From: an uncultured Methanobrevibacter sp.
Lineage (GTDB): Archaea > Methanobacteriota > Methanobacteria > Methanobacteriales > Methanobacteriaceae
DNA: 64,000 bases
Direction: 5' to 3'
Assembly: GCA_900318035.1 (NCBI GenBank)
Contig: ONJC01000011.1
Coordinates: forward strand, 54,022-118,021
The stretch's first letter is position 1; each line of letters begins with the position of its first letter. Under the pieces are notes generated by a model, which ran no database searches, had not been told where the DNA came from, and was given only the letters and a program-made list of their open reading frames with translations. The position numbers and the translations under genes are program-made. Positions 1 to 64,000 of the stretch are shown here, piece after piece.

Positions 1-1
1 T

Positions 2-298
2 GGAAGCAGCGTAGGACAGGTTGCCTCACAGACTTTATCCAACATATTAGCTACCAGATATGGTGTTGAAGTACCGATTTTGTCTCCGTTAATTGGTTTG
101 GATAAGGAAGAAATTACTGCCATTGCTAAAGAGATTGGTACTTTTGAAATCTCCAAAATAGATGATGGAGGATGCAGTGCAGTTCCGAGATATCCTGAAA
201 CACATGCTGATTTGGAACGTGTCAAAAAAGCCTGTGAAGATATGGGCCAGGATGTTGAAGTCCAAAAGGCTTTTGAAAATATCCGAAAACTCGATTGA
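2..298 (+). CDS. thiI: tRNA 4-thiouridine synthase ThiI, C-terminal part
   Basis: The window opens inside this gene; only the last 98 residues are visible, read from base 2 to the TGA at 296-298. The stretch begins GSSVGQVASQTL and continues through PLIGLDKEEI and a Cys-containing DGGCSAVPRYP segment. This is the C-terminal pattern of the PP-loop enzyme ThiI, which adenylates U8 of tRNA and replaces the oxygen with sulfur. No rhodanese domain follows, as expected for methanogen ThiI. A T-rich tract after the stop probably ends transcription. The N-terminal ferredoxin-like and THUMP domains would lie outside the window. Family assignment is fairly sure; the exact sulfur source cannot be judged from this fragment. 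Confidence 0.85.
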   Translation, partial: GSSVGQVASQTLSNILATRYGVEVPILSPLIGLDKEEITAIAKEIGTFEISKIDDGGCSAVPRYPETHADLERVKKACEDMGQDVEVQKAFENIRKLD

Positions 299-421
299 GT
301 TTTCACTTTTTTACTTATTTTTTTTTAAAATAACCTCGTTAAACATAATAATTAAATAGTATACATCTCAAAAATAATATATGTCTAGTAAATAATTAAT
401 TTACTAATCGAGGTATTTAAA

Positions 422-1465
422 ATGAAAACTACTGTTAGTGTAATTAAAGCTGATATTGGAAGTGTGTCCGGACACTGTGTCGCACACCCTGAATTAATGG
501 ATATTTGTGATGAAGTTTTAAATGAAGCTTTAGAAGCAGGTATCTTAAAAGATTACTATATCTCCCGTTGTGGAGACGACATAGATTTAATCATGACTCA
601 CGACAAAGGTGTAGAAAACGAAGAAGTTCACAAAACTGCATATGATGCATTCATGAAAGCTACTGAAAGAGCACGTGAATTAAAATTATACGGTGCAGGT
701 CAAGACTTATTGTCTGATACATTCTCTGGAAACATCAAAGGTATGGGTCCTGGTGTAGCAGAAATGGAATTCGAAGAAAGACCATCTGACCCTGTTTTGG
801 TATTCTGCTGTGACAAAACTGAACCTGGTGCATTCAACTTGCCAGTATTCAGAATGTTTGCAGACCCATTCAACACTGCAGGTCTTGTAATCGACCCATC
901 ATTACACGACGGATTCAAATTTGAAGTATTTGATGTAATTGAACACAGAAAAGTTGTCTTAAACTGTCCTGAAGAAATGTACGACTTGCTTGCATTAATC
1001 GGTTCCACCGTAAGTACTGAAAGATTAAACTTAATGGCTGGTGAATATGTCGGTAAAGACGACCCAGTATGTATCGTAAGAGCACAATCTGGTTTCCCTG
1101 CTAACGGTGAATGTGTAGATCCATTTGCATTCCCACACATGGTAAGTGGATGGATGAGAGGATCCCACAATGGTCCAATGATGCCTGTTGGTGAAGCAGA
1201 AGCAAACCCAATCAGATTCGACGGACCACCTAGAGTAGTAGGTTTAGGTTTCCAAGTTGCTAACGGTGAATTAATCGGACCAATCGATTTATTCGATGAC
1301 CCTGCATTTGACCCAACCCGTGAACAAGCTGCTAAAATCGCAACTTACATCAGAAGACACGGTCCATTCGAACCTCACAGATTACCTGCTGAAGAAATGG
1401 AATACACCTCACTTCCGGGTGTAATGGAAAAATTAGAATCCAGATTTGAAGATATGGATGATTAG
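422..1465 (+). CDS. fbp: Fructose-1,6-bisphosphate aldolase/phosphatase (class V)
   Basis: This 347-residue cytosolic enzyme is the bifunctional archaeal FBPA/ase, which joins dihydroxyacetone phosphate with glyceraldehyde 3-phosphate and then removes the C1 phosphate, making gluconeogenesis one-way. The N-terminus carries the conserved metal-binding Asp11 and His18 of the KADIGSVSGH motif, and the body shows family blocks such as GPGVAEMEFEERP, CCDKTEPGAFNLP and SGWMRGSHNGPMMPV. Length is close to the family norm of about 360-370. An upstream GAGGT Shine-Dalgarno (about 410-414) supports the ATG. It stands alone: an AT-rich promoter region precedes it and a strong intrinsic terminator follows. 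Codon use looks optimised, fitting a highly expressed central enzyme. Confidence 0.95.
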   Translation: MKTTVSVIKADIGSVSGHCVAHPELMDICDEVLNEALEAGILKDYYISRCGDDIDLIMTHDKGVENEEVHKTAYDAFMKATERARELKLYGAGQDLLSDTFSGNIKGMGPGVAEMEFEERPSDPVLVFCCDKTEPGAFNLPVFRMFADPFNTAGLVIDPSLHDGFKFEVFDVIEHRKVVLNCPEEMYDLLALIGSTVSTERLNLMAGEYVGKDDPVCIVRAQSGFPANGECVDPFAFPHMVSGWMRGSHNGPMMPVGEAEANPIRFDGPPRVVGLGFQVANGELIGPIDLFDDPAFDPTREQAAKIATYIRRHGPFEPHRLPAEEMEYTSLPGVMEKLESRFEDMDD

Positions 1466-1470
1466 ATTTA

Positions 1471-1497
1471 AAGAGATTTTCAATCTCTTCTTTTTTT
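1471..1497 (+). terminator. Intrinsic terminator after fbp
   Basis: An 8-bp perfect stem (AAGAGATT at 1471-1478 with AATCTCTT at 1482-1489, 3-nt loop) is followed directly by a T-rich run. It lies 6 bases after the fbp stop codon. Confidence 0.7.
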
Positions 1498-1526
1498 ACT
1501 TTTTTTTAACATCATTTAACTGATAT

Positions 1527-2018
1527 TCAGTTTATTTTTTTGAATTCTTCTAAAAATTCTCTAAAAAGATCTACAAACATAGAATAATCATCATTGTAAA
1601 CGAATTCCTCTGCATCAAAGACATCTATTCTCAGATTTTCTATTTTGTCCTTAAGGGGATATATGTCAAATTCGGGAGTAAAGTAGTGTTCGTCTGAAGA
1701 ACAGGTAACTGATGTTTTTGCTTTAATATTGGATAATTTGTCTTCTATATCATAGTCCAATGTTGCTTCGTTTCTGTATTTAAAGTCATAGATGTCAACA
1801 ATTGAACCTTCATCAACAAAACTGTCCATGAATAGGTCAAGCTCCTCTCGGGTATAATTTTGAAATGCCTTTTTGGAAAAATATTGGGAATAAATTAATG
1901 AATTTATCGAAAACATGATTTGGGATAACTGTGTGCTATAGTTTTCATCCAGATATGCATCAGATGAAACAATTAAGTTGTCTAAAACTCCTTTGGATGC
2001 AATTGTCATGGTTTCCAA
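1527..2018 (-). pseudogene. C-terminal remnant of an alpha/beta hydrolase
   Basis: The 163-residue reading frame looks like the second half of a MetX-like alpha/beta hydrolase. The segment KAKTSVTCSSDEHYFTPE followed by IYPLKDKIEN matches the strand, Asp-loop and last helix that bring in the acidic residue of the catalytic triad in this fold. The first half, with the nucleophile elbow (G-x-S-x-G), is missing, and there is no convincing ribosome-binding site before the first Met. The frame stops being recognisable near 2000-2018, where an unrelated rightward frame starts. I infer a 5' truncation by deletion. The alternative is a short unrelated protein. Confidence 0.45.
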
Positions 2019-2271
2019 TGCATTTACAAGTAACGGTTATGCGGTATTGGGAAATACTGATGTCGGAAAAATAAATGCTTTAGTATTGGTCTGGATGGGT
2101 TTTATCATTTCAGCGACAGGTACAGCAACATTAACTGCGGCCATTCTAATGAGGCACTTTAAAGGCAAACTTAAAGATTATGATGATAAATTTGATGAGT
2201 TGAATAACAAATTAGATGATGTTAACAGTAACCTTGAAAAGCTAGAAAAACTGATTAAGGACAATGAGTAA
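2008..2271 (+). pseudogene. Membrane/coiled-coil fragment, possible C-terminus of an ion channel
   Basis: From the ATG at 2008 this reads 87 residues (a TTG at 1978 would extend it by 10). It holds a segment TSNGYAVLGNTDVGK, then a hydrophobic stretch of about 22 residues, then a charged heptad-like tail (about residues 55-87) suited to a coiled coil. The order, pore-like TxxGY segment then inner helix then cytoplasmic coil, resembles the second half of a two-helix cation channel, with the first transmembrane helix absent. There is only a weak ribosome-binding site. It abuts the truncated hydrolase head to head, so both may be leftovers of one deletion. A genuine small membrane protein is not excluded. 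Confidence 0.35.
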
Positions 2272-2342
2272 CATTCTGCAGATTGAACTGAGAGATTCTT
2301 TTAAATACTCTTCATCTAATTATTTTTTGAGTTTTTGAGGAG

Positions 2343-2585
2343 TTATCTGATTTTATGGGCGGTTATGATTGTAAAGCTGCTTGAATTGATTGTTATTGTG
2401 CAATCGTCAACATCAACATAATAATTCTTTCCTTCTTTTCTAACAATTGAATTGTCCTGTTTAAGCTTGGAAATACAATAGTTAACAGGTTCTTCACTGA
2501 TTTCCAGATTTTTCTGTATTCTTCCAACACCCATTTCAGTAGTGTGAATTTTTTCAACATTTTCCAAAAGTACTTTCCTGTGCAT
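2343..2585 (-). CDS. DUF3781 family protein
   Basis: The 80-residue product matches the pattern of DUF3781: an N-terminal LLENVEKIHTTEMG segment, RIQKNLEI, a short YCISKLK helix, a basic GKNYYVDVDD turn and the ending ITINSSSFTIITAHKIR. The family is small, soluble and of unknown function, found sporadically in bacteria and methanogens, and often flanks accessory genes. It is complete relative to the family (about 75-85 residues). It is divergent from the ABC permease gene starting at 2659, leaving only 73 bases for both promoters. I recognise the family but cannot assign a function. Confidence 0.7.
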   Translation of the reverse strand: MHRKVLLENVEKIHTTEMGVGRIQKNLEISEEPVNYCISKLKQDNSIVRKEGKNYYVDVDDCTITINSSSFTIITAHKIR

Positions 2586-2658
2586 TTCAATACCTCATTT
2601 TCGCATCTTGGTCGATGATGTAATTAGTTATTTATATGTTACATTACTATTTAGTATT

Positions 2659-3768
2659 ATGTCATTTTTAAAATTTATACTTAAAAATCCATTCAGGAGA
2701 AAGAACAGTGCAATTTTGGCAATTGTAGGTATTGCAATTGGTATAGTGGTGATTGTTGCTCTTGGTGGAATCACAGATGGTTTGGTCAATACTTTCGAAG
2801 ATACAATTCATGCGGGAGGTGCCGATTTTTCAATTTCCGGTAAGGAAACCGGAGATTCGGCATACGGCACCAACACCATCGATGCAAATTGGACGGATAA
2901 GATTGCTAATGTTTCAGGTGTGGACGAGGCATACTCGATATATGTTGTTCTGACATCGGTGGGTGATGACTATATGAACACATTAATCGGTATTGATCCT
3001 AACGGCACTGCTTTGGCGGACATTTCCATGACAGATGGGAGAATCATGAAAGACAATGCATCTGAAGCCATTTTAGGCAAAATATATGCAGATGATAATG
3101 ACTATAAAGTCGGTGACAATATAAAAATCGATGGAGAGGACTTTGAGATTGTGGGAATCTATGAAACCGGAGACCAGAATATGGCTGGAGGAGTATTTAC
3201 ATCAATTTCAAAGGTCGGAGATTTGATGGATGATGAGGATTCAATCTCAAACATCTATGTTAAAGTCAAAAAGGGTGAAGATCCCCAAACTGTAGCAGAC
3301 AGGATTGATAAGATGTACGGCGATAACATCACAACAGTCACATCAGTAATGGAGATGACCCAGATGGCGGACATGCTGAACATGCTGCAGGCATCAACCT
3401 GGGCAATATCACTTCTGGCCATTGTTGTCGGAGGTCTTGGCATCATTAACACAATGTTAATGTCAGTGTTTGAGAGAACCCGTGAAATCGGAGTTCTGAA
3501 GGCTGTCGGATGGTCTGATGGAAAAATCCTTACAATGATTGTTGGCGAATCACTTGTAATTACAATAGTCTCAGCAATTATCGGATCAGTGATAGGATTT
3601 TTGGCGTGCACTCTGATTGGTCCTCAAGTGGGAATCAGTCCGCTGTTTACTCCTAAGATATTCATACAGGCATTCGGAATAGCTATTGTTGTCGGAATAA
3701 TTGGTGGAATTTATCCTGCGCTCAAAGCGATTAAATTGCCTCCAACAGAAGCATTGAGGTACGAATAG
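2659..3768 (+). CDS. ABC transporter permease, FtsX/MacB type
   Basis: The protein (369 residues from the ATG at 2659; a TTG at 2608 would add 17) has the MacB/FtsX layout. One transmembrane helix lies at about 15-40 after a basic NPFRRKN stretch, a large extracytoplasmic domain spans about 40-245, and three C-terminal helices at about 255-365 contain the typical MLMSVFERTREIGVLKAVG coupling segment. Such permeases export peptides or lipoproteins, or act as mechanotransmitters, rather than import nutrients. It is followed after 8 bases by its ATPase, so the two form one operon. No adaptor (MacA-like) gene is adjacent. The substrate is unknown. Confidence 0.85.
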   Translation: MSFLKFILKNPFRRKNSAILAIVGIAIGIVVIVALGGITDGLVNTFEDTIHAGGADFSISGKETGDSAYGTNTIDANWTDKIANVSGVDEAYSIYVVLTSVGDDYMNTLIGIDPNGTALADISMTDGRIMKDNASEAILGKIYADDNDYKVGDNIKIDGEDFEIVGIYETGDQNMAGGVFTSISKVGDLMDDEDSISNIYVKVKKGEDPQTVADRIDKMYGDNITTVTSVMEMTQMADMLNMLQASTWAISLLAIVVGGLGIINTMLMSVFERTREIGVLKAVGWSDGKILTMIVGESLVITIVSAIIGSVIGFLACTLIGPQVGISPLFTPKIFIQAFGIAIVVGIIGGIYPALKAIKLPPTEALRYE

Positions 3769-3776
3769 GTGAGATT

Positions 3777-4475
3777 ATGAATGCAGTAGAAATAAATGAT
3801 TTGTATAAAAGCTATGAAGACGGAAAAATCAAGGCATTAAATGGAATAAATCTCACAATAGCTGACGGAGAGTTCGTATCAATCATCGGTCCGTCAGGGT
3901 CAGGAAAGTCCACTTTGCTGAATATGCTTGGTGCTTTGGATGTTCCTGATTCAGGATCTATCAATGTTGCAGGCCATGACTTGAATTCATCAAGGAAATT
4001 AAACGAGTTCAGAGCCGAAAGCATAGGATTCATTTTCCAGTTGCATAATTTAATTCCTAACATCTCTGTTGTGGAGAACGTTGAAATACCTATGTTTACA
4101 CAAAAGTTGTCCTCAAAGGAGATGAGGGCTCGCGCACTGAAACTTCTTGATGACGTGGGTCTTGAAGACAAGGCTGACATAAAACCGAATAAGTTATCTG
4201 GCGGTGAACGCCAAAGGGTAGCTATTGCCCGTGCACTTGCAAACAATCCTTCAATAATATTGGCTGATGAACCCACAGGATCACTAGATTCAAAGACAAG
4301 TAGCAAAATTCTTAAGCAACTAATTGATTTACACGAAGATAAGAATGTAACACTAATTATTGTAACTCATGATATGGATGTAGCCAAACTTGCAGACAGA
4401 GTTATTGAAGTTTTGGATGGTGAAATAATTTCGGCAGGTGATGACTCACTTATTAACAGTAAAATTGATGTTTGA
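3777..4475 (+). CDS. ABC transporter ATP-binding protein, LolD/MacB type
   Basis: At 232 residues this is a single nucleotide-binding domain. It shows Walker A GPSGSGKST (38-46), Q-loop FQLHNL, signature LSGGERQR, Walker B IILADEPTG and the switch His in IVTHD. It belongs to the LolD/MacB/FtsE branch that pairs with FtsX-like permeases, and the permease is encoded immediately upstream. An AGGTGAG ribosome-binding site overlaps the end of the permease gene, which suggests coupled translation. It would sit on the cytoplasmic face of the membrane and power export. A T-rich stretch follows the stop. Confidence 0.92.
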   Translation: MNAVEINDLYKSYEDGKIKALNGINLTIADGEFVSIIGPSGSGKSTLLNMLGALDVPDSGSINVAGHDLNSSRKLNEFRAESIGFIFQLHNLIPNISVVENVEIPMFTQKLSSKEMRARALKLLDDVGLEDKADIKPNKLSGGERQRVAIARALANNPSIILADEPTGSLDSKTSSKILKQLIDLHEDKNVTLIIVTHDMDVAKLADRVIEVLDGEIISAGDDSLINSKIDV

Positions 4476-4702
4476 ACATTAATTTTTACTTTTCTTTTTT
4501 TATGTTATTTTCTTAGAAATTGTTCTTGCAGAATAATATTTTTTTAATTTCATAATATTTCTCTAACGATGAAATTGTTTTAACTTTGTAATATTGAGTT
4601 TAATCAATAAAATTGCTTTTATTTCAAACAAAAACCTTATTAATTCTTTAATTTTAAATAATATTTAATGATATTTTTTTAAATGAAAAATAAGGTTAAA
4701 CT

Positions 4703-5725
4703 ATGAAAGAAAAAACTAAAATTCAAAAGACTTTGTTGTATGTGGGTGATGAAGGTGAAGTATCACTGGATGTGATTGTTGATCCGGAAAGGGAAACATT
4801 TTGGGCAACTCAGAAAACAATGGCAGATTTGTTTGGTGTTGACCGTTCTGTAATCACTAAACATTTAAAAAATATATATGTTGTTGGGGAATTGATTAAA
4901 AGTTCAACTTGTGCAAAAATTGCACATGTTCAAAATGAAGGGAATCGTAATGTAAAAAGAAAAACAACTTTCTATAATCTAGATGTCATTATATCCGTTG
5001 GTTATAGAGTTAACTCTAAAAATGCAACACGCTTCAGAATTTGGGCTACTCAGCAATTAAAAGAATTAATAATTAAAGGATTCGTTTTGGATGATGAATT
5101 ATTGAAAAATGGCTCAAGATTCGGAATTGACTATTTTAACCAACTGCTTGAAAGGGTTAGGGATATCAGGGCATCTGAAAGAAGATTCAATCAAAAAATT
5201 ACAGATATCTATGCAACAAGCTTTGATTACAACAAAGATGCTCAAGTAACTCGGGAATTTTTCGCAACAGTTCAAAACAAGTTAATATATGCTGTTAGCG
5301 GTCAAACTGCAGCTGAAATAATTGTCAATCGATGTGATAGTGAAAAACTTAACATGGGTTTAACAAATTGGAGCAATCCTAACGGAAAAATAATTTTGAG
5401 TGATGTTGTAATATCTAAAAATTACTTAACTGAAAAAGAACTAAAACGTTTGAATTCATTGGTGGATGGTTTTTTAACTCTCGCGGAGTCCAGAGCCCTA
5501 AATGAAGTCCCAATGGCAATGAAAGATTGGAAAAAAGTATTGGATGATTACATTGATTTAAATCTATTGCCAATTTTAGAGGGAAAAGGTAAAATTTCGT
5601 CTAATGATGCTCAAAAAATTGCAAAAGAAGAATATGGTAAATTCAAAGTGATTCAGGATAGGGATTATCAATCTGACTTTGATAAACTAATCATTGACAT
5701 TAAAAGAATTGAGGGCATAAATTAG
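4703..5725 (+). CDS. RhuM family protein
   Basis: This 340-residue protein belongs to the RhuM (virulence-associated) family. Residues about 30-55 (TQKTMADLFGVDRSVITKHL) form a helix-turn-helix-like segment, followed by RKTTFYNLDVIISVGYRVNS and FRIWATQQL, the most conserved blocks of the family. The central part (about 185-260) resembles the Fic/Doc-like tail seen in many RhuM proteins but lacks a clear HPFxxGNG motif. The name comes from a Salmonella island; no biochemical activity is established. It is monocistronic, flanked by AT-rich DNA, and converges with the DUF357 gene (4-bp overlap of stops). Scattered distribution suggests horizontal transfer, as an inference. Confidence 0.85.
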   Translation: MKEKTKIQKTLLYVGDEGEVSLDVIVDPERETFWATQKTMADLFGVDRSVITKHLKNIYVVGELIKSSTCAKIAHVQNEGNRNVKRKTTFYNLDVIISVGYRVNSKNATRFRIWATQQLKELIIKGFVLDDELLKNGSRFGIDYFNQLLERVRDIRASERRFNQKITDIYATSFDYNKDAQVTREFFATVQNKLIYAVSGQTAAEIIVNRCDSEKLNMGLTNWSNPNGKIILSDVVISKNYLTEKELKRLNSLVDGFLTLAESRALNEVPMAMKDWKKVLDDYIDLNLLPILEGKGKISSNDAQKIAKEEYGKFKVIQDRDYQSDFDKLIIDIKRIEGIN

Positions 5726-5964
5726 ATGATTCCATGAATCATCCTTAATGCATCCAAAAGACCATGACTGTATTCTATACAACCGAATGCAGTCCTCATA
5801 TCCTCTTTTTTTAAATAATACTTTGAATCGTTCCAGTAATCAATAGCTCTATCGTATACCTCTTTTTCCTTTCCTTCAAAGGTAATGTCTGCTACCTGAT
5901 TCAAGTTCCTCTCTAATTTTGCAATGTCCTTTGCTATTTTTTCCGGGCTTTCCAATTCGGTCAT
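5722..5964 (-). CDS. DUF357 family protein
   Basis: The 80-residue protein starts at the ATG at 5964, which overlaps the stop of the upstream phosphatidyltransferase gene (ATGA), so translation is coupled. It is alpha-helical and charged, with the family block KEVYDRAIDYWNDSKYYLKK and a C-terminal CIEYSHGLLDALR helix. DUF357 proteins are small archaeal helical-bundle proteins of unknown role that recur next to CDP-alcohol phosphatidyltransferase genes, which hints at a link with lipid head-group synthesis. The longer frame upstream lies in the shadow of the neighbouring gene. Confidence 0.8.
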   Translation of the reverse strand: MTELESPEKIAKDIAKLERNLNQVADITFEGKEKEVYDRAIDYWNDSKYYLKKEDMRTAFGCIEYSHGLLDALRMIHGII

Positions 5965-6527
5965 TTTAATTGCCTCCAAACATGTACTATTCTTTGAGCT
6001 ACTGTAAAGTATGATAGGATTACTAATATGTAAATGATGTATGTAAAGTAGATATCTCCTGCGAAATATCCGATTATTGCTCCAATCATTAGTATAATCA
6101 TACGAACGGCACGTTCTGCTATTCCAATATTGCATTCTGCTCCCTGAGATTCTGCTCTTGCCCTTACATAGCTAACGCAAATCGCAGAGTGGATTGCAAG
6201 AACGCCAACAAACCAGTCGCAGTATCCTCCGAATATGATTCCGATGTAGATTATTGCATCTGCAAACCGGTCCATTGTGGAGTCCAGAAACGCTCCAAAC
6301 GGTGATGACCGGTCATGATATCGGGCTACTGCACCGTCAACAACATCCAAAAATCCTGATGCCAAAATAGCTATCATTCCCAATATTAACATATGATTTG
6401 CAAATCCGTAAGCCGCAATCACTGCTATAAATGGGGATATTACTGTAACGATATTCGGGTTGATATTCAAGTTTTTAGCGACGGGGTTCAATATTTTTGT
6501 TAAAAGTGGTCTTAGAGATTGAAGCAT
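5961..6527 (-). CDS. CDP-alcohol phosphatidyltransferase (archaetidylinositol-phosphate synthase)
   Basis: This 188-residue integral membrane enzyme shows the complete CDP-alcohol phosphotransferase signature: D61-x2-D64-G-x2-A68-R69, then G78-x3-D82-x3-D86. About five hydrophobic helices surround it. The subfamily in Methanobacteriales transfers inositol 1-phosphate to CDP-archaeol to give archaetidylinositol phosphate. That specificity is from family knowledge; other head groups (glycerol phosphate, serine) cannot be excluded from motifs alone. It is co-transcribed with the DUF357 gene and divergent from the Sua5-like gene, with only 45 bases between the two starts. Confidence 0.85.
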   Translation of the reverse strand: MLQSLRPLLTKILNPVAKNLNINPNIVTVISPFIAVIAAYGFANHMLILGMIAILASGFLDVVDGAVARYHDRSSPFGAFLDSTMDRFADAIIYIGIIFGGYCDWFVGVLAIHSAICVSYVRARAESQGAECNIGIAERAVRMIILMIGAIIGYFAGDIYFTYIIYILVILSYFTVAQRIVHVWRQLK

Positions 6528-6572
6528 AATTATATATAAATTTTTATATAATATAATTGTTAGGTAAGAGAA

Positions 6573-7154
6573 ATGAAAATTCTAAAAACTAGTGTTGATA
6601 AATTAGATGAAAAAATCATTAAAGAAGCGATAAATGTGTTGGCCAATGGGGGTATTGTATTATATCCGACTGATACTGTTTATGGTTTGGGCGCCAACAT
6701 ATTCGATTCAAAAGCGGTCAGAAAAGTTTTTGAGATAAAGCAAAGGAGTTTATTAAAGCCGCTGTCAATTCTAGTTTCGAATGTAAAAGCCATTGATTTG
6801 GTTGCAAAGATGTCCACTGCCCAAAAGGAGGCAATCAATTCCCATCTTCCGGGTCCCTATACATTTATTCTGGATAAAAGGAAAATAGTTCCTAGGGTCG
6901 TTACCAGCGGGTCCAAATATGTTGGTGTTAGGGTTCCGGATAATGAAATTGCATGCAGATTGGCAAGCATTTTTCCAATAACAACAACCAGTGCAAACGT
7001 TTCAGATGAAGACGTTTTGTCCTGTCCAAATGAAATTTTAGACCAGTTGGGATGTGATGTTGATTTGGTTATTGATGTTGGCGAGCTTAAATCAAATCAT
7101 GCATCAAAAATAGTGGATTTGTCTGGTAGAAATCCTCGAATAATAAGAAAATAA
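6573..7154 (+). CDS. Threonylcarbamoyl-AMP synthase, Sua5/YrdC family
   Basis: The 193-residue protein is a single YrdC domain without the C-terminal Sua5 extension, so it is TsaC-sized. It makes threonylcarbamoyl-AMP from threonine, bicarbonate and ATP, the first step of the t6A37 modification of ANN-decoding tRNAs. Characteristic blocks are YPTDTVYGLGAN (30-45), KQRSLLKPLSILV, GPYTFIL, VGVRVPD and the TTTSANVS loop that binds the nucleotide. A GGTAAGAG ribosome-binding site lies 5 bases before the ATG. A stem-loop overlapping its stop codon forms a bidirectional terminator with the convergent surface-protein gene. Confidence 0.9.
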   Translation: MKILKTSVDKLDEKIIKEAINVLANGGIVLYPTDTVYGLGANIFDSKAVRKVFEIKQRSLLKPLSILVSNVKAIDLVAKMSTAQKEAINSHLPGPYTFILDKRKIVPRVVTSGSKYVGVRVPDNEIACRLASIFPITTTSANVSDEDVLSCPNEILDQLGCDVDLVIDVGELKSNHASKIVDLSGRNPRIIRK

Positions 7155-7174
7155 GAGATTAGAATTAATCTCTT
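7153..7174. terminator. Bidirectional stem-loop between convergent genes
   Basis: A 9-bp perfect stem (AAGAGATTA at 7153-7161, TAATCTCTT at 7166-7174, loop GAAT) overlaps the stop codons of both convergent genes. The right side lacks a long T-run, so it may act as a roadblock or 3'-end stabiliser. Confidence 0.5.
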
Positions 7175-8187
7175 GAATATTTAGCTATTAAAATAAATCC
7201 AATAATCAAAATTAGGATTCCTATAATGGTTAATCCATTTCCTGTGGTATGTTTTAACAGATTATTTTCTTTAATTTTGTTTTGATTTATAGTTGGGGTT
7301 TTATTTTCATCAGTTTTTGAAATGATTGTATTATTTTCTTGTTTTTCCTTTGTTTCATTGTTTTCTGGTGTTGTTTCAGTATCTGTTGTTGTGTTGTTTT
7401 GTGGGTTTTGTTCTGTGTTGTTTTCTGTTGTTGTGTTGTTTTGTGGGGTTGTCACGTTTTCTATTTCAGTATTATTTTCAGGAGTTGATCCTAAAAGTTC
7501 GTCTTCAATAATTTCGATTGCGCGATAGTTAATTTTGTATCCGAAAAAGTTTTGTGTCCTGCCATATTGGGAATTCAATAATTCAAAATCAAATATTGCT
7601 TCGGTTGTATTATTTATCTTTGCAACTGCTCCATGATCGGGGATTATCCTTCCATTTGCCGCACTTTCCAATATGGCTTTAATTATTGCATTGTTGCTGT
7701 TTTTATAATCGTAATCGGTAAAGGTCCAAATGACCTGTGAAAGGTCAGTTGTAGGGTTCATTGTATAATTGTAATGGTCTACAAATAATATTTTCAGGTA
7801 ATTTCCAACAGATTCGCCGTATCTTGAACTGATAATGTTTGTGGTATTCTCTACAGTGAATTTTTCTCCTCTGCTGGTTGATTGTAAGTTGTGGTTAACA
7901 CAATATCCGTTGTATCCGTCATCAAAAGACACGTTTCTGTATCCGCTTTCAAGTGCTTTAACTTCTTCTCCAATTCTATTTTCACTTGAAGTTCTTTGAT
8001 TTTGCATGTTTTGGTCATCTTCAGAGGTTTCTTGTTGTCTGATTTGTCTGCTTTCATCAATTTCTTCTTCGTTTTCTCTAATTAAAATGTCATCAAGTTC
8101 ATTTTGCGCTGAAACAAAATTCAAACCTGATGTTGCAATTAGTAATATGGTCAGTATTGTGAGTATTTTTCTTCTCAAAATTTTCAC
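7165..8187 (-). CDS. Secreted cell-surface protein with Thr/Asn-rich stalk and C-terminal anchor
   Basis: The 340-residue protein has a signal peptide (1-27, cleavage near VSA-QN) and an acidic/glutamine-rich linker. A globular domain starts near Cys96 (GYCVNHN) and runs to about 230, then comes a low-complexity NNTTTEN stalk (about 235-305), the motif HTTGN (313-317), one transmembrane helix and a short basic tail. The globular part, with a Cys soon after its start and a VIWTFTDY block, resembles thioester (TQXA-like) adhesin domains, though I cannot confirm the Gln partner. The C-terminal TGN-helix-basic tail looks like a sortase-type sorting signal. It is probably displayed on the pseudomurein wall. 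The gene stands alone. Confidence 0.65.
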   Translation of the reverse strand: MKILRRKILTILTILLIATSGLNFVSAQNELDDILIRENEEEIDESRQIRQQETSEDDQNMQNQRTSSENRIGEEVKALESGYRNVSFDDGYNGYCVNHNLQSTSRGEKFTVENTTNIISSRYGESVGNYLKILFVDHYNYTMNPTTDLSQVIWTFTDYDYKNSNNAIIKAILESAANGRIIPDHGAVAKINNTTEAIFDFELLNSQYGRTQNFFGYKINYRAIEIIEDELLGSTPENNTEIENVTTPQNNTTTENNTEQNPQNNTTTDTETTPENNETKEKQENNTIISKTDENKTPTINQNKIKENNLLKHTTGNGLTIIGILILIIGFILIAKYSRD

Positions 8188-8444
8188 CTCGAATATTTTG
8201 TATTATTGGCGTTGTTTGAGGCAGTATATAAAGTTAAAGTAACCAAACGCTCACTATAAAAGAAAAGAAAGGTTAGATTTAATTTTTTCTCTGTATTGCA
8301 ATAGACTAAACAATTATCAAAAAAATTAGGGGTATGATTGTTTTTTGATATATTAAAGGTTTCTGATAGCTATTTGGCAATCTAATTTAAACACTGTTTA
8401 AAATTTTGTTAAATTATATATTATATAAAAATCAATATTATCTT

Positions 8445-9149
8445 ATGAAAGTATTAGCTAATTTTGAAGATAATCAGAAAATTTCTTCCAATTCCTCTTT
8501 GGATGCTCTTTTGGGAGGAGGTTTTGAAAAGGGTGTTATAACTCAGATATTTGGACCTCCCAGTTCGGGCAAAAGTAACATTACTTTAACTTTGGCCGTT
8601 AGTGTAGCCAAAAATGGTAAAAAAGTAATATATATTGATACCGAAGGTGGAATTTCCATTGACAGAATTAAACAGATTGCAGGTCCTGATTTTCCAAGAG
8701 TAGCTAATAATATAATAGTTTTTGAACCTACTAACTTTTTAGAGCAAAATGATACTTTAAAAGCAATTGAAGTGTGGCTTAGAAAAAACCATGATGATGT
8801 GGATTTGCTTGTTCTTGACTCTGCTGTTGCCCTTTACCGTGTGGATGACATGAAATCATCCAAACTGAATAAGGAATTGGGTAAGCAGATGGGAATTTTA
8901 TCCAAGATTGCAAGGGTCTATGATATTGCTGTCGTATTGACAAATCAGATTTACAATGCCTTTGACGATGAAGGCAATAATGACATCCGTGCGGTTGGCG
9001 GAACAATCCTGCAATATTGGAGCAAGGTTATTATCCAGCTGGAACGTGGGGACGAGATAAACAGGCGTGTTGCCACATTGAAACGCCACAGAAGCATTCC
9101 CGAAGGCAATCAGGCGGTGTTTGCCATAACTTCAAGGGGAATAATTTAG
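8445..9149 (+). CDS. radB: DNA repair and recombination protein RadB
   Basis: The 234-residue protein is the single-domain archaeal RadA paralogue RadB. Walker A is GPPSSGKS (37-44), Walker B is DLLVLDSAVALYR, and the L2-adjacent block VLTNQIYNAF and GGTILQYWSKVIIQL fit the family. It lacks the N-terminal helix-hairpin-helix domain of RadA, so it is a recombination mediator rather than the main strand-exchange ATPase. I chose the ATG at 8445 because the protein then begins as RadB does. A TATA-like TTATATATTATATAA about 25-35 bases upstream suggests a nearly leaderless mRNA without Shine-Dalgarno. Confidence 0.9.
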   Translation: MKVLANFEDNQKISSNSSLDALLGGGFEKGVITQIFGPPSSGKSNITLTLAVSVAKNGKKVIYIDTEGGISIDRIKQIAGPDFPRVANNIIVFEPTNFLEQNDTLKAIEVWLRKNHDDVDLLVLDSAVALYRVDDMKSSKLNKELGKQMGILSKIARVYDIAVVLTNQIYNAFDDEGNNDIRAVGGTILQYWSKVIIQLERGDEINRRVATLKRHRSIPEGNQAVFAITSRGII

Positions 9150-9207
9150 GATAATTTTATTAATAATTAAAAATATATATTTATTTTGGAATTGTTTGAG
9201 TGATATT

Positions 9208-10380
9208 ATGAGGGAAAAGGATTTCGATATTAAAAACCCAAGAAAAAAATTCAAAAAAACTGAACGGGTGCCTCCAAAAGGTTATGACAATGCAAATGAC
9301 TTTTTTGAGGACATGTACATGGATAAAGACATGATTTGGATGGGTCAAAATACAAATCATTTACACGACGATACAATAGCGGATGCCATGATTGATGCCA
9401 TTCATGAAAAAACCTTCTGTAGATATCCTGCCCCTGAAGGATTCAGCGAACTTAAACAATTGATTTTAGATGATTTGGATTTGGAAGGTTTTGAGGTGCT
9501 GTTGACATCAGGTGCAACAGAATCTTTATATTTATGTATGCAGGCTCTTCTGGAACCTGAAGACAATGTGATTCTATCAGATCCGGGATACTTTATCATT
9601 GGAGATTTTGCAAACAGATTTGCCGGTGAAGTCAGATACGTTCCTATCTATTATCCTGAAAATGACTATAAGTTGACTCCGGACCTTTTACGTGAAAATA
9701 TGGATGAAAATACTCGTATGGTTATTCTGATAGATCCGTTAAACCCACTCGGTTCCTCATACACAGAAGACGAATTAAAGGAGTTTGCTGAAATTGCTAA
9801 GGAAAATGATTTGTACTTATTGCATGATATAACTTACAAAGACTTTGCACGTGAACATTTCCTTGTAGAAAACTATGCTCCCGGCCAAACATTAACAATA
9901 TACAGCTTTTCAAAAATATTTGGAATGGCAGGGTTGAGGATTGGAGCGGTAGTTTCATCCAAACCGATTGTTGATGCTATTAAAAATGCTGTTGTCAATG
10001 ATTTGGGAGTAAATATCATTTCACAGTATGGTGCCATTGCAGGCCTTAAATCAAAACCTGAATGGTATGACAGAATACGTGAAACATGCTTTGAAAATCA
10101 AAGGTTAATCAAGGAAATGGTTGACACTGTTGATGGTGTATTCCTGCCGGTTTATCCGTCAGATGCCAATATGATGGCAGTCGATTTGTCAGGTGCGGGA
10201 ATCGATCCAAAAGAAATGTCAAACTATTTGATTGAAAAGAAACTCTTCACAAGAGAAGGGGAATACACATCTGAAGAATTTGGACACAGATACCTGCGTA
10301 TTAGTTTCTCAATTCCAACAGAACAGATTGAAGTATTCTGTGAAGAGTTCCCAAAAGCTGTTGAAGCTTTAAGAAAATGA
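9208..10380 (+). CDS. PLP-dependent class I/II aminotransferase
   Basis: The 390-residue fold-type I aminotransferase has the PLP lysine at about K236 (YSFSKIFGMAGLRIG), the Asp that contacts the pyridine nitrogen at D207 (HDITY), Asn179 in PLNPLG and the phosphate-binding SGATESL segment (101-107). An additional N-terminal 30 residues rich in Lys are unusual. Substrate specificity (aspartate, aromatic or histidinol-phosphate) cannot be read from these motifs. The ATG at 9208 is preceded by a GAGTGAT ribosome-binding site. The gene overlaps the next by ATGA and so heads a three-gene operon with an Fe-S protein and a DGC protein. Confidence 0.85.
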   Translation: MREKDFDIKNPRKKFKKTERVPPKGYDNANDFFEDMYMDKDMIWMGQNTNHLHDDTIADAMIDAIHEKTFCRYPAPEGFSELKQLILDDLDLEGFEVLLTSGATESLYLCMQALLEPEDNVILSDPGYFIIGDFANRFAGEVRYVPIYYPENDYKLTPDLLRENMDENTRMVILIDPLNPLGSSYTEDELKEFAEIAKENDLYLLHDITYKDFAREHFLVENYAPGQTLTIYSFSKIFGMAGLRIGAVVSSKPIVDAIKNAVVNDLGVNIISQYGAIAGLKSKPEWYDRIRETCFENQRLIKEMVDTVDGVFLPVYPSDANMMAVDLSGAGIDPKEMSNYLIEKKLFTREGEYTSEEFGHRYLRISFSIPTEQIEVFCEEFPKAVEALRK

Positions 10381-11126
10381 TTGATGTAGATTTTAAGGGG
10401 TTTAGATATCATAAACCCATTCCTAATTTTTATAAGATTGATAATCCTATAAATCCAAAAACTGAAATTTCAGATGATTTGCTGATTGAATTGGATGAAT
10501 TGGCCAAAAAGTATAATTTTACAGGAATCAGCTATTCAAAATTGTCTGATGACTTTAAAAAAGATTTAAACATTGACATTGACAATGTGCTTATTTTTAA
10601 ATTCCTCATGGGTGTGGATTTAATTAATATGGAACCTTCAAGGGAGAAGGGGAAATTAATGGATAAGGAATTTCAGGAATATGGAATTCATGTTTATGAA
10701 TTTGCCGATTTTTTAAGGGGAAACGGATTTAATGCAGATTTGATACATCCTTTAGATGATAATTTAAGTTTAAGGGCAATTGCAATGCAGTCCAATGATT
10801 GCGTTATTACAAGAAGCAACATGTGTTATTTTAAGGATGGATTGCACAATAGCTTTTTCATGATTCACACATCAATTGAGAATTTGCCTTTCAAAACAGA
10901 AAATGACATGTTGTGGGTTCCGGATTTCTGTTCGACCTGTGGTGTGTGCATTGAGAGATGCCCAAAGGATGCCTTCGATGAGAATGAAAAGCTTTTAAGA
11001 AAGGTCTGCACTGCCCACCGGGAAGGTTGCAATGAATGCATCCTGAGATGTCCGTTCTTTAAAAGAGGTTATGATAAAGTTAAAAAACGTTATGATAGAA
11101 TGAAAAAGAGGTCTGAAAATGTCTGA
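10377..11126 (+). CDS. 4Fe-4S dicluster ferredoxin-like protein
   Basis: This 249-residue protein ends in a two-cluster ferredoxin module: C-S-T-C-G-V-C-I-E-R-C-P and, after a spacer, C-T-A-H-R-E-G-C-N-E-C-I-L-R-C-P. The first about 170 residues are reminiscent of the epoxyqueuosine reductase/reductive dehalogenase class (an EFADFLRGNGFNADLIHP block and a TRSNMCYF segment), but a corrinoid-binding motif is not obvious. The start codon overlaps the aminotransferase stop and its end overlaps the DGC gene by 8 bases, so the three are translationally coupled. It probably passes electrons in a redox step; the substrate is unknown. Confidence 0.7.
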   Translation: MIDVDFKGFRYHKPIPNFYKIDNPINPKTEISDDLLIELDELAKKYNFTGISYSKLSDDFKKDLNIDIDNVLIFKFLMGVDLINMEPSREKGKLMDKEFQEYGIHVYEFADFLRGNGFNADLIHPLDDNLSLRAIAMQSNDCVITRSNMCYFKDGLHNSFFMIHTSIENLPFKTENDMLWVPDFCSTCGVCIERCPKDAFDENEKLLRKVCTAHREGCNECILRCPFFKRGYDKVKKRYDRMKKRSENV

Positions 11127-11496
11127 TAAAATAGCTTTGGTTTCATGCAGCGGTTTGAGTCCGTTGGGTTTAGTAGTTCGAGCAGCCAGTGTAGAGCTGG
11201 CTTTGGAAAATGACAATATTGTTGCAGCATGCATCACAGAATATTCTGCACAGCCTAATAACTGTTCACCAATTCTGGATGATGCGAAAATAGTTACAAT
11301 AACAGGCTGCAGTGATGACTGTGCATCAGTAATTCTTAAGGAAAAGGATGTTGATGCAATAATGAACATTCCTGCTGATGCAGTCGTAAAAACCTATGAT
11401 TTAAATCCGTTGGATGCCGTAAGGCTGGATGATGATGGTGAAAAAGCTGTTGATGTCTTAAAAAAATATATTCTGAAAGAATTGGAAAACATTTAA
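11119..11496 (+). CDS. Putative zinc-binding DGC-domain protein
   Basis: At 125 residues this is a small cytosolic alpha/beta protein with the N-terminal CSGLSPLGLVVRAA motif and conserved Cys residues (AACITEY, PNNCSPI, GCSDDCA). These match the DGC or putative zinc-binding family that occurs in methanogens and anaerobic bacteria. Its role is unknown; Cys spacing suits a metal or persulfide site. It overlaps the upstream Fe-S protein gene by 8 bases and closes the operon. The intergenic DNA to the convergent RLI gene holds an inverted repeat around ATTGCAGAATTC at about 11538. Confidence 0.7.
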   Translation: MSDKIALVSCSGLSPLGLVVRAASVELALENDNIVAACITEYSAQPNNCSPILDDAKIVTITGCSDDCASVILKEKDVDAIMNIPADAVVKTYDLNPLDAVRLDDDGEKAVDVLKKYILKELENI

Positions 11497-11575
11497 GATA
11501 CTGTTAGCAATTAGTTTTTGCTCAAAGAAAAAAAGTATTGCAGAATTCAATATTCTGCATTTAATCATGTTTTTT

Positions 11576-13354
11576 TTAATCGGACAAGTAATAGTACTCT
11601 CCTTTTTCTTTTTGTTCACGGTCTTTGTAACTGTCGAGCTTATTCACTCTTGGCCTTTTGGTTTCCTTATCTCTTCTGAATGTAATGTTTAGATTTCCTA
11701 AAAATTCATTCATTGCATTTCTGAGATCTGTAGGTTTTGAGGCATGACCGTCCAAACCTGGAGTTCCGTTGAATACCATTGCCCTGTCTGATATATAGTC
11801 TATAAAGACAATATCGTGGTCAACGATAAGTGATGCTGCATTTCTGCTTTCAACCATTTTACGGATAACTCTTGCGGCTATTAATCTTTGTTCAACATCC
11901 AAAAATGCTGTAGGTTCGTCGAAAAGATAGATTTCAGCATCTTTTGAAAGTGTTGTAGCAATGGCAAGTCTTTGAAGTTCCCCTCCACTTAATCCTTTGA
12001 CTGGTTTGTCAAGAATGTCGTTTAATGTCAGAGGTTTCATAATCTCACTTTCGAAGATTTTGGTTCCGAAATTAGGCACATTAACATACAGGAATTCCTG
12101 CACGGTTCCTTCAAAGTTGGAAACAATGTATTGTGGTTTGTAGGCTATTGCAACGTCTTCATCAACTTCTCCATCAGTCGGTTCTTCAACGCCTGCTAGC
12201 ATTTTTGCAAATGTTGTTTTACCGATACCGTTTGAACCGAATGCAGTTACAATTTCGTCATAAAAGATTTCCCCTGCTTCGGCAGTTAGTTTAAATCCGT
12301 CATAGTCCTTGCTTAAGTCAGTGTAGCTTGCAAGTGCATCCCCTTCATCTTCAGGAGTTGGCGGTCTTATGGTAAATTCGATAGGATTTTTCCTGATTCT
12401 GACATTTTCTTCTGCCAAAAATCCTTTGATGTAAGCATTGATTCCTAAACGAACACCTTTTCTGCCGGAAACTACTCCGTATCCTCCCGGCTGTCCGTAT
12501 AATATGTGGATATTGTCGGAAAGTGCATCAAGGGTAGCAAGGTCGTGTTCAATAACGAGCACGCTTTTACCTTCTTCAGCCAGTGACCTGATTACTCGAA
12601 CTGCATTCAATCTTTGGGACACGTCAAGCCAGGAAGTCGGTTCGTCAAAGTAGTAGAAATCTCCTTCCCTTAAAACTGTTGCAGCTATTGCAACCCTTTG
12701 AAGTTCTCCTCCACTCAGATTTTCCATTTTCCTGTCAAGTACATTTTCAAGCTGCAGTTCTTTTGTGACATAGTCAAGCTTGTCCCTTTCATTAACGTTT
12801 GAAAGCAGATCAATTACCTTGCCTTTAACAACTTTCGGAAGCTTGTCAACCATCTGTGGCTTCAGGATGGTTTTGATGTTACCCTCGGAGAGGTCCTGGA
12901 AATATTTCTGAAGTGCTGAACCTTTATAATATTCAATTACTCCATCCCAGTTTTCAGGTGCATTTTCGAAGTCTCCGAAGTTTGGTATCAGATTTCCGGA
13001 CAATATGTTCATTATTGTGGATTTACCAATACCGTTCTGTCCTAAAAGACCTAAAACGGTTCCTTCTTCCAGACTTGGAAGTCCAAACAGTTCAAACTGG
13101 TTTTGTCCAAATCTGTGAATAGGTTCACCTACTGCTTCAGGTAAGTTAATAATCGTAATTGCATCAAATGGGCACCTATTTGTACAAATACCGCACCCTT
13201 CACATAATTCCTCAGATATCAACGGTTTTTTCGTATCTTCGTCAATTACTATGGTGTCTTCGTCCATTCTGACACCCGGACAGTAATGTATACATAGATA
13301 ATCACATTTTTTAGGTTGACATCTGTCTTTATCTAAAATTGAAATACGGGTCAT
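11576..13354 (-). CDS. rli: ABCE1/RLI ribosome recycling ATPase
   Basis: The 592-residue protein has the full ABCE1 layout. Two 4Fe-4S clusters occupy residues 1-75 (Cys12, 17, 21, 25 and the [12 protein letters not shown] set), then two ABC domains follow with Walker A GQNGIGKS (105-112) and GSNGIGKT (about 374), and two LSGGELQR signatures. With aPelota or aRF1 it splits 70S ribosomes after termination. The insertion between Walker A and signature in the first domain (helix-loop-helix) is present. A clear AGGAGATTATA ribosome-binding site precedes the ATG. It is monocistronic. Length is normal for archaea. Confidence 0.97.
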
Positions 13355-13487
13355 TATAATCTCCTTAAAAATATAATCATTAACAATTTTGTTAATTCTA
13401 TTTAATTAAGGTTTGTAAAATTAGAATTTCAGACTCTTTAAAAAACTTTGCTGATTTGAAATTTTAAATATTCCTAATTCCAAATAT

Positions 13488-15368
13488 CTATTTCAGCCTA
13501 ATGGCAAACATTGTTGTGTCATCAAACTGTTCTTTGTTTTCGCAGAAATCGTTTATGTCCTTTTCCACGGAGCCTATTATCTTTTTCAAATCTTCATTTT
13601 TATGTTTATTTAGGATATCTTTTAATCTTTCTTCACCGTAGAAATCCTTATAATTGTAATTTGCCTCAGTTATGCCGTCGGTATATAAAACTATTGCATC
13701 TCCTGATTTTAATTGAATTTCATGTGTTTCATAAGGAAGGTCTTCCATTGCCGCTAAAACTATTCCAGGGTCAATATGCACATATTCAAAATTATCGTTT
13801 TGCTTGATTAATGGCGGATTGTGTCCGGCATTTACATAGGATAATTTCTTTGTTTTGAAGTTTATTTTTCCAAGCCAGCATGTAACGAAGAGATTTTCAA
13901 CATTTCCTTCACAGAGAAGGTTATTTACTTCATAAAATACTTCTGAAAGATCATCGAGGTGTATTGCATAATCCTGGATTAATGTCATTGCTTTAACCAT
14001 AATCAGTGAGGCAGTTATTCCTTTCCCGCTCACGTCTCCAATCACAAATCCGATATTGTCGTCATCTATTTTGAAAAAGTCGTAGAAATCTCCGGCAACT
14101 TCCCGTGCAGGTTTCATCAACCCCCAAATTTCACAGTTTTCGCCATTGTTGTATTTTTCAAAATCTTTGGAAATCATTGAGTCCTGTATTTCATGAGCTA
14201 ATTTCATTTCCGTTTCATATCTTTCCTTTTGGGAGGTAACTTCAATCAGCTGTTCTCTGTAAAGATTCAAATCTTCTTCCATTTCAAGCAGTGAACCGGC
14301 AAGGGATTTAAGTTCATTGTTAACGGTAATTGAATTCAGATCATCGTTAAGCATCTGATAATCCTCTTCCTTATTTATAGTTCTGGATAATGATTTTGAT
14401 AGTCTGTTAATTGGCTTTGTCATATTTTTTTCCAGATAATACATATAACCTAAAACCGGAATCAGCATCAATGTCATGTATTGAATAATAACACGTGAAA
14501 AATTGCCGAGTATCTCATTTGGGGTTATTTCCTCAGGAATAAATATGTACATAGGTACGGTTGCCAATCCGAGCAGAATCAGCAATAGTATGAATAGGGA
14601 GGAATTAATTTTATTGAATAAATTTATATTAATATCTTCTTTTATTACACAATTTTCTTCTAACGGTTTTGTTATATAGATTAGCAGGAGCGCCATTACT
14701 AAAATACTTATTATTGTTGAGTAAAACTCATTTTCCACTAATATGATATTTGCCATTCCGATAATGATTGCGGAAATTAGCATGATTGTGTAAGCTTTTT
14801 CAGGCAAAATCTTCCTCAATCTTTTTTTGGGAGTATATAACGGTATTTTATATTTGACTGCAATATGTATTCCCATTATCAAAACAATCACGCTTAACGG
14901 AAATATCATTATCATGTTATGGTATAAGTCCATTGCATCAGAATTTCCTTTTATGAGCCCATTTAACAAAATGTATGCCACTATCAAATAAATTATGAAC
15001 ATGGCAAAAAATTTAATTATATTGTATAAAGTGTTAAAATTAGGAATTTCATGGCCGTCCCGGTTCATTACGGAATACCATAATTTCCACAGTAGCATAT
15101 TGCTTATAAACAGCATGCTAATTACTTTCACCGTATATATGTAGTCGTTTGGGTCACATACTAATAAATATGCAGTTTCTACTATGACAAATCCTAAAAC
15201 TCCAAAAGGACCCCATAATAAACTTAAAACGGGTATGATGACAATTTCAAAGTTTATATACTCGGTGGCATTCACAACCTCTAAAAATACTATTGTTAAA
15301 AAAGTTATGCCTATAGAGAATAATAACATAAATTTTCTTGATTTAAAAAGGTTCCTTATTCTATTCAT
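13488..15368 (-). CDS. Membrane-anchored SpoIIE/RsbU-type PP2C phosphatase
   Basis: The product (626 residues from the ATG at 15368; an in-frame ATG at 15383 adds 5) has about nine membrane helices in residues 1-335, a coiled-coil linker rich in Glu (about 340-405) and a C-terminal SpoIIE domain. Metal-binding aspartates are intact: D427 in VAGDFYDFF, D445 in IGDVSGKG, plus LYTDGITEA and FDDTTMFAIRL near the end. Such enzymes dephosphorylate STAS-type antagonists in partner-switching cascades. It overlaps the 3' end of a paralogous gene by 8 bases, so both are one operon. The ligand of the membrane sensor part is unknown. Confidence 0.85.
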   Translation of the reverse strand: MNRIRNLFKSRKFMLLFSIGITFLTIVFLEVVNATEYINFEIVIIPVLSLLWGPFGVLGFVIVETAYLLVCDPNDYIYTVKVISMLFISNMLLWKLWYSVMNRDGHEIPNFNTLYNIIKFFAMFIIYLIVAYILLNGLIKGNSDAMDLYHNMIMIFPLSVIVLIMGIHIAVKYKIPLYTPKKRLRKILPEKAYTIMLISAIIIGMANIILVENEFYSTIISILVMALLLIYITKPLEENCVIKEDININLFNKINSSLFILLLILLGLATVPMYIFIPEEITPNEILGNFSRVIIQYMTLMLIPVLGYMYYLEKNMTKPINRLSKSLSRTINKEEDYQMLNDDLNSITVNNELKSLAGSLLEMEEDLNLYREQLIEVTSQKERYETEMKLAHEIQDSMISKDFEKYNNGENCEIWGLMKPAREVAGDFYDFFKIDDDNIGFVIGDVSGKGITASLIMVKAMTLIQDYAIHLDDLSEVFYEVNNLLCEGNVENLFVTCWLGKINFKTKKLSYVNAGHNPPLIKQNDNFEYVHIDPGIVLAAMEDLPYETHEIQLKSGDAIVLYTDGITEANYNYKDFYGEERLKDILNKHKNEDLKKIIGSVEKDINDFCENKEQFDDTTMFAIRLK

Positions 15369-17295
15369 AACTTTCACAACCATTATATTTCAGTACCAGC
15401 ATGGTAATGTCATCGATAGGATTATCATAATTGTAAACACTATTTAAATCGTTTTTAATGCCTTTAATCATATTTTCTAACTTTTCGTCTTTATATTTGT
15501 TTACGGTTTCTTTCAATAGTTCATCATTGCAATATGATTCGGGATTGTTCTTTCTTCCTATTGCTCCATCAGTATATAAAAACACCATATCTCCTGGACT
15601 TAAATCCAGTTCATGTTTTTCATAACGGGCATTTTCCATGCCTCCTATAAGATAATCAGGTTTGATTTTCAAATATTCGAAATCCTGATTGTCATGTTTG
15701 ACTAATGGAGGATTATGTCCTGCATTAACAAAACTCAATTTTCCGTTCATGAAGTTTAATTTTCCAAACCATGATGTGACAAACAGTTTATCATCATTTC
15801 TTTGGAAAGATAAATCATTAACATTTTCAAAAAGTTTTTCGAGGTCAGGGTCGAATTTACTGTGGTTTTCAATTAGCTGCATTGTTTTAACCATGAATAA
15901 TGTTGAAGAAACTCCAGTTCCACCTGTATCTCCAATAACGAAAGCCGCATTTTCACCATCCATATTAAAATAGTCATAGAATGCTCCCCCAACTTCTTTT
16001 GCAGGTTCCATTAACCCATATATCTCGAAAGGTTTGTCATTGGAAAATTCATCAAAATTTGTTTTAAGCATTCCTGACTGGATATTGCTGGCAATTTTAA
16101 ATTCGGTTTCAATTTTTTCTTTTTCTGCAGTTGTTTTTTTGAGGTTATTCAAATAGTTTTCAATGTTGTTTCTTAATGTAATGAACGATTCGATTAATCT
16201 GGACATATCATCATTGTTTTTCAGATATTTCTCGAATTTTTCAGTGTAGTTATCATCAGGCTCTGTGTTTTCATTGTTCTGGTAGTGGTTCAATGAATCG
16301 ATTAGGCCGTAGATTGGATTGGTTATCGTTTTTTCAACATGATATATGTGGAACATGCAAAAGAGAATCATCATTCCGCTTCCAAAACATAAATTGAACA
16401 GTTGAATGTAATCTTCATTGAAGTTGTATGTAAAAATCAAGCTGATTGTTACCAGCTCATCAAAAATGACGAAAAATAGAATTGAGAGTATTATCAGGAA
16501 AAATAGGATAATTTTTTCAATGATTGAGTACTTGATAACTCGCACTTCTATATTTGCTTCAAACTTGTTTAAACAGAATAATATTGCCATAATGACAGTC
16601 AATCCAAAGAATATATTGTCTGTAATGTTGTTGTCTATGTGGAATATTTGAACAACCGTTATATAACCTATCAGTAATGTGAAACCCAACAGGAAATATT
16701 TATCGTCGATGTCAATGAGGTTGATCCATTTGTCAGGCGTTTGCATAGGCAGTTCTTCAATGTTGAAAATGCTGATAAAGAATATTCCGAATATTAAAGT
16801 GAAATTAAAGAGATTTAAAACATATGCTGTTTTTGCAATAAAGCTTGATAATGGATAAATTACATACATTTTTGAATATGCTTCAAATGATATGTAAATC
16901 AATGCCCAATAGACGATTGAAACAATTAATGCTATAATTAGAAATTTGAGGATATTGTATGTTGAATTGAATTTTGGAGTGTTGATTTTTGTTTCGGTAA
17001 ATGTCGTATACCATAATTTGTATGCGATTATGGATATGGTAAACATTATTGCAAAATCAATTAATGAAGCCATTGGGTCGACTCCTTCAGCAAGCTGCCA
17101 GATAAGGCTGGAGAGGGCTTGGCCTAAACCGCCAATAGGGCCAAACATCATTCCAAAAACAGGTGCGATACCTACATCGGCGACTATATATTCTCCTCCA
17201 AATGGCATATGCTCAAAAAAGTAATATAATATAAATTCCACTGTAAAAGTGAAAATAAAAATGAATTTTTTATTATTGAATAGTTTTTTAAGCAT
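15361..17295 (-). CDS. Membrane SpoIIE-type phosphatase paralogue with altered active site
   Basis: This 644-residue paralogue of the next gene has the same plan: about eight to ten membrane helices (1-320), a helical linker and a C-terminal SpoIIE domain. The first metal-ligand position is changed: the motif reads VGGAFYD (A438) instead of VGGDFYD, and the second reads IGDTGGTG around D456 rather than GDVSGKG. LYTDGA and PIDDITMLVL are kept. It may therefore be a weak or dead phosphatase acting as sensor or partner of the intact copy. The two genes overlap, so they are made together. Upstream lies an AT-rich promoter shared in opposite direction with pth2. Confidence 0.8.
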   Translation of the reverse strand: MLKKLFNNKKFIFIFTFTVEFILYYFFEHMPFGGEYIVADVGIAPVFGMMFGPIGGLGQALSSLIWQLAEGVDPMASLIDFAIMFTISIIAYKLWYTTFTETKINTPKFNSTYNILKFLIIALIVSIVYWALIYISFEAYSKMYVIYPLSSFIAKTAYVLNLFNFTLIFGIFFISIFNIEELPMQTPDKWINLIDIDDKYFLLGFTLLIGYITVVQIFHIDNNITDNIFFGLTVIMAILFCLNKFEANIEVRVIKYSIIEKIILFFLIILSILFFVIFDELVTISLIFTYNFNEDYIQLFNLCFGSGMMILFCMFHIYHVEKTITNPIYGLIDSLNHYQNNENTEPDDNYTEKFEKYLKNNDDMSRLIESFITLRNNIENYLNNLKKTTAEKEKIETEFKIASNIQSGMLKTNFDEFSNDKPFEIYGLMEPAKEVGGAFYDYFNMDGENAAFVIGDTGGTGVSSTLFMVKTMQLIENHSKFDPDLEKLFENVNDLSFQRNDDKLFVTSWFGKLNFMNGKLSFVNAGHNPPLVKHDNQDFEYLKIKPDYLIGGMENARYEKHELDLSPGDMVFLYTDGAIGRKNNPESYCNDELLKETVNKYKDEKLENMIKGIKNDLNSVYNYDNPIDDITMLVLKYNGCESYE

Positions 17296-17478
17296 TTTAT
17301 CCCTACGGTATTCTATATGAAATACTCTTTATCTAATATTATTTAAAAAGTTATATTTGTTTTTTTTAGTAATTTGATATTTTTTTCATTTTTCAGTGGT
17401 GGTAAATATAAATATTAATAAGTCAGAATATTTTAATAATGAAAAACTATTTTTAGTTAGATTTTTTTTGATGATATT

Positions 17479-17817
17479 ATGAAACAAGTAATGATTGTAA
17501 GAACGGATTTAAAAATGCGTAAGGGAAAAATCGCTGCACAGTGCTGTCATGGTGCAATTGGAGCATATAAAAAATCACCTGCTGATAAGATTAGAAAATG
17601 GGAAAATGAAGCTTATGCTAAGGTCGTTTTAAAAGTTCAGACTTTAGAGGAGTTAACTGCACTTAAAAAATTGGCTGATGAAAAGGGCATTGCCAATTAT
17701 TTGGTAGTTGATGCTGGAAGGACGCAGATACCTACATCAAGCGTTACTGTTTTGGCACTTGGGCCTGATGAAGATAAAATTCTTGATGAAGTGACTGGGG
17801 ATTTAAAACTTTTATGA
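17479..17817 (+). CDS. pth2: Peptidyl-tRNA hydrolase Pth2
   Basis: The 112-residue enzyme frees tRNA from peptidyl-tRNA that drops off ribosomes. It carries the Pth2 signature: VMIVRTDLKMRKGKIAAQCCHGA at the N-terminus, the catalytic KGK/H set, YLVVDAGRTQIPTSSVTVLALGP near the end. It has no N-terminal membrane helix, unlike eukaryotic homologues, which is normal in archaea. It precedes the MfnE-like kinase, zinc finger and EF1B genes on the same strand, so four small housekeeping genes run together. Confidence 0.95.
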   Translation: MKQVMIVRTDLKMRKGKIAAQCCHGAIGAYKKSPADKIRKWENEAYAKVVLKVQTLEELTALKKLADEKGIANYLVVDAGRTQIPTSSVTVLALGPDEDKILDEVTGDLKLL

Positions 17818-17862
17818 AGGAAGTATCATTTTAATGATAGCTATTTTTAATTAAATGGGGTC

Positions 17863-18537
17863 GTGATTAGTATCATTAAACAGGTTGTTAAGATAGGGGG
17901 AAGTCTGTTCCCGAATCATGCAATAACACTGGCGGATAAATTGAAAAACACCGGTTCATGCATAATTTTGGGCGGAGGAGAATTTGCAAATTTAATTCGC
18001 AAATATGATGATGAAGTTAGCTTTTCACAGAAAACCAATCATTGGACAGCAATTGATTGCATGGATATTATAGCAAAACTTGTCAATGATAAGGTGGAAT
18101 CCGCAAAATTGGCATTTTCAATAGATGAAGTTAATGATATCTCAGATGATGGGTTCACTCCAATATTTGTTGTTTCCGAGTTTTTAAGAAAGGAAGATCC
18201 ATTTGAATGTTCATGGGATGTGACTTCAGATTCGATTGCGGCCTATGTTGCAAACATGCTAAATGCGAACCTTTTTATAGTAACAAATGTAAATGGTATA
18301 TATACCCAAGAACCGAAGGAGCCCGGTTCAACATTCATAAGTAAAATTGATGCAAAAACTTTACTAACTTTTCAGGAGTCATCGATTGATGTAATGTTGC
18401 CGTCTCTTTTATTAGAATTTGGGACTGATTGTTATGTTGTAAATGGGAAGTACCCTGAAAGGGTTTTATCTCTTATAGATGATAATGAAAATCATTATAA
18501 CTTCAATTACACAAAAATAATAGGTGATTTAAGATGA
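17863..18537 (+). CDS. mfnE: Amino acid kinase family protein, probably MfnE (methanofuran pathway)
   Basis: The 224-residue protein is an aspartokinase/uridylate-kinase fold: KIGGSLF phosphate loop at the start, LGGGEFA, TSDSIAAYVANML and the nucleotide-binding VTNVNGIYTQ. Its size and sequence fit MfnE, which phosphorylates the aminomethylfuran precursor to a diphosphate during methanofuran synthesis. This is by family recognition, not proof; other small kinases of the family are possible. The start is uncertain: GTG at 17863 has GGGG only 2 bases upstream. Its stop overlaps the next ATG (ATGA), so translation of the zinc-finger gene is coupled to it. Confidence 0.7.
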   Translation: MISIIKQVVKIGGSLFPNHAITLADKLKNTGSCIILGGGEFANLIRKYDDEVSFSQKTNHWTAIDCMDIIAKLVNDKVESAKLAFSIDEVNDISDDGFTPIFVVSEFLRKEDPFECSWDVTSDSIAAYVANMLNANLFIVTNVNGIYTQEPKEPGSTFISKIDAKTLLTFQESSIDVMLPSLLLEFGTDCYVVNGKYPERVLSLIDDNENHYNFNYTKIIGDLR

Positions 18538-18695
18538 AAACTGTAGAATGTATTTCATGCAAACAAGAAATTCCATTAACTGGACCTTTCGTTGAATTCG
18601 AATGTCCTCTTTGTGGAGCAAAAATTGCAAGATGTGAAAAATGTCGTACTTTTGGTCATGCTTACAAATGCGAATGCGGATTTGAAGGACCATAA
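18534..18695 (+). CDS. Small zinc-finger protein, HVO_2753-like
   Basis: A 53-residue protein encoded between the kinase and EF1B genes. It has four CxxC-type pairs: CISC, CPLC, CEKC and CECG, enough for two zinc sites, matching the one-domain archaeal HVO_2753-type zinc fingers that often sit directly before EF1B. The ATG overlaps the kinase stop codon. The family is highly conserved in archaea; a haloarchaeal member affects motility and biofilm formation. The molecular partner is unknown. Confidence 0.85.
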   Translation: MKTVECISCKQEIPLTGPFVEFECPLCGAKIARCEKCRTFGHAYKCECGFEGP

Positions 18696-18715
18696 ATTTA
18701 AATGGAGGAATTAGA

Positions 18716-18985
18716 ATGGGTGAAGTATTAACAACTATGAAAGTCATGCCAGACAGTCCGGATGTGGATTTAGAAGCTATTAAAGCAACAATTAAAGATT
18801 CAATGCCTGAAGGCGCTAAACTTAATGATATGAAAGAAGAACCAATTGCTTTTGGTTTAGTAGCTATCATAATAAGTTTCATCACTGAAGATGGTGAAGG
18901 CGGATCCGAACCTGTTGAAGAAATGGTTTCAGGTATTGAAGGCGTAGCCAGTATTGAAATTACTGGTGTTGGAAGATTAATGTAA
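18716..18985 (+). CDS. ef1B: Elongation factor 1-beta (nucleotide exchange factor for EF1A)
   Basis: The 89-residue single-domain protein catalyses GDP/GTP exchange on aEF1A. It starts MGEVLTTMKVMPDSPDVDL, holds the FGLVAIIISFITEDGEGG block and ends with IEITGVGRLM, all typical of archaeal EF1B. A GGAGG ribosome-binding site lies before the ATG. It is last in the pth2-kinase-zinc-finger-EF1B run and is followed by a T-rich region and terminator-like hairpins. Confidence 0.96.
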   Translation: MGEVLTTMKVMPDSPDVDLEAIKATIKDSMPEGAKLNDMKEEPIAFGLVAIIISFITEDGEGGSEPVEEMVSGIEGVASIEITGVGRLM

Positions 18986-19086
18986 AAAGGATTTTCTTCA
19001 CGGGAAAGATTAAAAAATTGATTTTTTCCCCATATTTTTATTGTTTGTAATATTGCATAATATTGTTATGCAAAAAAGTGTATTTT

Positions 19087-19126
19087 GGAGTCATTATGAT
19101 TAATGGCTCCGGAATTCCTTTTTTTT
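19087..19126 (+). terminator. Intrinsic terminator downstream of EF1B
   Basis: Stem GGAGTCATT (19087-19095) pairs with AATGGCTCC (19102-19110) with one T-G mismatch, followed by an eight-T run at 19119-19126. A smaller hairpin GCATAA/TTATGC at 19055-19071 precedes it. Confidence 0.55.
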
Positions 19127-19229
19127 AAAATCTGGTTCAAAATAAATTATTTAAATTATAGCTAATATAATTGCTATGGATTATTATTGAATCGAGTGGA
19201 AAATTGGATATTTTAAAAAAAGAAAGGAT

Positions 19230-19251
19230 GTAGATGAGTTAAGTCATCTAC
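19230..19251 (-). terminator. Terminator of the papain-like adhesin gene
   Basis: Perfect 8-bp stem GTAGATGA (19230-19237) with TCATCTAC (19244-19251), overlapping the TAG stop on the minus strand. Read leftwards it is followed by a T-rich tract. Confidence 0.6.
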
Positions 19252-22200
19252 TTAACAATTATTTTTGGTTTTACAGTCTTAGCATTGTAGTATTTATTTC
19301 CTGCAAATTTAACTACTGCGGTATACTTCCCTTGTTTGGTTAATTTGGTAAGTTTAAATGTAGCAACACCTTTTTTGTTGGTTTTTGCAGTATATGTTTT
19401 TTTGTTGACTGTAATTTTAACTTTTGTATTTTTCATGGCCTTATTTTTGTTAGTTTTTAATGTTACTGTGTATTTTTTGGTTTTGCCGGCCTTTTTGAAT
19501 GATTTTGCTTTTGCAGTTAATTTTGGAGTTGCCTTTTTAACAACAATTTTTGCAGTTGAAGTTGTTTTCAGATAGTTTCCAAATGCGGGGGTTGTTATTG
19601 TTGCAGTATATTTTTTTGGAGCAAGTCCGTTGGTTAAAAATTTAACCTGGCCTTTTGAATTTGTTTTTAGGGTTTTTGTAACTCCATTTGAAAGTTTTAT
19701 TGTAACATTAACATCTTTAATTGCATCTCCGAAGACGTCTTTCACATTAACAATCAGGTATTTATTGCCATTATACGCTGTCTTTACATTGGATGCTTTG
19801 ATTTCGGTGGTCAGATTAACTAATGGTTTTGTATATGCTTTTAAGCTTACTGTATAATTTTTCAAAGTCACATCTTTCCATCCGCTGCCGTCATTGACCC
19901 ATGAAACATTTCTAAGCAATGGTGTTCTTGATTCGTTGATTAAAAATACTGAATGGGTTTTCATGACAATAGTAAAGACGTCACCTGTTTTAATAGGTAT
20001 GTTTTTTGTTAACTTAATTGTATGATACCCTTTGAATGGTGCAGTGCCGTTTTGAGTATGTTTCAGCATGTCATTGACATAAATTTCAACAGCATAGTCT
20101 TCACCCATATAATTGAAGTATGTTCCAACTGCGCTTATGAAGTCATCTTCAATGGCTATGTATGTATTCCTGTAGGTATAGTTTCCGGTTTTATCCACTA
20201 CACTCACCATTCCTGCAATGTCTGTCTGATAGTTTTTATTGTAATTTTCAGTATTTTCTATTAAAAATCCAATACTTGGTGTTTCATTCAGGAATACGGT
20301 ATCATAGTATGATACGTAAATGTATCCATTATCATAGTTTTTAGTTCCATAACTGTTTTTAATAATCCATGCCCCGTTTCCTGGCGGAGTTATTCTGAAG
20401 TTGCTTGCAGGATAGTTGTCGTCCCATCCAACAATACAGATTGCATGATTTGCATGTGAGCTTACAGTTTCATTATAATATGACGCAGAGGTGTTAAGAT
20501 TAAAGTATATTGATTTATAATCCGCAAGCATATCTCCGGTTACTGCACCATATTTAATTATCGCCCATTTAATTTCATCATTGTCTGTTATGTTTTTATG
20601 TGGAGGTATCCATATGAGATCCTGTACGTGAACTGCATCATCTGAGATGTAAGGTTCGGTTATTTTTCCAACAACATCAAATTCGTCATATTCTATCGGC
20701 AGAGCGGCATACCAGCTTAAAATGAATTCTGCAGCTATGCTGGTCAGTCCTGCTTCTGTAATCCTACTTGCACCATATCTTGAATATTGCAATAAATTCT
20801 TTTGAATGTTCTGTACGGATATATTATGTTCCACACCTGTTGATTTTAAAAGAGCAGACTCTAAAGCGGCACATGTTGAGAAAACCCAGCATGCTCCTGA
20901 AAACCACTGGTCCTTAACTGGTGTTACCCATCCCCATTCACGTGAATCATAGCATGTTGGGAGATTTGTAATATAAATAGTGTTTTCAGTCAAATTTAAA
21001 GTAACGCCTGTACTGTTTATAATGGTTACATAATAAGTATCAATACTTGCATTTTCAACTAAAGTGTCATTATTGTAATCATTTTTATCTAAAACTCTAA
21101 ATTGAGGCATTATACTATAAATTGCACGGCCATTATTTTCAAAAATACAATTGGTTATATTATATCCAACATTGTTTGCAAACAATACATTGGTATTGTT
21201 GATGAACTTCACATTATCCATAATCATATTTTCAGTTAAAAATTCATATATTATTGCCCTATCAATAGGGGAGTCGTCAGTTATTTTTATTCTGTTGTTC
21301 TTGAATGTTGAATTTGTGATTTTTGTTTCAGCTTCACAAGCATAAATTATGGCATTTCCCTCAGCCTCATTATCCATTATGGTAGAATTGTCAATGAATA
21401 AGTGTCCTGCACATAATGTTAAAACAGCACCATAGGTACTTTTAGAATTTTTAATTAGGGTATTTTTGATTATTAATTCATCTTTAGCACCCTGTTTCCA
21501 ACCTTGTCCATCAGAGAAAATTATTCCTCCATCATAAGAAGCGGTCACATTATCGAAAATGCACCCGTCCACAATTAAATCAGAACTTTCTCCAACTACA
21601 AAAGCTCCGGCAGTCTTACTTGCATATAAGTTCATATAACTATTGTTGATATGACGTTGGTTTCCCCCATCTGCATAACAAACAGTCGCATATTGTGATG
21701 TTGAATTTGCAAAGGTTGAATTAATCACTTCCAGTCCTTGAATATACTCGAGGTATATTGTTGCCAGACAGATGTCATAAAAGTTTTTAAACATTGAATT
21801 TGTAATCTTACAGTAATAGGTTCTATTAGAATCTTCAGGGTAAAGGTTACCGCCTTTGTTTCTGATTATTTGTTCATAAGCTGAATTTTTTTCTTCTTCG
21901 GACGCGTTAGTGTTATTATCATCAGGATAATTGTCATCTAAATCATCTACAGGGCCATATACTTCATATTTTTCCTGTGGGGGTGTGTGGGCATATATTG
22001 CAGCACCATATTCAGCATACCCTCCATTGAAAATACAGTTATCTAAAGTAATATTGGAATTTGTATAAATGGCCCCACCCTTCTTGGCATAATTGTTTTC
22101 AAAAACTACATTATTGCAGGTAACGGTTTTATTGACGAATATCGCCCCTCCGTTATCGGCAAATCCGTTTACTAAAACAAGATTGTTTAAGGTAATGTTG

Positions 22201-22568
22201 CCGTCAAATAGGGCAAATATTCTTGATTGATTACTTCCATCAAGTTTATGGTTATTTCCATTTATGGTAATGGTCTTATTGATCATAATTCCATTGTTGT
22301 CACCGTTGACAAATTTATAATCTTTGGTAAGATTCAATACTCCGCCAATTGCACTGGAATTAATCTGGTCTGATAATTCATCAAAGGTGCCTACGTCAGA
22401 CCCATTGTCCTCTGAAACTGTCTTAATATCATTTTCAGCACTTGATGCATCATTACTCATTTCCATACCAATAGCATCATCCGTAACATTTTCCACTGCA
22501 CTTACTGCCGAAACAGCAAATAAAGTTACGAGAATGAATGTTAGTATCATTATCATTTTTAATCGCAA
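19248..22568 (-). CDS. Secreted adhesin-like protein with papain (C1A) peptidase and Ig-like domains
   Basis: The 1106-residue protein has a signal peptide (about 1-26) and right-handed beta-helix repeats (about 70-500) with recurring NNxAxxGGAIY units. A C1A peptidase domain (about 535-800) follows, then a beta-rich domain (about 800-930) and two Ig-like repeats to the end. The catalytic set is intact: Q554, C560 in SGACWVF, H708 in NHAICIVGW and N738 in IIKNSYG. It starts at TTG, supported by an AAGGAGG site 8 bases upstream. It is likely surface-exposed and may cut host, microbial or self cell-wall peptides. No transmembrane anchor or pseudomurein-binding repeat is visible. The GACW in place of GSCW is a mild change. 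Confidence 0.85.
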   Translation of the reverse strand: MRLKMIMILTFILVTLFAVSAVSAVENVTDDAIGMEMSNDASSAENDIKTVSEDNGSDVGTFDELSDQINSSAIGGVLNLTKDYKFVNGDNNGIMINKTITINGNNHKLDGSNQSRIFALFDGNITLNNLVLVNGFADNGGAIFVNKTVTCNNVVFENNYAKKGGAIYTNSNITLDNCIFNGGYAEYGAAIYAHTPPQEKYEVYGPVDDLDDNYPDDNNTNASEEEKNSAYEQIIRNKGGNLYPEDSNRTYYCKITNSMFKNFYDICLATIYLEYIQGLEVINSTFANSTSQYATVCYADGGNQRHINNSYMNLYASKTAGAFVVGESSDLIVDGCIFDNVTASYDGGIIFSDGQGWKQGAKDELIIKNTLIKNSKSTYGAVLTLCAGHLFIDNSTIMDNEAEGNAIIYACEAETKITNSTFKNNRIKITDDSPIDRAIIYEFLTENMIMDNVKFINNTNVLFANNVGYNITNCIFENNGRAIYSIMPQFRVLDKNDYNNDTLVENASIDTYYVTIINSTGVTLNLTENTIYITNLPTCYDSREWGWVTPVKDQWFSGACWVFSTCAALESALLKSTGVEHNISVQNIQKNLLQYSRYGASRITEAGLTSIAAEFILSWYAALPIEYDEFDVVGKITEPYISDDAVHVQDLIWIPPHKNITDNDEIKWAIIKYGAVTGDMLADYKSIYFNLNTSASYYNETVSSHANHAICIVGWDDNYPASNFRITPPGNGAWIIKNSYGTKNYDNGYIYVSYYDTVFLNETPSIGFLIENTENYNKNYQTDIAGMVSVVDKTGNYTYRNTYIAIEDDFISAVGTYFNYMGEDYAVEIYVNDMLKHTQNGTAPFKGYHTIKLTKNIPIKTGDVFTIVMKTHSVFLINESRTPLLRNVSWVNDGSGWKDVTLKNYTVSLKAYTKPLVNLTTEIKASNVKTAYNGNKYLIVNVKDVFGDAIKDVNVTIKLSNGVTKTLKTNSKGQVKFLTNGLAPKKYTATITTPAFGNYLKTTSTAKIVVKKATPKLTAKAKSFKKAGKTKKYTVTLKTNKNKAMKNTKVKITVNKKTYTAKTNKKGVATFKLTKLTKQGKYTAVVKFAGNKYYNAKTVKPKIIVK

Positions 22569-22944
22569 TATTTTTTCCTCCTTACAGTTTTTTAATATGT
22601 ATTTGTGTCTAAATTCTTATTTAATTTTTCCGAATATTAACAAATGCAAGAATAGGCGATTCATAGTTTGTGATTCTTTTAGTTTTTCTTCGTGTTCATT
22701 GAGTTTTTTTTAAAACATTTTCAGGATGTTTCCTGCATGTTTTTAAAGAGTTTAAACTTGAAAAACGAAGTTTATTTAGATTAAATCTGAATATTCAACT
22801 TCAAATCTTGTTATTGTCTGATATGGTGGCTTTTCATTACTGTAAGATATCTATATGTGCTTTTTTAATTTCTTTTGAAGAAAATCCTTCATTGAATTAA
22901 AAAAGTGGGGATTTTGTGCCAGGTCATTTTCCAATTTTCAAAAA
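22569..22944. other. Gene-free upstream region of the adhesin gene
   Basis: Apart from the adhesin ribosome-binding site (22574-22580) this 376-bp stretch has no supported gene. It is AT-rich with several short inverted repeats. I see no strong leftward TATA box close to the start, so the adhesin promoter is not placed. Confidence 0.5.
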
Positions 22945-23029
22945 TTTAGTCATACCTAAATTTTAGTAAAGTTTATATACTATGATGACCAACTTTAATA
23001 CAAGTGACATAAATTTAGGCACACCTAAA
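22945..23029 (+). promoter_or_regulatory. Box-TATA-box promoter with iron-repressor-like operators
   Basis: Box 1 at 22945-22960 (TTTAGTCATACCTAAA), TATA box TTTATATAC at 22972-22980 preceded by a purine-rich BRE, and box 2 at 23014-23029 (TTTAGGCACACCTAAA, a TTTAGG-N4-CCTAAA palindrome). Orientation is inferred from the identical arrangement in front of feoA. Boxes of this type suit a DtxR-family repressor; box 2 would lie just after the start site. Confidence 0.6.
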
Positions 23030-23204
23030 TTTTCACTTTAACAAAACATATTATTAGTCAATAATAATACAATCTCCAAAAATATATTTGATATTGAATT
23101 AGTTTCCACAATTTTCTAATTTAATATCAGGAAATTATCTGCCGAAATTTCCAAAAAGGATGTTTATGGTTTCTGATTGTAAACATCAAATACATACTCT
23201 CTTT
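22945..23204 (+). repeat. Left arm of a ~250-bp inverted repeat
   Basis: By eye the reverse complement of 34240-34510 aligns along this stretch. Exact or near-exact blocks include 22991-23021 (31 bases) and 23040-23082 (about 40 bases), and both copies end with a TGTTTA/TAAACA hairpin and an ACTCTCT motif. Conservation outside any reading frame suggests a duplicated regulatory or RNA unit. Confidence 0.75.
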
Positions 23205-23205
23205 A
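23002..23205 (+). ncRNA. Candidate iron-responsive small RNA, copy 1
   Basis: Predicted transcript from about 27 bases after the TATA box to the hairpin GATGTTTA (23159-23166)/TAAACATC (23180-23187) and the following CTCTCTTTA. The second copy at 34237-34449 shares the sequence but not any reading frame; short ATG frames in one copy are absent in the other. A conserved ACAATCTCCAAAA segment (about 23069-23082) could pair with Shine-Dalgarno-type GGAG sequences. All of this is inference from promoter architecture and conservation; boundaries are approximate. Confidence 0.45.
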
Positions 23206-23306
23206 AAAATAGTGATTGGAGTTTTCACTATTTTTAATTTCAATATGTCGTTTTAAACTCCATATTATTTTTCCTCGAAAGGTGCTTAAGGGGTTTTTTA
23301 AGCACC
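23205..23306 (+). terminator. Two stem-loops after candidate RNA copy 1
   Basis: Perfect 11-bp stem AAAAATAGTGA (23205-23215)/TCACTATTTTT (23225-23235) and 9-bp stem GGTGCTTAA (23281-23289)/TTAAGCACC (23298-23306). The first is followed by a T-run, the second by CATCCTATATTTTTT. They could end read-through before the next promoter. Confidence 0.5.
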
Positions 23307-23324
23307 ATCCTATATTTTTTATAT

Positions 23325-23409
23325 TTTAGGTAAACCTAAAAATTCAAAACATTTAAATATGTCTTGATACAAAATCAAGTATGGCAATGAAAAATTAGGT
23401 CTGCCTAAA
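23325..23409 (+). promoter_or_regulatory. Box-TATA-box promoter of the 37-residue peptide gene
   Basis: Box 1 TTTAGGTAAACCTAAA (23325-23340), TATA ATTTAAATAT (23351-23360), box 2 TTAGGTCTGCCTAAA (23395-23409). Spacing from TATA to box 2 is about 43 bases, the same design as the feoA and feoB promoters, so iron-type repression is inferred. Confidence 0.6.
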
Positions 23410-23468
23410 TATCTAATTTTGATTGCTATTGTATGTTGATATTAAATCACACTACAATTCTCCGATTA

Positions 23469-23555
23469 TTACTAAATTAGTTTAAAACTCTTTTAATTTA
23501 GTAATGGCATATGACTACTCTCATGAAATTAAATATGAAATCCATATTTAATTTC
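23469..23555 (+). promoter_or_regulatory. Leader with two perfect hairpins before the 37-residue peptide
   Basis: Stem 1: TTACTAAATTA (23469-23479) with TAATTTAGTAA (23494-23504), 11 bp. Stem 2: GAAATTAAATATG (23525-23537) with CATATTTAATTTC (23543-23555), 13 bp, 5-base loop. Stem 2 ends 8 bases before the GGGTG ribosome-binding site, so it may modulate translation. No known riboswitch class was recognised. Confidence 0.45.
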
Positions 23556-23575
23556 ACCTATTATGGGTGTTTTAA

Positions 23576-23689
23576 ATGGCAAACAAGACAAATAAATCAA
23601 AATGTTGCGAAGTAAAAGATGATTCAAAGGAGAAAAAAAGCATCTTTAAAAAATTATGGTGTTTCTTTTTTGGATGCAACTGTCACTAA
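23576..23689 (+). CDS. 37-residue Cys-rich small protein, probably iron-regulated
   Basis: The ATG at 23576 follows a GGGTG ribosome-binding site at 6-7 bases spacing, and the frame ends TAA at 23689. The peptide is highly basic in the middle and has five cysteines (C10, C11, C29, C34, C36) and a terminal His37. C-terminal residues 23-33 (IFKKLWCFFFG) are aromatic and could associate with the membrane. A CC pair and a GCNCH end suit metal or cluster binding. It sits behind a box-TATA-box promoter of the feo type and a leader with two perfect hairpins, and before a long T-rich tract. I do not recognise a family. That it is translated is inferred from ribosome site, Cys pattern and regulation. 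Confidence 0.5.
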   Translation: MANKTNKSKCCEVKDDSKEKKSIFKKLWCFFFGCNCH

Positions 23690-23808
23690 TTTAATATTTT
23701 TTAATTTTTCTCAATTTTTTTCAATTTTTATCTATTTTTGACAAATATTTAAGTATGTTAAGTTAGATATTAAATATTACTTTAAATAACTTTAAATAGG
23801 TAGGAATT

Positions 23809-24528
23809 ATGGACAGAACAAAAAAAATAATTATTGCTATCATAATAGTTGTTCTTGTTGTTCTTGTAGCAATTATTGCAAGTGCACTTTTCCTAGGTCA
23901 AAATTCAGAACTCAAGAGCGGTAACAAAAATATTTTGGTATGTGCTATTGATGAAAGTGAAAGCCGGCCGGGAATGGGTGCCTGTGATATGGCATTTATT
24001 GTAACTTTGAATAACGGCACTCTTAAGAATTATACTCCTGTTTATCCTGGAGGTTTGACACACCCAACGGCTAAAGAGCCCGCTGAAGCTCAAGCCCAAG
24101 GTGCAGGATCTAGGTTGCTGCTTCACGATGCATTTTGGGACTCAGATAATGCTCTTGACATGAGGCTTGCAAAGGAAATTGTGGAGCATAATACAAATTA
24201 TCAAATAGACTCCGTTGTTGCAATAAATACTAAAGCTTTAGATGCTGTGCTTGATGCCGCAGGAACAATAGAAGTTAATGGAAACAAAACTCATGTGAGT
24301 GGTATTGACATTATCCGTGAAGAAGACTGGGGTCAAGGTGTATCAAGAGGAACTGCAGTATTGGATGTTGTTAAAGCTGCTGCAAGAGCAGCAAAAGATC
24401 CTAATGTGAAAAAAGGTATGATAAATGCAGCTCTTGATCAATATGCAAAAGGCAACATTATCATGGATAAACAAGGCGATTTTGTAGGATTATTAGCATC
24501 AAAAGGAATTGAAACCTTCTTCGGTTAA
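23809..24528 (+). CDS. DUF4012-like membrane-anchored protein
   Basis: The 239-residue protein has an N-terminal transmembrane anchor (about 6-30) and an extracytoplasmic domain. Blocks such as ESRPGMGACDMAF, YTPVYPGGLTHP and LLHDAFWDSD, then IDSVVAINTKALDAVLDAAG, fit DUF4012, a distant relative of the LytR-CpsA-Psr fold that acts on cell-envelope polymers in bacteria. In this pseudomurein-walled lineage a role in wall or surface polymer handling is a guess. A GGTAGGA ribosome-binding site precedes the ATG. It is convergent with the TadC gene, 19 bases apart. Confidence 0.6.
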   Translation: MDRTKKIIIAIIIVVLVVLVAIIASALFLGQNSELKSGNKNILVCAIDESESRPGMGACDMAFIVTLNNGTLKNYTPVYPGGLTHPTAKEPAEAQAQGAGSRLLLHDAFWDSDNALDMRLAKEIVEHNTNYQIDSVVAINTKALDAVLDAAGTIEVNGNKTHVSGIDIIREEDWGQGVSRGTAVLDVVKAAARAAKDPNVKKGMINAALDQYAKGNIIMDKQGDFVGLLASKGIETFFG

Positions 24529-24547
24529 TTCCTTTCTTTTTATTATT

Positions 24548-25423
24548 TTAGATTTTTGGTTCTAATCTCTTAATGAACACTCCCATAAACATCACTATCA
24601 TCGGGAAAAACACTGAATAGATTAACATTAACATGTTTGATGATATGATATCTCCCATAACTGTTGAACCTGCCATCAGCATTATCAGACTGATTACCGG
24701 AGCCAAAATAGCTATAAAAGTATAAATCAGTATGAATGAATTTAATTTTTGGGAATATTCCTTTAACTTGATTTGCATCTCAAATGAAATGTCTTTTGCA
24801 ATTATATCTAGGCTGTAAGCCAGATTTCCCCCAACCCTTAGAGTACCCACAATCTGCTGAATTGCTCTTGTAAGGCCTTCTGATTTGTTTCTTTCAGACA
24901 TTTCAAGAAGGGAATCTTCGGTTGATTTTCCATATTTCACCTCTTCCAAAACCCGATTGATCTCTTTTGAAAATGATCCATAATCGGAATTTCTTATTGT
25001 CCGTAGTGTGTCATGAAGGCCCTTTCCTGATTTTAACTCGATTCCCATATGTCTTAAGGCATACGGCAGTTCTCGATTTAAATCAGAATAGTTTTTCTGT
25101 TCTTTAATTTTAGGATAGTATATTAAAAACACATAAACCATTCCAACCATGACCAGATACATTGCACAGATTTCCAGGGGCATAATAAAAAATAACAGTA
25201 GGGATATGAGAATTATGGTTGTTATTGTTGATTTTTTAACCATTGCCGGAATCAGACGTTCCCTCAGCTCATCTATCTTGTCCCTTTCATTTGCAGGTAT
25301 CCTTTTTTCGAAATCCAGTCTTGAAAATAGTGATGATGTCTTTGACTCTTTTTTGGGATTGTTATCTTTTCTGGTAATGTTTTTGAAAAATGAAACTGAA
25401 GATAATGCGATTGTGCCAATCAT
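24548..25423 (-). CDS. Type II/IV secretion system F-type membrane protein (TadC-like)
   Basis: The 291-residue protein has helices at about 1-12, 65-100 (two) and 225-285 (two) around a cytoplasmic helical T2SSF domain (about 110-220) with GIELKSGKGLHDTL and GTLRVGGNLAYSLDII. Such proteins form the membrane platform of archaeal pili or secretion systems and work with a TadA-type ATPase, encoded just upstream (25 bases apart). It is shorter than ArlJ/FlaJ, which has two such domains, so it is closer to a TadC half. No pilin or prepilin peptidase gene is adjacent. Confidence 0.82.
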   Translation of the reverse strand: MIGTIALSSVSFFKNITRKDNNPKKESKTSSLFSRLDFEKRIPANERDKIDELRERLIPAMVKKSTITTIILISLLLFFIMPLEICAMYLVMVGMVYVFLIYYPKIKEQKNYSDLNRELPYALRHMGIELKSGKGLHDTLRTIRNSDYGSFSKEINRVLEEVKYGKSTEDSLLEMSERNKSEGLTRAIQQIVGTLRVGGNLAYSLDIIAKDISFEMQIKLKEYSQKLNSFILIYTFIAILAPVISLIMLMAGSTVMGDIISSNMLMLIYSVFFPMIVMFMGVFIKRLEPKI

Positions 25424-25448
25424 TATGAAAAACTTGTTTAAAATGATA

Positions 25449-26876
25449 TCACCCGTTTAATAGTATTCTGTTTAAGACTTTTTCGCTGTCATTGTAGTAC
25501 AAATCAAAAACGCTTTTTACATCATCACTGGAGTGGATTTCATGTTCAACCATATGGCTTAAAACGATTTCTCTGTTTTCAATTTCTCTGTGGATTTCGC
25601 TGACTGATTTTCCGGTCAGGTTTGCAAGTTGCGTGAGTGTCATGCTTGATATGCTTACATTTTCGATGGTATCGGTTTCCGGGTTCCACTGGAAGATTTT
25701 GTTTAGCTGTACCACTCCTTCTTCAATTCCTACAACTTCGGCAACTTCACTGATTCTTCTGTAGGATACTCCTGAAGATGTGTAAATCCTGTTTTGCATT
25801 ATAATAAAGTCGATTGCCTGAATCATTATTTCAGGAACGGACATTGGTGCATTGGTCAATCTTGTAATTGTTTCTCTGGCGTCATTTGAATGTAATGTCC
25901 CAAATCCGGAATGTCCAGTATTCAATGCGGTAAATAGTGTGATCGCCTCATCTGATCGGACCTCTCCAACAATGATTCTGTCGGGGCGTTGCCTTAATGA
26001 ATTTTTAACCAAATCGTTCATGGTTAATTCGCCTTTGTTTTCCACATTTGCAGGTCTTGTTTCCATTCTGATGACATGTTCATGAGGAATCTGCAGCTCC
26101 AATGTGTCTTCAATTGTTATTATTCTTTCCTTGGGGTTGATAAAGGAGCAAAGGGCATTTAATGTTGTTGTTTTTCCTGAACTTGTTCCTCCAGAGATAA
26201 TTGCATTGGCGGATTTGACTCCAAGGCCGTCAAAACAAACCCACAGGAATGCTGCAAGTTCAATTGAAATTGTTTTTGAATTGATTAAATCAATGATGGT
26301 AAAAGGATCTTTCTTAAATTTTCTAATGGTTAATGAGGGGCCGTCCGGGGATACTGGGGGGATTGTGGCATTTATTCTTGACCCGTCAGTTAATCTGCCG
26401 TCTAAAATTGGGGATTCCTGGTCTATCCTTCTGTTAATCTGTCTTGCAATTGAATCTATTAGATCTATTAGCTCCTTTTCATCATCAAATTCAATATTTG
26501 TTTTCATCATTCCGTATTTTCTGTGGTAAACGAATACGGGTTTGCTTATTCCATTTATCATAATTTCTTCCAGGTCATCATCCTGAATCAATGAATCTAT
26601 TTCTCCGTAGCCGATTATGTCTCTTAGAAGCTTATGGGACAGGTCATCCAAATATTGCTTTGAAACTTGAAGATTTTGATTTTCATCTGAAAGTCTCATG
26701 AATAGGAAGTTTCGTATGTCGCCTAACAGCTTCTCTTCATTGGGCTGGAAATTTTCGCCTGTTGATATGGCAAGGTCAACCAAGTTTCCACGAATTTCGC
26801 TTAATAGAATTTTTTCCTCAGGGCTGTAATTTTGTCTGGACACGTTATATTGTGGTATAATCTCATTATTGCTCAT
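25449..26876 (-). CDS. Type II/IV secretion ATPase, TadA/CpaF family
   Basis: The 475-residue ATPase has Walker [11 protein letters not shown] (about 228-237), the Asp box [11 protein letters not shown], Walker [14 protein letters not shown] and the His box [12 protein letters not shown]. The N-terminal about 110 residues are the family's adaptor domain. It would power assembly of a pilus or secretion fibre with the TadC-like protein downstream. I chose the ATG at 26876 because AAGGTGA lies 6 bases upstream; a GTG 9 bases earlier is less likely. The gene order ATPase then platform is the minimal archaeal Tad-like unit. Confidence 0.9.
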
Positions 26877-27010
26877 ATTTTTCACCTTAAGCGATTTTTA
26901 ACACATTTTAAAATTAGTATTACTAATTAATAAAGTTTTTATTACTTTCGAAAGCATAATTACTTATATAAATCAAAATCATATTATCAAATCAATTGTG
27001 AGGTTATTGC

Positions 27011-27907
27011 ATGCTGGATATTGAGGATAGAATTGATTCATTAAACGAATGTGAAAACTGCAGGGATGTTCAAATAAAAAAATTTTCCCCTTTAAAAGAC
27101 CTGATTAACTTCGATGATTATGACGGCGATTATATGAGGTGTCAATGTGGAAAAAGACCTCTGGATATTGTAATGAGCCACATCCTGAAAATCATGATTG
27201 AAACAGGGATTGTAGGCGAAAAAGCAACACTCAGGCGCAACTCTCCAGTACCATTATCCGATTTTTACTTCAGCAGTTTGAACCCGCAATTCATTCAAAA
27301 AAACACACTGATATTGCTTCATCCGGATTTCACTCCTGAAGTGGCTACCAAACTGGTTGATGAGGTTCCTGAAGTAAAATGCGTTTTAAAAGGAAGTCCT
27401 CAAAATGTTGTCGGACAGCTGAATAGGGATTCTGACATTGGTCACTTTGAAATTCTCGAAGGTGACGACACCCAGATTAATGTTATGAGGACATTGCTTG
27501 ATGAAAAAATAATTTTAGTTAAAAACCAGTCAAGACACCATATTGAAGTTGCAATGACCACTGAAGAGAAATTGCTCAGGCTGCACAATTATCTAGATAA
27601 TAACGGTATTAAGAAAGGCACAGCCATTGACGGGATGTGCGGTTTGGGAGCACTTGGAATCTATATGCTGAAATACGGTTTTGAAAAGGTAATATTCAAT
27701 GACATTAACCCCGAGATGATTGATGCGCTGAAAAATAATCTGGAAATCAATGGAATCTGCGACGGATTTGAAATACATAATCAGGCATTTGAAGATTTAA
27801 GCGTCGAACATGCAGATTTATGTGTCATTGATGCATTTCCGGGTCAGGACATTTCTGATATTCAGGAAAAAGCAGAAAAAATAGCAGATAATGTTGTGAT
27901 TATCTAG
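27011..27907 (+). CDS. SAM-dependent methyltransferase with N-terminal Cys cluster
   Basis: The 298-residue protein has a class I methyltransferase core in its last about 115 residues: motif I AIDGMCGLGALG, acidic strand-2 IFNDINPEM, and ADLCVIDAFPGQD at motif IV. The N-terminus carries CENC and CQCGKR pairs that could bind zinc. The order resembles archaeal Trm5/Met-10-like tRNA enzymes, but the NPPY motif is replaced by DAFPG, so the substrate is unclear. A GTGAGGT ribosome-binding site precedes the ATG. It is convergent with the STAS-like gene with no gap. Confidence 0.7.
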   Translation: MLDIEDRIDSLNECENCRDVQIKKFSPLKDLINFDDYDGDYMRCQCGKRPLDIVMSHILKIMIETGIVGEKATLRRNSPVPLSDFYFSSLNPQFIQKNTLILLHPDFTPEVATKLVDEVPEVKCVLKGSPQNVVGQLNRDSDIGHFEILEGDDTQINVMRTLLDEKIILVKNQSRHHIEVAMTTEEKLLRLHNYLDNNGIKKGTAIDGMCGLGALGIYMLKYGFEKVIFNDINPEMIDALKNNLEINGICDGFEIHNQAFEDLSVEHADLCVIDAFPGQDISDIQEKAEKIADNVVII

Positions 27908-28174
27908 CTACTTTCTATTATTTAATTTTAGAATCATGTCAAACATTTTTTCAACATCTTCCGGAACATTTTCTTCAATTACTTCAAAAGATGCGAAATG
28001 TTTTTGATTTAAATATTCTTGAGCAAAACTACGTCCCATGAATTCAATATTTTTAAAATCCATGATTACTTTGGTAACATTGGGACTTATATTGGTAAAT
28101 ATTTCTTCAATTTTTGACCTTTGACCTAAATCTCTCCCAATTTCATCTTCAAGAATAATTTTCAATTCACTCAT
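27908..28174 (-). CDS. STAS-like domain protein (DUF4325 type)
   Basis: At 88 residues this is one STAS-like domain. The block VIMDFKNIEFMGRSFAQEYL matches DUF4325, in which a strand, then a Ser/Thr-containing turn and helix, correspond to the phosphoacceptor region of SpoIIAA-type antagonists. Serine in GRSFA is the candidate phosphosite. It is encoded 14 bases after a GHKL-ATPase gene, and in bacteria DUF4325 is typically linked to such kinases. An AAGGTAG ribosome-binding site lies before the ATG. I infer a partner-switch component; the downstream target in an archaeon is unknown. Confidence 0.7.
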   Translation of the reverse strand: MSELKIILEDEIGRDLGQRSKIEEIFTNISPNVTKVIMDFKNIEFMGRSFAQEYLNQKHFASFEVIEENVPEDVEKMFDMILKLNNRK

Positions 28175-28188
28175 ATTATCTACCTTAA

Positions 28189-28809
28189 TTATAATCTGTA
28201 TTCAATTTGATTTAAATAGTTATACATATCTATTTTTGTTGTCAAATCAACTCGCAAATGGACAATGGTGCCTGTACTTAATTTTTTTGGATTTTTTTGC
28301 GAAATAACTTTTTCAGAGTTGATATATAATATAACATCGCCGGATATTAATAGGAATTCTCCATCAAAACCATTAACAACAATATTGACTGTATTATTCA
28401 GGCCAGTTCCTCTTTCAATATATCCTAAATCGTTTTTTGTTGATAATCCGTTCACTGCTTTAATGAGGGCATCGCTGTCATTTTCAATTTCATATCCTGC
28501 ATTTTTGAAAGAATTTTTAATGCTGATTCCATTATCTGCTACTCTGAAATCATACTGGGCATTCATTAATCTTCCAGAAATGCAACCTTCACTAAATTTA
28601 GAGTGATCATAGATATTTCCGGTTAATTCATAAAAGATGAACTTCATAGTATTTTGATTTTGTTTTGGAATATTTAATTCGTTGATAAGTTCGTTTGTAA
28701 CTTCAAATGAATTATCTTCATTTACATTTAATTTTTTCACGTGATATTTGTTTTCATTTGTAATCCTTGGATTTTCTTTGAACTCTTCTAATAATATTTT
28801 TTCTTTCAT
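28189..28809 (-). CDS. GHKL-type ATPase/anti-sigma-like protein kinase
   Basis: The 206-residue protein has a C-terminal HATPase domain: N-box YELTGNIYDHS (E-x3-N-x3-H as in SpoIIAB/RsbW), G1 VADNGIS and G2 RGTGLNN. There is no His-phosphotransfer domain, so it is not a classical sensor kinase but resembles serine kinases that phosphorylate STAS proteins. The start at 28809 follows AGGTGA by 6 bases. It lies between a TctA permease gene, 9 bases upstream, and the STAS-like gene, so three genes may share one mRNA. The SpoIIE phosphatases at 13.5-17.3 kb are the natural opposing enzymes. Confidence 0.72.
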   Translation of the reverse strand: MKEKILLEEFKENPRITNENKYHVKKLNVNEDNSFEVTNELINELNIPKQNQNTMKFIFYELTGNIYDHSKFSEGCISGRLMNAQYDFRVADNGISIKNSFKNAGYEIENDSDALIKAVNGLSTKNDLGYIERGTGLNNTVNIVVNGFDGEFLLISGDVILYINSEKVISQKNPKKLSTGTIVHLRVDLTTKIDMYNYLNQIEYRL

Positions 28810-28818
28810 ATTTTTCAC

Positions 28819-30072
28819 CTAAATAAACATCTGCAAATAAATGACAATAGCAGGAATAATCAGAACGCCCATCAGATGGGATTTGCCCACTCCGATGTAG
28901 TGCGGAAGCATTCCCAGTGCAGTAGAAGTAATCAAAGCCAATGTCATATATCCGAGCGGCGCTTCATAATAAAAAATAAAAATGTAGAGGATCAGAATCT
29001 GAAGTAAGATAACTCCAATTGATAATTTCTTATAATTGACACCGCTCATAAGTCTAGAAAAAGAATCGCCGAGTTTTAAGGATAATGCCAATGAAACGGA
29101 AACGGCAATCAGAGATGCAAAAATAAAAATTGCCAGATGGTTCAGGTTCATCTCGCTAATCAGATAGGACATATAGACAGCTATTCCGCTTCGGGGGTTT
29201 CCGATAATATAAATTGCAATAAGTGAAAATAAACAGTCAGAAACATTAAGTCCGGATGTTGCCAGAAGAAAATTGACAGTATCGTCATCGTCATTGTCAT
29301 TGGCTCCACTTGCAGCCTGTGCAATGACGGTTCCCTGTGCAGGTCCGAATCCCGGTAGAAATCCAAGAATTGCTCCTGTGATTCCGCCTGCAAAAATGCT
29401 TTTGAATTTGTTGAAATCCAAATCAAGCTCATAAAATTTGTTTTGGTGAGGTATTGTTGATGAATCGTTCAGGCTGAATAAAATGGTGCTTATTCCAAAA
29501 AGGCCGGAAAATGTGCACATTAACGATACTCCTGAGGAAATTGGGGTTTGAAAAATTATCCATCCCAATATTCCCGAAAGTACGAATAAGAGCAGGGACC
29601 ATATGAAGTCTCTTCGGGTATTGGTCAATTTGTAGGTTAGATAAATTGATGCAAAAAGGAGTATTGCCCATGTAAACGGCTTTGAAATGTCATGTAGGAT
29701 GGGCAAGGCCATTGCAAAAATCGGAAGCATCAGTATTGTAACTATAATTGCTCCAAATCCTCCTATTGATACAATTCTTATCACTTCTTTTGATCTTCCC
29801 TGCAGAACCATCCTATGTCCCGGAAGTATTGAAGTTGCCGTTCCTTCCTGAGGCACTCCCAAAAGCATTGACGGTACAAATTCGATTAACGCATGAGCTA
29901 TTGACATTGCAACCATCACGACACACAGGAATTCGGGCGATATGAATGTCAGTAAAAATGTTGAAGATGCAAACAGGATTGCTCCTGCCGTATTGACATG
30001 TATTCCAGGTATCATTCCAGTTATTGTTCCAATTGATATTCCTATAAAACAGGCAATAATTAATTCTATCAT
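28819..30072 (-). CDS. TctA-like tripartite tricarboxylate transporter permease
   Basis: The 417-residue polytopic protein (about eleven helices) has the TctA signature: GMIPGIHVNTAGA near the start and again GFLPGFGPAQGTVIAQ in the second half, plus SMLLGVPQEGTATSILPGHRM. In bacteria TctA works with TctB and a periplasmic binding protein to import citrate-like acids. Neither partner is encoded nearby, as is usual for the archaeal members, so substrate and mechanism are unknown. It is followed by the HATPase gene after 9 bases and is likely co-transcribed with it. Confidence 0.82.
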   Translation of the reverse strand: MIELIIACFIGISIGTITGMIPGIHVNTAGAILFASSTFLLTFISPEFLCVVMVAMSIAHALIEFVPSMLLGVPQEGTATSILPGHRMVLQGRSKEVIRIVSIGGFGAIIVTILMLPIFAMALPILHDISKPFTWAILLFASIYLTYKLTNTRRDFIWSLLLFVLSGILGWIIFQTPISSGVSLMCTFSGLFGISTILFSLNDSSTIPHQNKFYELDLDFNKFKSIFAGGITGAILGFLPGFGPAQGTVIAQAASGANDNDDDDTVNFLLATSGLNVSDCLFSLIAIYIIGNPRSGIAVYMSYLISEMNLNHLAIFIFASLIAVSVSLALSLKLGDSFSRLMSGVNYKKLSIGVILLQILILYIFIFYYEAPLGYMTLALITSTALGMLPHYIGVGKSHLMGVLIIPAIVIYLQMFI

Positions 30073-30251
30073 ACCTATTAATTATTTTAACTTTAATTTA
30101 TACTTTGTTGAAGCTATTAATCTATATTTACTCTATTTTATAAAATTGAAGTTATTTGGTATGATTGTTTTAATTTATAAGAATTGTCGTGGCTTTGTAA
30201 AATTGTTTTCATTCAAAAAGTATTTGTGTGTATTCGGATAATATATTATTA

Positions 30252-30959
30252 ATGTCAAGACCGAGAAATATTCTATTGCTTTTAATCATAGTGGCTATTT
30301 TAATTTTAATCAGAATAACCGTGATGGGTTCTATAGCAAGCCTTATATTTCCTCCATCACACGCAAGTCATTCAGATACCTTGTTTGAGGATATTGGAGG
30401 TGATAATTTCCTTAACGCCACCTTGAAAGGATGCTTAAAAATAAGAGAAGAAAACATTTCTGATGCTTCTTTTAAAACATCCAGCGGCATATGGAAATGG
30501 TATAATGCTAAAAACATTACTTATGTGACGGAATATGGTACGAAGAACTATATGATTGTATGGAAAGCGCCGGCCGATAAATATGATTTTAAAAATGAGG
30601 GTGTTAATCTATATTTTTCGAATTTTTTGACTGACCGTGCTGCAAAATGCTTTGTCGAATATTCCTATGAAAACAATTGCGTTTATGGAATAATTGTCGA
30701 CACTTCTAATGTCAAGTATAGTGAATCCGAATTGATGTATGATATTTTAGGTCTTAACCGTACGGGATTTGATCTGACCTACAGCAATTCCGGAACAGGT
30801 CACAGCGGAGGTTACTCTGGTGGTGGAAGTTCTTATCATACGGTTGTGCCTGACAGGTACACGCTTTCAAGAACAGACCCCGGAGCATATTATGACCATT
30901 ATGAATACGGTGACAATTATGACATTGACAATTATCTGGAATCGGAAGGTTTCGACTAG
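30252..30959 (+). CDS. Membrane-anchored secreted protein with Gly/Tyr/Asp-rich tail
   Basis: From the ATG at 30252 the product has 235 residues. It has an N-terminal hydrophobic anchor (about 7-32), a soluble domain with GIWKWYNAKNITYV and TDRAAKCFVEYSYE, and a flexible Gly/Ser stretch GGYSGGGSS. It ends in an acidic tail with repeated Tyr and Asp (YYDHYEYGDNYD). I do not recognise the domain family. The stop overlaps the end of the convergent marR gene by 4 bases. The similar tail on the secreted protein at 31507 suggests a shared surface or metal-binding role, an inference. Confidence 0.6.
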   Translation: MSRPRNILLLLIIVAILILIRITVMGSIASLIFPPSHASHSDTLFEDIGGDNFLNATLKGCLKIREENISDASFKTSSGIWKWYNAKNITYVTEYGTKNYMIVWKAPADKYDFKNEGVNLYFSNFLTDRAAKCFVEYSYENNCVYGIIVDTSNVKYSESELMYDILGLNRTGFDLTYSNSGTGHSGGYSGGGSSYHTVVPDRYTLSRTDPGAYYDHYEYGDNYDIDNYLESEGFD

Positions 30960-31417
30960 AATTGGTTTCTGTTGAATTCCAGAGACTTTAGGGATATTTT
31001 AGTTAGCAGTTTAAGCAAATCTTCACGGGAGATATCCAATTCTTCACAGATCATATCGTCCCACTCTTTTTCTTTTTCGATTAGAAATTCGGATGTTTCA
31101 ATTCCTTTTTTGGTTAAAGTGATTTTATATGCTCTTTTGTTGTCTTCATCAACTTCCCTGATAATCAATCCCTTTTCTTCGAAATCCTTGAATGCCCTAG
31201 AAACTCCGCTTCGGTCCATCAGGCAGGCTTTTGCAATATCTGATTGGTTTGTACCCATTTCATAATATAAAAATAGCAGCATGTAATATTGGCTGGGAAG
31301 TATCTCCGTTTCGCTTTTGATGTGTTTGTTCATGTAGAAGTCATGAGTTTTTATCAATGAAATCAAATGGTTTACCAAAAATGGGGAATCTTTAATAATA
31401 TCGTCATATTCTATCAT
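30956..31417 (-). CDS. MarR family transcriptional regulator
   Basis: The 153-residue protein is a winged-helix MarR repressor: helices 1-2 at about 1-45, recognition region QSDIAKACLMDRSGVSRAFKDFEEKGLI (about 58-85), the wing with REVDEDNKRAYKITLTKKG and a C-terminal dimerisation helix. An AAGGTGAT ribosome-binding site precedes the ATG. It lies between two secreted-protein genes and is divergent from the one at 31507, with AT-rich DNA containing the half-repeat TTTAAAT near 31438-31460. It probably controls itself and that neighbour; ligand unknown. Confidence 0.88.
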   Translation of the reverse strand: MIEYDDIIKDSPFLVNHLISLIKTHDFYMNKHIKSETEILPSQYYMLLFLYYEMGTNQSDIAKACLMDRSGVSRAFKDFEEKGLIIREVDEDNKRAYKITLTKKGIETSEFLIEKEKEWDDMICEELDISREDLLKLLTKISLKSLEFNRNQF

Positions 31418-31506
31418 AATAAAATCACCTTAAATATAAATATTTAAATTAAGATTTAAATAGTATTTGTAACATATTATTCACAACAAACTATTGGAGT
31501 CCAATC

Positions 31507-32007
31507 ATGAACAAAAAAATCATCATCATTTTTGCAGTTGCCTGCGTTGGTTTGCTGTTGCTTACAAGCCCGGCATTTGCAAAGGAAAACGTTAATGTAG
31601 AAATATCCACTGACAAATGGTTCAATGGCAAAGGCGTTATTTTAATCAAGCTTGTTGATGACCGTGGCAGAGAAATCCATTCCAATGGAAAAATCAATTA
31701 TACAATTACTGACTCTAACGGCCATTATGAATGGAAATCTAAATCTTATGGCAGTTTTCTCCGCATAAAATATGATGCGGGATGGTATAACGTTCAGGTA
31801 AAATTCGATGGGGATAAGAAGTACAGTTCTGCTTTTTCATCTCAGGATGTTAATGTGCCGACATCCAGACCTAGTTTTGATGCTTACAATTATTATGACA
31901 ATCATAATTGGGGTTTGAATCAGAAAATGGACGATTATATCGAGTATAATTATTGGGATGAGGAAATTTACGACGACGCTTCAAACTATGACGGCGAAGG
32001 ATATTAA
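31507..32007 (+). CDS. Secreted protein with one Ig-like domain and acidic Tyr-rich tail
   Basis: The 166-residue protein has a signal peptide (about 1-25, cleavage near AFA-KE) and one Ig-like beta-sandwich domain of the archaeal adhesin type (about 28-118). That domain has the VKFDGDKKYSSA ending typical of such repeats. A C-terminal tail is rich in Tyr, Asn and Asp. The short size and single domain make it a small secreted factor rather than a full adhesin. It is divergent from marR with 89 bases between, so regulation by that repressor is plausible. The acidic tail resembles that of the protein ending at 30959. Confidence 0.7.
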   Translation: MNKKIIIIFAVACVGLLLLTSPAFAKENVNVEISTDKWFNGKGVILIKLVDDRGREIHSNGKINYTITDSNGHYEWKSKSYGSFLRIKYDAGWYNVQVKFDGDKKYSSAFSSQDVNVPTSRPSFDAYNYYDNHNWGLNQKMDDYIEYNYWDEEIYDDASNYDGEGY

Positions 32008-32290
32008 TCAGTTTTAAAATCTAAAAACTATTTCAAGATATCTCTTAAATTGGAGGATATGTCCATATCATCATGACAATTTTAGACAGAGCCATATCCA
32101 TTCTTTAAAATTGATTTTACTTTGTCTTAAACTGTAAATTAAAAAATAATTAATTTTAAATACTTTAAAATTCAAAATATTAAGTATTTAATCTCGATAT
32201 AATTGTCATTCCAGTTGTTTGGAAAATGATTTATATATTTGAATACATAATTATTAATCAAGATTATTTTCTTCTAAAGAGGTTATGTAA

Positions 32291-32584
32291 ATGGAATGGA
32301 GCACACTTCAATCTAAAGCTTATGGATTAGACATTAATGATTTTGTAAGTGAAGAATTTCTTGATAAACTTAGAGAGGAGTTTGAAGATAAGGATGTTGA
32401 TGTTGTTACACTACAAATTGCGGTAAGAGATAAAGTTAAAGATCCTAAAAATGATGATGCTAAAGTGGACATCATTTCATTATCCAATAGCAGTATTGAA
32501 GATACACTACTGCATAAAACCATTGTGGATGTTACCTCTGATGAAAACTTTGAAAAAATAAAAAAAGTAATCGATGAATTTTAA
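32291..32584 (+). CDS. Hypothetical acidic protein
   Basis: A 97-residue soluble, acidic protein with no signal peptide or transmembrane segment. It alternates helices (FVSEEFLDKLREEFEDKDVD) and strands (VVTLQIAVRDK, VDIISLSN). I do not recognise a family. A GAGGT ribosome-binding site precedes the ATG. It is followed within 26 bases by the 171-residue helical protein, and then by the PIN gene, so the three may be one unit and this could be a regulator or antitoxin-like component, as a guess from position. Confidence 0.55.
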   Translation: MEWSTLQSKAYGLDINDFVSEEFLDKLREEFEDKDVDVVTLQIAVRDKVKDPKNDDAKVDIISLSNSSIEDTLLHKTIVDVTSDENFEKIKKVIDEF

Positions 32585-32610
32585 ATTAACTAAAAGGAGG
32601 GTCATGTTTC

Positions 32611-33126
32611 ATGTTTTCTAATAAAAACGTTTATATTATAAATAATGATTATGTTTCTAAATCTATGAATATTTATGATTCATTTATTAATGCCATTAAA
32701 GAATTGAAAGAAAAGATTTATTCAAATGTTGAAAATATCATTGTTCAAAACAATGGACCTTCTTTAGATGAGTTAATTGAAAATATAAAGTATTCATTTA
32801 ACAATGCAGAAAATATCTTATCCAATCTTGATTTTTTTGAAGATGAATACTATGATTTCTCTTCCATTAAAGATATGGCATTTTATATTTTAGATAATAA
32901 ATCATTATTACATCATATTTCAATAGTTAAAGGTTTATTAAACTCTTTTTACAATCTTGTTCAATTCAAAAAAGATTCTTCCAGTGAAGAATATAAACAA
33001 AAATATGATGAATTCTCTTCTGAGTTAATTGATGTTGAACAATCCTTTTACACTGAAATATACGAACCTAATGAAAAATACAATGAAGAAGCATTGTCTG
33101 AAATATCCAATTCATTATTAGGATAA
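32611..33126 (+). CDS. Hypothetical helical protein upstream of PIN gene
   Basis: The 171-residue protein is predicted mostly alpha-helical with long charged helices (about 20-60, 70-120, 125-165) and no membrane segment or known motif. A GGAGG site lies 10 bases before the ATG at 32611; an ATG at 32604 is out of frame and stops after five codons. It lies 16 bases before the frameshifted PIN-domain gene with its own GGAGG, which suggests a toxin-antitoxin-like pairing. It is much longer than usual VapB antitoxins and shows no ribbon-helix-helix or AbrB motif, so the pairing is only positional. Confidence 0.55.
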   Translation: MFSNKNVYIINNDYVSKSMNIYDSFINAIKELKEKIYSNVENIIVQNNGPSLDELIENIKYSFNNAENILSNLDFFEDEYYDFSSIKDMAFYILDNKSLLHHISIVKGLLNSFYNLVQFKKDSSSEEYKQKYDEFSSELIDVEQSFYTEIYEPNEKYNEEALSEISNSLLG

Positions 33127-33142
33127 AAAAGGAGGATTTCTT

Positions 33143-33803
33143 ATGAATTCTTTTGTAGACACTAATGTTTCTATTGCATATATTTTTTTCCATTGATCCT
33201 CTAAACAATAAATCAATGGCGGTTTTTAGAGGATATGATAATATTTATTGGTCAGAACTTGTCAAAAACGAATGTAAAAACGTATTTAAAAATAAAAGGA
33301 AAATCTTAGTTAAGTTCTATAAAGATTTGGCCAATGATTTAAAACCTGATGATTTTCATAATTTCAGATTCAATGATTTAAGAAAACATGTTATGGGAAA
33401 ATATTCCGATGGCAAAAAACGTGACCAAATATTAAGCTCTTTAAAAAAATTCTGGGATACTTATGTCAACGAAAGATTCCCCACATACAATTCTTTTAAT
33501 CAGGCTATTCAAGATTGCTTGGATGATTTGAAATATTTAGTCTATTCTAGAAAAAATCAATGGGAAACCAATACTTCATTGACAAATAAAAGAGTTGATA
33601 AATACCTTTATCTAAAAAAGAAATTGGCATCTTTAAATGTTCATCATCCTGATGACGATATTGCTCTTGATGCCCATGACTTTTATTTGAGAAATGATTT
33701 TCTTTTAGATTTCATCACATTCGATGAAGATTGTCGTGTTGGAGTATCTAAAATCAAAGAGTTTCAATTTAACAAAGTAAAAGGTAAATATGACTATCTA
33801 TAA
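33143..33803 (+). pseudogene. PIN-domain nuclease gene with a one-base frameshift
   Basis: From the ATG at 33143, with a GGAGG site 8-12 bases upstream, the frame opens MNSFVDTNVSIAYIF, the classic PIN start with its first acidic residue, then hits TGA after FFH. A second frame continues from SIDPLNNKS through about 195 residues and ends with DDDIALDAHDFYL and FITFDEDC, which supply the remaining PIN acidic residues. Dropping one T from the seven-T run at 33183-33189 joins the two. It is therefore either an inactivated gene, a phase-variable one, or an assembly error. Intact it would be a VapC-like RNase of about 219 residues. Confidence 0.7.
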
Positions 33804-33907
33804 AATTGTTAGTTTTATTGATTGCCGTGCTGAAAATTTCCAATTGTTTTAGTGAATTTTAAAAATTCAATAAATTATTTTTTTACAATTTAATTAAATT
33901 ATACTCT

Positions 33908-34039
33908 ATCATCAACCTTAATCATCAACCAACATACTTTTTTTATTTTTAATTAAAATGGCTTAAATCATAAAAGAAGTAATTTAAAGAATTTTAAAAA
34001 ATTAATCATCAACCAAAAATTATCTTAATCATCAACCAA
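33908..34039 (+). repeat. Dispersed ATCATCAACC direct repeats
   Basis: The 10-mer ATCATCAACC occurs four times (33908, 33921, 34005, 34028), and the 15-mer TTAATCATCAACCAA three times (33918-33932, 34002-34016, 34025-34039). Spacing is irregular and there are no unique spacers of constant size, so it is not a CRISPR array. It may be a binding-site cluster downstream of the PIN gene. Confidence 0.6.
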
Positions 34040-34091
34040 TGAATATCTTAATCGGATAATGTAAGTTTTAACTTTATATCTGATGGTCATT

Positions 34092-34185
34092 AAGTAGCTA
34101 TAGTTAAATATGATTTTTTGATGAGTCAGATTTCTGCTGATTTCTAATTAGCTACTTTTTGAAAACTCCCATTATTTGGAGTTTT
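34092..34185. other. Two stem-loops left of the feo region
   Basis: Stem AAGTAGCTA (34092-34100)/TAGCTACTT (34149-34157) with a 48-base loop, followed by TTT; and stem AAAACTCC (34162-34169)/GGAGTTTT (34178-34185). They could be terminators for either direction or part of a structured RNA. No known RNA family was recognised. Confidence 0.45.
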
Positions 34186-34236
34186 TGCTATTAAATATTT
34201 AAAATAAGAAAAGATTTTTGCTTTTGATGATATCTT

Positions 34237-34449
34237 AAAAAAATAGAGAGTTGGTGTTTATTGGTTGAGGAGAGTTATAAACACCAGACTTGTTTTTTTG
34301 GGAATTATGTGGCAGATTTTCCCAATACCAAATTAGAAAATTGTGAAAAGCTAATTTGATATTTAATTTTGGAGATTGTATTATTATTGACTAATAATAT
34401 GTTTTGTTACAAGTGCATATTTTTAGGCATGCCTAAATTTATGTCACTT
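34237..34449 (-). ncRNA. Candidate iron-responsive small RNA, copy 2
   Basis: Leftward counterpart of the unit at 23.0 kb. Its promoter (34422-34507) reads away from feoB, and the unit ends in the stem TGGTGTTTAT (34252-34261)/ATAAACACCA (34277-34286), followed on the minus strand by ACTCTCTA and seven T, an intrinsic terminator. The conserved ACAATCTCCAAAA segment is present (34367-34379). No reading frame is shared with copy 1. Boundaries are estimated from the TATA box and the T-run; existence of the transcript is inferred. Confidence 0.48.
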
Positions 34450-34510
34450 GTATTAAAGTTGGTTGTCATAGTATATAAATCTTTCTAAATTTTTAGGTGT
34501 ACCTAAATTT
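34240..34510 (-). repeat. Right arm of the ~250-bp inverted repeat
   Basis: Reverse-complement copy of 22945-23204. The hairpin near the far end has changed on both sides while keeping pairing (GATGTTTA/TAAACATC versus GGTGTTTAT/ATAAACACC), which points to selection on RNA structure. Confidence 0.75.
34422..34507 (-). promoter_or_regulatory. Leftward box-TATA-box promoter
   Basis: Box 1 TTTAGGTGTACCTAAA (34492-34507), TATA TTTATATAC on the minus strand (34471-34479), box 2 TTTAGGCATGCCTAAA (34422-34437). Same geometry as at 22945-23029 and at feoA. Box 1 is close enough to the feoB promoter that one repressor array could cover both directions. Confidence 0.6.
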
Positions 34511-34586
34511 TTAGATTTATCACCATGCTAAAAAAATAACGATTGTTATATAATGATTGATTGGAACTGATATTTAAATGTTATTG

Positions 34587-34651
34587 TTAGGTTTGCCTAA
34601 ATATTTAAATATCATAAAATTCAGAATATTAGTAAGTTTAGGTTAACCTAA
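34587..34651 (+). promoter_or_regulatory. feoB promoter with two operator boxes
   Basis: Box TTAGGTTTGCCTAA (34587-34600), TATA ATATTTAAATAT (34601-34612), box TTTAGGTTAACCTAA (34637-34651). TATA to box 2 is 36 bases. The leader that follows (to 34757) has a GACAGAT/ATCTGTC hairpin near 34700-34722. Confidence 0.65.
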
Positions 34652-34757
34652 TTTTTTTTTTAAAAATGTGGATGAACTTAAACTAAAAATTTTTTTTAGT
34701 AGACAGATAACAGAGAGATCTGTCATCTGTCAAGTTAATAAAACGGGAGAATGGTTA

Positions 34758-36776
34758 ATGACAGAATTAATTGTAGGATTAGCAGGAAACCCTAATGTGG
34801 GTAAAACTACTGTATTCAATCAATTAACTGGTATGCGTCAACATGTAGGAAATTGGCCTGGAAAAACTGTTGAAAGGGCAGAAGGTCATTTCAAACATGG
34901 TGGGTATGATTATGATGTTGTCGACTTGCCAGGTAACTATGCATTAAGTGCTCATTCTATGGAAGAAATTGTTTCAAGGGATTTCATTGTAGATGATGAC
35001 TCTGATGTAATTATTAATGTAGTGGATGCTGCTAATTTAGAACGTAATTTATATTTAACAGTTCAAATGATGGAATTGGGTGCGAATCTGGTAATGGCAC
35101 TTAACATGAATGATTTTGCAAAGAAAAAAGATCACATCATTGACATTAAGTTGATGAGTGAACTTTTAGGTTTCCCTGTTGTTGAAATTAATGCAAAAAC
35201 TAAAGATGGTTTCGATGATTTATTAAAAACTGTAGAAAAGGCATCTTCAAATCCTGTGGACTCAAGTGAAAAATTATCATATGGTAATGATATTAAAGGC
35301 CATTTGATGGATTTGCAAAAATTAATTGAGCAGGATAAAAGTTTGTTGGATGTTCCTTCAGTTTGGACTGCGATAAAGTTATTGGAAAAAGACGCTATTG
35401 TTATAGATAAAGTGAAAGGATCTTCTAAAGGCTCTCAGATAATGGCTGAATCAGATAGGGTAAGTGCACATCTTTGGGATGTATACAAAGAAGGTCCGGA
35501 AGAAGTTATTGCAAATGCAAGATATGCATTTATTGATGGTTTAATGACTGAAGCCGTTAAAAGGCCGGCTGTTGAAAAAGAAACCACAACAGATAGAATT
35601 GATAAGATTGTTACAAACAGACTTTTGGCTCCGTTTATATTTCTTATTATAATGTGGGTCATGTTCCAGTTGACATTTACTGTAGGTGCTCCTTTCCAGG
35701 ATATGATTGATGAGGCATTCGGAGCGTTAGGAGAAATGGTTGCAGGATATATTGCAAATGAATATTTAGCTTCATTCATCTGTGACGGTATCATCGGTGG
35801 AGTAGGTGGAGTTCTCACTTTCCTTCCGATTATTATTCTGATGTTCTTATTCTTAAGCATATTGGAGGATTGCGGTTACCTTGCAAGAGCAGCATTTACC
35901 TTGGATAAACTTATGCACAAAATCGTTGGTCTTCATGGAAAAGCATTCATTCCTATGATTTTAGGATTCGGTTGTGGTGTGCCTGCAATCATGGCAACCA
36001 GAACAATGGAAAATGAAGGGGACCGTATGCTTGCTATGATGCTTGTTCCGTTCATGTCCTGTACTGCCAGATTACCGATTTATGCTATTTTCATTGCAGC
36101 ATTTTTCACAAAAGACCAAGGTCTTGTATTGCTTTCAATTTATGTGTTAGGTATTGTTGTGGCACTCATCGTTGCAGCAATCCTTAAAAGGACCATGTTT
36201 AAAGGCCTGTCAACTCCATTTGTAATGGAGCTTCCGACCTATAAGGTACCCTCCATAAAAGGTGTACTGTTACACACATGGGAAAAAGTAAAAGGATTCT
36301 TAAGAAAAGCAGGTACTATTATTCTTGCATGTTCCATTGTATTATGGGCTTTAAGCATATTCCCATTAGGTGTGGAATATGGATCTGCTCAAAGTGTATT
36401 GGGTATGATTGGTACTGCTATTGCTCCAATATTCGCTCCATTAGGATTTGGAACTTGGCAGGCTGCTGTAGCTATCATTGCAGGATTGGCTGCTAAAGAA
36501 GTAGTAGTTGCAACATTCGGTACTCTTGCAGGTATGGAAGAGGATGATGAAGAAGGAATCACTAGTTTGGTCCATGACACATTCACCCCATTGTCTGCAT
36601 ACGCATTCATGGCATTTACATTGCTCTACACTCCATGTTTCGCAGCTATTGGTGCAATCAAACAGGAAACCAACAGTTACAAATGGGCATTAACTATGTG
36701 TGGTATCACATTAGTGACTGCATATATAGTGTCCTTCTTGATTTACAATGTTGGTATGCTTGCAGGATTCGGATAA
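34758..36776 (+). CDS. feoB: Ferrous iron transporter FeoB
   Basis: The 672-residue membrane protein imports Fe(II). The N-terminal G domain has G1 GNPNVGKT (10-17), the switch segment [12 protein letters not shown]3 [10 protein letters not shown] and G4 ALNMND, followed by a helical insertion. The membrane part (about 290-670) has two Gate-type halves with [20 protein letters not shown] and [12 protein letters not shown] start at the ATG at 34758, preceded by GGGAGA at 7 bases; an in-frame ATG at 34668 would add 30 residues unlike FeoB. Expression is probably controlled by the double-box promoter upstream. feoA follows with a separate promoter. Confidence 0.96.
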
Positions 36777-36826
36777 TGTTGAAAATGTAATGATGATTGG
36801 AATTTCCAATTGTCATTTTTAAAATT

Positions 36827-36898
36827 TTTAGTCATAACTAAATATTTATATACTGGTTAAGACAAAGGATATATTAAGAAGTTTTTAGTATACCTAAA
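36827..36898 (+). promoter_or_regulatory. feoA promoter with two operator boxes
   Basis: Box 1 TTTAGTCATAACTAAA (36827-36842), TATA TTTATATAC (36845-36853), box 2 TTTAGTATACCTAAA (36884-36898), then GGTGAT before the feoA ATG. It fixes the direction in which this promoter type reads. Confidence 0.65.
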
Positions 36899-36926
36899 AA
36901 TTTATTTTAATTATTTTGGTGATAAA

Positions 36927-37154
36927 ATGAAAACCTTAAAAGATACAAAACCTGGTGAAACCGTAACTTTGGTCAAATACCATAATACTGGGGATGTTGA
37001 TTTAAGAAGGCATTTGTTGGGTATGGGTTTTGTTAAAGGAGCAAAAATTACTGTTAAAAAAGTTGCTACTTTAGGAGATCCTATTGAAATGTCTGTAAAA
37101 GGATATGATGTTTGTCTTCGTAAAGAAGAAGCTGAAAATATTGAAGTAGAATAA
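36927..37154 (+). CDS. feoA: Ferrous iron transport protein FeoA
   Basis: The 75-residue protein is a single SH3-like FeoA domain: TLKDTKPGETVTLV, the RRHLLGMGFVKGAKI helix-turn and the final CLRKEEAENIEVE strand. It is thought to bind the cytoplasmic domain of FeoB and aid transport. It lies 150 bases after feoB with its own box-TATA-box promoter, so it can also be expressed separately. A GGTGAT ribosome-binding site precedes the ATG. A small zinc-ribbon gene follows after 48 bases. Confidence 0.93.
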   Translation: MKTLKDTKPGETVTLVKYHNTGDVDLRRHLLGMGFVKGAKITVKKVATLGDPIEMSVKGYDVCLRKEEAENIEVE

Positions 37155-37202
37155 CTTCAATGTTTTTATTATTTTTTTTAAAACTATTTTTGCGGTGTTA
37201 TC

Positions 37203-37403
37203 ATGAAATGTCGTATGTGCGGTTTTGAATTTGATGAAACACAATTAGAAAACCGTGGATGTTCCAGTTGTGGGAAGCATGGCTGCAATAGCATACATTG
37301 CCCTAACTGTGGTTTTGCAAACTCTCCAGAATTGGACCAGGAATTTGAATTTATTAATAAAATTAAAAATAAAATTAAAAATAGAAAAAAAGCTACAAAT
37401 TAA
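37203..37403 (+). CDS. Small double zinc-ribbon protein linked to feoA
   Basis: A 66-residue protein with seven cysteines in CxxC pairs (C3/C6, C20/C23, C33/C36, plus C28) and H26, H32, followed by a Lys-rich amphipathic C-terminal helix (about 48-66). The Cys arrangement fits two zinc-ribbon or rubredoxin-like knuckles. It follows feoA by 48 bases on the same strand, separated only by a T-rich stretch, and its end overlaps the convergent cbiO gene by 4 bases. I infer a link with iron uptake, for example as an iron chaperone or FeoC-like factor; the family name is unknown to me. Confidence 0.65.
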   Translation: MKCRMCGFEFDETQLENRGCSSCGKHGCNSIHCPNCGFANSPELDQEFEFINKIKNKIKNRKKATN

Positions 37404-38239
37404 TTTTTTGTTGCTTTTAATATTTCTTCAACTGTTTCTTCTATACTTATTTTTTCAGTATCTACATCTAATCCGTTTTCTTTTAATTTATATAAAATTT
37501 CAGTAGTTACTGGTGCTTTTAGATGGGCTTTTTTCAATAATTCTTTATCGGAAAATATTTGGTGCTTGTCCCCTTCAGCTATTATTTCACCATCATGCAA
37601 AACGAATATCTTATCTGCAAACTGATTTACCATTTCTATATCATGTGATGATATTACAATGCTTATTCCTTCATTATTCAGTTTATTTAATATGTCCAAT
37701 ACCTTGTCCACACCTTCAGGGTCCAATCCTGCAGTAGGTTCATCAAGAATCATTATGTCAGGTCTCATTGCAATAATCCCTGCAATGGCCACTCTTTTTT
37801 GCTGACCTCCACTTAGGTGATGAGGAGTTTTTTCTTCAAAACCGCTCATTCCTACCATTTCCAGTGATTCCCTGATTCTCTTTTCAACTTCATCATAATC
37901 AAGGCCCAAATTCATAGGTCCGAAGGCAACGTCTTCCTTTACGGTTGGTGCAAACAGCTGGTCGTTGGGATCTTGAAATACTATTCCCACTTTCTGTCTC
38001 ACTTTAATGAGCTCGTCACGTTCAAAGATGATTTTTTCACCGTCAATTTCAACATGTCCTGAAGTAGGTTCATTCAATCCGTTAAAATGGGAAAATAATG
38101 TTGATTTACCTGCACCATTAGGCCCCATAATTGCTATTTTTTCTCCTTTTCTAATTTTGATGTTAACATTTTTTAAAGCCTGAGTACCGTCATGGTATGT
38201 ATAAGATAAATTTTTTGTCTCTAAATGTATTTGCTCCAT
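37400..38239 (-). CDS. cbiO: Cobalt/nickel ECF transporter ATPase CbiO
   Basis: The 279-residue ATPase has Walker A GPNGAGKST (about 38-46), Q-loop FQDPNDQLFAPTV, signature LSGGQQKR, Walker B IMILDEPTAGLDP and switch ISSHD. The FQDPNDQLF block is typical of ECF-type ATPases. It is the last gene of cbiMNQO, 8 bases after cbiQ, with an AGGTGAAATA ribosome-binding site. It energises import of Co(II) or Ni(II), needed here for corrinoids or for hydrogenases and F430. Confidence 0.93.
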   Translation of the reverse strand: MEQIHLETKNLSYTYHDGTQALKNVNIKIRKGEKIAIMGPNGAGKSTLFSHFNGLNEPTSGHVEIDGEKIIFERDELIKVRQKVGIVFQDPNDQLFAPTVKEDVAFGPMNLGLDYDEVEKRIRESLEMVGMSGFEEKTPHHLSGGQQKRVAIAGIIAMRPDIMILDEPTAGLDPEGVDKVLDILNKLNNEGISIVISSHDIEMVNQFADKIFVLHDGEIIAEGDKHQIFSDKELLKKAHLKAPVTTEILYKLKENGLDVDTEKISIEETVEEILKATKN

Positions 38240-38247
38240 TATTTCAC

Positions 38248-39078
38248 CTAATTAATTCCTAACTTTTGACCGAAGTAACCCAATTGCCCTCCATATTTGA
38301 AAATGATAATTTCAAGAACAATTACAATAACAATTATTGTCAATAAATACATATAATCGCTTTTTTCAGGAGATTTTTTTTCAGCAAACATTTCGGATGC
38401 ATCGGAAAAACCACGGCTCACCATACTTTTATGCACCCTTTCTCCCTGTTCATAAGCTTTCAGAAACATCATTGCTATTGTATATCCGACCTGTTTGACT
38501 CTCCATTTGTATGGGGTGTTTTTAGAATGAATATTAAAATTCCTTGATTTTTGGCTTTTTCTGATAGCTGCAAGCTCATCAACAAACAAAAATAAAAATC
38601 TGACCATGATTGATAAAATCATCGCTAAATCTCTTGGCATTTTCAACTTTCTAAATGAACTGGCCATTTCCTGCAGAGGGGTTGTTGATGAATATATGAT
38701 GATTGCAGTCAGACAGACAATCAGGCGAACAAATAATAGGATTGCCCAATTCAAACCAACATCGGTAATGTGCAGCCATGAATAACTCCAGATTATGTTT
38801 CCTGGTTGAATAAATGGCTGAAATATTATGATTGCTCCACCAAATGGAAGCAACATCAGCAATCGTTTAAAAGAATCAACATATGATAAATTTGCAATCT
38901 TTAAAATAATTAACAGAAATATTTCCAGTATTATGGGTATAAAAAGCTCCTGTGAAATAACGCAAACAATAATTATGAAAATTGTTGAAATTAATTTAAT
39001 CCGTCCTTCAAGATTATGGATTGGGCTGTCCTGCGATGCCAAATCATCAAATCTCATTATTTGCGTTATGTCTGCCAT
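38248..39078 (-). CDS. cbiQ: Cobalt/nickel ECF transporter membrane component CbiQ
   Basis: The 276-residue T-component has about five helices and the coupling motif KMPRDLAMILSIMVRF, followed by a second Ala-Arg-Gly type segment near the VHKSMVSRGFSD block that contacts CbiO. Residues 1-20 include the DDLASQDSPIHNLEGR segment common to CbiQ. It lies in the cbiMNQO order and is co-transcribed with cbiO. The gap of 113 bases to cbiN is unusually large for this operon and could hold its own weak promoter. Confidence 0.9.
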   Translation of the reverse strand: MADITQIMRFDDLASQDSPIHNLEGRIKLISTIFIIIVCVISQELFIPIILEIFLLIILKIANLSYVDSFKRLLMLLPFGGAIIIFQPFIQPGNIIWSYSWLHITDVGLNWAILLFVRLIVCLTAIIIYSSTTPLQEMASSFRKLKMPRDLAMILSIMVRFLFLFVDELAAIRKSQKSRNFNIHSKNTPYKWRVKQVGYTIAMMFLKAYEQGERVHKSMVSRGFSDASEMFAEKKSPEKSDYMYLLTIIVIVIVLEIIIFKYGGQLGYFGQKLGIN

Positions 39079-39191
39079 GATTATTCACTATTATAATATT
39101 AAAAATTAGTAATATATTATTATTTTGTCATGTCTGTTTAATTGTTTTTCAATTACTTTTAAAAAAAGGGAAATATAGAAATTAAGTTTAA

Positions 39192-39497
39192 TTAATTTCT
39201 ATTTCTAACAACTTCCGCAACTATGTATCCTACTCCCAAGGTTACAATTGTACCAATAACCAACGCTACAATTTGTAATACTTGGTTGTCAGGAGCATTT
39301 GCAAATGCATAATCTGGGAATATGGCATCAGGGATGCCTTTAATTTCTTCAATTGAGAAGTCTTCAGGAAGGCCTGAATCCTCTGCTGATTTTTCTAATC
39401 CGTCAGGGTCACCAGATGCGATGTATGGTGAAAGAGCACAGATTACAATGCAGATAACAACTGCTACTGCTATTAATGTTATATCTTTTTTATCCAT
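39192..39497 (-). CDS. cbiN: Cobalt transport protein CbiN
   Basis: The 101-residue protein has two helices (about 4-24 and 74-96) with an extracytoplasmic loop between them containing DPDGLEKSAEDSG and IFPDYAF, the CbiN hallmark. It assists CbiM in metal loading. The ATG at 39497 is chosen because GGAGATG lies 6 bases upstream; the longer frame overlaps the cbiM end. The presence of CbiN rather than NikN favours cobalt, but the distinction is not strict in archaea. Confidence 0.88.
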   Translation of the reverse strand: MDKKDITLIAVAVVICIVICALSPYIASGDPDGLEKSAEDSGLPEDFSIEEIKGIPDAIFPDYAFANAPDNQVLQIVALVIGTIVTLGVGYIVAEVVRNRN

Positions 39498-39498
39498 T

Positions 39499-40131
39499 TT
39501 ATGCATCTCCTTCATTCCATGCGAGTAAATCTGGTCTGAATTTGTCTAATGCTACAAGAACAATTACAGTTAATACTGCTTCGATTATTCCAATGAAGAA
39601 GTGATATAATACCATTGATGGAATACCAATATTCATTGGGAAAGTTCCAGCAATACCCATTTCAATAGCACATGCTAATGCTGCAATTACTGTAGCTAAC
39701 CATGCTGCAACTCCTGCAGCAGGATATTTTCCAATCATTCCGTTCAATCCTTTGAAGGTGTATAATCCTACAGAACCTCCAATGATTGCCATGTTCAATA
39801 CATTTGCTCCTAAAGCAGTAATACCGCCGTCTCCAAATACCAATGCTTGGATAAGTAAAACCACTGTAAATACTAGTACTGCAGCTTCCGGCGCTAAAAA
39901 TACAATTGCTACTAATGCTCCACCAACCATGTGTCCACTGGTTCCAAATGGAATTGGCATGTTCATGGACATGATTGCAAAAATACCAGCAGCAAGTACT
40001 GCCATAAGAGGAATGCGTTTTTCATCTAAGTTGGATCTGGCCCATTTTACAGAGAAATACAATGCAACAATTAATATTACATAGTATATCAGACACTGTG
40101 TGATTGGGATAAATCCGTCAGGTATGTGCAT
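39499..40131 (-). CDS. cbiM: Cobalt/nickel ECF transporter substrate-specific protein CbiM
   Basis: The 210-residue S-component begins MHIPDGFIP, in which the free N-terminus, His2 and the next residues bind the metal. Seven helices follow, with GTSGHMVGGALVAI and ALVFGDGGITALGANVLNMA conserved. A GGAGG ribosome-binding site lies before the ATG. It is the first gene of the operon and has paired GTAATAC/GTATTAC repeats around its TATA box. The regulator may be NikR, which would suggest nickel; this is inference. Confidence 0.93.
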   Translation of the reverse strand: MHIPDGFIPITQCLIYYVILIVALYFSVKWARSNLDEKRIPLMAVLAAGIFAIMSMNMPIPFGTSGHMVGGALVAIVFLAPEAAVLVFTVVLLIQALVFGDGGITALGANVLNMAIIGGSVGLYTFKGLNGMIGKYPAAGVAAWLATVIAALACAIEMGIAGTFPMNIGIPSMVLYHFFIGIIEAVLTVIVLVALDKFRPDLLAWNEGDA

Positions 40132-40153
40132 TTTTTATCCTCCATTTTTATCA

Positions 40154-40193
40154 GTAATACTTTTTTCGATTTAGTATATAAATTAAGTATTAC
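40154..40193 (-). promoter_or_regulatory. cbiM promoter flanked by GTAATAC inverted repeat
   Basis: GTAATAC (40154-40160) and GTATTAC (40187-40193) form an inverted repeat with a 26-base spacer. The spacer holds a leftward TATA box (ATTTATATAC on the minus strand, 40174-40183). The layout suits a dimeric metal repressor such as NikR. Confidence 0.5.
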
Positions 40194-40330
40194 GGATTAG
40201 TATTATTTTCAGTTATTTTTAGTAATATCAAGTGTATTGGGAGTTTTATTAAGTTTAATGGTTAATAATTCCTTTTTTATTCTTGACATTAAATATATTA
40301 ATTTTATTTATCTATATAAAGGTTATTAAA

Positions 40331-40369
40331 GTAATACAAATTAGTATTATTATTAGATTTTTGTATTAC
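40331..40369. promoter_or_regulatory. Second GTAATAC/GTATTAC inverted repeat
   Basis: GTAATAC (40331-40337) and GTATTAC (40363-40369), spacer 25 bases, about 170 bases upstream of the first pair. A distal operator, possibly for DNA looping. Confidence 0.4.
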
Positions 40370-40387
40370 TCAATGTCGAAAAAAAGT

Positions 40388-41668
40388 CTAATTTTTTGAT
40401 TTTACAATGCAGATTAAATAAATTAAAATAGCTATTGCAAAGTATAATAAAACCTGAATATCCAATATTCCTGTTTCTATTCCTAAAATGGAGTAGGTTA
40501 AAATTAGGGAGTAAATTCCAATATAGAAATAATTTTTGGTTTTCTGCATAATTTTAAATCCGATGCCCAAGATGAATCCCAAAATGCACATTTCAACTGC
40601 CACACCAACTTTTCCGAAATCAACCACCATCTGTCCGATCAGTGTTGGGGTGACTGTTACTTCTGTTCTCCATGCGATAAGTTTTCCGACCATCATTCTA
40701 GGCCCCAGTTCACTTCCGGGAATGGCGCTGGCAAGCAGTTTTCCATGGGTGAGGCCGAAGTTTCCTCCAATAAAGTCAAGAAGGTCAAGAACATGTAATG
40801 TAAAATCGGCTCTGGATTGCAGTGTATAGAACGGGTTGGTTGATGATGTTATTGTCAGCTCTCCAAGTGAACGAAAATAACCAATTCCTATGATTGCACC
40901 TACACCAAGTAGCGCTCCAACAACAACTTCCCATAGTGAAACAATATTTCCATAGAAACCTATGATAATTATGATGAGAAATGCTGCAAGTAGTGGTGTC
41001 CTATAACCTAGAAGCAATAATATTGCACAGTCAATTGCGAGTAAAAAAATGAATCTGAATCGGGCCTGTGAACGTGTGATTTTTCCATCCTGATAATCCC
41101 TTAAGTATGAACTTGCGACCAAACATGTTCCGGGTATTATTAAAAACACTGGCATTGTAAATACGGGTTTTAACAGATAACGGATTGACGGTTTTAAAAG
41201 AGGAATTCCTCCAACAGTAGCTATGCTTACAAAGAAAAATACGATACTTATCAAAATCAAACAGAATCCGATTGAATACATATCTTTTTTGTCAAAATGC
41301 AAAATGTTTTCAATGCCATCATTGAGAACGTATCTTGGAAGAATTGCAGATCCGATAAAAAAAGCGGTAAATGCAATAATCAATGTTATTGTCAGACTTT
41401 GAGACAGTTTATTTAAAGAAAGCAATAAAAATCCGGCAAATAAGAAGATGACAATTAATGGATTGAATATGTGGTTTTTAAAAATGTTGTTCTTGTTCAA
41501 AAAACCCAGGAAATTTTCACCGGGGTATAATTTTTTAAAAAAACTGTTGACCCATTGTGTTTCAATAAACTCCAAAATAGTAAAAATGGTTGTAAATAAA
41601 AAAGATTTGTGAAATTCATCACTTATCTTGTTTATTATTGAAGTTAAAGTGGAATAAATCAAGCTCAT
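40388..41668 (-). CDS. Polytopic Wzy-like oligosaccharide repeat-unit polymerase
   Basis: The 426-residue protein (ATG at 41668; a GTG two codons earlier is possible) has about ten to twelve transmembrane helices. A large loop contains YFRSLGELTITS, LQSRADFTLHVLD and HGKLLASAIPG, the region where O-antigen polymerase-like proteins keep catalytic Arg and Glu residues. Methanobacterial members are annotated as oligosaccharide repeat-unit polymerases, acting on lipid-linked glycans outside the membrane. No glycosyltransferase genes are adjacent, which is unusual for a polysaccharide locus. It is last in an operon with ferredoxin and DUF4330 genes. Confidence 0.7.
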   Translation of the reverse strand: MSLIYSTLTSIINKISDEFHKSFLFTTIFTILEFIETQWVNSFFKKLYPGENFLGFLNKNNIFKNHIFNPLIVIFLFAGFLLLSLNKLSQSLTITLIIAFTAFFIGSAILPRYVLNDGIENILHFDKKDMYSIGFCLILISIVFFFVSIATVGGIPLLKPSIRYLLKPVFTMPVFLIIPGTCLVASSYLRDYQDGKITRSQARFRFIFLLAIDCAILLLLGYRTPLLAAFLIIIIIGFYGNIVSLWEVVVGALLGVGAIIGIGYFRSLGELTITSSTNPFYTLQSRADFTLHVLDLLDFIGGNFGLTHGKLLASAIPGSELGPRMMVGKLIAWRTEVTVTPTLIGQMVVDFGKVGVAVEMCILGFILGIGFKIMQKTKNYFYIGIYSLILTYSILGIETGILDIQVLLYFAIAILIYLICIVKSKN

Positions 41669-41679
41669 TTTCACACAAC

Positions 41680-42447
41680 TTAAAATGTTCGGATATTGGT
41701 AACTTCATAGTTATTTTTGATATTGTTCATGTCACTGTCACTGCAATTGTATACTCTAATGGTGATATCATCGGTTAGGCCTTTGATATTTCCTAAAACT
41801 GAATCTCCATCCTTGATGTTTTGGGAAGTTGCTTTGCTGATAACCAACTGTTTTGTAAATTCAGTGTTTGTAGTTTTTATGGAAAATCTTTGGTTTTCTG
41901 CATCAAGTTTATTATCCAGTTCCTGCATCTTGACAGAATCAATGGAGTCAACTGTTATTGAAGTTGAAATTTCAAAATCGCAATTGGTCAGGTTTTTATT
42001 CAAATCACCAAGTGAAGTTATATTGTACGGTTTTACTGAAAACTCTTTTAAATTACTGTATGTACTTCCGTCGGTTTCAATGGATATTGTATCTATGTAA
42101 ATGTCTGCATTTTTGACATTTTTGTATAATCCCGCAAGATATGTTCCATTCTTGGTTTCTATTAAAACCTTAACTGCAGATCCTTCATCGACCCATCTTA
42201 CAGTGCCGTTCAATGTTACTTTTTCACCATTGGTTGCATTTGAACCGGTAACAGTAGATTTAACTATTTTTCCATCTTTATAATAATTTAAATAGGTTTC
42301 TGGAAGTTTATTGATTGTTGAAGCATCAAAAGCTGTTTTTTGTATGCTTGATGAGTTATCGCTGGTAATGTGGATAAATGCAAATGCTACTGCACAAATA
42401 ACCAAAATTATTATAATGTAATCGACAAGAGTAAATTTTATTTTCAT
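41680..42447 (-). CDS. DUF4330-like membrane-anchored protein
   Basis: The 255-residue protein has one N-terminal transmembrane helix (about 8-28) preceded by the KIKFTLVDYIIII segment, and a mostly beta extracytoplasmic domain. Pieces such as TVRWVDEGSAVKVLIETKNG and LKEFSVKPYNITS fit DUF4330. Function unknown. It begins one base after the ferredoxin stop and ends 11 bases before the polymerase start, so all three are one transcript. The topology suggests it could assist surface-glycan assembly, by position only. Confidence 0.65.
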   Translation of the reverse strand: MKIKFTLVDYIIIILVICAVAFAFIHITSDNSSSIQKTAFDASTINKLPETYLNYYKDGKIVKSTVTGSNATNGEKVTLNGTVRWVDEGSAVKVLIETKNGTYLAGLYKNVKNADIYIDTISIETDGSTYSNLKEFSVKPYNITSLGDLNKNLTNCDFEISTSITVDSIDSVKMQELDNKLDAENQRFSIKTTNTEFTKQLVISKATSQNIKDGDSVLGNIKGLTDDITIRVYNCSDSDMNNIKNNYEVTNIRTF

Positions 42448-42448
42448 A

Positions 42449-42616
42449 TTAATCTTCGTAAATGGCGCCTACTGGGCAAACGTCAACACATTCTCCGCAG
42501 TTATCGCACTTGTCAGTGTCAATAATTATAGTATAGGCTTTTCTTGAAATCGCTTCTTCCATACATACATCAATACAATCTTCACAGACTCCGCATTCTT
42601 CCATATCAACTTGCAA
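42449..42616 (-). CDS. 2[4Fe-4S] ferredoxin
   Basis: A 55-residue ferredoxin. The start is TTG at 42616, with GGTG 6 bases upstream, giving an MQVDMEECG start that matches methanogen ferredoxins; an ATG four codons later is the alternative. Both cluster motifs are complete: C8, C11, C14, C18 and C37, C40, C43, C47-P. The first cluster lacks the usual Pro after its fourth Cys (CMEE). It heads an operon with DUF4330 and a polymerase gene, an odd partnership for an electron carrier. Confidence 0.85.
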   Translation of the reverse strand: MQVDMEECGVCEDCIDVCMEEAISRKAYTIIIDTDKCDNCGECVDVCPVGAIYED

Positions 42617-42736
42617 TTCTCACACCATTCAAATTTAATTTATAGAATATGATTATTTATTACCTTAAATATTTATATAGTTTGTTAAATAATATTATAG
42701 TGTAGTTTTTTAAAATTATATTGAAAAATGGTAACA

Positions 42737-42745
42737 TTTATATAC
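42737..42745 (+). promoter_or_regulatory. TATA box of the tRNA-Leu/tRNA-Thr unit
   Basis: TTTATATAC lies with its centre about 31 bases before the tRNA-Leu 5' end, the expected distance for transcription starting just ahead of the tRNA. Confidence 0.7.
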
Positions 42746-42771
42746 TATGTAGATAAATATTACTATTGTAT

Positions 42772-42854
<83 letters not shown>

Positions 42855-42881
42855 CTATTTTATACTTTCTCGATTTTTATT

Positions 42882-42954
42882 GCTTTAGTGGCTCAGCCGG
42901 TAGAGCGCCACCTTGGTAAGGTGGAAGTCGGGGGTTCGAATCCCCCCTAAAGCT
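42882..42954 (+). tRNA. tRNA-Thr (GGU)
   Basis: Acceptor stem GCTTTAG/CTAAAGC plus discriminator T, anticodon stem CCACC/GGTGG with loop TTGGTAA (anticodon GGT), T-arm GGGGTTCGAATCCCC. It follows tRNA-Leu after 27 bases without a separate clear TATA box, so both are likely co-transcribed. Confidence 0.97.
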
Positions 42955-43058
42955 CTAATTTTTTCTAACTTATTTTAAATATTTTTTTTAAATTTTACAT
43001 ATTTTTAAATATGGGGAAGTATATAATTTTAAGAAATGTAATTTGGTAGGTGAAAATT

Positions 43059-43943
43059 ATGAATTATAAAAAACTTATTTTAGTAGGTTTCATTTCCGCA
43101 TTTGTTGCAGTATTGACCTCCATTATGGGTGTTGCAGGTACAATTATCGGATCTGTTATTACGTCAGTTCTTTATAATATGCTGACTGAAGCGCTAGAAC
43201 ATCCTGTAAATAAAGCAAAGTTCAGCCCAAGTTTTGAATGGGATGTGGCATATGTATTTCCATTAGTGGTCATTGCTTTAATTCAATTATTATTAATTTT
43301 CGCTTTACTTGCAGAAATAGGAATATTGCCTCATACATTCCTGAATGCATATATGTCTCTTCAAAGTTTAACAGATAATAATTTATACAGACTTTTAGGT
43401 GTTGCCCTATTGGTCATTAGTGCTTATCCATTAATATTAAAACCGGAATTCGTAAAAAAGGAACATGGGGGCATAATTGCTTTTGTAGGTGTTATATTTT
43501 TAGCTAGAGGTTTTGTGGATATGGGAAATGTTGTAACTGATATCTATGATACTATATTCATACATTTTGATTTACCTATAGCTATTATCGCATTTATACT
43601 GCTTGCAGTGGTTATATACAGAATATTGGCCTTATCTAGGGCTTCTGAAAAGGAGTCTGCTGTTGTACAGCATGAGGTTAATGAGGAAAACTTCAGTCCG
43701 GAAAATATCCATAAGGTCCATCACTCAGCAAAACATAGGGATTTCGATTATAATGTTAAAAGGAAAAATGTTCCTATAAGAACTGTAAAAAAAGTCATTA
43801 AACCGAAACAGAGCCCTAAAATCAAGCATGAGGTCAAATTCAATAATCGTGTTCGTGAAGAAAAACCTGAAGCGGGCATAAACAGGTCTTCGGAAAAAAT
43901 TCGCTTTGAATCTAATGATTTGCTGGATGAGTATAAAAAATAG
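43059..43943 (+). CDS. Integral membrane protein with long basic cytoplasmic tail
   Basis: The 294-residue protein has about five hydrophobic helices in residues 1-190. A charged tail of about 100 residues follows, rich in Lys, Arg and His, with RTVKKVIKPKQSPKIKH-type segments. I do not recognise the family. The ATG at 43059 is chosen because GGTAGGTGA lies 5 bases upstream; a GTG at 43050 is the alternative. It is 8 bases before the PhoU-like gene, so it may be a membrane partner of that regulator. Basic tails of this sort often bind anionic lipids or nucleic acid. Confidence 0.65.
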   Translation: MNYKKLILVGFISAFVAVLTSIMGVAGTIIGSVITSVLYNMLTEALEHPVNKAKFSPSFEWDVAYVFPLVVIALIQLLLIFALLAEIGILPHTFLNAYMSLQSLTDNNLYRLLGVALLVISAYPLILKPEFVKKEHGGIIAFVGVIFLARGFVDMGNVVTDIYDTIFIHFDLPIAIIAFILLAVVIYRILALSRASEKESAVVQHEVNEENFSPENIHKVHHSAKHRDFDYNVKRKNVPIRTVKKVIKPKQSPKIKHEVKFNNRVREEKPEAGINRSSEKIRFESNDLLDEYKK

Positions 43944-43951
43944 TTGATACG

Positions 43952-44833
43952 ATGAGTAAAAAGGATAAAACTTTAAAGGAACTTCTGGATTTGATTTTAT
44001 ATGAGAATCCCTCAACTCAGGATGAAATTGCAGAACGGTTGGGCATTACTCGCAGATATGTTACTCAGCTGTTGCGCCCTTTAGTTAAAGACGGTACTGT
44101 AAAACGCGCTTACATGATTGACTTGAAAAGTTATAAGAAGTTTACAGAATCTCTGGTCGAATATTCCGCTTCAAATGCTCCGGGTAATGTTTTAATAAAT
44201 GACATGTTGAACAATATGGCTTCACATGTTCACTCACAACTGGAGGCGTCATTTGATGCAGTTTTGGAGTATGATGAAGATAAGGCAAAAAAAGCTTTGG
44301 AAATGGATTATGCAACAAACAATATGGTTGAAAAGGTCAGGACTTCCGTTGAAACTATATTGAATATTGATAAACACACAGAATTTTCAAAATCTTTGCT
44401 TTACACTGAAATAGCTTATGATTTGGAACGTATCGGTGATTACTGTGGCCATATTGCAAAGTTTGTCATTAATGATGTCTATACGATAGATAAAACAGTA
44501 ATGAAAAATTTAAAAAAGATGTATAAGACAGCTCAAAGCATGATTAGTCTGTCCATGACTGCATTCATTGAAGCGAAAACTGAACTTAAAGATGATTTGA
44601 TGGAACTTGAAGATTCAATCCATATTCTTCAGGCCAAATCCATTAATTTGATTGCAACCCAAATGGCAGAAAGTTCATTTGATGAAAAGGAGCGTTCAAA
44701 TTATTTTATTTATTTGTTCAGAGTTATTAAGGCATTCGAAAGAATGGGTGATATTTCTGTTGAGATGATGGATGTTGCCATCGAGTTTCATGATAATATC
44801 CCAAGACCAACAACTCCGCGTAGTTTCAGATAA
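43952..44833 (+). CDS. PhoU domain protein with N-terminal winged helix
   Basis: The 293-residue protein starts with an HTH domain (NPSTQDEIAERLGITRRYVTQLL, about 19-42), followed by two PhoU three-helix bundles (about 85-285). These carry the YDLERIGDYCGHI and KAFERMGDISVEM metal-site motifs (E/D-x-x-R-x-x-D). Classical PhoU controls phosphate uptake through PhoR and PstB; archaeal HTH-PhoU fusions may bind DNA directly. No pst genes are in the window. It follows the membrane-protein gene by 8 bases. Confidence 0.85.
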   Translation: MSKKDKTLKELLDLILYENPSTQDEIAERLGITRRYVTQLLRPLVKDGTVKRAYMIDLKSYKKFTESLVEYSASNAPGNVLINDMLNNMASHVHSQLEASFDAVLEYDEDKAKKALEMDYATNNMVEKVRTSVETILNIDKHTEFSKSLLYTEIAYDLERIGDYCGHIAKFVINDVYTIDKTVMKNLKKMYKTAQSMISLSMTAFIEAKTELKDDLMELEDSIHILQAKSINLIATQMAESSFDEKERSNYFIYLFRVIKAFERMGDISVEMMDVAIEFHDNIPRPTTPRSFR

Positions 44834-44846
44834 AATTAAAAAAAGA

Positions 44847-44872
44847 GATAATTGATTTAAAAATCAGTTATC
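44847..44872. terminator. Shared terminator between phoU-like and fumarase genes
   Basis: Stem GATAATTGATTT (44847-44858) with AAATCAGTTATC (44861-44872), one mismatch. It overlaps the end of the convergent fumarase gene. Confidence 0.5.
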
Positions 44873-45706
44873 ATATATTTTTGTTGTTGCATGCCTGTCC
44901 GCCCAGCATTGGACACAAACACCAATAGGGAGACCTGCAGTATGAGTATGTGCTTTTAGAATTTTAACATCAAGAGCAGTTGTTTTTCCGCCAAGTCCCA
45001 TTGGACCGATGCCTGATGCATTAATTTCAGCTAAAATTTCTTCTTCTAGTTTTGCCAATTGAGGGTCGGGATTTCTTTCACCAACCTTTCCAAGCAAAGC
45101 TTTTTTACCTAGTTTTAAACATAGGTCTGATGTTCCGCCGATTCCAACGCCGATTACTGTTGGAGGGCATGGTTTTCCTTTTGCTTTTAGGACAGATTCA
45201 ACAACAAATTCCTTAATGCCGTCAATTCCTTCAGCAGGCAATGCCATTTTCATGGCGTTATTGTTCTCGGAACCAAATCCTTTCGGAAGGATGGTTATCT
45301 CCAGATAATCTTCGTCAATCAGTTCGATGTCAATTGGAGGGATGTACTCTCCGATATTGATGTTTGTATTTTCACGGGTTAAAGGATCAACAATGTTTGG
45401 CCTGATTGGAATCTCTTTTGTGGCCTTTTCAATTCCCTCTTCAATGCCTTCACGCAAATTTTCAACTTCAACATTACCCAATTTTACAAAGATGACCGGC
45501 AAACCTGTATCTTGGCACATCGGAATGCCTTTTTCTTCTGCAAGTTCAATATTTTTTAATATAGCTTCAATATTTAAGATTGCCAGCTCATGTTCTTCTA
45601 TTTTAAGAGCATCTTCAAGTGATTTTTTTACATCTTCACCAAGAACAATGACGGCCTGTTTGTAAAGCTCATAAACAGTATCTCTAATAGTTTCTTTAGT
45701 AATCAA
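44864..45706 (-). CDS. Fumarate hydratase alpha subunit (class I, Fe-S)
   Basis: The 280-residue protein is the N-terminal half of class I fumarase (FumA/TtdA alpha type), carrying the Cys ligands of the catalytic 4Fe-4S cluster in [19 protein letters not shown] and [12 protein letters not shown]. It interconverts fumarate and malate in the incomplete reductive branch that methanogens use for biosynthesis. The beta subunit is not adjacent, as is common in methanogens. The related tartrate dehydratase cannot be strictly excluded. It is monocistronic. Confidence 0.9.
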
Positions 45707-45777
45707 AATAATAACCTTTTCAAATTTAATTAATTATTATTATGATTTTGAAATATAATAAATATTTTTAAAAATAG

Positions 45778-46035
45778 TCAGTGAATTTCAATAATTCCTA
45801 TTGGGCAGACTTCAATGCAGTCAAGACATTTGTTGCATTTTGAATAGTCAATGGTGATTGCCCCACCGAGTATCCTGAATGCATTATTTCTGCAGACTTT
45901 CATGCATGGCGCTTCTGATGGTTGGCAATTCATACAAAATAAGGTTGGAGTGTCAACATTTGGTGTTTGTTGACAACTTCCGCAGGTTGTACAATCTGTA
46001 CAATTTCCTGTATTAAACATAATTTTTTTATTCAT
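45778..46035 (-). CDS. porF: Ferredoxin-like protein PorF
   Basis: The 85-residue protein has one classical cluster motif (CNKCLDCIEVCP) near the C-terminus and an N-terminal Cys-rich region (CTDCTTCGSC and CMNCQPSEAPCMKVC) that could hold a second cluster. It matches PorF of the Methanothermobacter por cluster by position and type. It overlaps the porE end by 8 bases. It probably hands electrons between pyruvate oxidoreductase and other ferredoxin-dependent enzymes. Confidence 0.75.
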   Translation of the reverse strand: MNKKIMFNTGNCTDCTTCGSCQQTPNVDTPTLFCMNCQPSEAPCMKVCRNNAFRILGGAITIDYSKCNKCLDCIEVCPIGIIEIH

Positions 46036-46528
46036 CTAAAACAAGTCTTGCTCTTGCTTGACTTGTTAAAACATGGACAATTCCGCCTTTTTTACTGTCT
46101 GGTTCATATAATCCGGCCATTTTAGCCAAGTATTTTTCTTGGTTTTTGGCTCTGATTTTTTCTGGATCCGCAACAGTAATAGCTCTTTTGGTACATGCTT
46201 TTATACATGCCGGTCCTTCTTCTCTATCAGCACAGAGGTCACATTTTTCAGCAACTTTTGATTGGAAAGTCATTGCACCAAACGGACAAACCATTACACA
46301 TAATCCGCAGCCGATACATTTCTCGGTATCGACTCCTTCATCGGTAATCGCTTCTGTCGGACAGATTTTTATACATGGTGCACTTTCACAATGTTGACAT
46401 ACAATGGAATAAAAGGAAGAGTCATGTTCTATTATTTTTATTCTACTAGCATTATGGACTGATGCACACATGCTTTCACAGTTGAGGCATCCATCACATA
46501 AACTGCTATTTACAACAATACTTTCCAT
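46028..46528 (-). CDS. porE: Polyferredoxin-like protein PorE
   Basis: The 166-residue protein has four cluster-type Cys groups: CDGCLNCESMC, CQHCESAPCIKICP, CIGCGLCVMVCP and CDLCADREEGPACIKAC. It is of the DMSO-reductase/HycB iron-sulfur subunit type. By order (porGDABEF) it is PorE. It sits 11 bases after porB and overlaps porF, so all six genes form one transcript. A role as electron acceptor of the por complex is inferred from position. Confidence 0.78.
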   Translation of the reverse strand: MESIVVNSSLCDGCLNCESMCASVHNASRIKIIEHDSSFYSIVCQHCESAPCIKICPTEAITDEGVDTEKCIGCGLCVMVCPFGAMTFQSKVAEKCDLCADREEGPACIKACTKRAITVADPEKIRAKNQEKYLAKMAGLYEPDSKKGGIVHVLTSQARARLVLDE

Positions 46529-46539
46529 TGTTTTCCTCC

Positions 46540-47406
46540 CTATAATCCTAATTCTTTACACTCTGCATCGACATATTTTTGGATTTTTTCAATGTGTTCT
46601 TCATTTAAGTGTCTGAATCTTTTTTGTGTTGACAGATAATCTTTTACAGGTCTTCTTTCTTCAGGTCTGTAAGTAATTTCGAAGTTACCTTGGTCGATTT
46701 CATATAAAATCCATGAACCGGTTTCAACAGCTAACCTACCCATTTCAATTGTTTTTTCTGAAGGGAATCCCCAACCGGTTGTACATGGTTGTTGTAAGTG
46801 AATGTATGCAGGTCCTTTGGTTTCTGCAGCTTTTTTCACTTTTTTAACGTAGTCTTCAGGGTATGCAATTGATGCGGTAGCTACATATGGAATTCCATGA
46901 GCTGCCATAATCATAGGCATGTTTTTCTTAGGTTTGTCTTCTCCGAAACTAGCTGTTCCTTTAGGTGAAGTTGTGGTACTTGCACCATACGGAGTTGCTC
47001 CACTTCTTTGAATACCTGTGTTCATGTATGCTTCATTGTCGTAACAAATGTAGAGCATGTTGTGTCCTCTTTCCATAGCTCCAGATAATGATTGTAAACC
47101 GATATCTACAGTTCCTCCGTCACCACCGAAAGCAACAACATTAACATCATCCTTTCCTTGAATTCTTAATGCGCTTTCTACACCGGATGCTACAGCACCT
47201 GAGTTTTCAAATGCTACATGTATGAATGGAACTTCCCATGAAGTTTCCGGGTATGGTGTAGTCATTACTTCAAGACAACCGGTAGCAGAAATAGCTACAG
47301 TGTTTTTGCCTAAAGTATTAAGAGCTAATTTTACAGCAATTGATGCTCCACATCCGGCACAGCCTCTGTGTCCCGGTGCTAATAAATCTTTATCAGGTAT
47401 ATCCAT
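46540..47406 (-). CDS. porB: Pyruvate:ferredoxin oxidoreductase beta subunit
   Basis: The 288-residue subunit binds thiamine diphosphate ([20 protein letters not shown], then NEAYMNTG) and has Cys residues for a 4Fe-4S cluster ([13 protein letters not shown] at the N-terminus, and CTTGWG). With PorA, PorD and PorG it makes pyruvate from acetyl-CoA and CO2 using reduced ferredoxin, the entry to anabolism. It starts 2 bases after the porA stop. Confidence 0.95.
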
Positions 47407-47408
47407 AT

Positions 47409-48554
47409 CTATTCCTCCTTAAGTCCAATCCAGGTGACGTCGTTTTCTGGTGCTTTGGTTTTTTCGTATGCTTCCATGATTGCTTCAGGTGTGATATCTC
47501 TTCCACCCAAACCTGCAATAAATCCGTAAATCTCTTTATCAATTTTTACTTTCATATCAGCATAAAGTGCTCCACCAATTCCAAATGAGAAGTTTTTATC
47601 AATAACGGCTATTTTTTCACAGTTTTTAACAGCTTCGTTAATGGCTTCGGTAGGGAATGGTCTGTAAGCTCTGATTTTAAGTAAACCTACTTTTTCACCT
47701 TTTTCTCTTAATTGGTCTACCATTACTCTAAGTGTACTGCATAGTGAACCCATTGCAACAAATATTATGTCTGCATCTTCGGTTTTGTATGGTTCAACAA
47801 GACCATATTTTCTGCCAAAGATTTCTGCAAATTCGTCGCATGTTTTTTGGATTACTTCCATGGATTTTGTCATTGCAACTTCCATGTCATGCCTTGCTTC
47901 TGTGTAGTAATCAGGATCTGCGAAGTTACCGATTGACATTGGTTCATTTGGATCAAGAAATGCATGTTCTGGTACATATGGAGGTAAAAACTTGTCTACA
48001 CTTTCTTGATCTGGAATTTCAACAGGTTCTACAGTGTGGGTTAAAATAAATCCGTCCAAACATACCATTGATGGAAGTAAAATGTCTGGATTTTCAGAAA
48101 CTTTATATGCCATTAAAGTTGTATCTAATGCTTCCTGTGCATTTTCAACATAGATTTGCAACCATCCTGCATCTCTTTGTGCAATTGAATCTTGTTGATC
48201 ATTCCAAATGTTTAATGGTGCAGAGATTGCTCTGTTAGCATCTGCTAAAACAATAGGTACTCTCATACCTGCTGCCGCAAATAAAATTTCATGCATTAAC
48301 ATTAATCCTTGTGAAGATGTTGCTGTAAATACTCTTACTCCAGCACCACTAGCTCCAACAGCAGCACTGATAGCACTGTGTTCAGATTCTACTTTAACAT
48401 ATTTAGCATCAATTTTTTCATCAGCGACGTATTGTGCTAAGTATTCAGAAATTGTAGTTTGTGGAGTAATTGGATAAACAGGAATAACTTGTGGTTTAGC
48501 TAATCTTACAGCTTCTGCAACTGCTTTATTTGAGGTCATTACTTCTTTTACCAT
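47409..48554 (-). CDS. porA: Pyruvate:ferredoxin oxidoreductase alpha subunit
   Basis: The 381-residue subunit has the N-terminal pyrimidine-binding domain ([32 protein letters not shown]) and the transketolase-C-like domain with [33 protein letters not shown]. The ASQGL and [13 protein letters not shown] blocks are typical. It lies between porD (13 bases) and porB (2 bases). Confidence 0.95.
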
Positions 48555-48567
48555 TTAATCACTCTCT

Positions 48568-48810
48568 TTATTCTTTTACCATTTTGATTGCATCGGAAGG
48601 ACATTCGTTTGCACAAATTCCGCATCCTTTACAGTAATCGTAATCTATATCGTGTTGTTTGTTTACGCTGGAATCCGGACAGAATATAATACAGTTATCA
48701 CAATCAATACATTTTTCTTTATCTAAAATAGGTTTAAATGTTCTCCAGCTTCCAGTTTTGTTATTTTTACTATTACCTGGGGTTTTAATTACACATCCTA
48801 TACTTACCAT
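48568..48810 (-). CDS. porD: Pyruvate:ferredoxin oxidoreductase delta subunit (ferredoxin)
   Basis: The 80-residue subunit starts [22 protein letters not shown], the standard N-terminus of methanogen PorD, and holds two clusters ([12 protein letters not shown] and [12 protein letters not shown]). The ATG at 48810 is chosen because GGTGA lies 6 bases upstream. It follows porG by 13 bases. Confidence 0.93.
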
Positions 48811-48823
48811 AATATTCACCCTT

Positions 48824-49345
48824 TTATCCCATTTCATAAGCTTTTTTAGTAGCTTCTACATTCAGTTCTCCGATTTTGCCAGGGAAGGTTTCCTTAATCA
48901 CTTCTAAAAGTGAATCAATACTTACGGCTTGGGTTTTCTTAGCGAAATATCCTAAAATAATAGTATTTACAATGTTTCTGCCTAACATGTCTAATGCAAT
49001 TCCAGTAGCGTCAATACTGTAAACTTCATGTTCTCCACTGCCTTTAAATTCGGTGGTGTTGATTGTTACTTCAGTATTGTCTTTGATTCCTGAAAATACA
49101 TCTACTACATTCAATAATCCGTCATCCAATACTAATACGTAGTCTGGATTATATACTTGATATCTTAAGTCAATTGGCTTGTCATCAATTCTTGTGAAAG
49201 CCATAACCGGAGCTCCTCTACGTTCAACTCCAAAAAATGGAAAAGCCTGGGAATAATTGCCGTCTTTGAATGCTGCTTTTGCTAAAATTTCTGCAGCTGT
49301 TACAGCACCTTGTCCGCCTCTTCCATGAAAACGAATTTCGATCAT
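48824..49345 (-). CDS. porG: Pyruvate:ferredoxin oxidoreductase gamma subunit
   Basis: The 173-residue subunit starts [22 protein letters not shown], the conserved gamma-domain opening, and carries [14 protein letters not shown]. The ATG at 49345 has a GGAGG site 9 bases upstream, so the 12-residue extension of the open frame is not used. It is the first gene of porGDABEF. An AT-rich promoter region of about 290 bases separates it from the divergent gene at 49638. Confidence 0.94.
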
Positions 49346-49637
49346 TAATTTTTCCTCCATATATTTATCATGTATAATCATTATAAATTACAAAATATAT
49401 AAATTTTATGTTAAATTTTTATTTTTGAATTATTTTGTTTAAAGTTTTTTGTTTTAATCTTTTATTTTTTGTTTATTTTTCTAATAACTCTTTCAACATT
49501 TTATTTATTTTTTTATACAGTTTTTACATCTCTTTTTTGATAAAATAACTATTTTTAAGCAAATAAAATTTTTTAAAAAGATTAAATAATATTGAAGTAA
49601 TATAGTAATATTGTAAAAAATTTGGTTGGGAAGTTTT

Positions 49638-51242
49638 ATGAAAGTTTTAATAATTACAGGGGAACTGGCATACCCTTTAATAAAAGAAGTGGTTGCGGAT
49701 GTAAAAGATGATGTTATTGTTCACATTGCGGATAATACTCAAGTGGCCGCATTCTTGACACCTAGACAAATTATTAAAGAAATCAAAAATTGTTTTTCTA
49801 ATCAGCTTGACGAAATCGACATGATTCTGGTTCCGGGTCTAATCAAAAAGGGCACCAAAGAAATTACAAAAGAACTCGGAATTCCAACTTTCAAGGGATC
49901 CACTGATGGTGCCGACCTTGCAATGGTTCTTAATTTAGTTGGAAATATTAATCTATCAGAAGACAAGCCTGCAGATAAATTGATTGAGGAAGAAAAACGC
50001 AAAGAAGCATTCAAATTCATCGAAGAATTTGAAAACGATAAGGAAAATATAGAAAAACTTCTTGAAAAGCCAAATAATATTTTAATTAGAAATCTCCCGG
50101 TTGGTGAAGATTTCCCTATGAGGGTTCTTTCGGAAATTGCAAATGCCCCGTTCCTGTCAAAGGAGGCATTGATTAACAAATGTCAGTATTTCGTTGATTC
50201 AGGTGCCGACATGATTGACATTGGTATGGCTGCAGGTGAAGACTTCTCGGACAAAATTCCCGAACTTATAGAAACATTAAGACCTATTGTTGGGGACAGG
50301 CCGTTGAGCATAGATACTTTGAACGCCAAAGAGATTGCAGTTGCTGCTGAATGTGGAATCGATTTTGTTTTAAGTCTGGATTTGGGTAACAATTCTGAAG
50401 TCAAGGACATTCTGATTGAAAAAAACATTCCTGCAGTTTTGCTTCCAACCAATTTTTCCCAAGGCAAATCACCTAAATCTCCTGCCGAAAGAGTTGAATC
50501 AATGCATCAGCTGATAAAAGATACTGAAGGCTTGAAATATGTTGCAGATTTGATTTTGGATCCTGTAAACAGTTCAAGCATTGTCGAGTCAATCCTTGCA
50601 TGTCATGAATTCCACAAACAGAATCCTGCCCCGATGTTTTTTGGTGTAGGCAATGTTACTGAACTTATGGATGCTGATTCCGGCGGTGTTAATGTGCTTC
50701 TGGCAGGAATTGGTATGGAACTGGGTGTAAGTATTTTATTTACTCCTGAAGAGAGTGGTAAAACAAGGGGAAGTGTTTATGAGTTGTCCACTGCATCCAA
50801 AATGATGTTTTTGGCGAAGCATAGAAAATCAATTCCGAAGGATTTGGGAATCAATCTTGTTGCCTTTAAGGATAAGCATAAAAGAAATGACATAATTGAA
50901 AATGAATTGGACGGCGTTCCTGAAACCCGCCGTGAAAAACCGTTGAAGTTCATTAGGGATAAGGCCGGAAGTTTCAGAATCAATGTTGATTATGGAACCA
51001 CTGTAAAGGACAGCAGGATTATAGCCACTCATTTTAAGAAAAACAGGGCGGATCTGGTTATAGTGGGCCAATCTGCAAAAGAAGTATATGAAGAAATAAT
51101 AATAAAAGATTTGGTTTCCAGAATGGAACATGCTGCCTATTTGGGTTCTGAACTTCAAAAAGCAGAAATTGCCATGATTACTGGAAAAGAATATGTTCAG
51201 GATTTTGAATTGTTCAAAAATCCTGATGAATTTAAAAATTAG
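49638..51242 (+). CDS. Dihydropteroate synthase-like protein (DUF6513 type)
   Basis: The 534-residue protein has an N-terminal domain (about 1-150; [26 protein letters not shown]). A pterin-binding TIM-barrel core (about 165-400) follows, with [42 protein letters not shown] and [10 protein letters not shown], and a C-terminal extension. The core aligns with dihydropteroate synthases and methyltetrahydrofolate-binding proteins. Methanogen members are candidates for a step in tetrahydromethanopterin synthesis (joining pterin to the aminophenyl-ribose unit) or for methyl transfer; neither is shown here. Confidence 0.8.
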
Positions 51243-51244
51243 TT

Positions 51245-51634
51245 TTAATCAAAATCAGTTGTATCAACAGTGCCTTCAGCCTGTCCTGCTTGGCTGGCTG
51301 AACTTGATTCAACATTACTATCAGAAGCTACGTCCTGACTAGTGGATTGCGTATCCTGATAACTGACATCACTACTGCCGCCATCACTGCTACTGCTACT
51401 GCCGCCATCACTGCTGCTTGAGTCTGTAGTTCCAGGTGCGGTAGCTCCAGTATCGCGAACTGTACTGTTGGTGCTTGAATGTAGACTTGTATTTGTATGG
51501 TTTGAATGGGTAACGTTTGTTACATCATTACTTTTATTGAATGAAATTCCAACACCAGTTACAACAATGTATGCTCCAATAGAAAGAACAATAATGATTA
51601 GTAATATTATGATTATTGCATTGTCTCTATCCAT
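51245..51634 (-). CDS. Ser-rich membrane-anchored secreted protein
   Basis: A 129-residue protein with an N-terminal transmembrane helix (about 6-28) and an extracellular low-complexity region of Ser, Thr, Asp, Gly and Asn with repeats like SSSSDGG. There are several N-glycosylation-type N-x-S/T sites (NVTHSNHTNTS). No globular domain is visible. Likely a flexible surface decoration or anchor. A GGAGG ribosome-binding site precedes the ATG, and the gene converges on the dihydropteroate synthase-like gene with 2 bases between. Confidence 0.65.
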   Translation of the reverse strand: MDRDNAIIIILLIIIVLSIGAYIVVTGVGISFNKSNDVTNVTHSNHTNTSLHSSTNSTVRDTGATAPGTTDSSSSDGGSSSSSDGGSSDVSYQDTQSTSQDVASDSNVESSSASQAGQAEGTVDTTDFD

Positions 51635-51764
51635 GAATTTTTTCCTCCTTTCTATATAGTATATTTTAATTAATAGTTAATATATATTTAATTATACTAC
51701 ATAAAACTTATATTATTTCATAATATATTTAGTTTAATAAATGATTATATGGAAGGTTAAAAAC

Positions 51765-52619
51765 TTGCAAACTGAAAACATTACTATTAATGATATCGAC
51801 GAATTACTTTTAAATGCAGATTATGTTTCAAATAATGAGATATCAACAACAGTGTATCTGTCACTGTTTTTAGGAAGGCCAATGCTTATTGAAGGACCTC
51901 CCGGTGTTGGAAAAACAGAACTCGCAAAGGTAATTGCCAAATCTTTCGAAAGAGACTTTTTTAGGATACAATGTTATGAAGGAATAACATTTGAGCAGAT
52001 TGTCGGTGAATGGAATTATCAAAAGCAGTTGCTGCATCTTGAAGCCGCAAGAAACGATTCAAATAAAGAAAGCAAAATTTTCGCCGAAGAATTTTTCATC
52101 AGAAGACCTTTGCTTAATGCATTTTTAAATGAAAACAATTCCGTACTTTTAATAGATGAAATCGATAAGGCTGATGAAGAGGTTGAAAGTTTCCTTTTAC
52201 AGGCATTGGGAGAGAAGGAAATCACCATCAACGATTTGGGAACATTCCAACTTCAAAACGATCTGATTGTTATTTTAACTTCAAACTCACAAAGGTCACT
52301 GCTTGACGAAACCAAGGACAGATGTTTGTTTTTATATATTCCATACCCTTCAGTTGAAAGGGAAATTGAAATAGTCAAATCAAGGATACCTGAAGCCGAG
52401 GAGGAAGTCGTTTCAACTGTTGTCAAGCTGGTTCACGATATACGTAATCTCAATCTCATGAAAAAGCCTTCAGTAAGGGGAACCATCGACTGGGTCCGTT
52501 CAGTCACAAATCTCGGAACCAAAAACATGGACGAATCACTTGAAAACAGTATTGGTGTTGCCATCAAAAATGAAAGTGATAAGAAAAGAGTCATCAAGGA
52601 TGTTTTAAGCAAGAGATAA
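51765..52619 (+). CDS. MoxR-type AAA+ ATPase
   Basis: A 284-residue AAA+ ATPase with Walker [12 protein letters not shown] (about 42-52), Walker [14 protein letters not shown], sensor 1 ILTSN and an Arg-containing C-terminal lid. I favour TTG at 51765, preceded by GGAAGGTTA at 6-7 bases; an ATG at 51741 would add 8 residues but has no ribosome-binding site. MoxR ATPases act as chaperones that assemble metal centres or modulate von Willebrand factor A partners. The partner follows after 1 base. Confidence 0.88.
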
Positions 52620-52620
52620 T

Positions 52621-53775
52621 ATGATAAATAAAATTGCAAATTTATCAGCCCAGCTAAGACAGGAAGGGCTGCCGGTAAGCATACGAAGTACTCAGGCAGC
52701 CGTTAAGATTCATATGGATTTGGGCGAAGCAGACAGGCAGCTTTTAAAAACTGCATTAATGGCAGTTTATGTAAAGGACAGATATGATATTCCCAAATTC
52801 AACAAGGTTTTTGAAAAGATATTCAAAATTGAAATGGAACCTAAAAAAACTCAAGAACTAAATAAGGGAACTGCCTATAGAGGAAAAGGCCCTAAATCCA
52901 ATAAGTATATTATTAAAAAACAAAACAATGCTTATCAAAAGGTCAGAAAAGAAAAAATCAACAACGAAAAGCTAAAAATGTTGTCCGGCCAGCCTCTTCT
53001 GGAGGAAGTTAAGCAGCTTGAAAGGGACGGCGAATTGATGAACAGGGATTTGACCAAATTGAACAGGTTCGATCCGAGAATGCTTGAAATATGTCAAAGG
53101 CTTGGAAAAAGGATAGCTAATAAGCGTTCCAGAAGAAAAGTCAAATCAAGCTCAAATAAAATAGACATGAGAAGAACCATCCGGGCAAACATGAAATATG
53201 GCGGGGTCCCGCTGGAACTTGTCAGGGCAAAGCCAAGGCCTCACAAGAATGAACACCTTTTCCTAAATGACATAAGCGGATCATGTGAATGGATAAGCAG
53301 CTGGTTTTTCATGTTGATGTTTTCAGCTCAGACAGCATTCAAAAAATCAAGGACTTTCGAATTTGACAATAAGGTAATTGAAACGACACAGGCCCTTAAG
53401 GAAGAATATCTCATAGATTCATTCATCAAAGTCAAGGACATGCGGGTAAAAAACATGATGGTTCACGGAACTTCAGACATGTACTCTGCATTTACAAAAT
53501 TCCAGGATATGGCCCGCATAAACAACAAGTCATACGTAATCATTTTATCAGATTGCAGAGACTGGGCCGGTCCAAAAGTGAAAGGAGTCCCTGCCAGTGT
53601 GGAAGTAGTGGAAGAAATGGTGAGGGATGCTAAAAAAGTAATCATATTAAATCCTGAAGACAGGAACAAATGGGATGTTGTCGATAGCTGTGTTTCGTTG
53701 TATAAAGATGCTGGAGCACAGGTATTTGAAGTTAATACCCTTAATCAATTAGCACAATTTGTAGAACAGATGTAG
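52621..53775 (+). CDS. VWA-domain protein, CoxE-like partner of MoxR
   Basis: The 384-residue protein has a basic helical N-terminal half (about 1-215) and a C-terminal VWA domain with MIDAS motif DISGSCEWIS (D-x-S-x-S), the conserved Thr in VHGTSDM and a final Asp region ILSDCRDW. It starts 1 base after the ATPase stop. In bacteria such pairs insert metals into enzymes (CoxD/CoxE, NorQ/NorD). No obvious client enzyme is encoded next to it; the tRNA thiolation gene follows in the same direction after 9 bases, with a GGTAG ribosome-binding site. Confidence 0.85.
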   Translation: MINKIANLSAQLRQEGLPVSIRSTQAAVKIHMDLGEADRQLLKTALMAVYVKDRYDIPKFNKVFEKIFKIEMEPKKTQELNKGTAYRGKGPKSNKYIIKKQNNAYQKVRKEKINNEKLKMLSGQPLLEEVKQLERDGELMNRDLTKLNRFDPRMLEICQRLGKRIANKRSRRKVKSSSNKIDMRRTIRANMKYGGVPLELVRAKPRPHKNEHLFLNDISGSCEWISSWFFMLMFSAQTAFKKSRTFEFDNKVIETTQALKEEYLIDSFIKVKDMRVKNMMVHGTSDMYSAFTKFQDMARINNKSYVIILSDCRDWAGPKVKGVPASVEVVEEMVRDAKKVIILNPEDRNKWDVVDSCVSLYKDAGAQVFEVNTLNQLAQFVEQM

Positions 53776-53784
53776 GTAGTAAAT

Positions 53785-54702
53785 ATGCAATGCAGTAAAT
53801 GTGGTAATCCTAAAGTAATTTATAAAAGAGAGCAATCCGGTCAGATATTGTGCAAGGACTGCTTTATAGAATCAATAGAAAAGAAAGCCATCCGAACAAT
53901 AAAAAAGGAGAAGTTACTTGATAAAGGCGATAAGGTTCTGGTTGCACTTTCAGGAGGAAAGGACAGTGTAACCACATTGGAAATATTGGACAGTTTCAGG
54001 CAACGCAACATTATAGACATATGTGCTGTAACTGTGGATGAGGGAATAGCCAACTATAGACAGGATGGGGTGGATATAGCTATTCGCCATGCAGAAAGAT
54101 TGGGTATTGAGCATAAGGTGGTTTCACTCAAAGAGGAATACGGAATTTCTTTAGATGAAATCATGCAAAGGGAAAATCATAAAGGCTCCTGCACATACTG
54201 CGGAGTGTTCAGAAGAACAATCATCAACAAAGCTGCACGTGAAATGAACGCCACCAAGATTGCAACAGGACACAATCTTGATGATGAAGTACAGGGAATC
54301 ATGATGAACTATCTTGAAGGAAACACTGACAATCTGACCAAATTGGGTCCGAAATCAGAATCCAAGGCAGAAGAGTTCACAACCAAAATCAAGCCATTAA
54401 GGGAAATTCCCGAACGTGAAATTGGTCTTTATGTTGTTGCAAAGGAATTGGAAGTTCACTTTGACAGCTGTCCTTATGCGATGCAGTCATTCAGGGGGGA
54501 GGTTTCAGAAGTCATCAACCAGCTTGCCGAAAAACACCCTACAATCAAATATTCCACATTAAGAGGATATGATAAAATAAAAAACATACTGAAAAATGAA
54601 CTTAAAAAGGATTATTCACATGGAAGATGCAAAAGATGCGGCGAACCGGCCTCAAATGAATTATGTAAGGCATGTTCATTTTTGGAAGAATTAGGATTGT
54701 GA
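53785..54702 (+). CDS. ncsA: tRNA sulfurtransferase NcsA/TtuA family
   Basis: The 305-residue enzyme has an N-terminal zinc finger (C3, C6, C23, C26) and PP-loop LSGGKDS (about 55-61). Active-site Cys are in [11 protein letters not shown] and FDSCPYAM, and a C-terminal zinc finger (CKRCG and CKAC) closes it. The group thiolates U34 (NcsA) or m5U54 (TtuA) of tRNA using a 4Fe-4S cluster and sulfur from a ubiquitin-like carrier. Such a carrier is the next gene, 4 bases on. Which uridine is modified cannot be decided here. It is in one run with MoxR and VWA genes. Confidence 0.88.
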
Positions 54703-54706
54703 TAAC

Positions 54707-54910
54707 ATGAAATTTACTTTAAAATACAAACAGATAAATGAAGAAAGAGAAATTCCTGATAAAAATTACTCCATTAAAGATTTACTTGATGATTTGGAAC
54801 TGTCCGCTCAAACAATAGTATCCAAGCAAAACGGCGAACTTGTCATTGAAGATACGGTAATTGAAGATGGTGATGAGATACAATTAGTTCAAATTATTTA
54901 TGGTGGTTAA
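54707..54910 (+). CDS. Ubiquitin-like sulfur carrier (MoaD/ThiS/SAMP type)
   Basis: A 67-residue beta-grasp protein that ends in IIYGG, the diglycine needed for adenylation and thiocarboxylation. The central FxxL..VIEDG-like segment (VIEDTVIEDGDEIQLV) matches MoaD/ThiS. It follows the tRNA sulfurtransferase gene by 4 bases, so it is the likely sulfur donor, by analogy with TtuB and SAMP2. An E1-type activating enzyme is not in the window. Roles in molybdopterin synthesis are less likely by context. Confidence 0.88.
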   Translation: MKFTLKYKQINEEREIPDKNYSIKDLLDDLELSAQTIVSKQNGELVIEDTVIEDGDEIQLVQIIYGG

Positions 54911-55771
54911 GTGAAAATAAGTTATGAATGTGGGCCATGTTTTTTAAGACAGGCCCGGGAAGCACTGGATTTATCAACAGATGATGAAGCGCTTAAAATG
55001 GAAGTCATAGGAGATATTTTCAAGTATCTTTCTGAAAATTTTGCCCAGGACACCAATTCGAACAGTACCGGTTCTGCAATGCATGCAATAATCAAGCAAA
55101 AGACAGGCTGTGAAGATCCGTATTATGCTGAAAAAATAGAAAGCAACAGGCTGGCCCTGAAATATTTGGATGATGTTAAAAAAATATTGGACGATGATGA
55201 CAGCTTAGAAAATTATGTGAAAATAGCCATTATAGGAAATATTCTTGATTTCGGAGCATTTACTCTGGATGATGATATTGAAAGCGTAATAAAAACTTCT
55301 CTCAAAAAGGATTTGGCTGTCAAGGATATCGATGAATTTGAAAATTCCCTTAAAACTCAGGATAAGGTCTTATATCTGGTGGACAACACCGGTGAGATAG
55401 TATTTGATAAGCTATTGCTGGGAAAAATAAAGGAATATGGTTTAGAAATTACAATTGCAGTCAAATCGGTGCCTATATTAAATGACGCATGCATGAAGGA
55501 AGCATTGGATGCAGGTTTGGATGAATTTGGAGAAATTGTTGAAATCGGTGCAGGAACTGTGGGTTATGTGGATAGTGAAATCTCAGATGAATTTAGGGAG
55601 ATATTCAACAGTCATGAATTCATAATCTCAAAAGGCATGGGCAATTATGAGGGACTCACAGAAATTGATTTGTCAGATAAGGATATCTACTTTATGTTGT
55701 GTGCAAAATGCAATACAATTTCAAGGGATATTGGTGTTAATTTACATGACATGCTTCTTTTCAAAAAATAA
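54911..55771 (+). CDS. DUF89/ARMT1-like metal-dependent phosphatase
   Basis: The 286-residue protein starts at GTG directly after the sulfur-carrier stop. It has the DUF89 N-terminal motif CGPCFLRQ, the central LYLVDNTGEIVFDKLLL (Asp-Asn metal site) and the GMGNYEGLTE plus MLCAKC end. DUF89 proteins of this archaeal subfamily are metal-dependent carbohydrate phosphatases thought to remove damaged or excess phosphometabolites. It shares the transcript of the thiolation genes, but a link in function is not evident. Confidence 0.85.
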   Translation: MKISYECGPCFLRQAREALDLSTDDEALKMEVIGDIFKYLSENFAQDTNSNSTGSAMHAIIKQKTGCEDPYYAEKIESNRLALKYLDDVKKILDDDDSLENYVKIAIIGNILDFGAFTLDDDIESVIKTSLKKDLAVKDIDEFENSLKTQDKVLYLVDNTGEIVFDKLLLGKIKEYGLEITIAVKSVPILNDACMKEALDAGLDEFGEIVEIGAGTVGYVDSEISDEFREIFNSHEFIISKGMGNYEGLTEIDLSDKDIYFMLCAKCNTISRDIGVNLHDMLLFKK

Positions 55772-55785
55772 TTCACTGTGATTTT

Positions 55786-56520
55786 ATGATAATCGGTTTT
55801 ATAGGTTTTGGAAAGGTTTCCAAAACTCTTTTCAATTTATTGGATTCTAGAGATATTGTATGCATCACTTCGTCTGAGAAGAGGTCTGATAAGACTGTTG
55901 AAAACATTAGGGATTCAGGCATTGAGGTTTTTGAATCCATAAAGGAAGTTGCAGCCGCATCTGATATTCTGATTTCTGCAACATCTCCAAAATCCGCTTT
56001 GGACGTTGCCAGAAAATATGCCAAATATTGCAGGGGAATTTATTTGGATTTGAATAATATTTCTCAGGATACCACTTATGAAATAAGCTCTCACATTGAT
56101 AATCTGGTAGATGGAGCAATCATAGGTAAAATAGATTCGGACAATCCTATCTTATACATTTCAGGTAAACATGCTGATGATTTACTATTTTTAAATGATT
56201 TCATTAAAACAAAAAAAATAAGCAGTAACGTCGGCGATGTGGCCATTTTAAAAATGCTTAGAAGCAGCTATACAAAAACTCTTTCAGCACTTTTAATAGA
56301 ATCAAGTGAAATCGCTCAAAAATATGGTCTGGAAGAGGAATTCTTTGATATACTTACATTAACAGAAGGGGAAAATTTCACTCAAAAATCCCTTTCAAGA
56401 ATTGACAATACACTGGCAAACTCCCAAAGAAAATGTGAGGAACTGGAAGAAATAATTAACTGCTTTGGAGATTGCGATTTGATAATGGTCAGAGCGGCAC
56501 TTGAAAAACTCAACCGATAA
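55786..56520 (+). CDS. NAD(P)-binding protein with DUF1932 domain
   Basis: The 244-residue protein has an N-terminal Rossmann fold (GFIGFGKVSKTL) and a C-terminal helical domain (about 150-240) with the DUF1932 pattern around KMLRSSYTKTLSALLIESSEIAQKYGLEE. It resembles 6-phosphogluconate dehydrogenase or hydroxyisobutyrate dehydrogenase relatives. The substrate is unknown. A GTGAT ribosome-binding site lies before the ATG. It ends convergent with the cytidylyltransferase-like gene, overlapping by 11 bases. Confidence 0.75.
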   Translation: MIIGFIGFGKVSKTLFNLLDSRDIVCITSSEKRSDKTVENIRDSGIEVFESIKEVAAASDILISATSPKSALDVARKYAKYCRGIYLDLNNISQDTTYEISSHIDNLVDGAIIGKIDSDNPILYISGKHADDLLFLNDFIKTKKISSNVGDVAILKMLRSSYTKTLSALLIESSEIAQKYGLEEEFFDILTLTEGENFTQKSLSRIDNTLANSQRKCEELEEIINCFGDCDLIMVRAALEKLNR

Positions 56521-57778
56521 CCACTTCAACCTTAAAACCCTTTTTAGCTTTTTTTATGCTGCCGGTAACTGGAATAAAATGAGAATCCATAATATATCTT
56601 AAATAGGTGACTTCAACTGCAGGAAGCCTTAGATTTGTTTTGATTTTTTTGCCTTCACTTTTAAACTGAACAGAAATTTTGCCGTTTTTATCGACATATA
56701 AGTCGGTAGCTATTCCCTCTTTTGTAATCTTTGTTTCGAACTTGGTTAAATTAAGACCTGCCTCCAATCTCAAAGGCGCATCGACATTGATGTTTTGGCT
56801 CCTGAATTTTTCATTTGCCTCACGGGCACTCACTCCATTTTCACCTTCGCTTGCAACATACCATGCCCTGTCAATAACCCGTTGGACCTTCTGATTATCA
56901 GGTATGACTCCCTGGGATTCATAGCTTTTCATCAAATCCATGACCTCTTTTTTTGTGACTTCCATTTCAATCGAACTGATGGCAAGTCTTGTCATCACAG
57001 GCCCATAATCTGATCTTCTAAAGACGGCCCAAATAGATTCGGGGTCTCTGTAAACCCTTCTTTTGATTATTTCATTAATTGTATTTCCATTGAGGTAAGC
57101 TATTTTTTCAAGGTTTCCTCTGGAGTATGTATTCATTCTTTTGTAAATGTCACTCCAGTTTCTCTCTCCCGGAACCTTGCCGGCATCAATTTCACGCTGC
57201 AGGATTTCAACAGTGGTTTTCGGAAGCAATTTCGCAATATCATCAGTGATTGTCATGTCATTGTCAATTATTGACTGTCTGATCAGTCTGCCGGAATATT
57301 TGTCCTTATTGAATTCCTTTACGACATGATAGTCAAGTTTAGATCCGAGAAATTCATTTATTGCATACCATCTAATCTCATTCCTGTTGGTGTATGATTT
57401 CGGCATCCCCACAAAGTTTCCTTCCTCAATGAACGGCTGTGCTTTTTTTCTGATTTCATCAAGAGAAATGCTTGCGGAGGTTATATAATCCGTCACTCCA
57501 TCATCTATCATCTGTTTGAGTCTTATTGGAACACTGTATGACAGGACTAATCTGTGATGAAGTCCTTCAAATGATTTTACATCATCAGCTCCCAGAGCCA
57601 GTGCCATTTCACGGCGGGCTTCAAAATTTACAAAAAAAGGAGCGTGATTTGCACTGAAACCTTTATTTAAATAAACAACTAATTTTTTATCTTCCTTATC
57701 CGCCAGTCTGCGAGCTTCGCTGATTAATTTTGCATGACCTTTATGAACGGGGTCAAAATCTGCACTAATTCCAATCAA
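56510..57778 (-). CDS. Nucleotidyltransferase (TmcAL-like/cytidylyltransferase domain)
   Basis: The protein (422 residues from TTG at 57778, with GGTG 6 bases upstream; the open frame goes 4 codons further) has an N-terminal HIGH-type domain GISADFDPVHKGHAKL, a YNFN-like KGFSANH segment and a C-terminal domain of about 200 residues. It resembles the TmcAL/YlbM class, which activates acetate to acetylate the wobble cytidine of tRNA-Met. Archaea also have similar enzymes of unknown use. The C-terminal domain differs from bacterial TmcAL, so the reaction is uncertain. Confidence 0.65.
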   Translation of the reverse strand: MIGISADFDPVHKGHAKLISEARRLADKEDKKLVVYLNKGFSANHAPFFVNFEARREMALALGADDVKSFEGLHHRLVLSYSVPIRLKQMIDDGVTDYITSASISLDEIRKKAQPFIEEGNFVGMPKSYTNRNEIRWYAINEFLGSKLDYHVVKEFNKDKYSGRLIRQSIIDNDMTITDDIAKLLPKTTVEILQREIDAGKVPGERNWSDIYKRMNTYSRGNLEKIAYLNGNTINEIIKRRVYRDPESIWAVFRRSDYGPVMTRLAISSIEMEVTKKEVMDLMKSYESQGVIPDNQKVQRVIDRAWYVASEGENGVSAREANEKFRSQNINVDAPLRLEAGLNLTKFETKITKEGIATDLYVDKNGKISVQFKSEGKKIKTNLRLPAVEVTYLRYIMDSHFIPVTGSIKKAKKGFKVEVVIG

Positions 57779-57810
57779 GATAAACACCAAAAAAAGAAAT
57801 TAAGGATAGT

Positions 57811-58293
57811 TTAACCATCCATTAAATTTAAAACACCGCTTATAATTAACCATAATCCAATTAATGATCCGAGAATAATTGGATCTGCAACGTAAGTTCC
57901 AATAATAATATACAATAAACCTAACACGATACCTGCTATTCCAATATAAAATCCATATCTGGACTGGCGGTTATTTACCAGGGAAACAAGTCCGACGACT
58001 ATCAGGGTTATTCCTGCAAGATATAATGTTATCTGTGCTAAAATTCCGATTATAGCAACATCGAATATTAAACATATACTCAGTATAAGCAATACGATTC
58101 CCAAAATCAAATCCAATATTGCTCCCCGTTTATTATAATCAATTATAGCAACTCCAACAACAAGCAGATAAATTGATATTAATAATAATGATAAACCAAT
58201 CAATGCACTGGTTTTAATTAGCCCCATTATTGGAAATATGATGATTATCAATCCAAAAATTATGGCAAATATGCTGATAAATTTAGTTTTCAT
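57811..58293 (-). CDS. DUF308/HdeD-like membrane protein
   Basis: The 160-residue protein has six hydrophobic helices arranged as three two-helix units, the HdeD/DUF308 pattern. Small loops contain NKRGAILD and NNRQSRYGF. The family is associated with acid or general stress in bacteria, but its function is unclear. A GGAGG ribosome-binding site lies before the ATG. It shares direction with the membrane-protein gene at 58355-58882, 61 bases upstream, so they may be co-transcribed. Confidence 0.75.
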   Translation of the reverse strand: MKTKFISIFAIIFGLIIIIFPIMGLIKTSALIGLSLLLISIYLLVVGVAIIDYNKRGAILDLILGIVLLILSICLIFDVAIIGILAQITLYLAGITLIVVGLVSLVNNRQSRYGFYIGIAGIVLGLLYIIIGTYVADPIILGSLIGLWLIISGVLNLMDG

Positions 58294-58354
58294 TTTTTCC
58301 TCCTAATACTAATTAATATTTTTTAATATTTTAATATAGTCATTTTTTTCTTTT

Positions 58355-58882
58355 CTAATTTAAACTCTCAAAAATAATTCCTGCAATTACATAGGCTATT
58401 TCAAACATCATAAAGCAAATGAATGCCCAAATATCAAATACGCCACAGACTGCAAGTAAAAATACTGCAATCTTCATCACAAAACGATATTCGAAAAATA
58501 AATTTAAGAATCTGTCTTGGGTAACTTTACTTATCATTTCATGGCCCACCTCATCTGATATTATGGCCAAAATACAAATCAATAAAACAACCATGTTTAA
58601 ATTAGGAATGCCTCCAATCAACAATATAATTACAAAAGTTATCAATGAAATTATATGATGAATGCCATCAACCTTCAGGACCAGGAAGTTGCCAATAAGG
58701 ATAGCTATGAAAATATATGCTGCTTCAATACTGTATACTGCAGCCAATCCTGATGCTACACCGCATAAAATGCCAAAAATAGTTGCATAGTTTAGATTAT
58801 TATTAACATCAAATAAATCATCCGAATACTTCATGAAAAATCCGGATAAAAAAAATAATATTGCTACTATAATGTAATTCAT
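58355..58882 (-). CDS. Archaeal integral membrane protein, unknown
   Basis: A 175-residue protein with about six transmembrane helices and a small cytoplasmic loop (SDEVGHEMISKVTQDRFLNLFFEYR) containing conserved-looking acidic and aromatic residues. No family recognised. A GGTGAT ribosome-binding site precedes the ATG. It lies upstream of the DUF308 gene on the same strand. Confidence 0.6.
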   Translation of the reverse strand: MNYIIVAILFFLSGFFMKYSDDLFDVNNNLNYATIFGILCGVASGLAAVYSIEAAYIFIAILIGNFLVLKVDGIHHIISLITFVIILLIGGIPNLNMVVLLICILAIISDEVGHEMISKVTQDRFLNLFFEYRFVMKIAVFLLAVCGVFDIWAFICFMMFEIAYVIAGIIFESLN

Positions 58883-59470
58883 TTAATCACCAATCATCTA
58901 TCTTTTGAATATTTCATTAACCTTGCAGAAACCATATCAAAATTCAGGTAAATATAGTTTAATTTACTTGTTTTCTTTAATTAAGTCTTCTGCAGTCTTT
59001 GTTTTTAGTTTTGATAGGTTTCTATCTATTTATTTCACATTTGAATTTCACTTTGCAAAAAATTTTTTCAAAAATGTTCGGATTTCAATTTTAAGCGATT
59101 CAATCGCTTTAATTTTTTTATAATTGAAAAAACACTTATAATTCATTAAAAAAATAAATAATAAGTTATAAATAGTAAAATAGAGAATAATTATTGATAT
59201 GAACAGTAAAATAAACTATTCTCCATATTAATTATTTGAATTCAAGACATTTAAATCTTTTGGATTTGGGGTGTTGAAAGAATTTGAACATTCTGATTTT
59301 CCCTTAGAGTTTTCTGTATTTCACCAATCCCTAAATCAAAAGAACCCTCCAAGCCATAAGATAATTATATAAAACAATAATGATGAAATATTAATTGATG
59401 TAATTAAAGGCGTGACAAGTTAATTATGTTACTGTACTTAAAATATCAATAATTTTGGAGGATAACCAGT
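58883..59470. other. Gene-free region upstream of the MFS gene
   Basis: 588 bases without a supported gene. It holds a 7-bp inverted repeat GAGAATA (59183-59189)/TATTCTC (59217-59223), possibly an operator, close to the TATA-like TTATAAATA at about 59166. A leftward frame at about 59276-59380 without a start could be a gene remnant. The MFS gene has a GGAGGATAA ribosome-binding site at the right end. Confidence 0.45.
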
Positions 59471-60991
59471 ATGAATGAAACAATTAAGGAAGCCAGTTGG
59501 ATTCCACTAATATTGGCGGCATGTGCTTCTTTTATCATAGCTTTGGATACTACATTCATGAATGTGAGTATTGCGCAGGTTGTTGCTGATTTGAATACTG
59601 ATGTGAGTACCATTCAAATTACCATGGCGTTTTATACTCTCATCACTGCAGCATTCATGTTGCTGAGTGCCAAGCTTCAGGATATAGTTGGTAAAAAGAA
59701 ACTGTTTTTAATCGGTACTTCACTTTATGGTATTGGGACATTTACTGCAGCGATAAGTTGGAGTGCACCTGTCTTATTTATCGGATGGGCAGTGGTGGAA
59801 GGTATTGCTGGGGCATTGATGCTGCCCGCTACCATTTCCATAATAAGTGGAACATATTCCGGCGAAAGACGAACATATGCTTTGGCAATCGAAAGTGTAA
59901 TGGTTGCAATTGCGGCTGCTATAGGCCCGCTCTTCGGTGGAATCATGACAACATTTCTCAGTTGGAGATGTGGATTTGCATTCGAATTAATAATTGTTGT
60001 CATTATTTTAGTAATGCAAAAGAAAATACCTGATTTTGCACCTACCGAATCTAAAAACGATTTGGATATTGCAGGCTCCATAATTTCAGTTATAGGTCTT
60101 TTTTTGCTGGCCCTCGGTATTTTGACATTATCTGATGAACCCACCGCTAGCATAGTCGTAATGGTTTTGGGCATTATTATATTGGTGTTCTTTGCATTGT
60201 TTGAAATCAAAAAAAAGAGGAAAGGCGATGTTCCATTGCTCGATGTTGAATTATTTAAAGACAGAAATTTGCGTACGGGAACTGGCATTATGCTGCTGAC
60301 ATATCTTGTAATGGAAGGTGGATTGTTTGTAGTTTCCCTGTATCTGCAAAGTGTATTGGAGTTATCTGCATTCAATACCGGTTTGGCCATGCTTCCGATG
60401 ACTATAAGTCTGCTTATTTTTTCACTGGCCGCTCCAGGTTTAGCTGGAAAATTGAATCATAAGACACTCATGGCAATAGGAAGTATACTGTCCATCATAG
60501 GATGTCTTATGTTAAGCTATCAGTTTAAAATAAATACAACAATATGGGAGTTACTGCCTGGAATGTTTGTATTGGGAGCAGGGCTTGGTTTTATAATGGC
60601 TTTAAGTGTGGATATTGCATTAGTCAATATTCCTGAAGAAAGTCAGAATAATGCATCAGGTATTACTTCAACCAGCCAGTCATTAGGTGAGTCATTGGGT
60701 ACGGCAATTATTGGAATAATTCTTATTCTTGGAGTTTTTGGAGGCATTTCTAATGCAGTTGATATCTATGCTCCTGAATATTCGGGAAATGAAACATTCC
60801 ATATTGATGTATTTAATCACTTTGAAAAAATGGGAAATATGAACGAAATTAATGCTGACAGCACTGTTATGGCTATTGCAAACGTCATTATTCAGGATGC
60901 CATGGAATTTGTAATGATAGTAACTGCAATCCTGATGGCGATTGTTTTTGTTTTGACGTTGCGGCTGAAAGACACGGGGATTAAAAAATAA
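59471..60991 (+). CDS. MFS drug exporter, DHA2 (EmrB/QacA) family
   Basis: The 506-residue protein has fourteen predicted helices. Motif C-type sequences GAGLGFIMA and AIGPLFGGIM are present, with the N-terminal LDTTFMNVSIAQVVADL segment typical of DHA2 exporters. It probably expels lipophilic or cationic compounds by proton antiport. It is monocistronic, with an intrinsic terminator starting inside its stop codon. No regulator gene is adjacent; the repeat near 59.2 kb may be a regulatory site. Confidence 0.9.
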   Translation: MNETIKEASWIPLILAACASFIIALDTTFMNVSIAQVVADLNTDVSTIQITMAFYTLITAAFMLLSAKLQDIVGKKKLFLIGTSLYGIGTFTAAISWSAPVLFIGWAVVEGIAGALMLPATISIISGTYSGERRTYALAIESVMVAIAAAIGPLFGGIMTTFLSWRCGFAFELIIVVIILVMQKKIPDFAPTESKNDLDIAGSIISVIGLFLLALGILTLSDEPTASIVVMVLGIIILVFFALFEIKKKRKGDVPLLDVELFKDRNLRTGTGIMLLTYLVMEGGLFVVSLYLQSVLELSAFNTGLAMLPMTISLLIFSLAAPGLAGKLNHKTLMAIGSILSIIGCLMLSYQFKINTTIWELLPGMFVLGAGLGFIMALSVDIALVNIPEESQNNASGITSTSQSLGESLGTAIIGIILILGVFGGISNAVDIYAPEYSGNETFHIDVFNHFEKMGNMNEINADSTVMAIANVIIQDAMEFVMIVTAILMAIVFVLTLRLKDTGIKK

Positions 60992-61019
60992 TGAGAGTTA
61001 TCTCTCATTTACTTTTTTT
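60991..61019 (+). terminator. Terminator of the MFS gene
   Basis: Stem ATGAGAG (60991-60997)/CTCTCAT (61002-61008), loop TTAT, followed by ACTTTTTTT. Confidence 0.65.
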
Positions 61020-61101
61020 AATATTTAATTTCTTTTTTTTAAAATGGAAACCGATAAAGGTGGAGTTTCTTCTTTTCATGAGAGTAAATGTTTTACTCAG
61101 A

Positions 61102-62184
61102 TTAGTATAATGGAATATGCTTGATTTCAACAGTTGAGCAATTAATATCTGAATTGTTGATTTCAGCCAACCATTCATTTTTGCATTCGCATTCATATTC
61201 GATTTTGCTTTGGGTTAGATTGTTGGCTATTATCATATGTTTCAAATCTTTGTTGCATTTTTTACAATTGTATGGACCACGTCTTGAACCGAAACCTGAA
61301 GTGTCCATAAGTGCAGGTATGTTAAGCTCATCTCTGACGGTATTTATTATTTCAATGCATGACCAGATCCATGGTGGCTGATATGCTCCTTTTCTCCAAA
61401 AGCGTTCGATAACTGTTCCGCTGTGTATTGTTGCAGGGCAAAATGAAAGTCTGTTAACTCCAATTGAATCACAGTATCTTGCGGTTTCTATGGCCTCGGT
61501 TATTGCTTGTGATTCAGACAATAGAATAGGTTTAACGAAGATATATGCTTTTGATTTCAGATTATATCCTTTATTTTCATTTAAGTTTTGCATCAATCTG
61601 ACTGCATCTTCAAAGTCCTGGCGTGTAAATCCCTTGTTGATTTTTTTAAGGCGGGTATAATCATTGGATGTTTCAAGACCTATGCTCACTTCAAATAATG
61701 TGTCTCCAATAATTTCAAAGATCTCATCCAAAACTTCCTCTTTGACATATTCTGGTCTTGATTCAACGATTATTTCAGTGACATTGCCTAAATCCATTAA
61801 AGTTTTCAAAATTTCGTCACGGGCATCTTTTGGAAGTTCATATGGATTTAGGAAACTTCCTGATGCAAACAGTTTTACGGAAATTTTATCCTCTTCGGAT
61901 ATTGGATGTCTTTGGAGGTGTTCATTAAAGATTCTTAAAATGGTTTCAGTATCGATTGGTTCTAATGTACAGTCGGAAACATAACTGCACATGGTGCATC
62001 CTCCACTGTCTCCGAGTGCCCATGCACAGCCTGGTGTAGGTAAAATTATGAATAATGTTTTGGCAACACCGTCGTAAGTCAAATCATCATTATACCAACT
62101 GGCTCCAACCTGTTCGGGGGTTTTTGGGTCTTTTCGATCAAATGCTCTTTGTCTAATGTCTTTTGTTAAATTTTCGATTTCCAT
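61102..62184 (-). CDS. Archaeosine biosynthesis radical SAM protein RaSEA
   Basis: The 360-residue protein has the radical SAM Cys cluster in GGCTMCSYVSDC, an Elp3-like core and a C-terminal zinc-like CKKC...CECKNEW module. It matches the TIGR01210/RaSEA family, which with ArcS converts preQ0-lysine at position 15 of tRNA into archaeosine. SVGLETSN and FVKPILLSESQAI are family blocks. ArcS is not encoded in the window. A GCAGGT-type ribosome-binding site precedes the ATG. Confidence 0.88.
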   Translation of the reverse strand: MEIENLTKDIRQRAFDRKDPKTPEQVGASWYNDDLTYDGVAKTLFIILPTPGCAWALGDSGGCTMCSYVSDCTLEPIDTETILRIFNEHLQRHPISEEDKISVKLFASGSFLNPYELPKDARDEILKTLMDLGNVTEIIVESRPEYVKEEVLDEIFEIIGDTLFEVSIGLETSNDYTRLKKINKGFTRQDFEDAVRLMQNLNENKGYNLKSKAYIFVKPILLSESQAITEAIETARYCDSIGVNRLSFCPATIHSGTVIERFWRKGAYQPPWIWSCIEIINTVRDELNIPALMDTSGFGSRRGPYNCKKCNKDLKHMIIANNLTQSKIEYECECKNEWLAEINNSDINCSTVEIKHIPLY

Positions 62185-62317
62185 TATAATACCTGCAATA
62201 ATATAATTATAATATTATTAGGATTTTTTTATAATTAAAATTGTTGTTGAAAAAATAGTGTGTTAATAAGTTGTGTATAAGGGTTTAAAAAAATAAAAAA
62301 AGAAAGAGTAAGCAAGT

Positions 62318-63915
<1,598 letters not shown>

Positions 63916-64000
63916 ATTCTGTTTGATCCTGGCAGATGCTACTGCTATTGGGATTCGATTAAGCCATGCAAGTCGAACGAGTTTAGGCTCGTGGCGTACG
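63916..64000 (+). rRNA. 16S ribosomal RNA, 5' end
   Basis: The start ATTCTGTTTGATCCTGGCAG is the archaeal 16S 5' end, followed by helix 3-6 sequence GCCATGCAAGTCGAACG. Only 85 bases are in the window; the gene continues past its right edge. No tRNA precedes it. Confidence 0.97.

Follow-up and report, generated by a model that had tools for sequence, protein, structure and literature searches.

RyhB of the enterobacteria and PrrF1 and PrrF2 of Pseudomonas, the latter present in two copies, are iron-controlled small RNAs (sRNAs) that depend on Fur control and Hfq. Other bacteria have arrived at comparable strategies. The iron-sparing sRNA IsrR of Staphylococcus is Fur-repressed and binds fdhA mRNA, as evidenced by gel shift in the excerpted account (PMC9410917). 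FsrA of Bacillus subtilis uses a C-rich motif to bind the Shine-Dalgarno sequence and is helped by the small proteins FbpA, FbpB and FbpC, according to excerpts of the same paper (PMC9410917). In a methanogen, the unpaired linker of Methanosarcina mazei sRNA162 masks a ribosome-binding site, and the excerpted description mentions no iron control of this RNA (PMC3510493). Control of the iron-sparing kind is already known from bacteria; among the matches listed in the open-licence PMC literature, as far as their excerpts extend, none describes a comparable sRNA responding to iron in archaea, and one may exist in print.

The Methanobrevibacter sequence analysed here (a stretch of 64,000 nucleotides, hereafter the window) contains two inverted units, copies A and B, with a diverged third unit, C, downstream of copy A. 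We consider it probable, at roughly 70%, that copies A and B are trans-acting small RNAs, repressed by a DtxR-family protein in plentiful iron, that mask the ribosome-binding sites of iron-using proteins. The features are as follows.

22945-23238, plus strand: copy A, with two boxes, a TATA box and a structured body of ~200 bases
22945-22960, plus: copy A box 1, TTTAGTCATACCTAAA, one departure from the pattern, place relative to TATA conserved
22972-22979, plus: copy A TATA box, TTTATATA, from sequence reading and conserved geometry
23003-23238, plus: copy A candidate small RNA, probable start ~31 bases past TATA, probable end at 23203, or at 23238 with a second terminator hairpin
23014-23029, plus: copy A box 2, doubling as the core of the predicted RNA 5' hairpin
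23069-23081, plus: copy A exposed seed, ACAATCTCCAAAA, from alignment and folding
23325-23575, plus: unit C (type II), with boxes, a TATA-like element and a structured leader
23325-23340, plus: unit C box 1
23352-23359, plus: unit C TATA-like element, TTTAAATA
23394-23409, plus: unit C box 2, followed by the structured leader
23576-23689, plus: 37-codon Cys-rich ORF behind unit C
34237-34507, minus: copy B, with two boxes, a TATA box and a structured body of ~200 bases
34237-34448, minus: copy B candidate small RNA, ending in a seven-T run, start estimated
34367-34379, minus: copy B exposed seed, ACAATCTCCAAAA, from alignment and folding
34422-34437, minus: copy B box 2, from box scan and conserved geometry
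34472-34479, minus: copy B TATA box, from conserved geometry
34492-34507, minus: copy B box 1, TTTAGGTACACCTAAA, from box scan and conserved geometry
34587-34600 and 34638-34651, plus: two more boxes, upstream of feoB, from box scan
34758-36776, plus: feoB, ferrous iron transporter, divergent from copy B, probable start codon
36927-37154, plus: feoA

The initial annotation had described A and B as inverted copies, each with a box-TATA-box promoter and a final hairpin whose stem differs on both sides yet still pairs, one of them with a seven-T terminator. Re-alignment recovers both copies in these positions, with long exact blocks in an alignment of about 250 bases; boxes and TATA elements were located in each, the stem arms are exactly as read (GATGTTTA/TAAACATC in A versus GGTGTTTAT/ATAAACACC in B), and the T run lies at the 3' end of copy B (34243-34237). 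A genome search with copy A (23005-23245) finds copy B at E 2.0e-34, the match spanning positions 1-153 of the 241-base query at 82% identity.

The ~200-base bodies of both copies are predicted to fold as a row of hairpins, and none of 200 shuffles of either copy folds as well (z -7.05 for A, -5.26 for B). A covariance model of the family matches 23049-23190 in copy A (115.1 bits) and 34250-34399 in copy B (123.4 bits). Two-sided changes occur in 16 of 36 pairs in a sequence-only alignment of 32 sequences, and 21 of the 36 pairs covary among 55 model-fitted sequences. The alignments (A2/A3) used 32 of 42 extracted rows, leaving out two L023 rows that overlap, a duplicate row of L010, the aberrant L029:1713 and L028:2376, and five type II rows. 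The homologues thus display the structural covariation, with no conserved reading frame, that the small-RNA proposal called for, and by their sequence copies A and B read as non-coding, structured, conserved RNA genes, as expected of iron-sparing sRNAs. The model search, which the earlier reader had proposed for the genomes of the order, detects the RNA in 62 of the 67 genus genomes and gives no match in any of 83 genomes from the order's other genera.

Both promoters carry paired TTTAGGnnnnCCTAAA-type boxes that flank the TATA box at fixed spacing. The two boxes keep their places in 46 of the 51 members with a TATA match, compared with 1 of 600 in a shuffled control. Such DtxR-type boxes are common to the RNA promoters and feoB, and 7 of the genome's 17 boxes are concentrated at this locus. 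One DtxR-family repressor gene was found in the genome; its product is similar to iron repressors and to manganese repressors alike, and scores below every NCBIfam cut-off. Box 2 lies within the predicted 5' hairpin, for which folding covered 28 of 55 members. The pairing persists in L025 and L026, two copies that lack box 2, and in a third such copy, L028, no 5' hairpin is predicted in the piece folded.

Several lines of evidence bear on the target. The CTCC of the seed is invariant in all 32 aligned sequences. Across 53 members the mean predicted unpaired probability of ATCTCC is 0.92, and that of the RNA as a whole 0.50. The fdhA site TTTGGAGATT, complementary to the seed, is present in 30/30 genus loci read. 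Among 139 start regions, drawn from a locus set partly picked for seed matches, fdhA forms the second-strongest duplex with the seed for A and B alike, and the top-ranking duplex falls on another ORF. A genome scan with the seed gives 36 near-matches (two being the RNA genes themselves) versus 20 with the reversed pattern, which makes seed matches by themselves weak evidence and no proof of targets. Conservation of the fdhA ribosome-binding site was likewise rejected as proof in itself, because its core occurs in other genera too; the site could be conserved within the genus for translation itself or, as a confounder, for a separate candidate RNA of that genus with perfect anti-fdhA complementarity. 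A box-controlled RNA of a sister genus, unlike A and B in sequence, carries an antisense to fdhA in two parts in 11 of 19 genomes (reversed control, 0). A genome of another genus, 74% complete (G063), has GGAGATTATA at fdhA, yet no box pair was found there, and a search for fdhA at 1e-60 gave no match in some RNA-bearing genomes, e.g. G031. The earlier suggestion that AATCTCCAAAA targets GGAG ribosome-binding sites holds as a prediction and gains an exposed seed, complementarity and a concrete target: fdhA is the best-supported predicted target of the RNAs. Its product, formate dehydrogenase alpha, is an iron-sulfur enzyme.

Other explanations account for parts of these data. The units might not be free small RNAs but the structured 5' leaders of genes downstream, as attenuators or elements akin to riboswitches, a reading that we judge unlikely although it explains why a small ORF follows 7 of the 10 boxed type II units read, unit C included, and why DUF4012 lies downstream on the same strand of copy-A-type units in 12/12 named stretches with DUF4012 nearby. 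Against this, copy B has no same-strand gene until a MarR-like ORF ending 2.8 kb off (an intervening 67-codon ORF overlaps a plus-strand ORF), and in each of the 11 named stretches where feoB was found, it is oriented divergently from the unit. In 46 of 51 members at least four consecutive T stand no more than 12 bases from the model end, past the last hairpin; copy A has just TTT there, then a further hairpin with T5 (about 23203-23237) and then unit C's own promoter. Some units are less clearly free-standing: unit C runs into its small ORF, and copy-A-type units lie upstream of same-strand DUF4012.

The share of the genome's boxes gathered here would also suit elements acting as DNA, with boxes that titrate the repressor or control neighbours and a transcribed part that has no function of its own. 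That account is improbable given the compensatory stem changes, the invariant loop letters and the 5' hairpin that still pairs in L025 and L026 after loss of box 2 (none being predicted in the piece of L028 folded). It is more improbable still that the units are copies of a mobile or repeated element: at least two copies occur in 49 of the 62 matching genomes, inverted here and in tandem in some, but structure and promoter spacing are conserved, 23 of 28 named stretches have feoB or DUF4012 beside the unit (neither is in the available DNA of the other 5), and the variable insertion expected of a MITE was not found. Equally hard to sustain is a small protein encoded by A and B. The ORF behind unit C recurs in relatives, but, as the initial annotation had claimed for the two copies, no reading frame is kept: stops interrupt all three RNA-strand frames in 51/51 members tested, leaving an open frame through the conserved stretch in none of the 51, and in the family alignment changes sit at paired positions while loop lengths vary. 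Very short ORFs may lie within A and B.

If copies A and B are indeed trans-acting small RNAs, then in plentiful iron the DtxR-family protein would occupy both boxes and shut the TATA promoter. When iron is short, the repressor would lose its iron and quit the boxes, allowing transcription of A and B. The resulting RNA of ~200 nt, with its row of hairpins and presumed ends, would present AATCTCCAAAA and other C/U-rich loops for pairing in the cell with GGAG ribosome-binding sites of mRNAs for iron-using proteins, thereby blocking their translation, with fdhA the best-supported case. This would constitute an RNA-based iron-sparing response in archaea, in rumen and gut methane producers, and would tie formate use to iron; the locus would then provide two genes that can be deleted, together with a binding-site pattern and a testable target.

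By prediction, the candidate RNAs share with IsrR iron-repressor control, exposed C-rich stretches, Shine-Dalgarno masking and an fdhA target, as far as the excerpts of that study describe it (PMC9410917). IsrR differs in being bacterial, in using Fur rather than a DtxR-type box and in being another RNA, and its targets are tested whereas those of A and B are predicted. The predicted contact of a C-rich motif with the Shine-Dalgarno sequence and the small ORFs behind the same type of box promoter recall FsrA and the Fbp proteins, although no sequence relation is claimed for the units here and these ORFs have no known function. The predicted masking of a ribosome-binding site by an unpaired stretch also has a parallel in sRNA162, which belongs to another lineage and is another RNA. 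An Rfam scan at gathering score gave no match at the units, including none to the RyhB family at either copy. The proposal of RyhB-like small RNAs hence stands for structured non-coding RNAs with an iron-type box promoter, a DtxR-family gene in the genome and a predicted analogous way of working, and not for descent; by analogy, the RNAs would function like FsrA, IsrR or RyhB rather than as RyhB family members. Evenly balanced, in our estimate, is the broader idea that Methanobacteriaceae have their own iron-sparing RNA system, in which twin sRNA promoters are each held between two operators of a DtxR-family repressor, the second of which also serves as the 5' hairpin of the RNA, and formate dehydrogenase and other iron enzymes are shut down. 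The RNA body would have been replaced between sister genera with the anti-fdhA seed kept, and Staphylococcus IsrR would have reached the same target independently.

Some candidates were set aside. L095, L101 and L103, stretches not named Methanobrevibacter, lack boxes and are attributed to chance. Unit C matches copy B directly at E 0.54, a weak score. A permissive Rfam scan of A and C gave a single sub-threshold match, to the microRNA MIR1886 in unit C (E 0.019, 25.2 bits versus a cut-off of 62), which is taken as chance on a hairpin. A second fdhA-like site in L133 had been read as a sponge mimicking fdhA; this was withdrawn because the opposite strand has a promoter, a sequence exactly antisense to fdhA and an end resembling a terminator.

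On sequence evidence, the unit shared by copies A and B is a conserved RNA, and what the initial annotation observed here, twin non-coding units behind iron-type boxes, is confirmed and extended by a third, diverged unit (C) of a second type.

Candidate units in the window
22945-23238, plus strand: copy A, candidate small RNA unit
34237-34507, minus strand: copy B, candidate small RNA unit
23325-23575, plus strand: unit C, diverged, with the promoter plan of A and B, leading to a 37-codon Cys-rich ORF
23576-23689: the 37-codon Cys-rich ORF behind unit C, with C-terminal end WCFFFGCNCH

Alignment bears out the inverted arrangement of A and B, and each copy has the proposed promoter, a TATA between two TTTAGGnnnnCCTAAA palindromes (the first box of copy A is one letter off the palindrome form), followed on its 3' side by a row of hairpins predicted by folding. 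Compared directly, unit C and copy B align poorly (E 0.54); C is counted as a third unit on the strength of its promoter plan and its relatives. Among named records, 28 of the 31 stretches with the exact unit core are Methanobrevibacter; the other three, without boxes, were set aside as apparent chance. ORFs resembling that behind unit C occur in 6 of these 28 stretches and in 7/10 boxed units of its type, and several AATCATCAACCAA direct repeats (33920-34047) lie immediately downstream of copy B.

Relatives of the RNA are found by DNA search across the genus. The covariance search advised for the order, run on 67 + 83 genomes under the stricter filtering that goes with a search of that size, places the RNA in 62 of the 67 genus genomes, at least twice in 49 of them, and in 0/83 genomes from other genera. 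Among the five genus genomes in which the model has no hit, four reach no more than 83% completeness; G109, at 95%, likewise lacks a hit and still has a box pair. The structural covariation on which the initial annotation had staked its proposal is present: in a sequence-only alignment (A3, 32 sequences), 16 of the 36 pairs of the written structure show changes in both partners, and pairing holds in 90.5% of cells. Four of the five measures are attained by none of 500 shuffles of A3, and the fifth by three. When the partner is shifted by 1-3 columns, pairing falls to 38-47%, a control tilted towards the structure because the structure was drawn from A3 itself. Fitting 55 sequences to the model, an alignment biased towards that model, gives 21 pairs with two-sided changes and 93.6% of cells pairing.

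TATA is recognisable in 51 of these 55 family members. Box 1 starts 27-29 bases upstream of it in 49 of the 51, box 2 starts 41-45 bases downstream in 48, and both spacings hold in 46 (shuffled control, 1/600). With this geometry, box 2 would fall just within the transcript. In the predicted folds (28 of the 55 members), it makes up the core of a 5' hairpin; L025 and L026 have lost box 2, yet AGUGAUGUG is still predicted to pair with CACAUUGCU, and no 5' hairpin is predicted in L028, which has also lost the box.

The genome containing the window (2.29 Mb, 56 contigs, 88% complete) has 17 exact boxes, 7 of them within this stretch, versus 3 for the reversed pattern. Copy B and feoB are divergently oriented; feoB has its own two boxes, and feoA comes next after it. 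Another box lies upstream of cbiM, a cobalt transporter gene. PF02742, a DtxR-family domain, was detected in a single gene, which has a box-like site upstream. Its protein resembles both iron (IdeR, DtxR) and manganese (MntR) repressors and passes no NCBIfam cut-off, so the assignment to iron leans mainly on feoB.

A and B are most likely a DtxR-controlled pair of candidate small RNAs that would spare iron, with fdhA as predicted first target. Their seed, a C/U-rich stretch predicted to be exposed and to pair with GGAG ribosome-binding sites, has its complement (at most one mismatch) at 36 genome sites, two of them the RNA genes, versus 20 for the reversed pattern. One is the fdhA ribosome-binding site, TTTTGGAGATTATAAAATGG, behind a formate transporter gene. 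The predicted duplex (-16.2 kcal/mol for A, -14.3 for B) ranks second of 139 start regions for both copies, and 0.2% (A) and 0.4% (B) of shuffled seeds reach its energy. A search with the FdhA protein matches 54 of the 67 genus genomes, and TTTGGAGATT stands at the fdhA ribosome-binding site in all 30 of the genus loci listed and read. Outside the genus, leaving aside four unreadable loci and more distant paralogues, GGAGATTATA stands at fdhA in 12/12 readable loci of the sister genus (that of G079) and in G063; other ribosome-binding sites occur in G062, of the same genus as G063, and in genera g20 (2 readable), g21 (1) and g22 (3). No box pair was found in G063 though it has GGAGATTATA, so the distributions of site and RNA match only imperfectly.

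This conservation may instead serve fdhA's own translation or a separate antisense RNA, for which there is a candidate without iron boxes.

Candidate antisense small RNAs
G000:C32:24931-25111, minus strand: L260, with a TATA promoter
G000:C32:24659-24826: second copy of this type
L261-L279: relatives

L260 lies behind a diphthine synthase-like gene. Over 24 bases it is a perfect complement of the stretch that holds fdhA's start and its ribosome-binding site, and this segment is followed by a GGAAGTAG/CTACTTCC hairpin with runs of C and T; its DNA matches in 66/67 genus genomes, in some just along the stretch common with fdhA. Units of the copy A type could also be read through into DUF4012. 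For the candidate iron-sparing pair, the part of the RyhB analogy that stands is the way of working, which would be like that of FsrA, IsrR and RyhB; A and B do not belong to the RyhB family and are, judged from sequence, candidate members of the functional class. IsrR of Staphylococcus binds its own fdhA mRNA in gel shifts (PMC9410917).

The sample of 109 genomes spans 17 genera; box pairs (exact boxes at a distance of 40-68 bases) are present in 69 of the genomes, from 8 genera: 36/38 in the window's genus, 19/19 in the sister genus and 14/52 elsewhere, with none in the reversed control. The sister genus has tandem units bearing a different RNA. CAATCTCCAA lies at most 420 nt behind 9/19 long and 0/7 short units there (shuffled expectation 0.0) and behind 0/4 box units of g20. 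Eight of these nine were aligned, and all have a small hairpin immediately 5' of the seed, preceded by AACCATTTT in six and a variant in two. The exact two-part pattern occurs in 11/19 sister-genus genomes (reversed control, none), 189-225 bases behind a listed same-strand box pair in 10 of the 11; G094 has no listed pair upstream. By sequence, the two parts would cover the ribosome-binding site and start codon of fdhA.

Other boxed arrangements were seen. In L208, L212, L219, L221, L222 and L223 of the sister genus, box-TATA-box precedes a basic ORF of ~33 codons (GRTKSGICGKKQIKPTKRERKRDPKVVSFRR-like), a possible counterpart of the 37-codon Cys-rich ORF. The g20 units (L201-L204) carry another RNA without CAATCTCCAA, with a hairpin TTGAATCAAAAGT...ACTTTTGATTCA and, in three of four, TCTGCCAAA or TCTGCCGAA. 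In two sister-genus genomes (L216, L217), box-TATA-box stands directly 5' of a FeoB-like gene with no RNA unit between.
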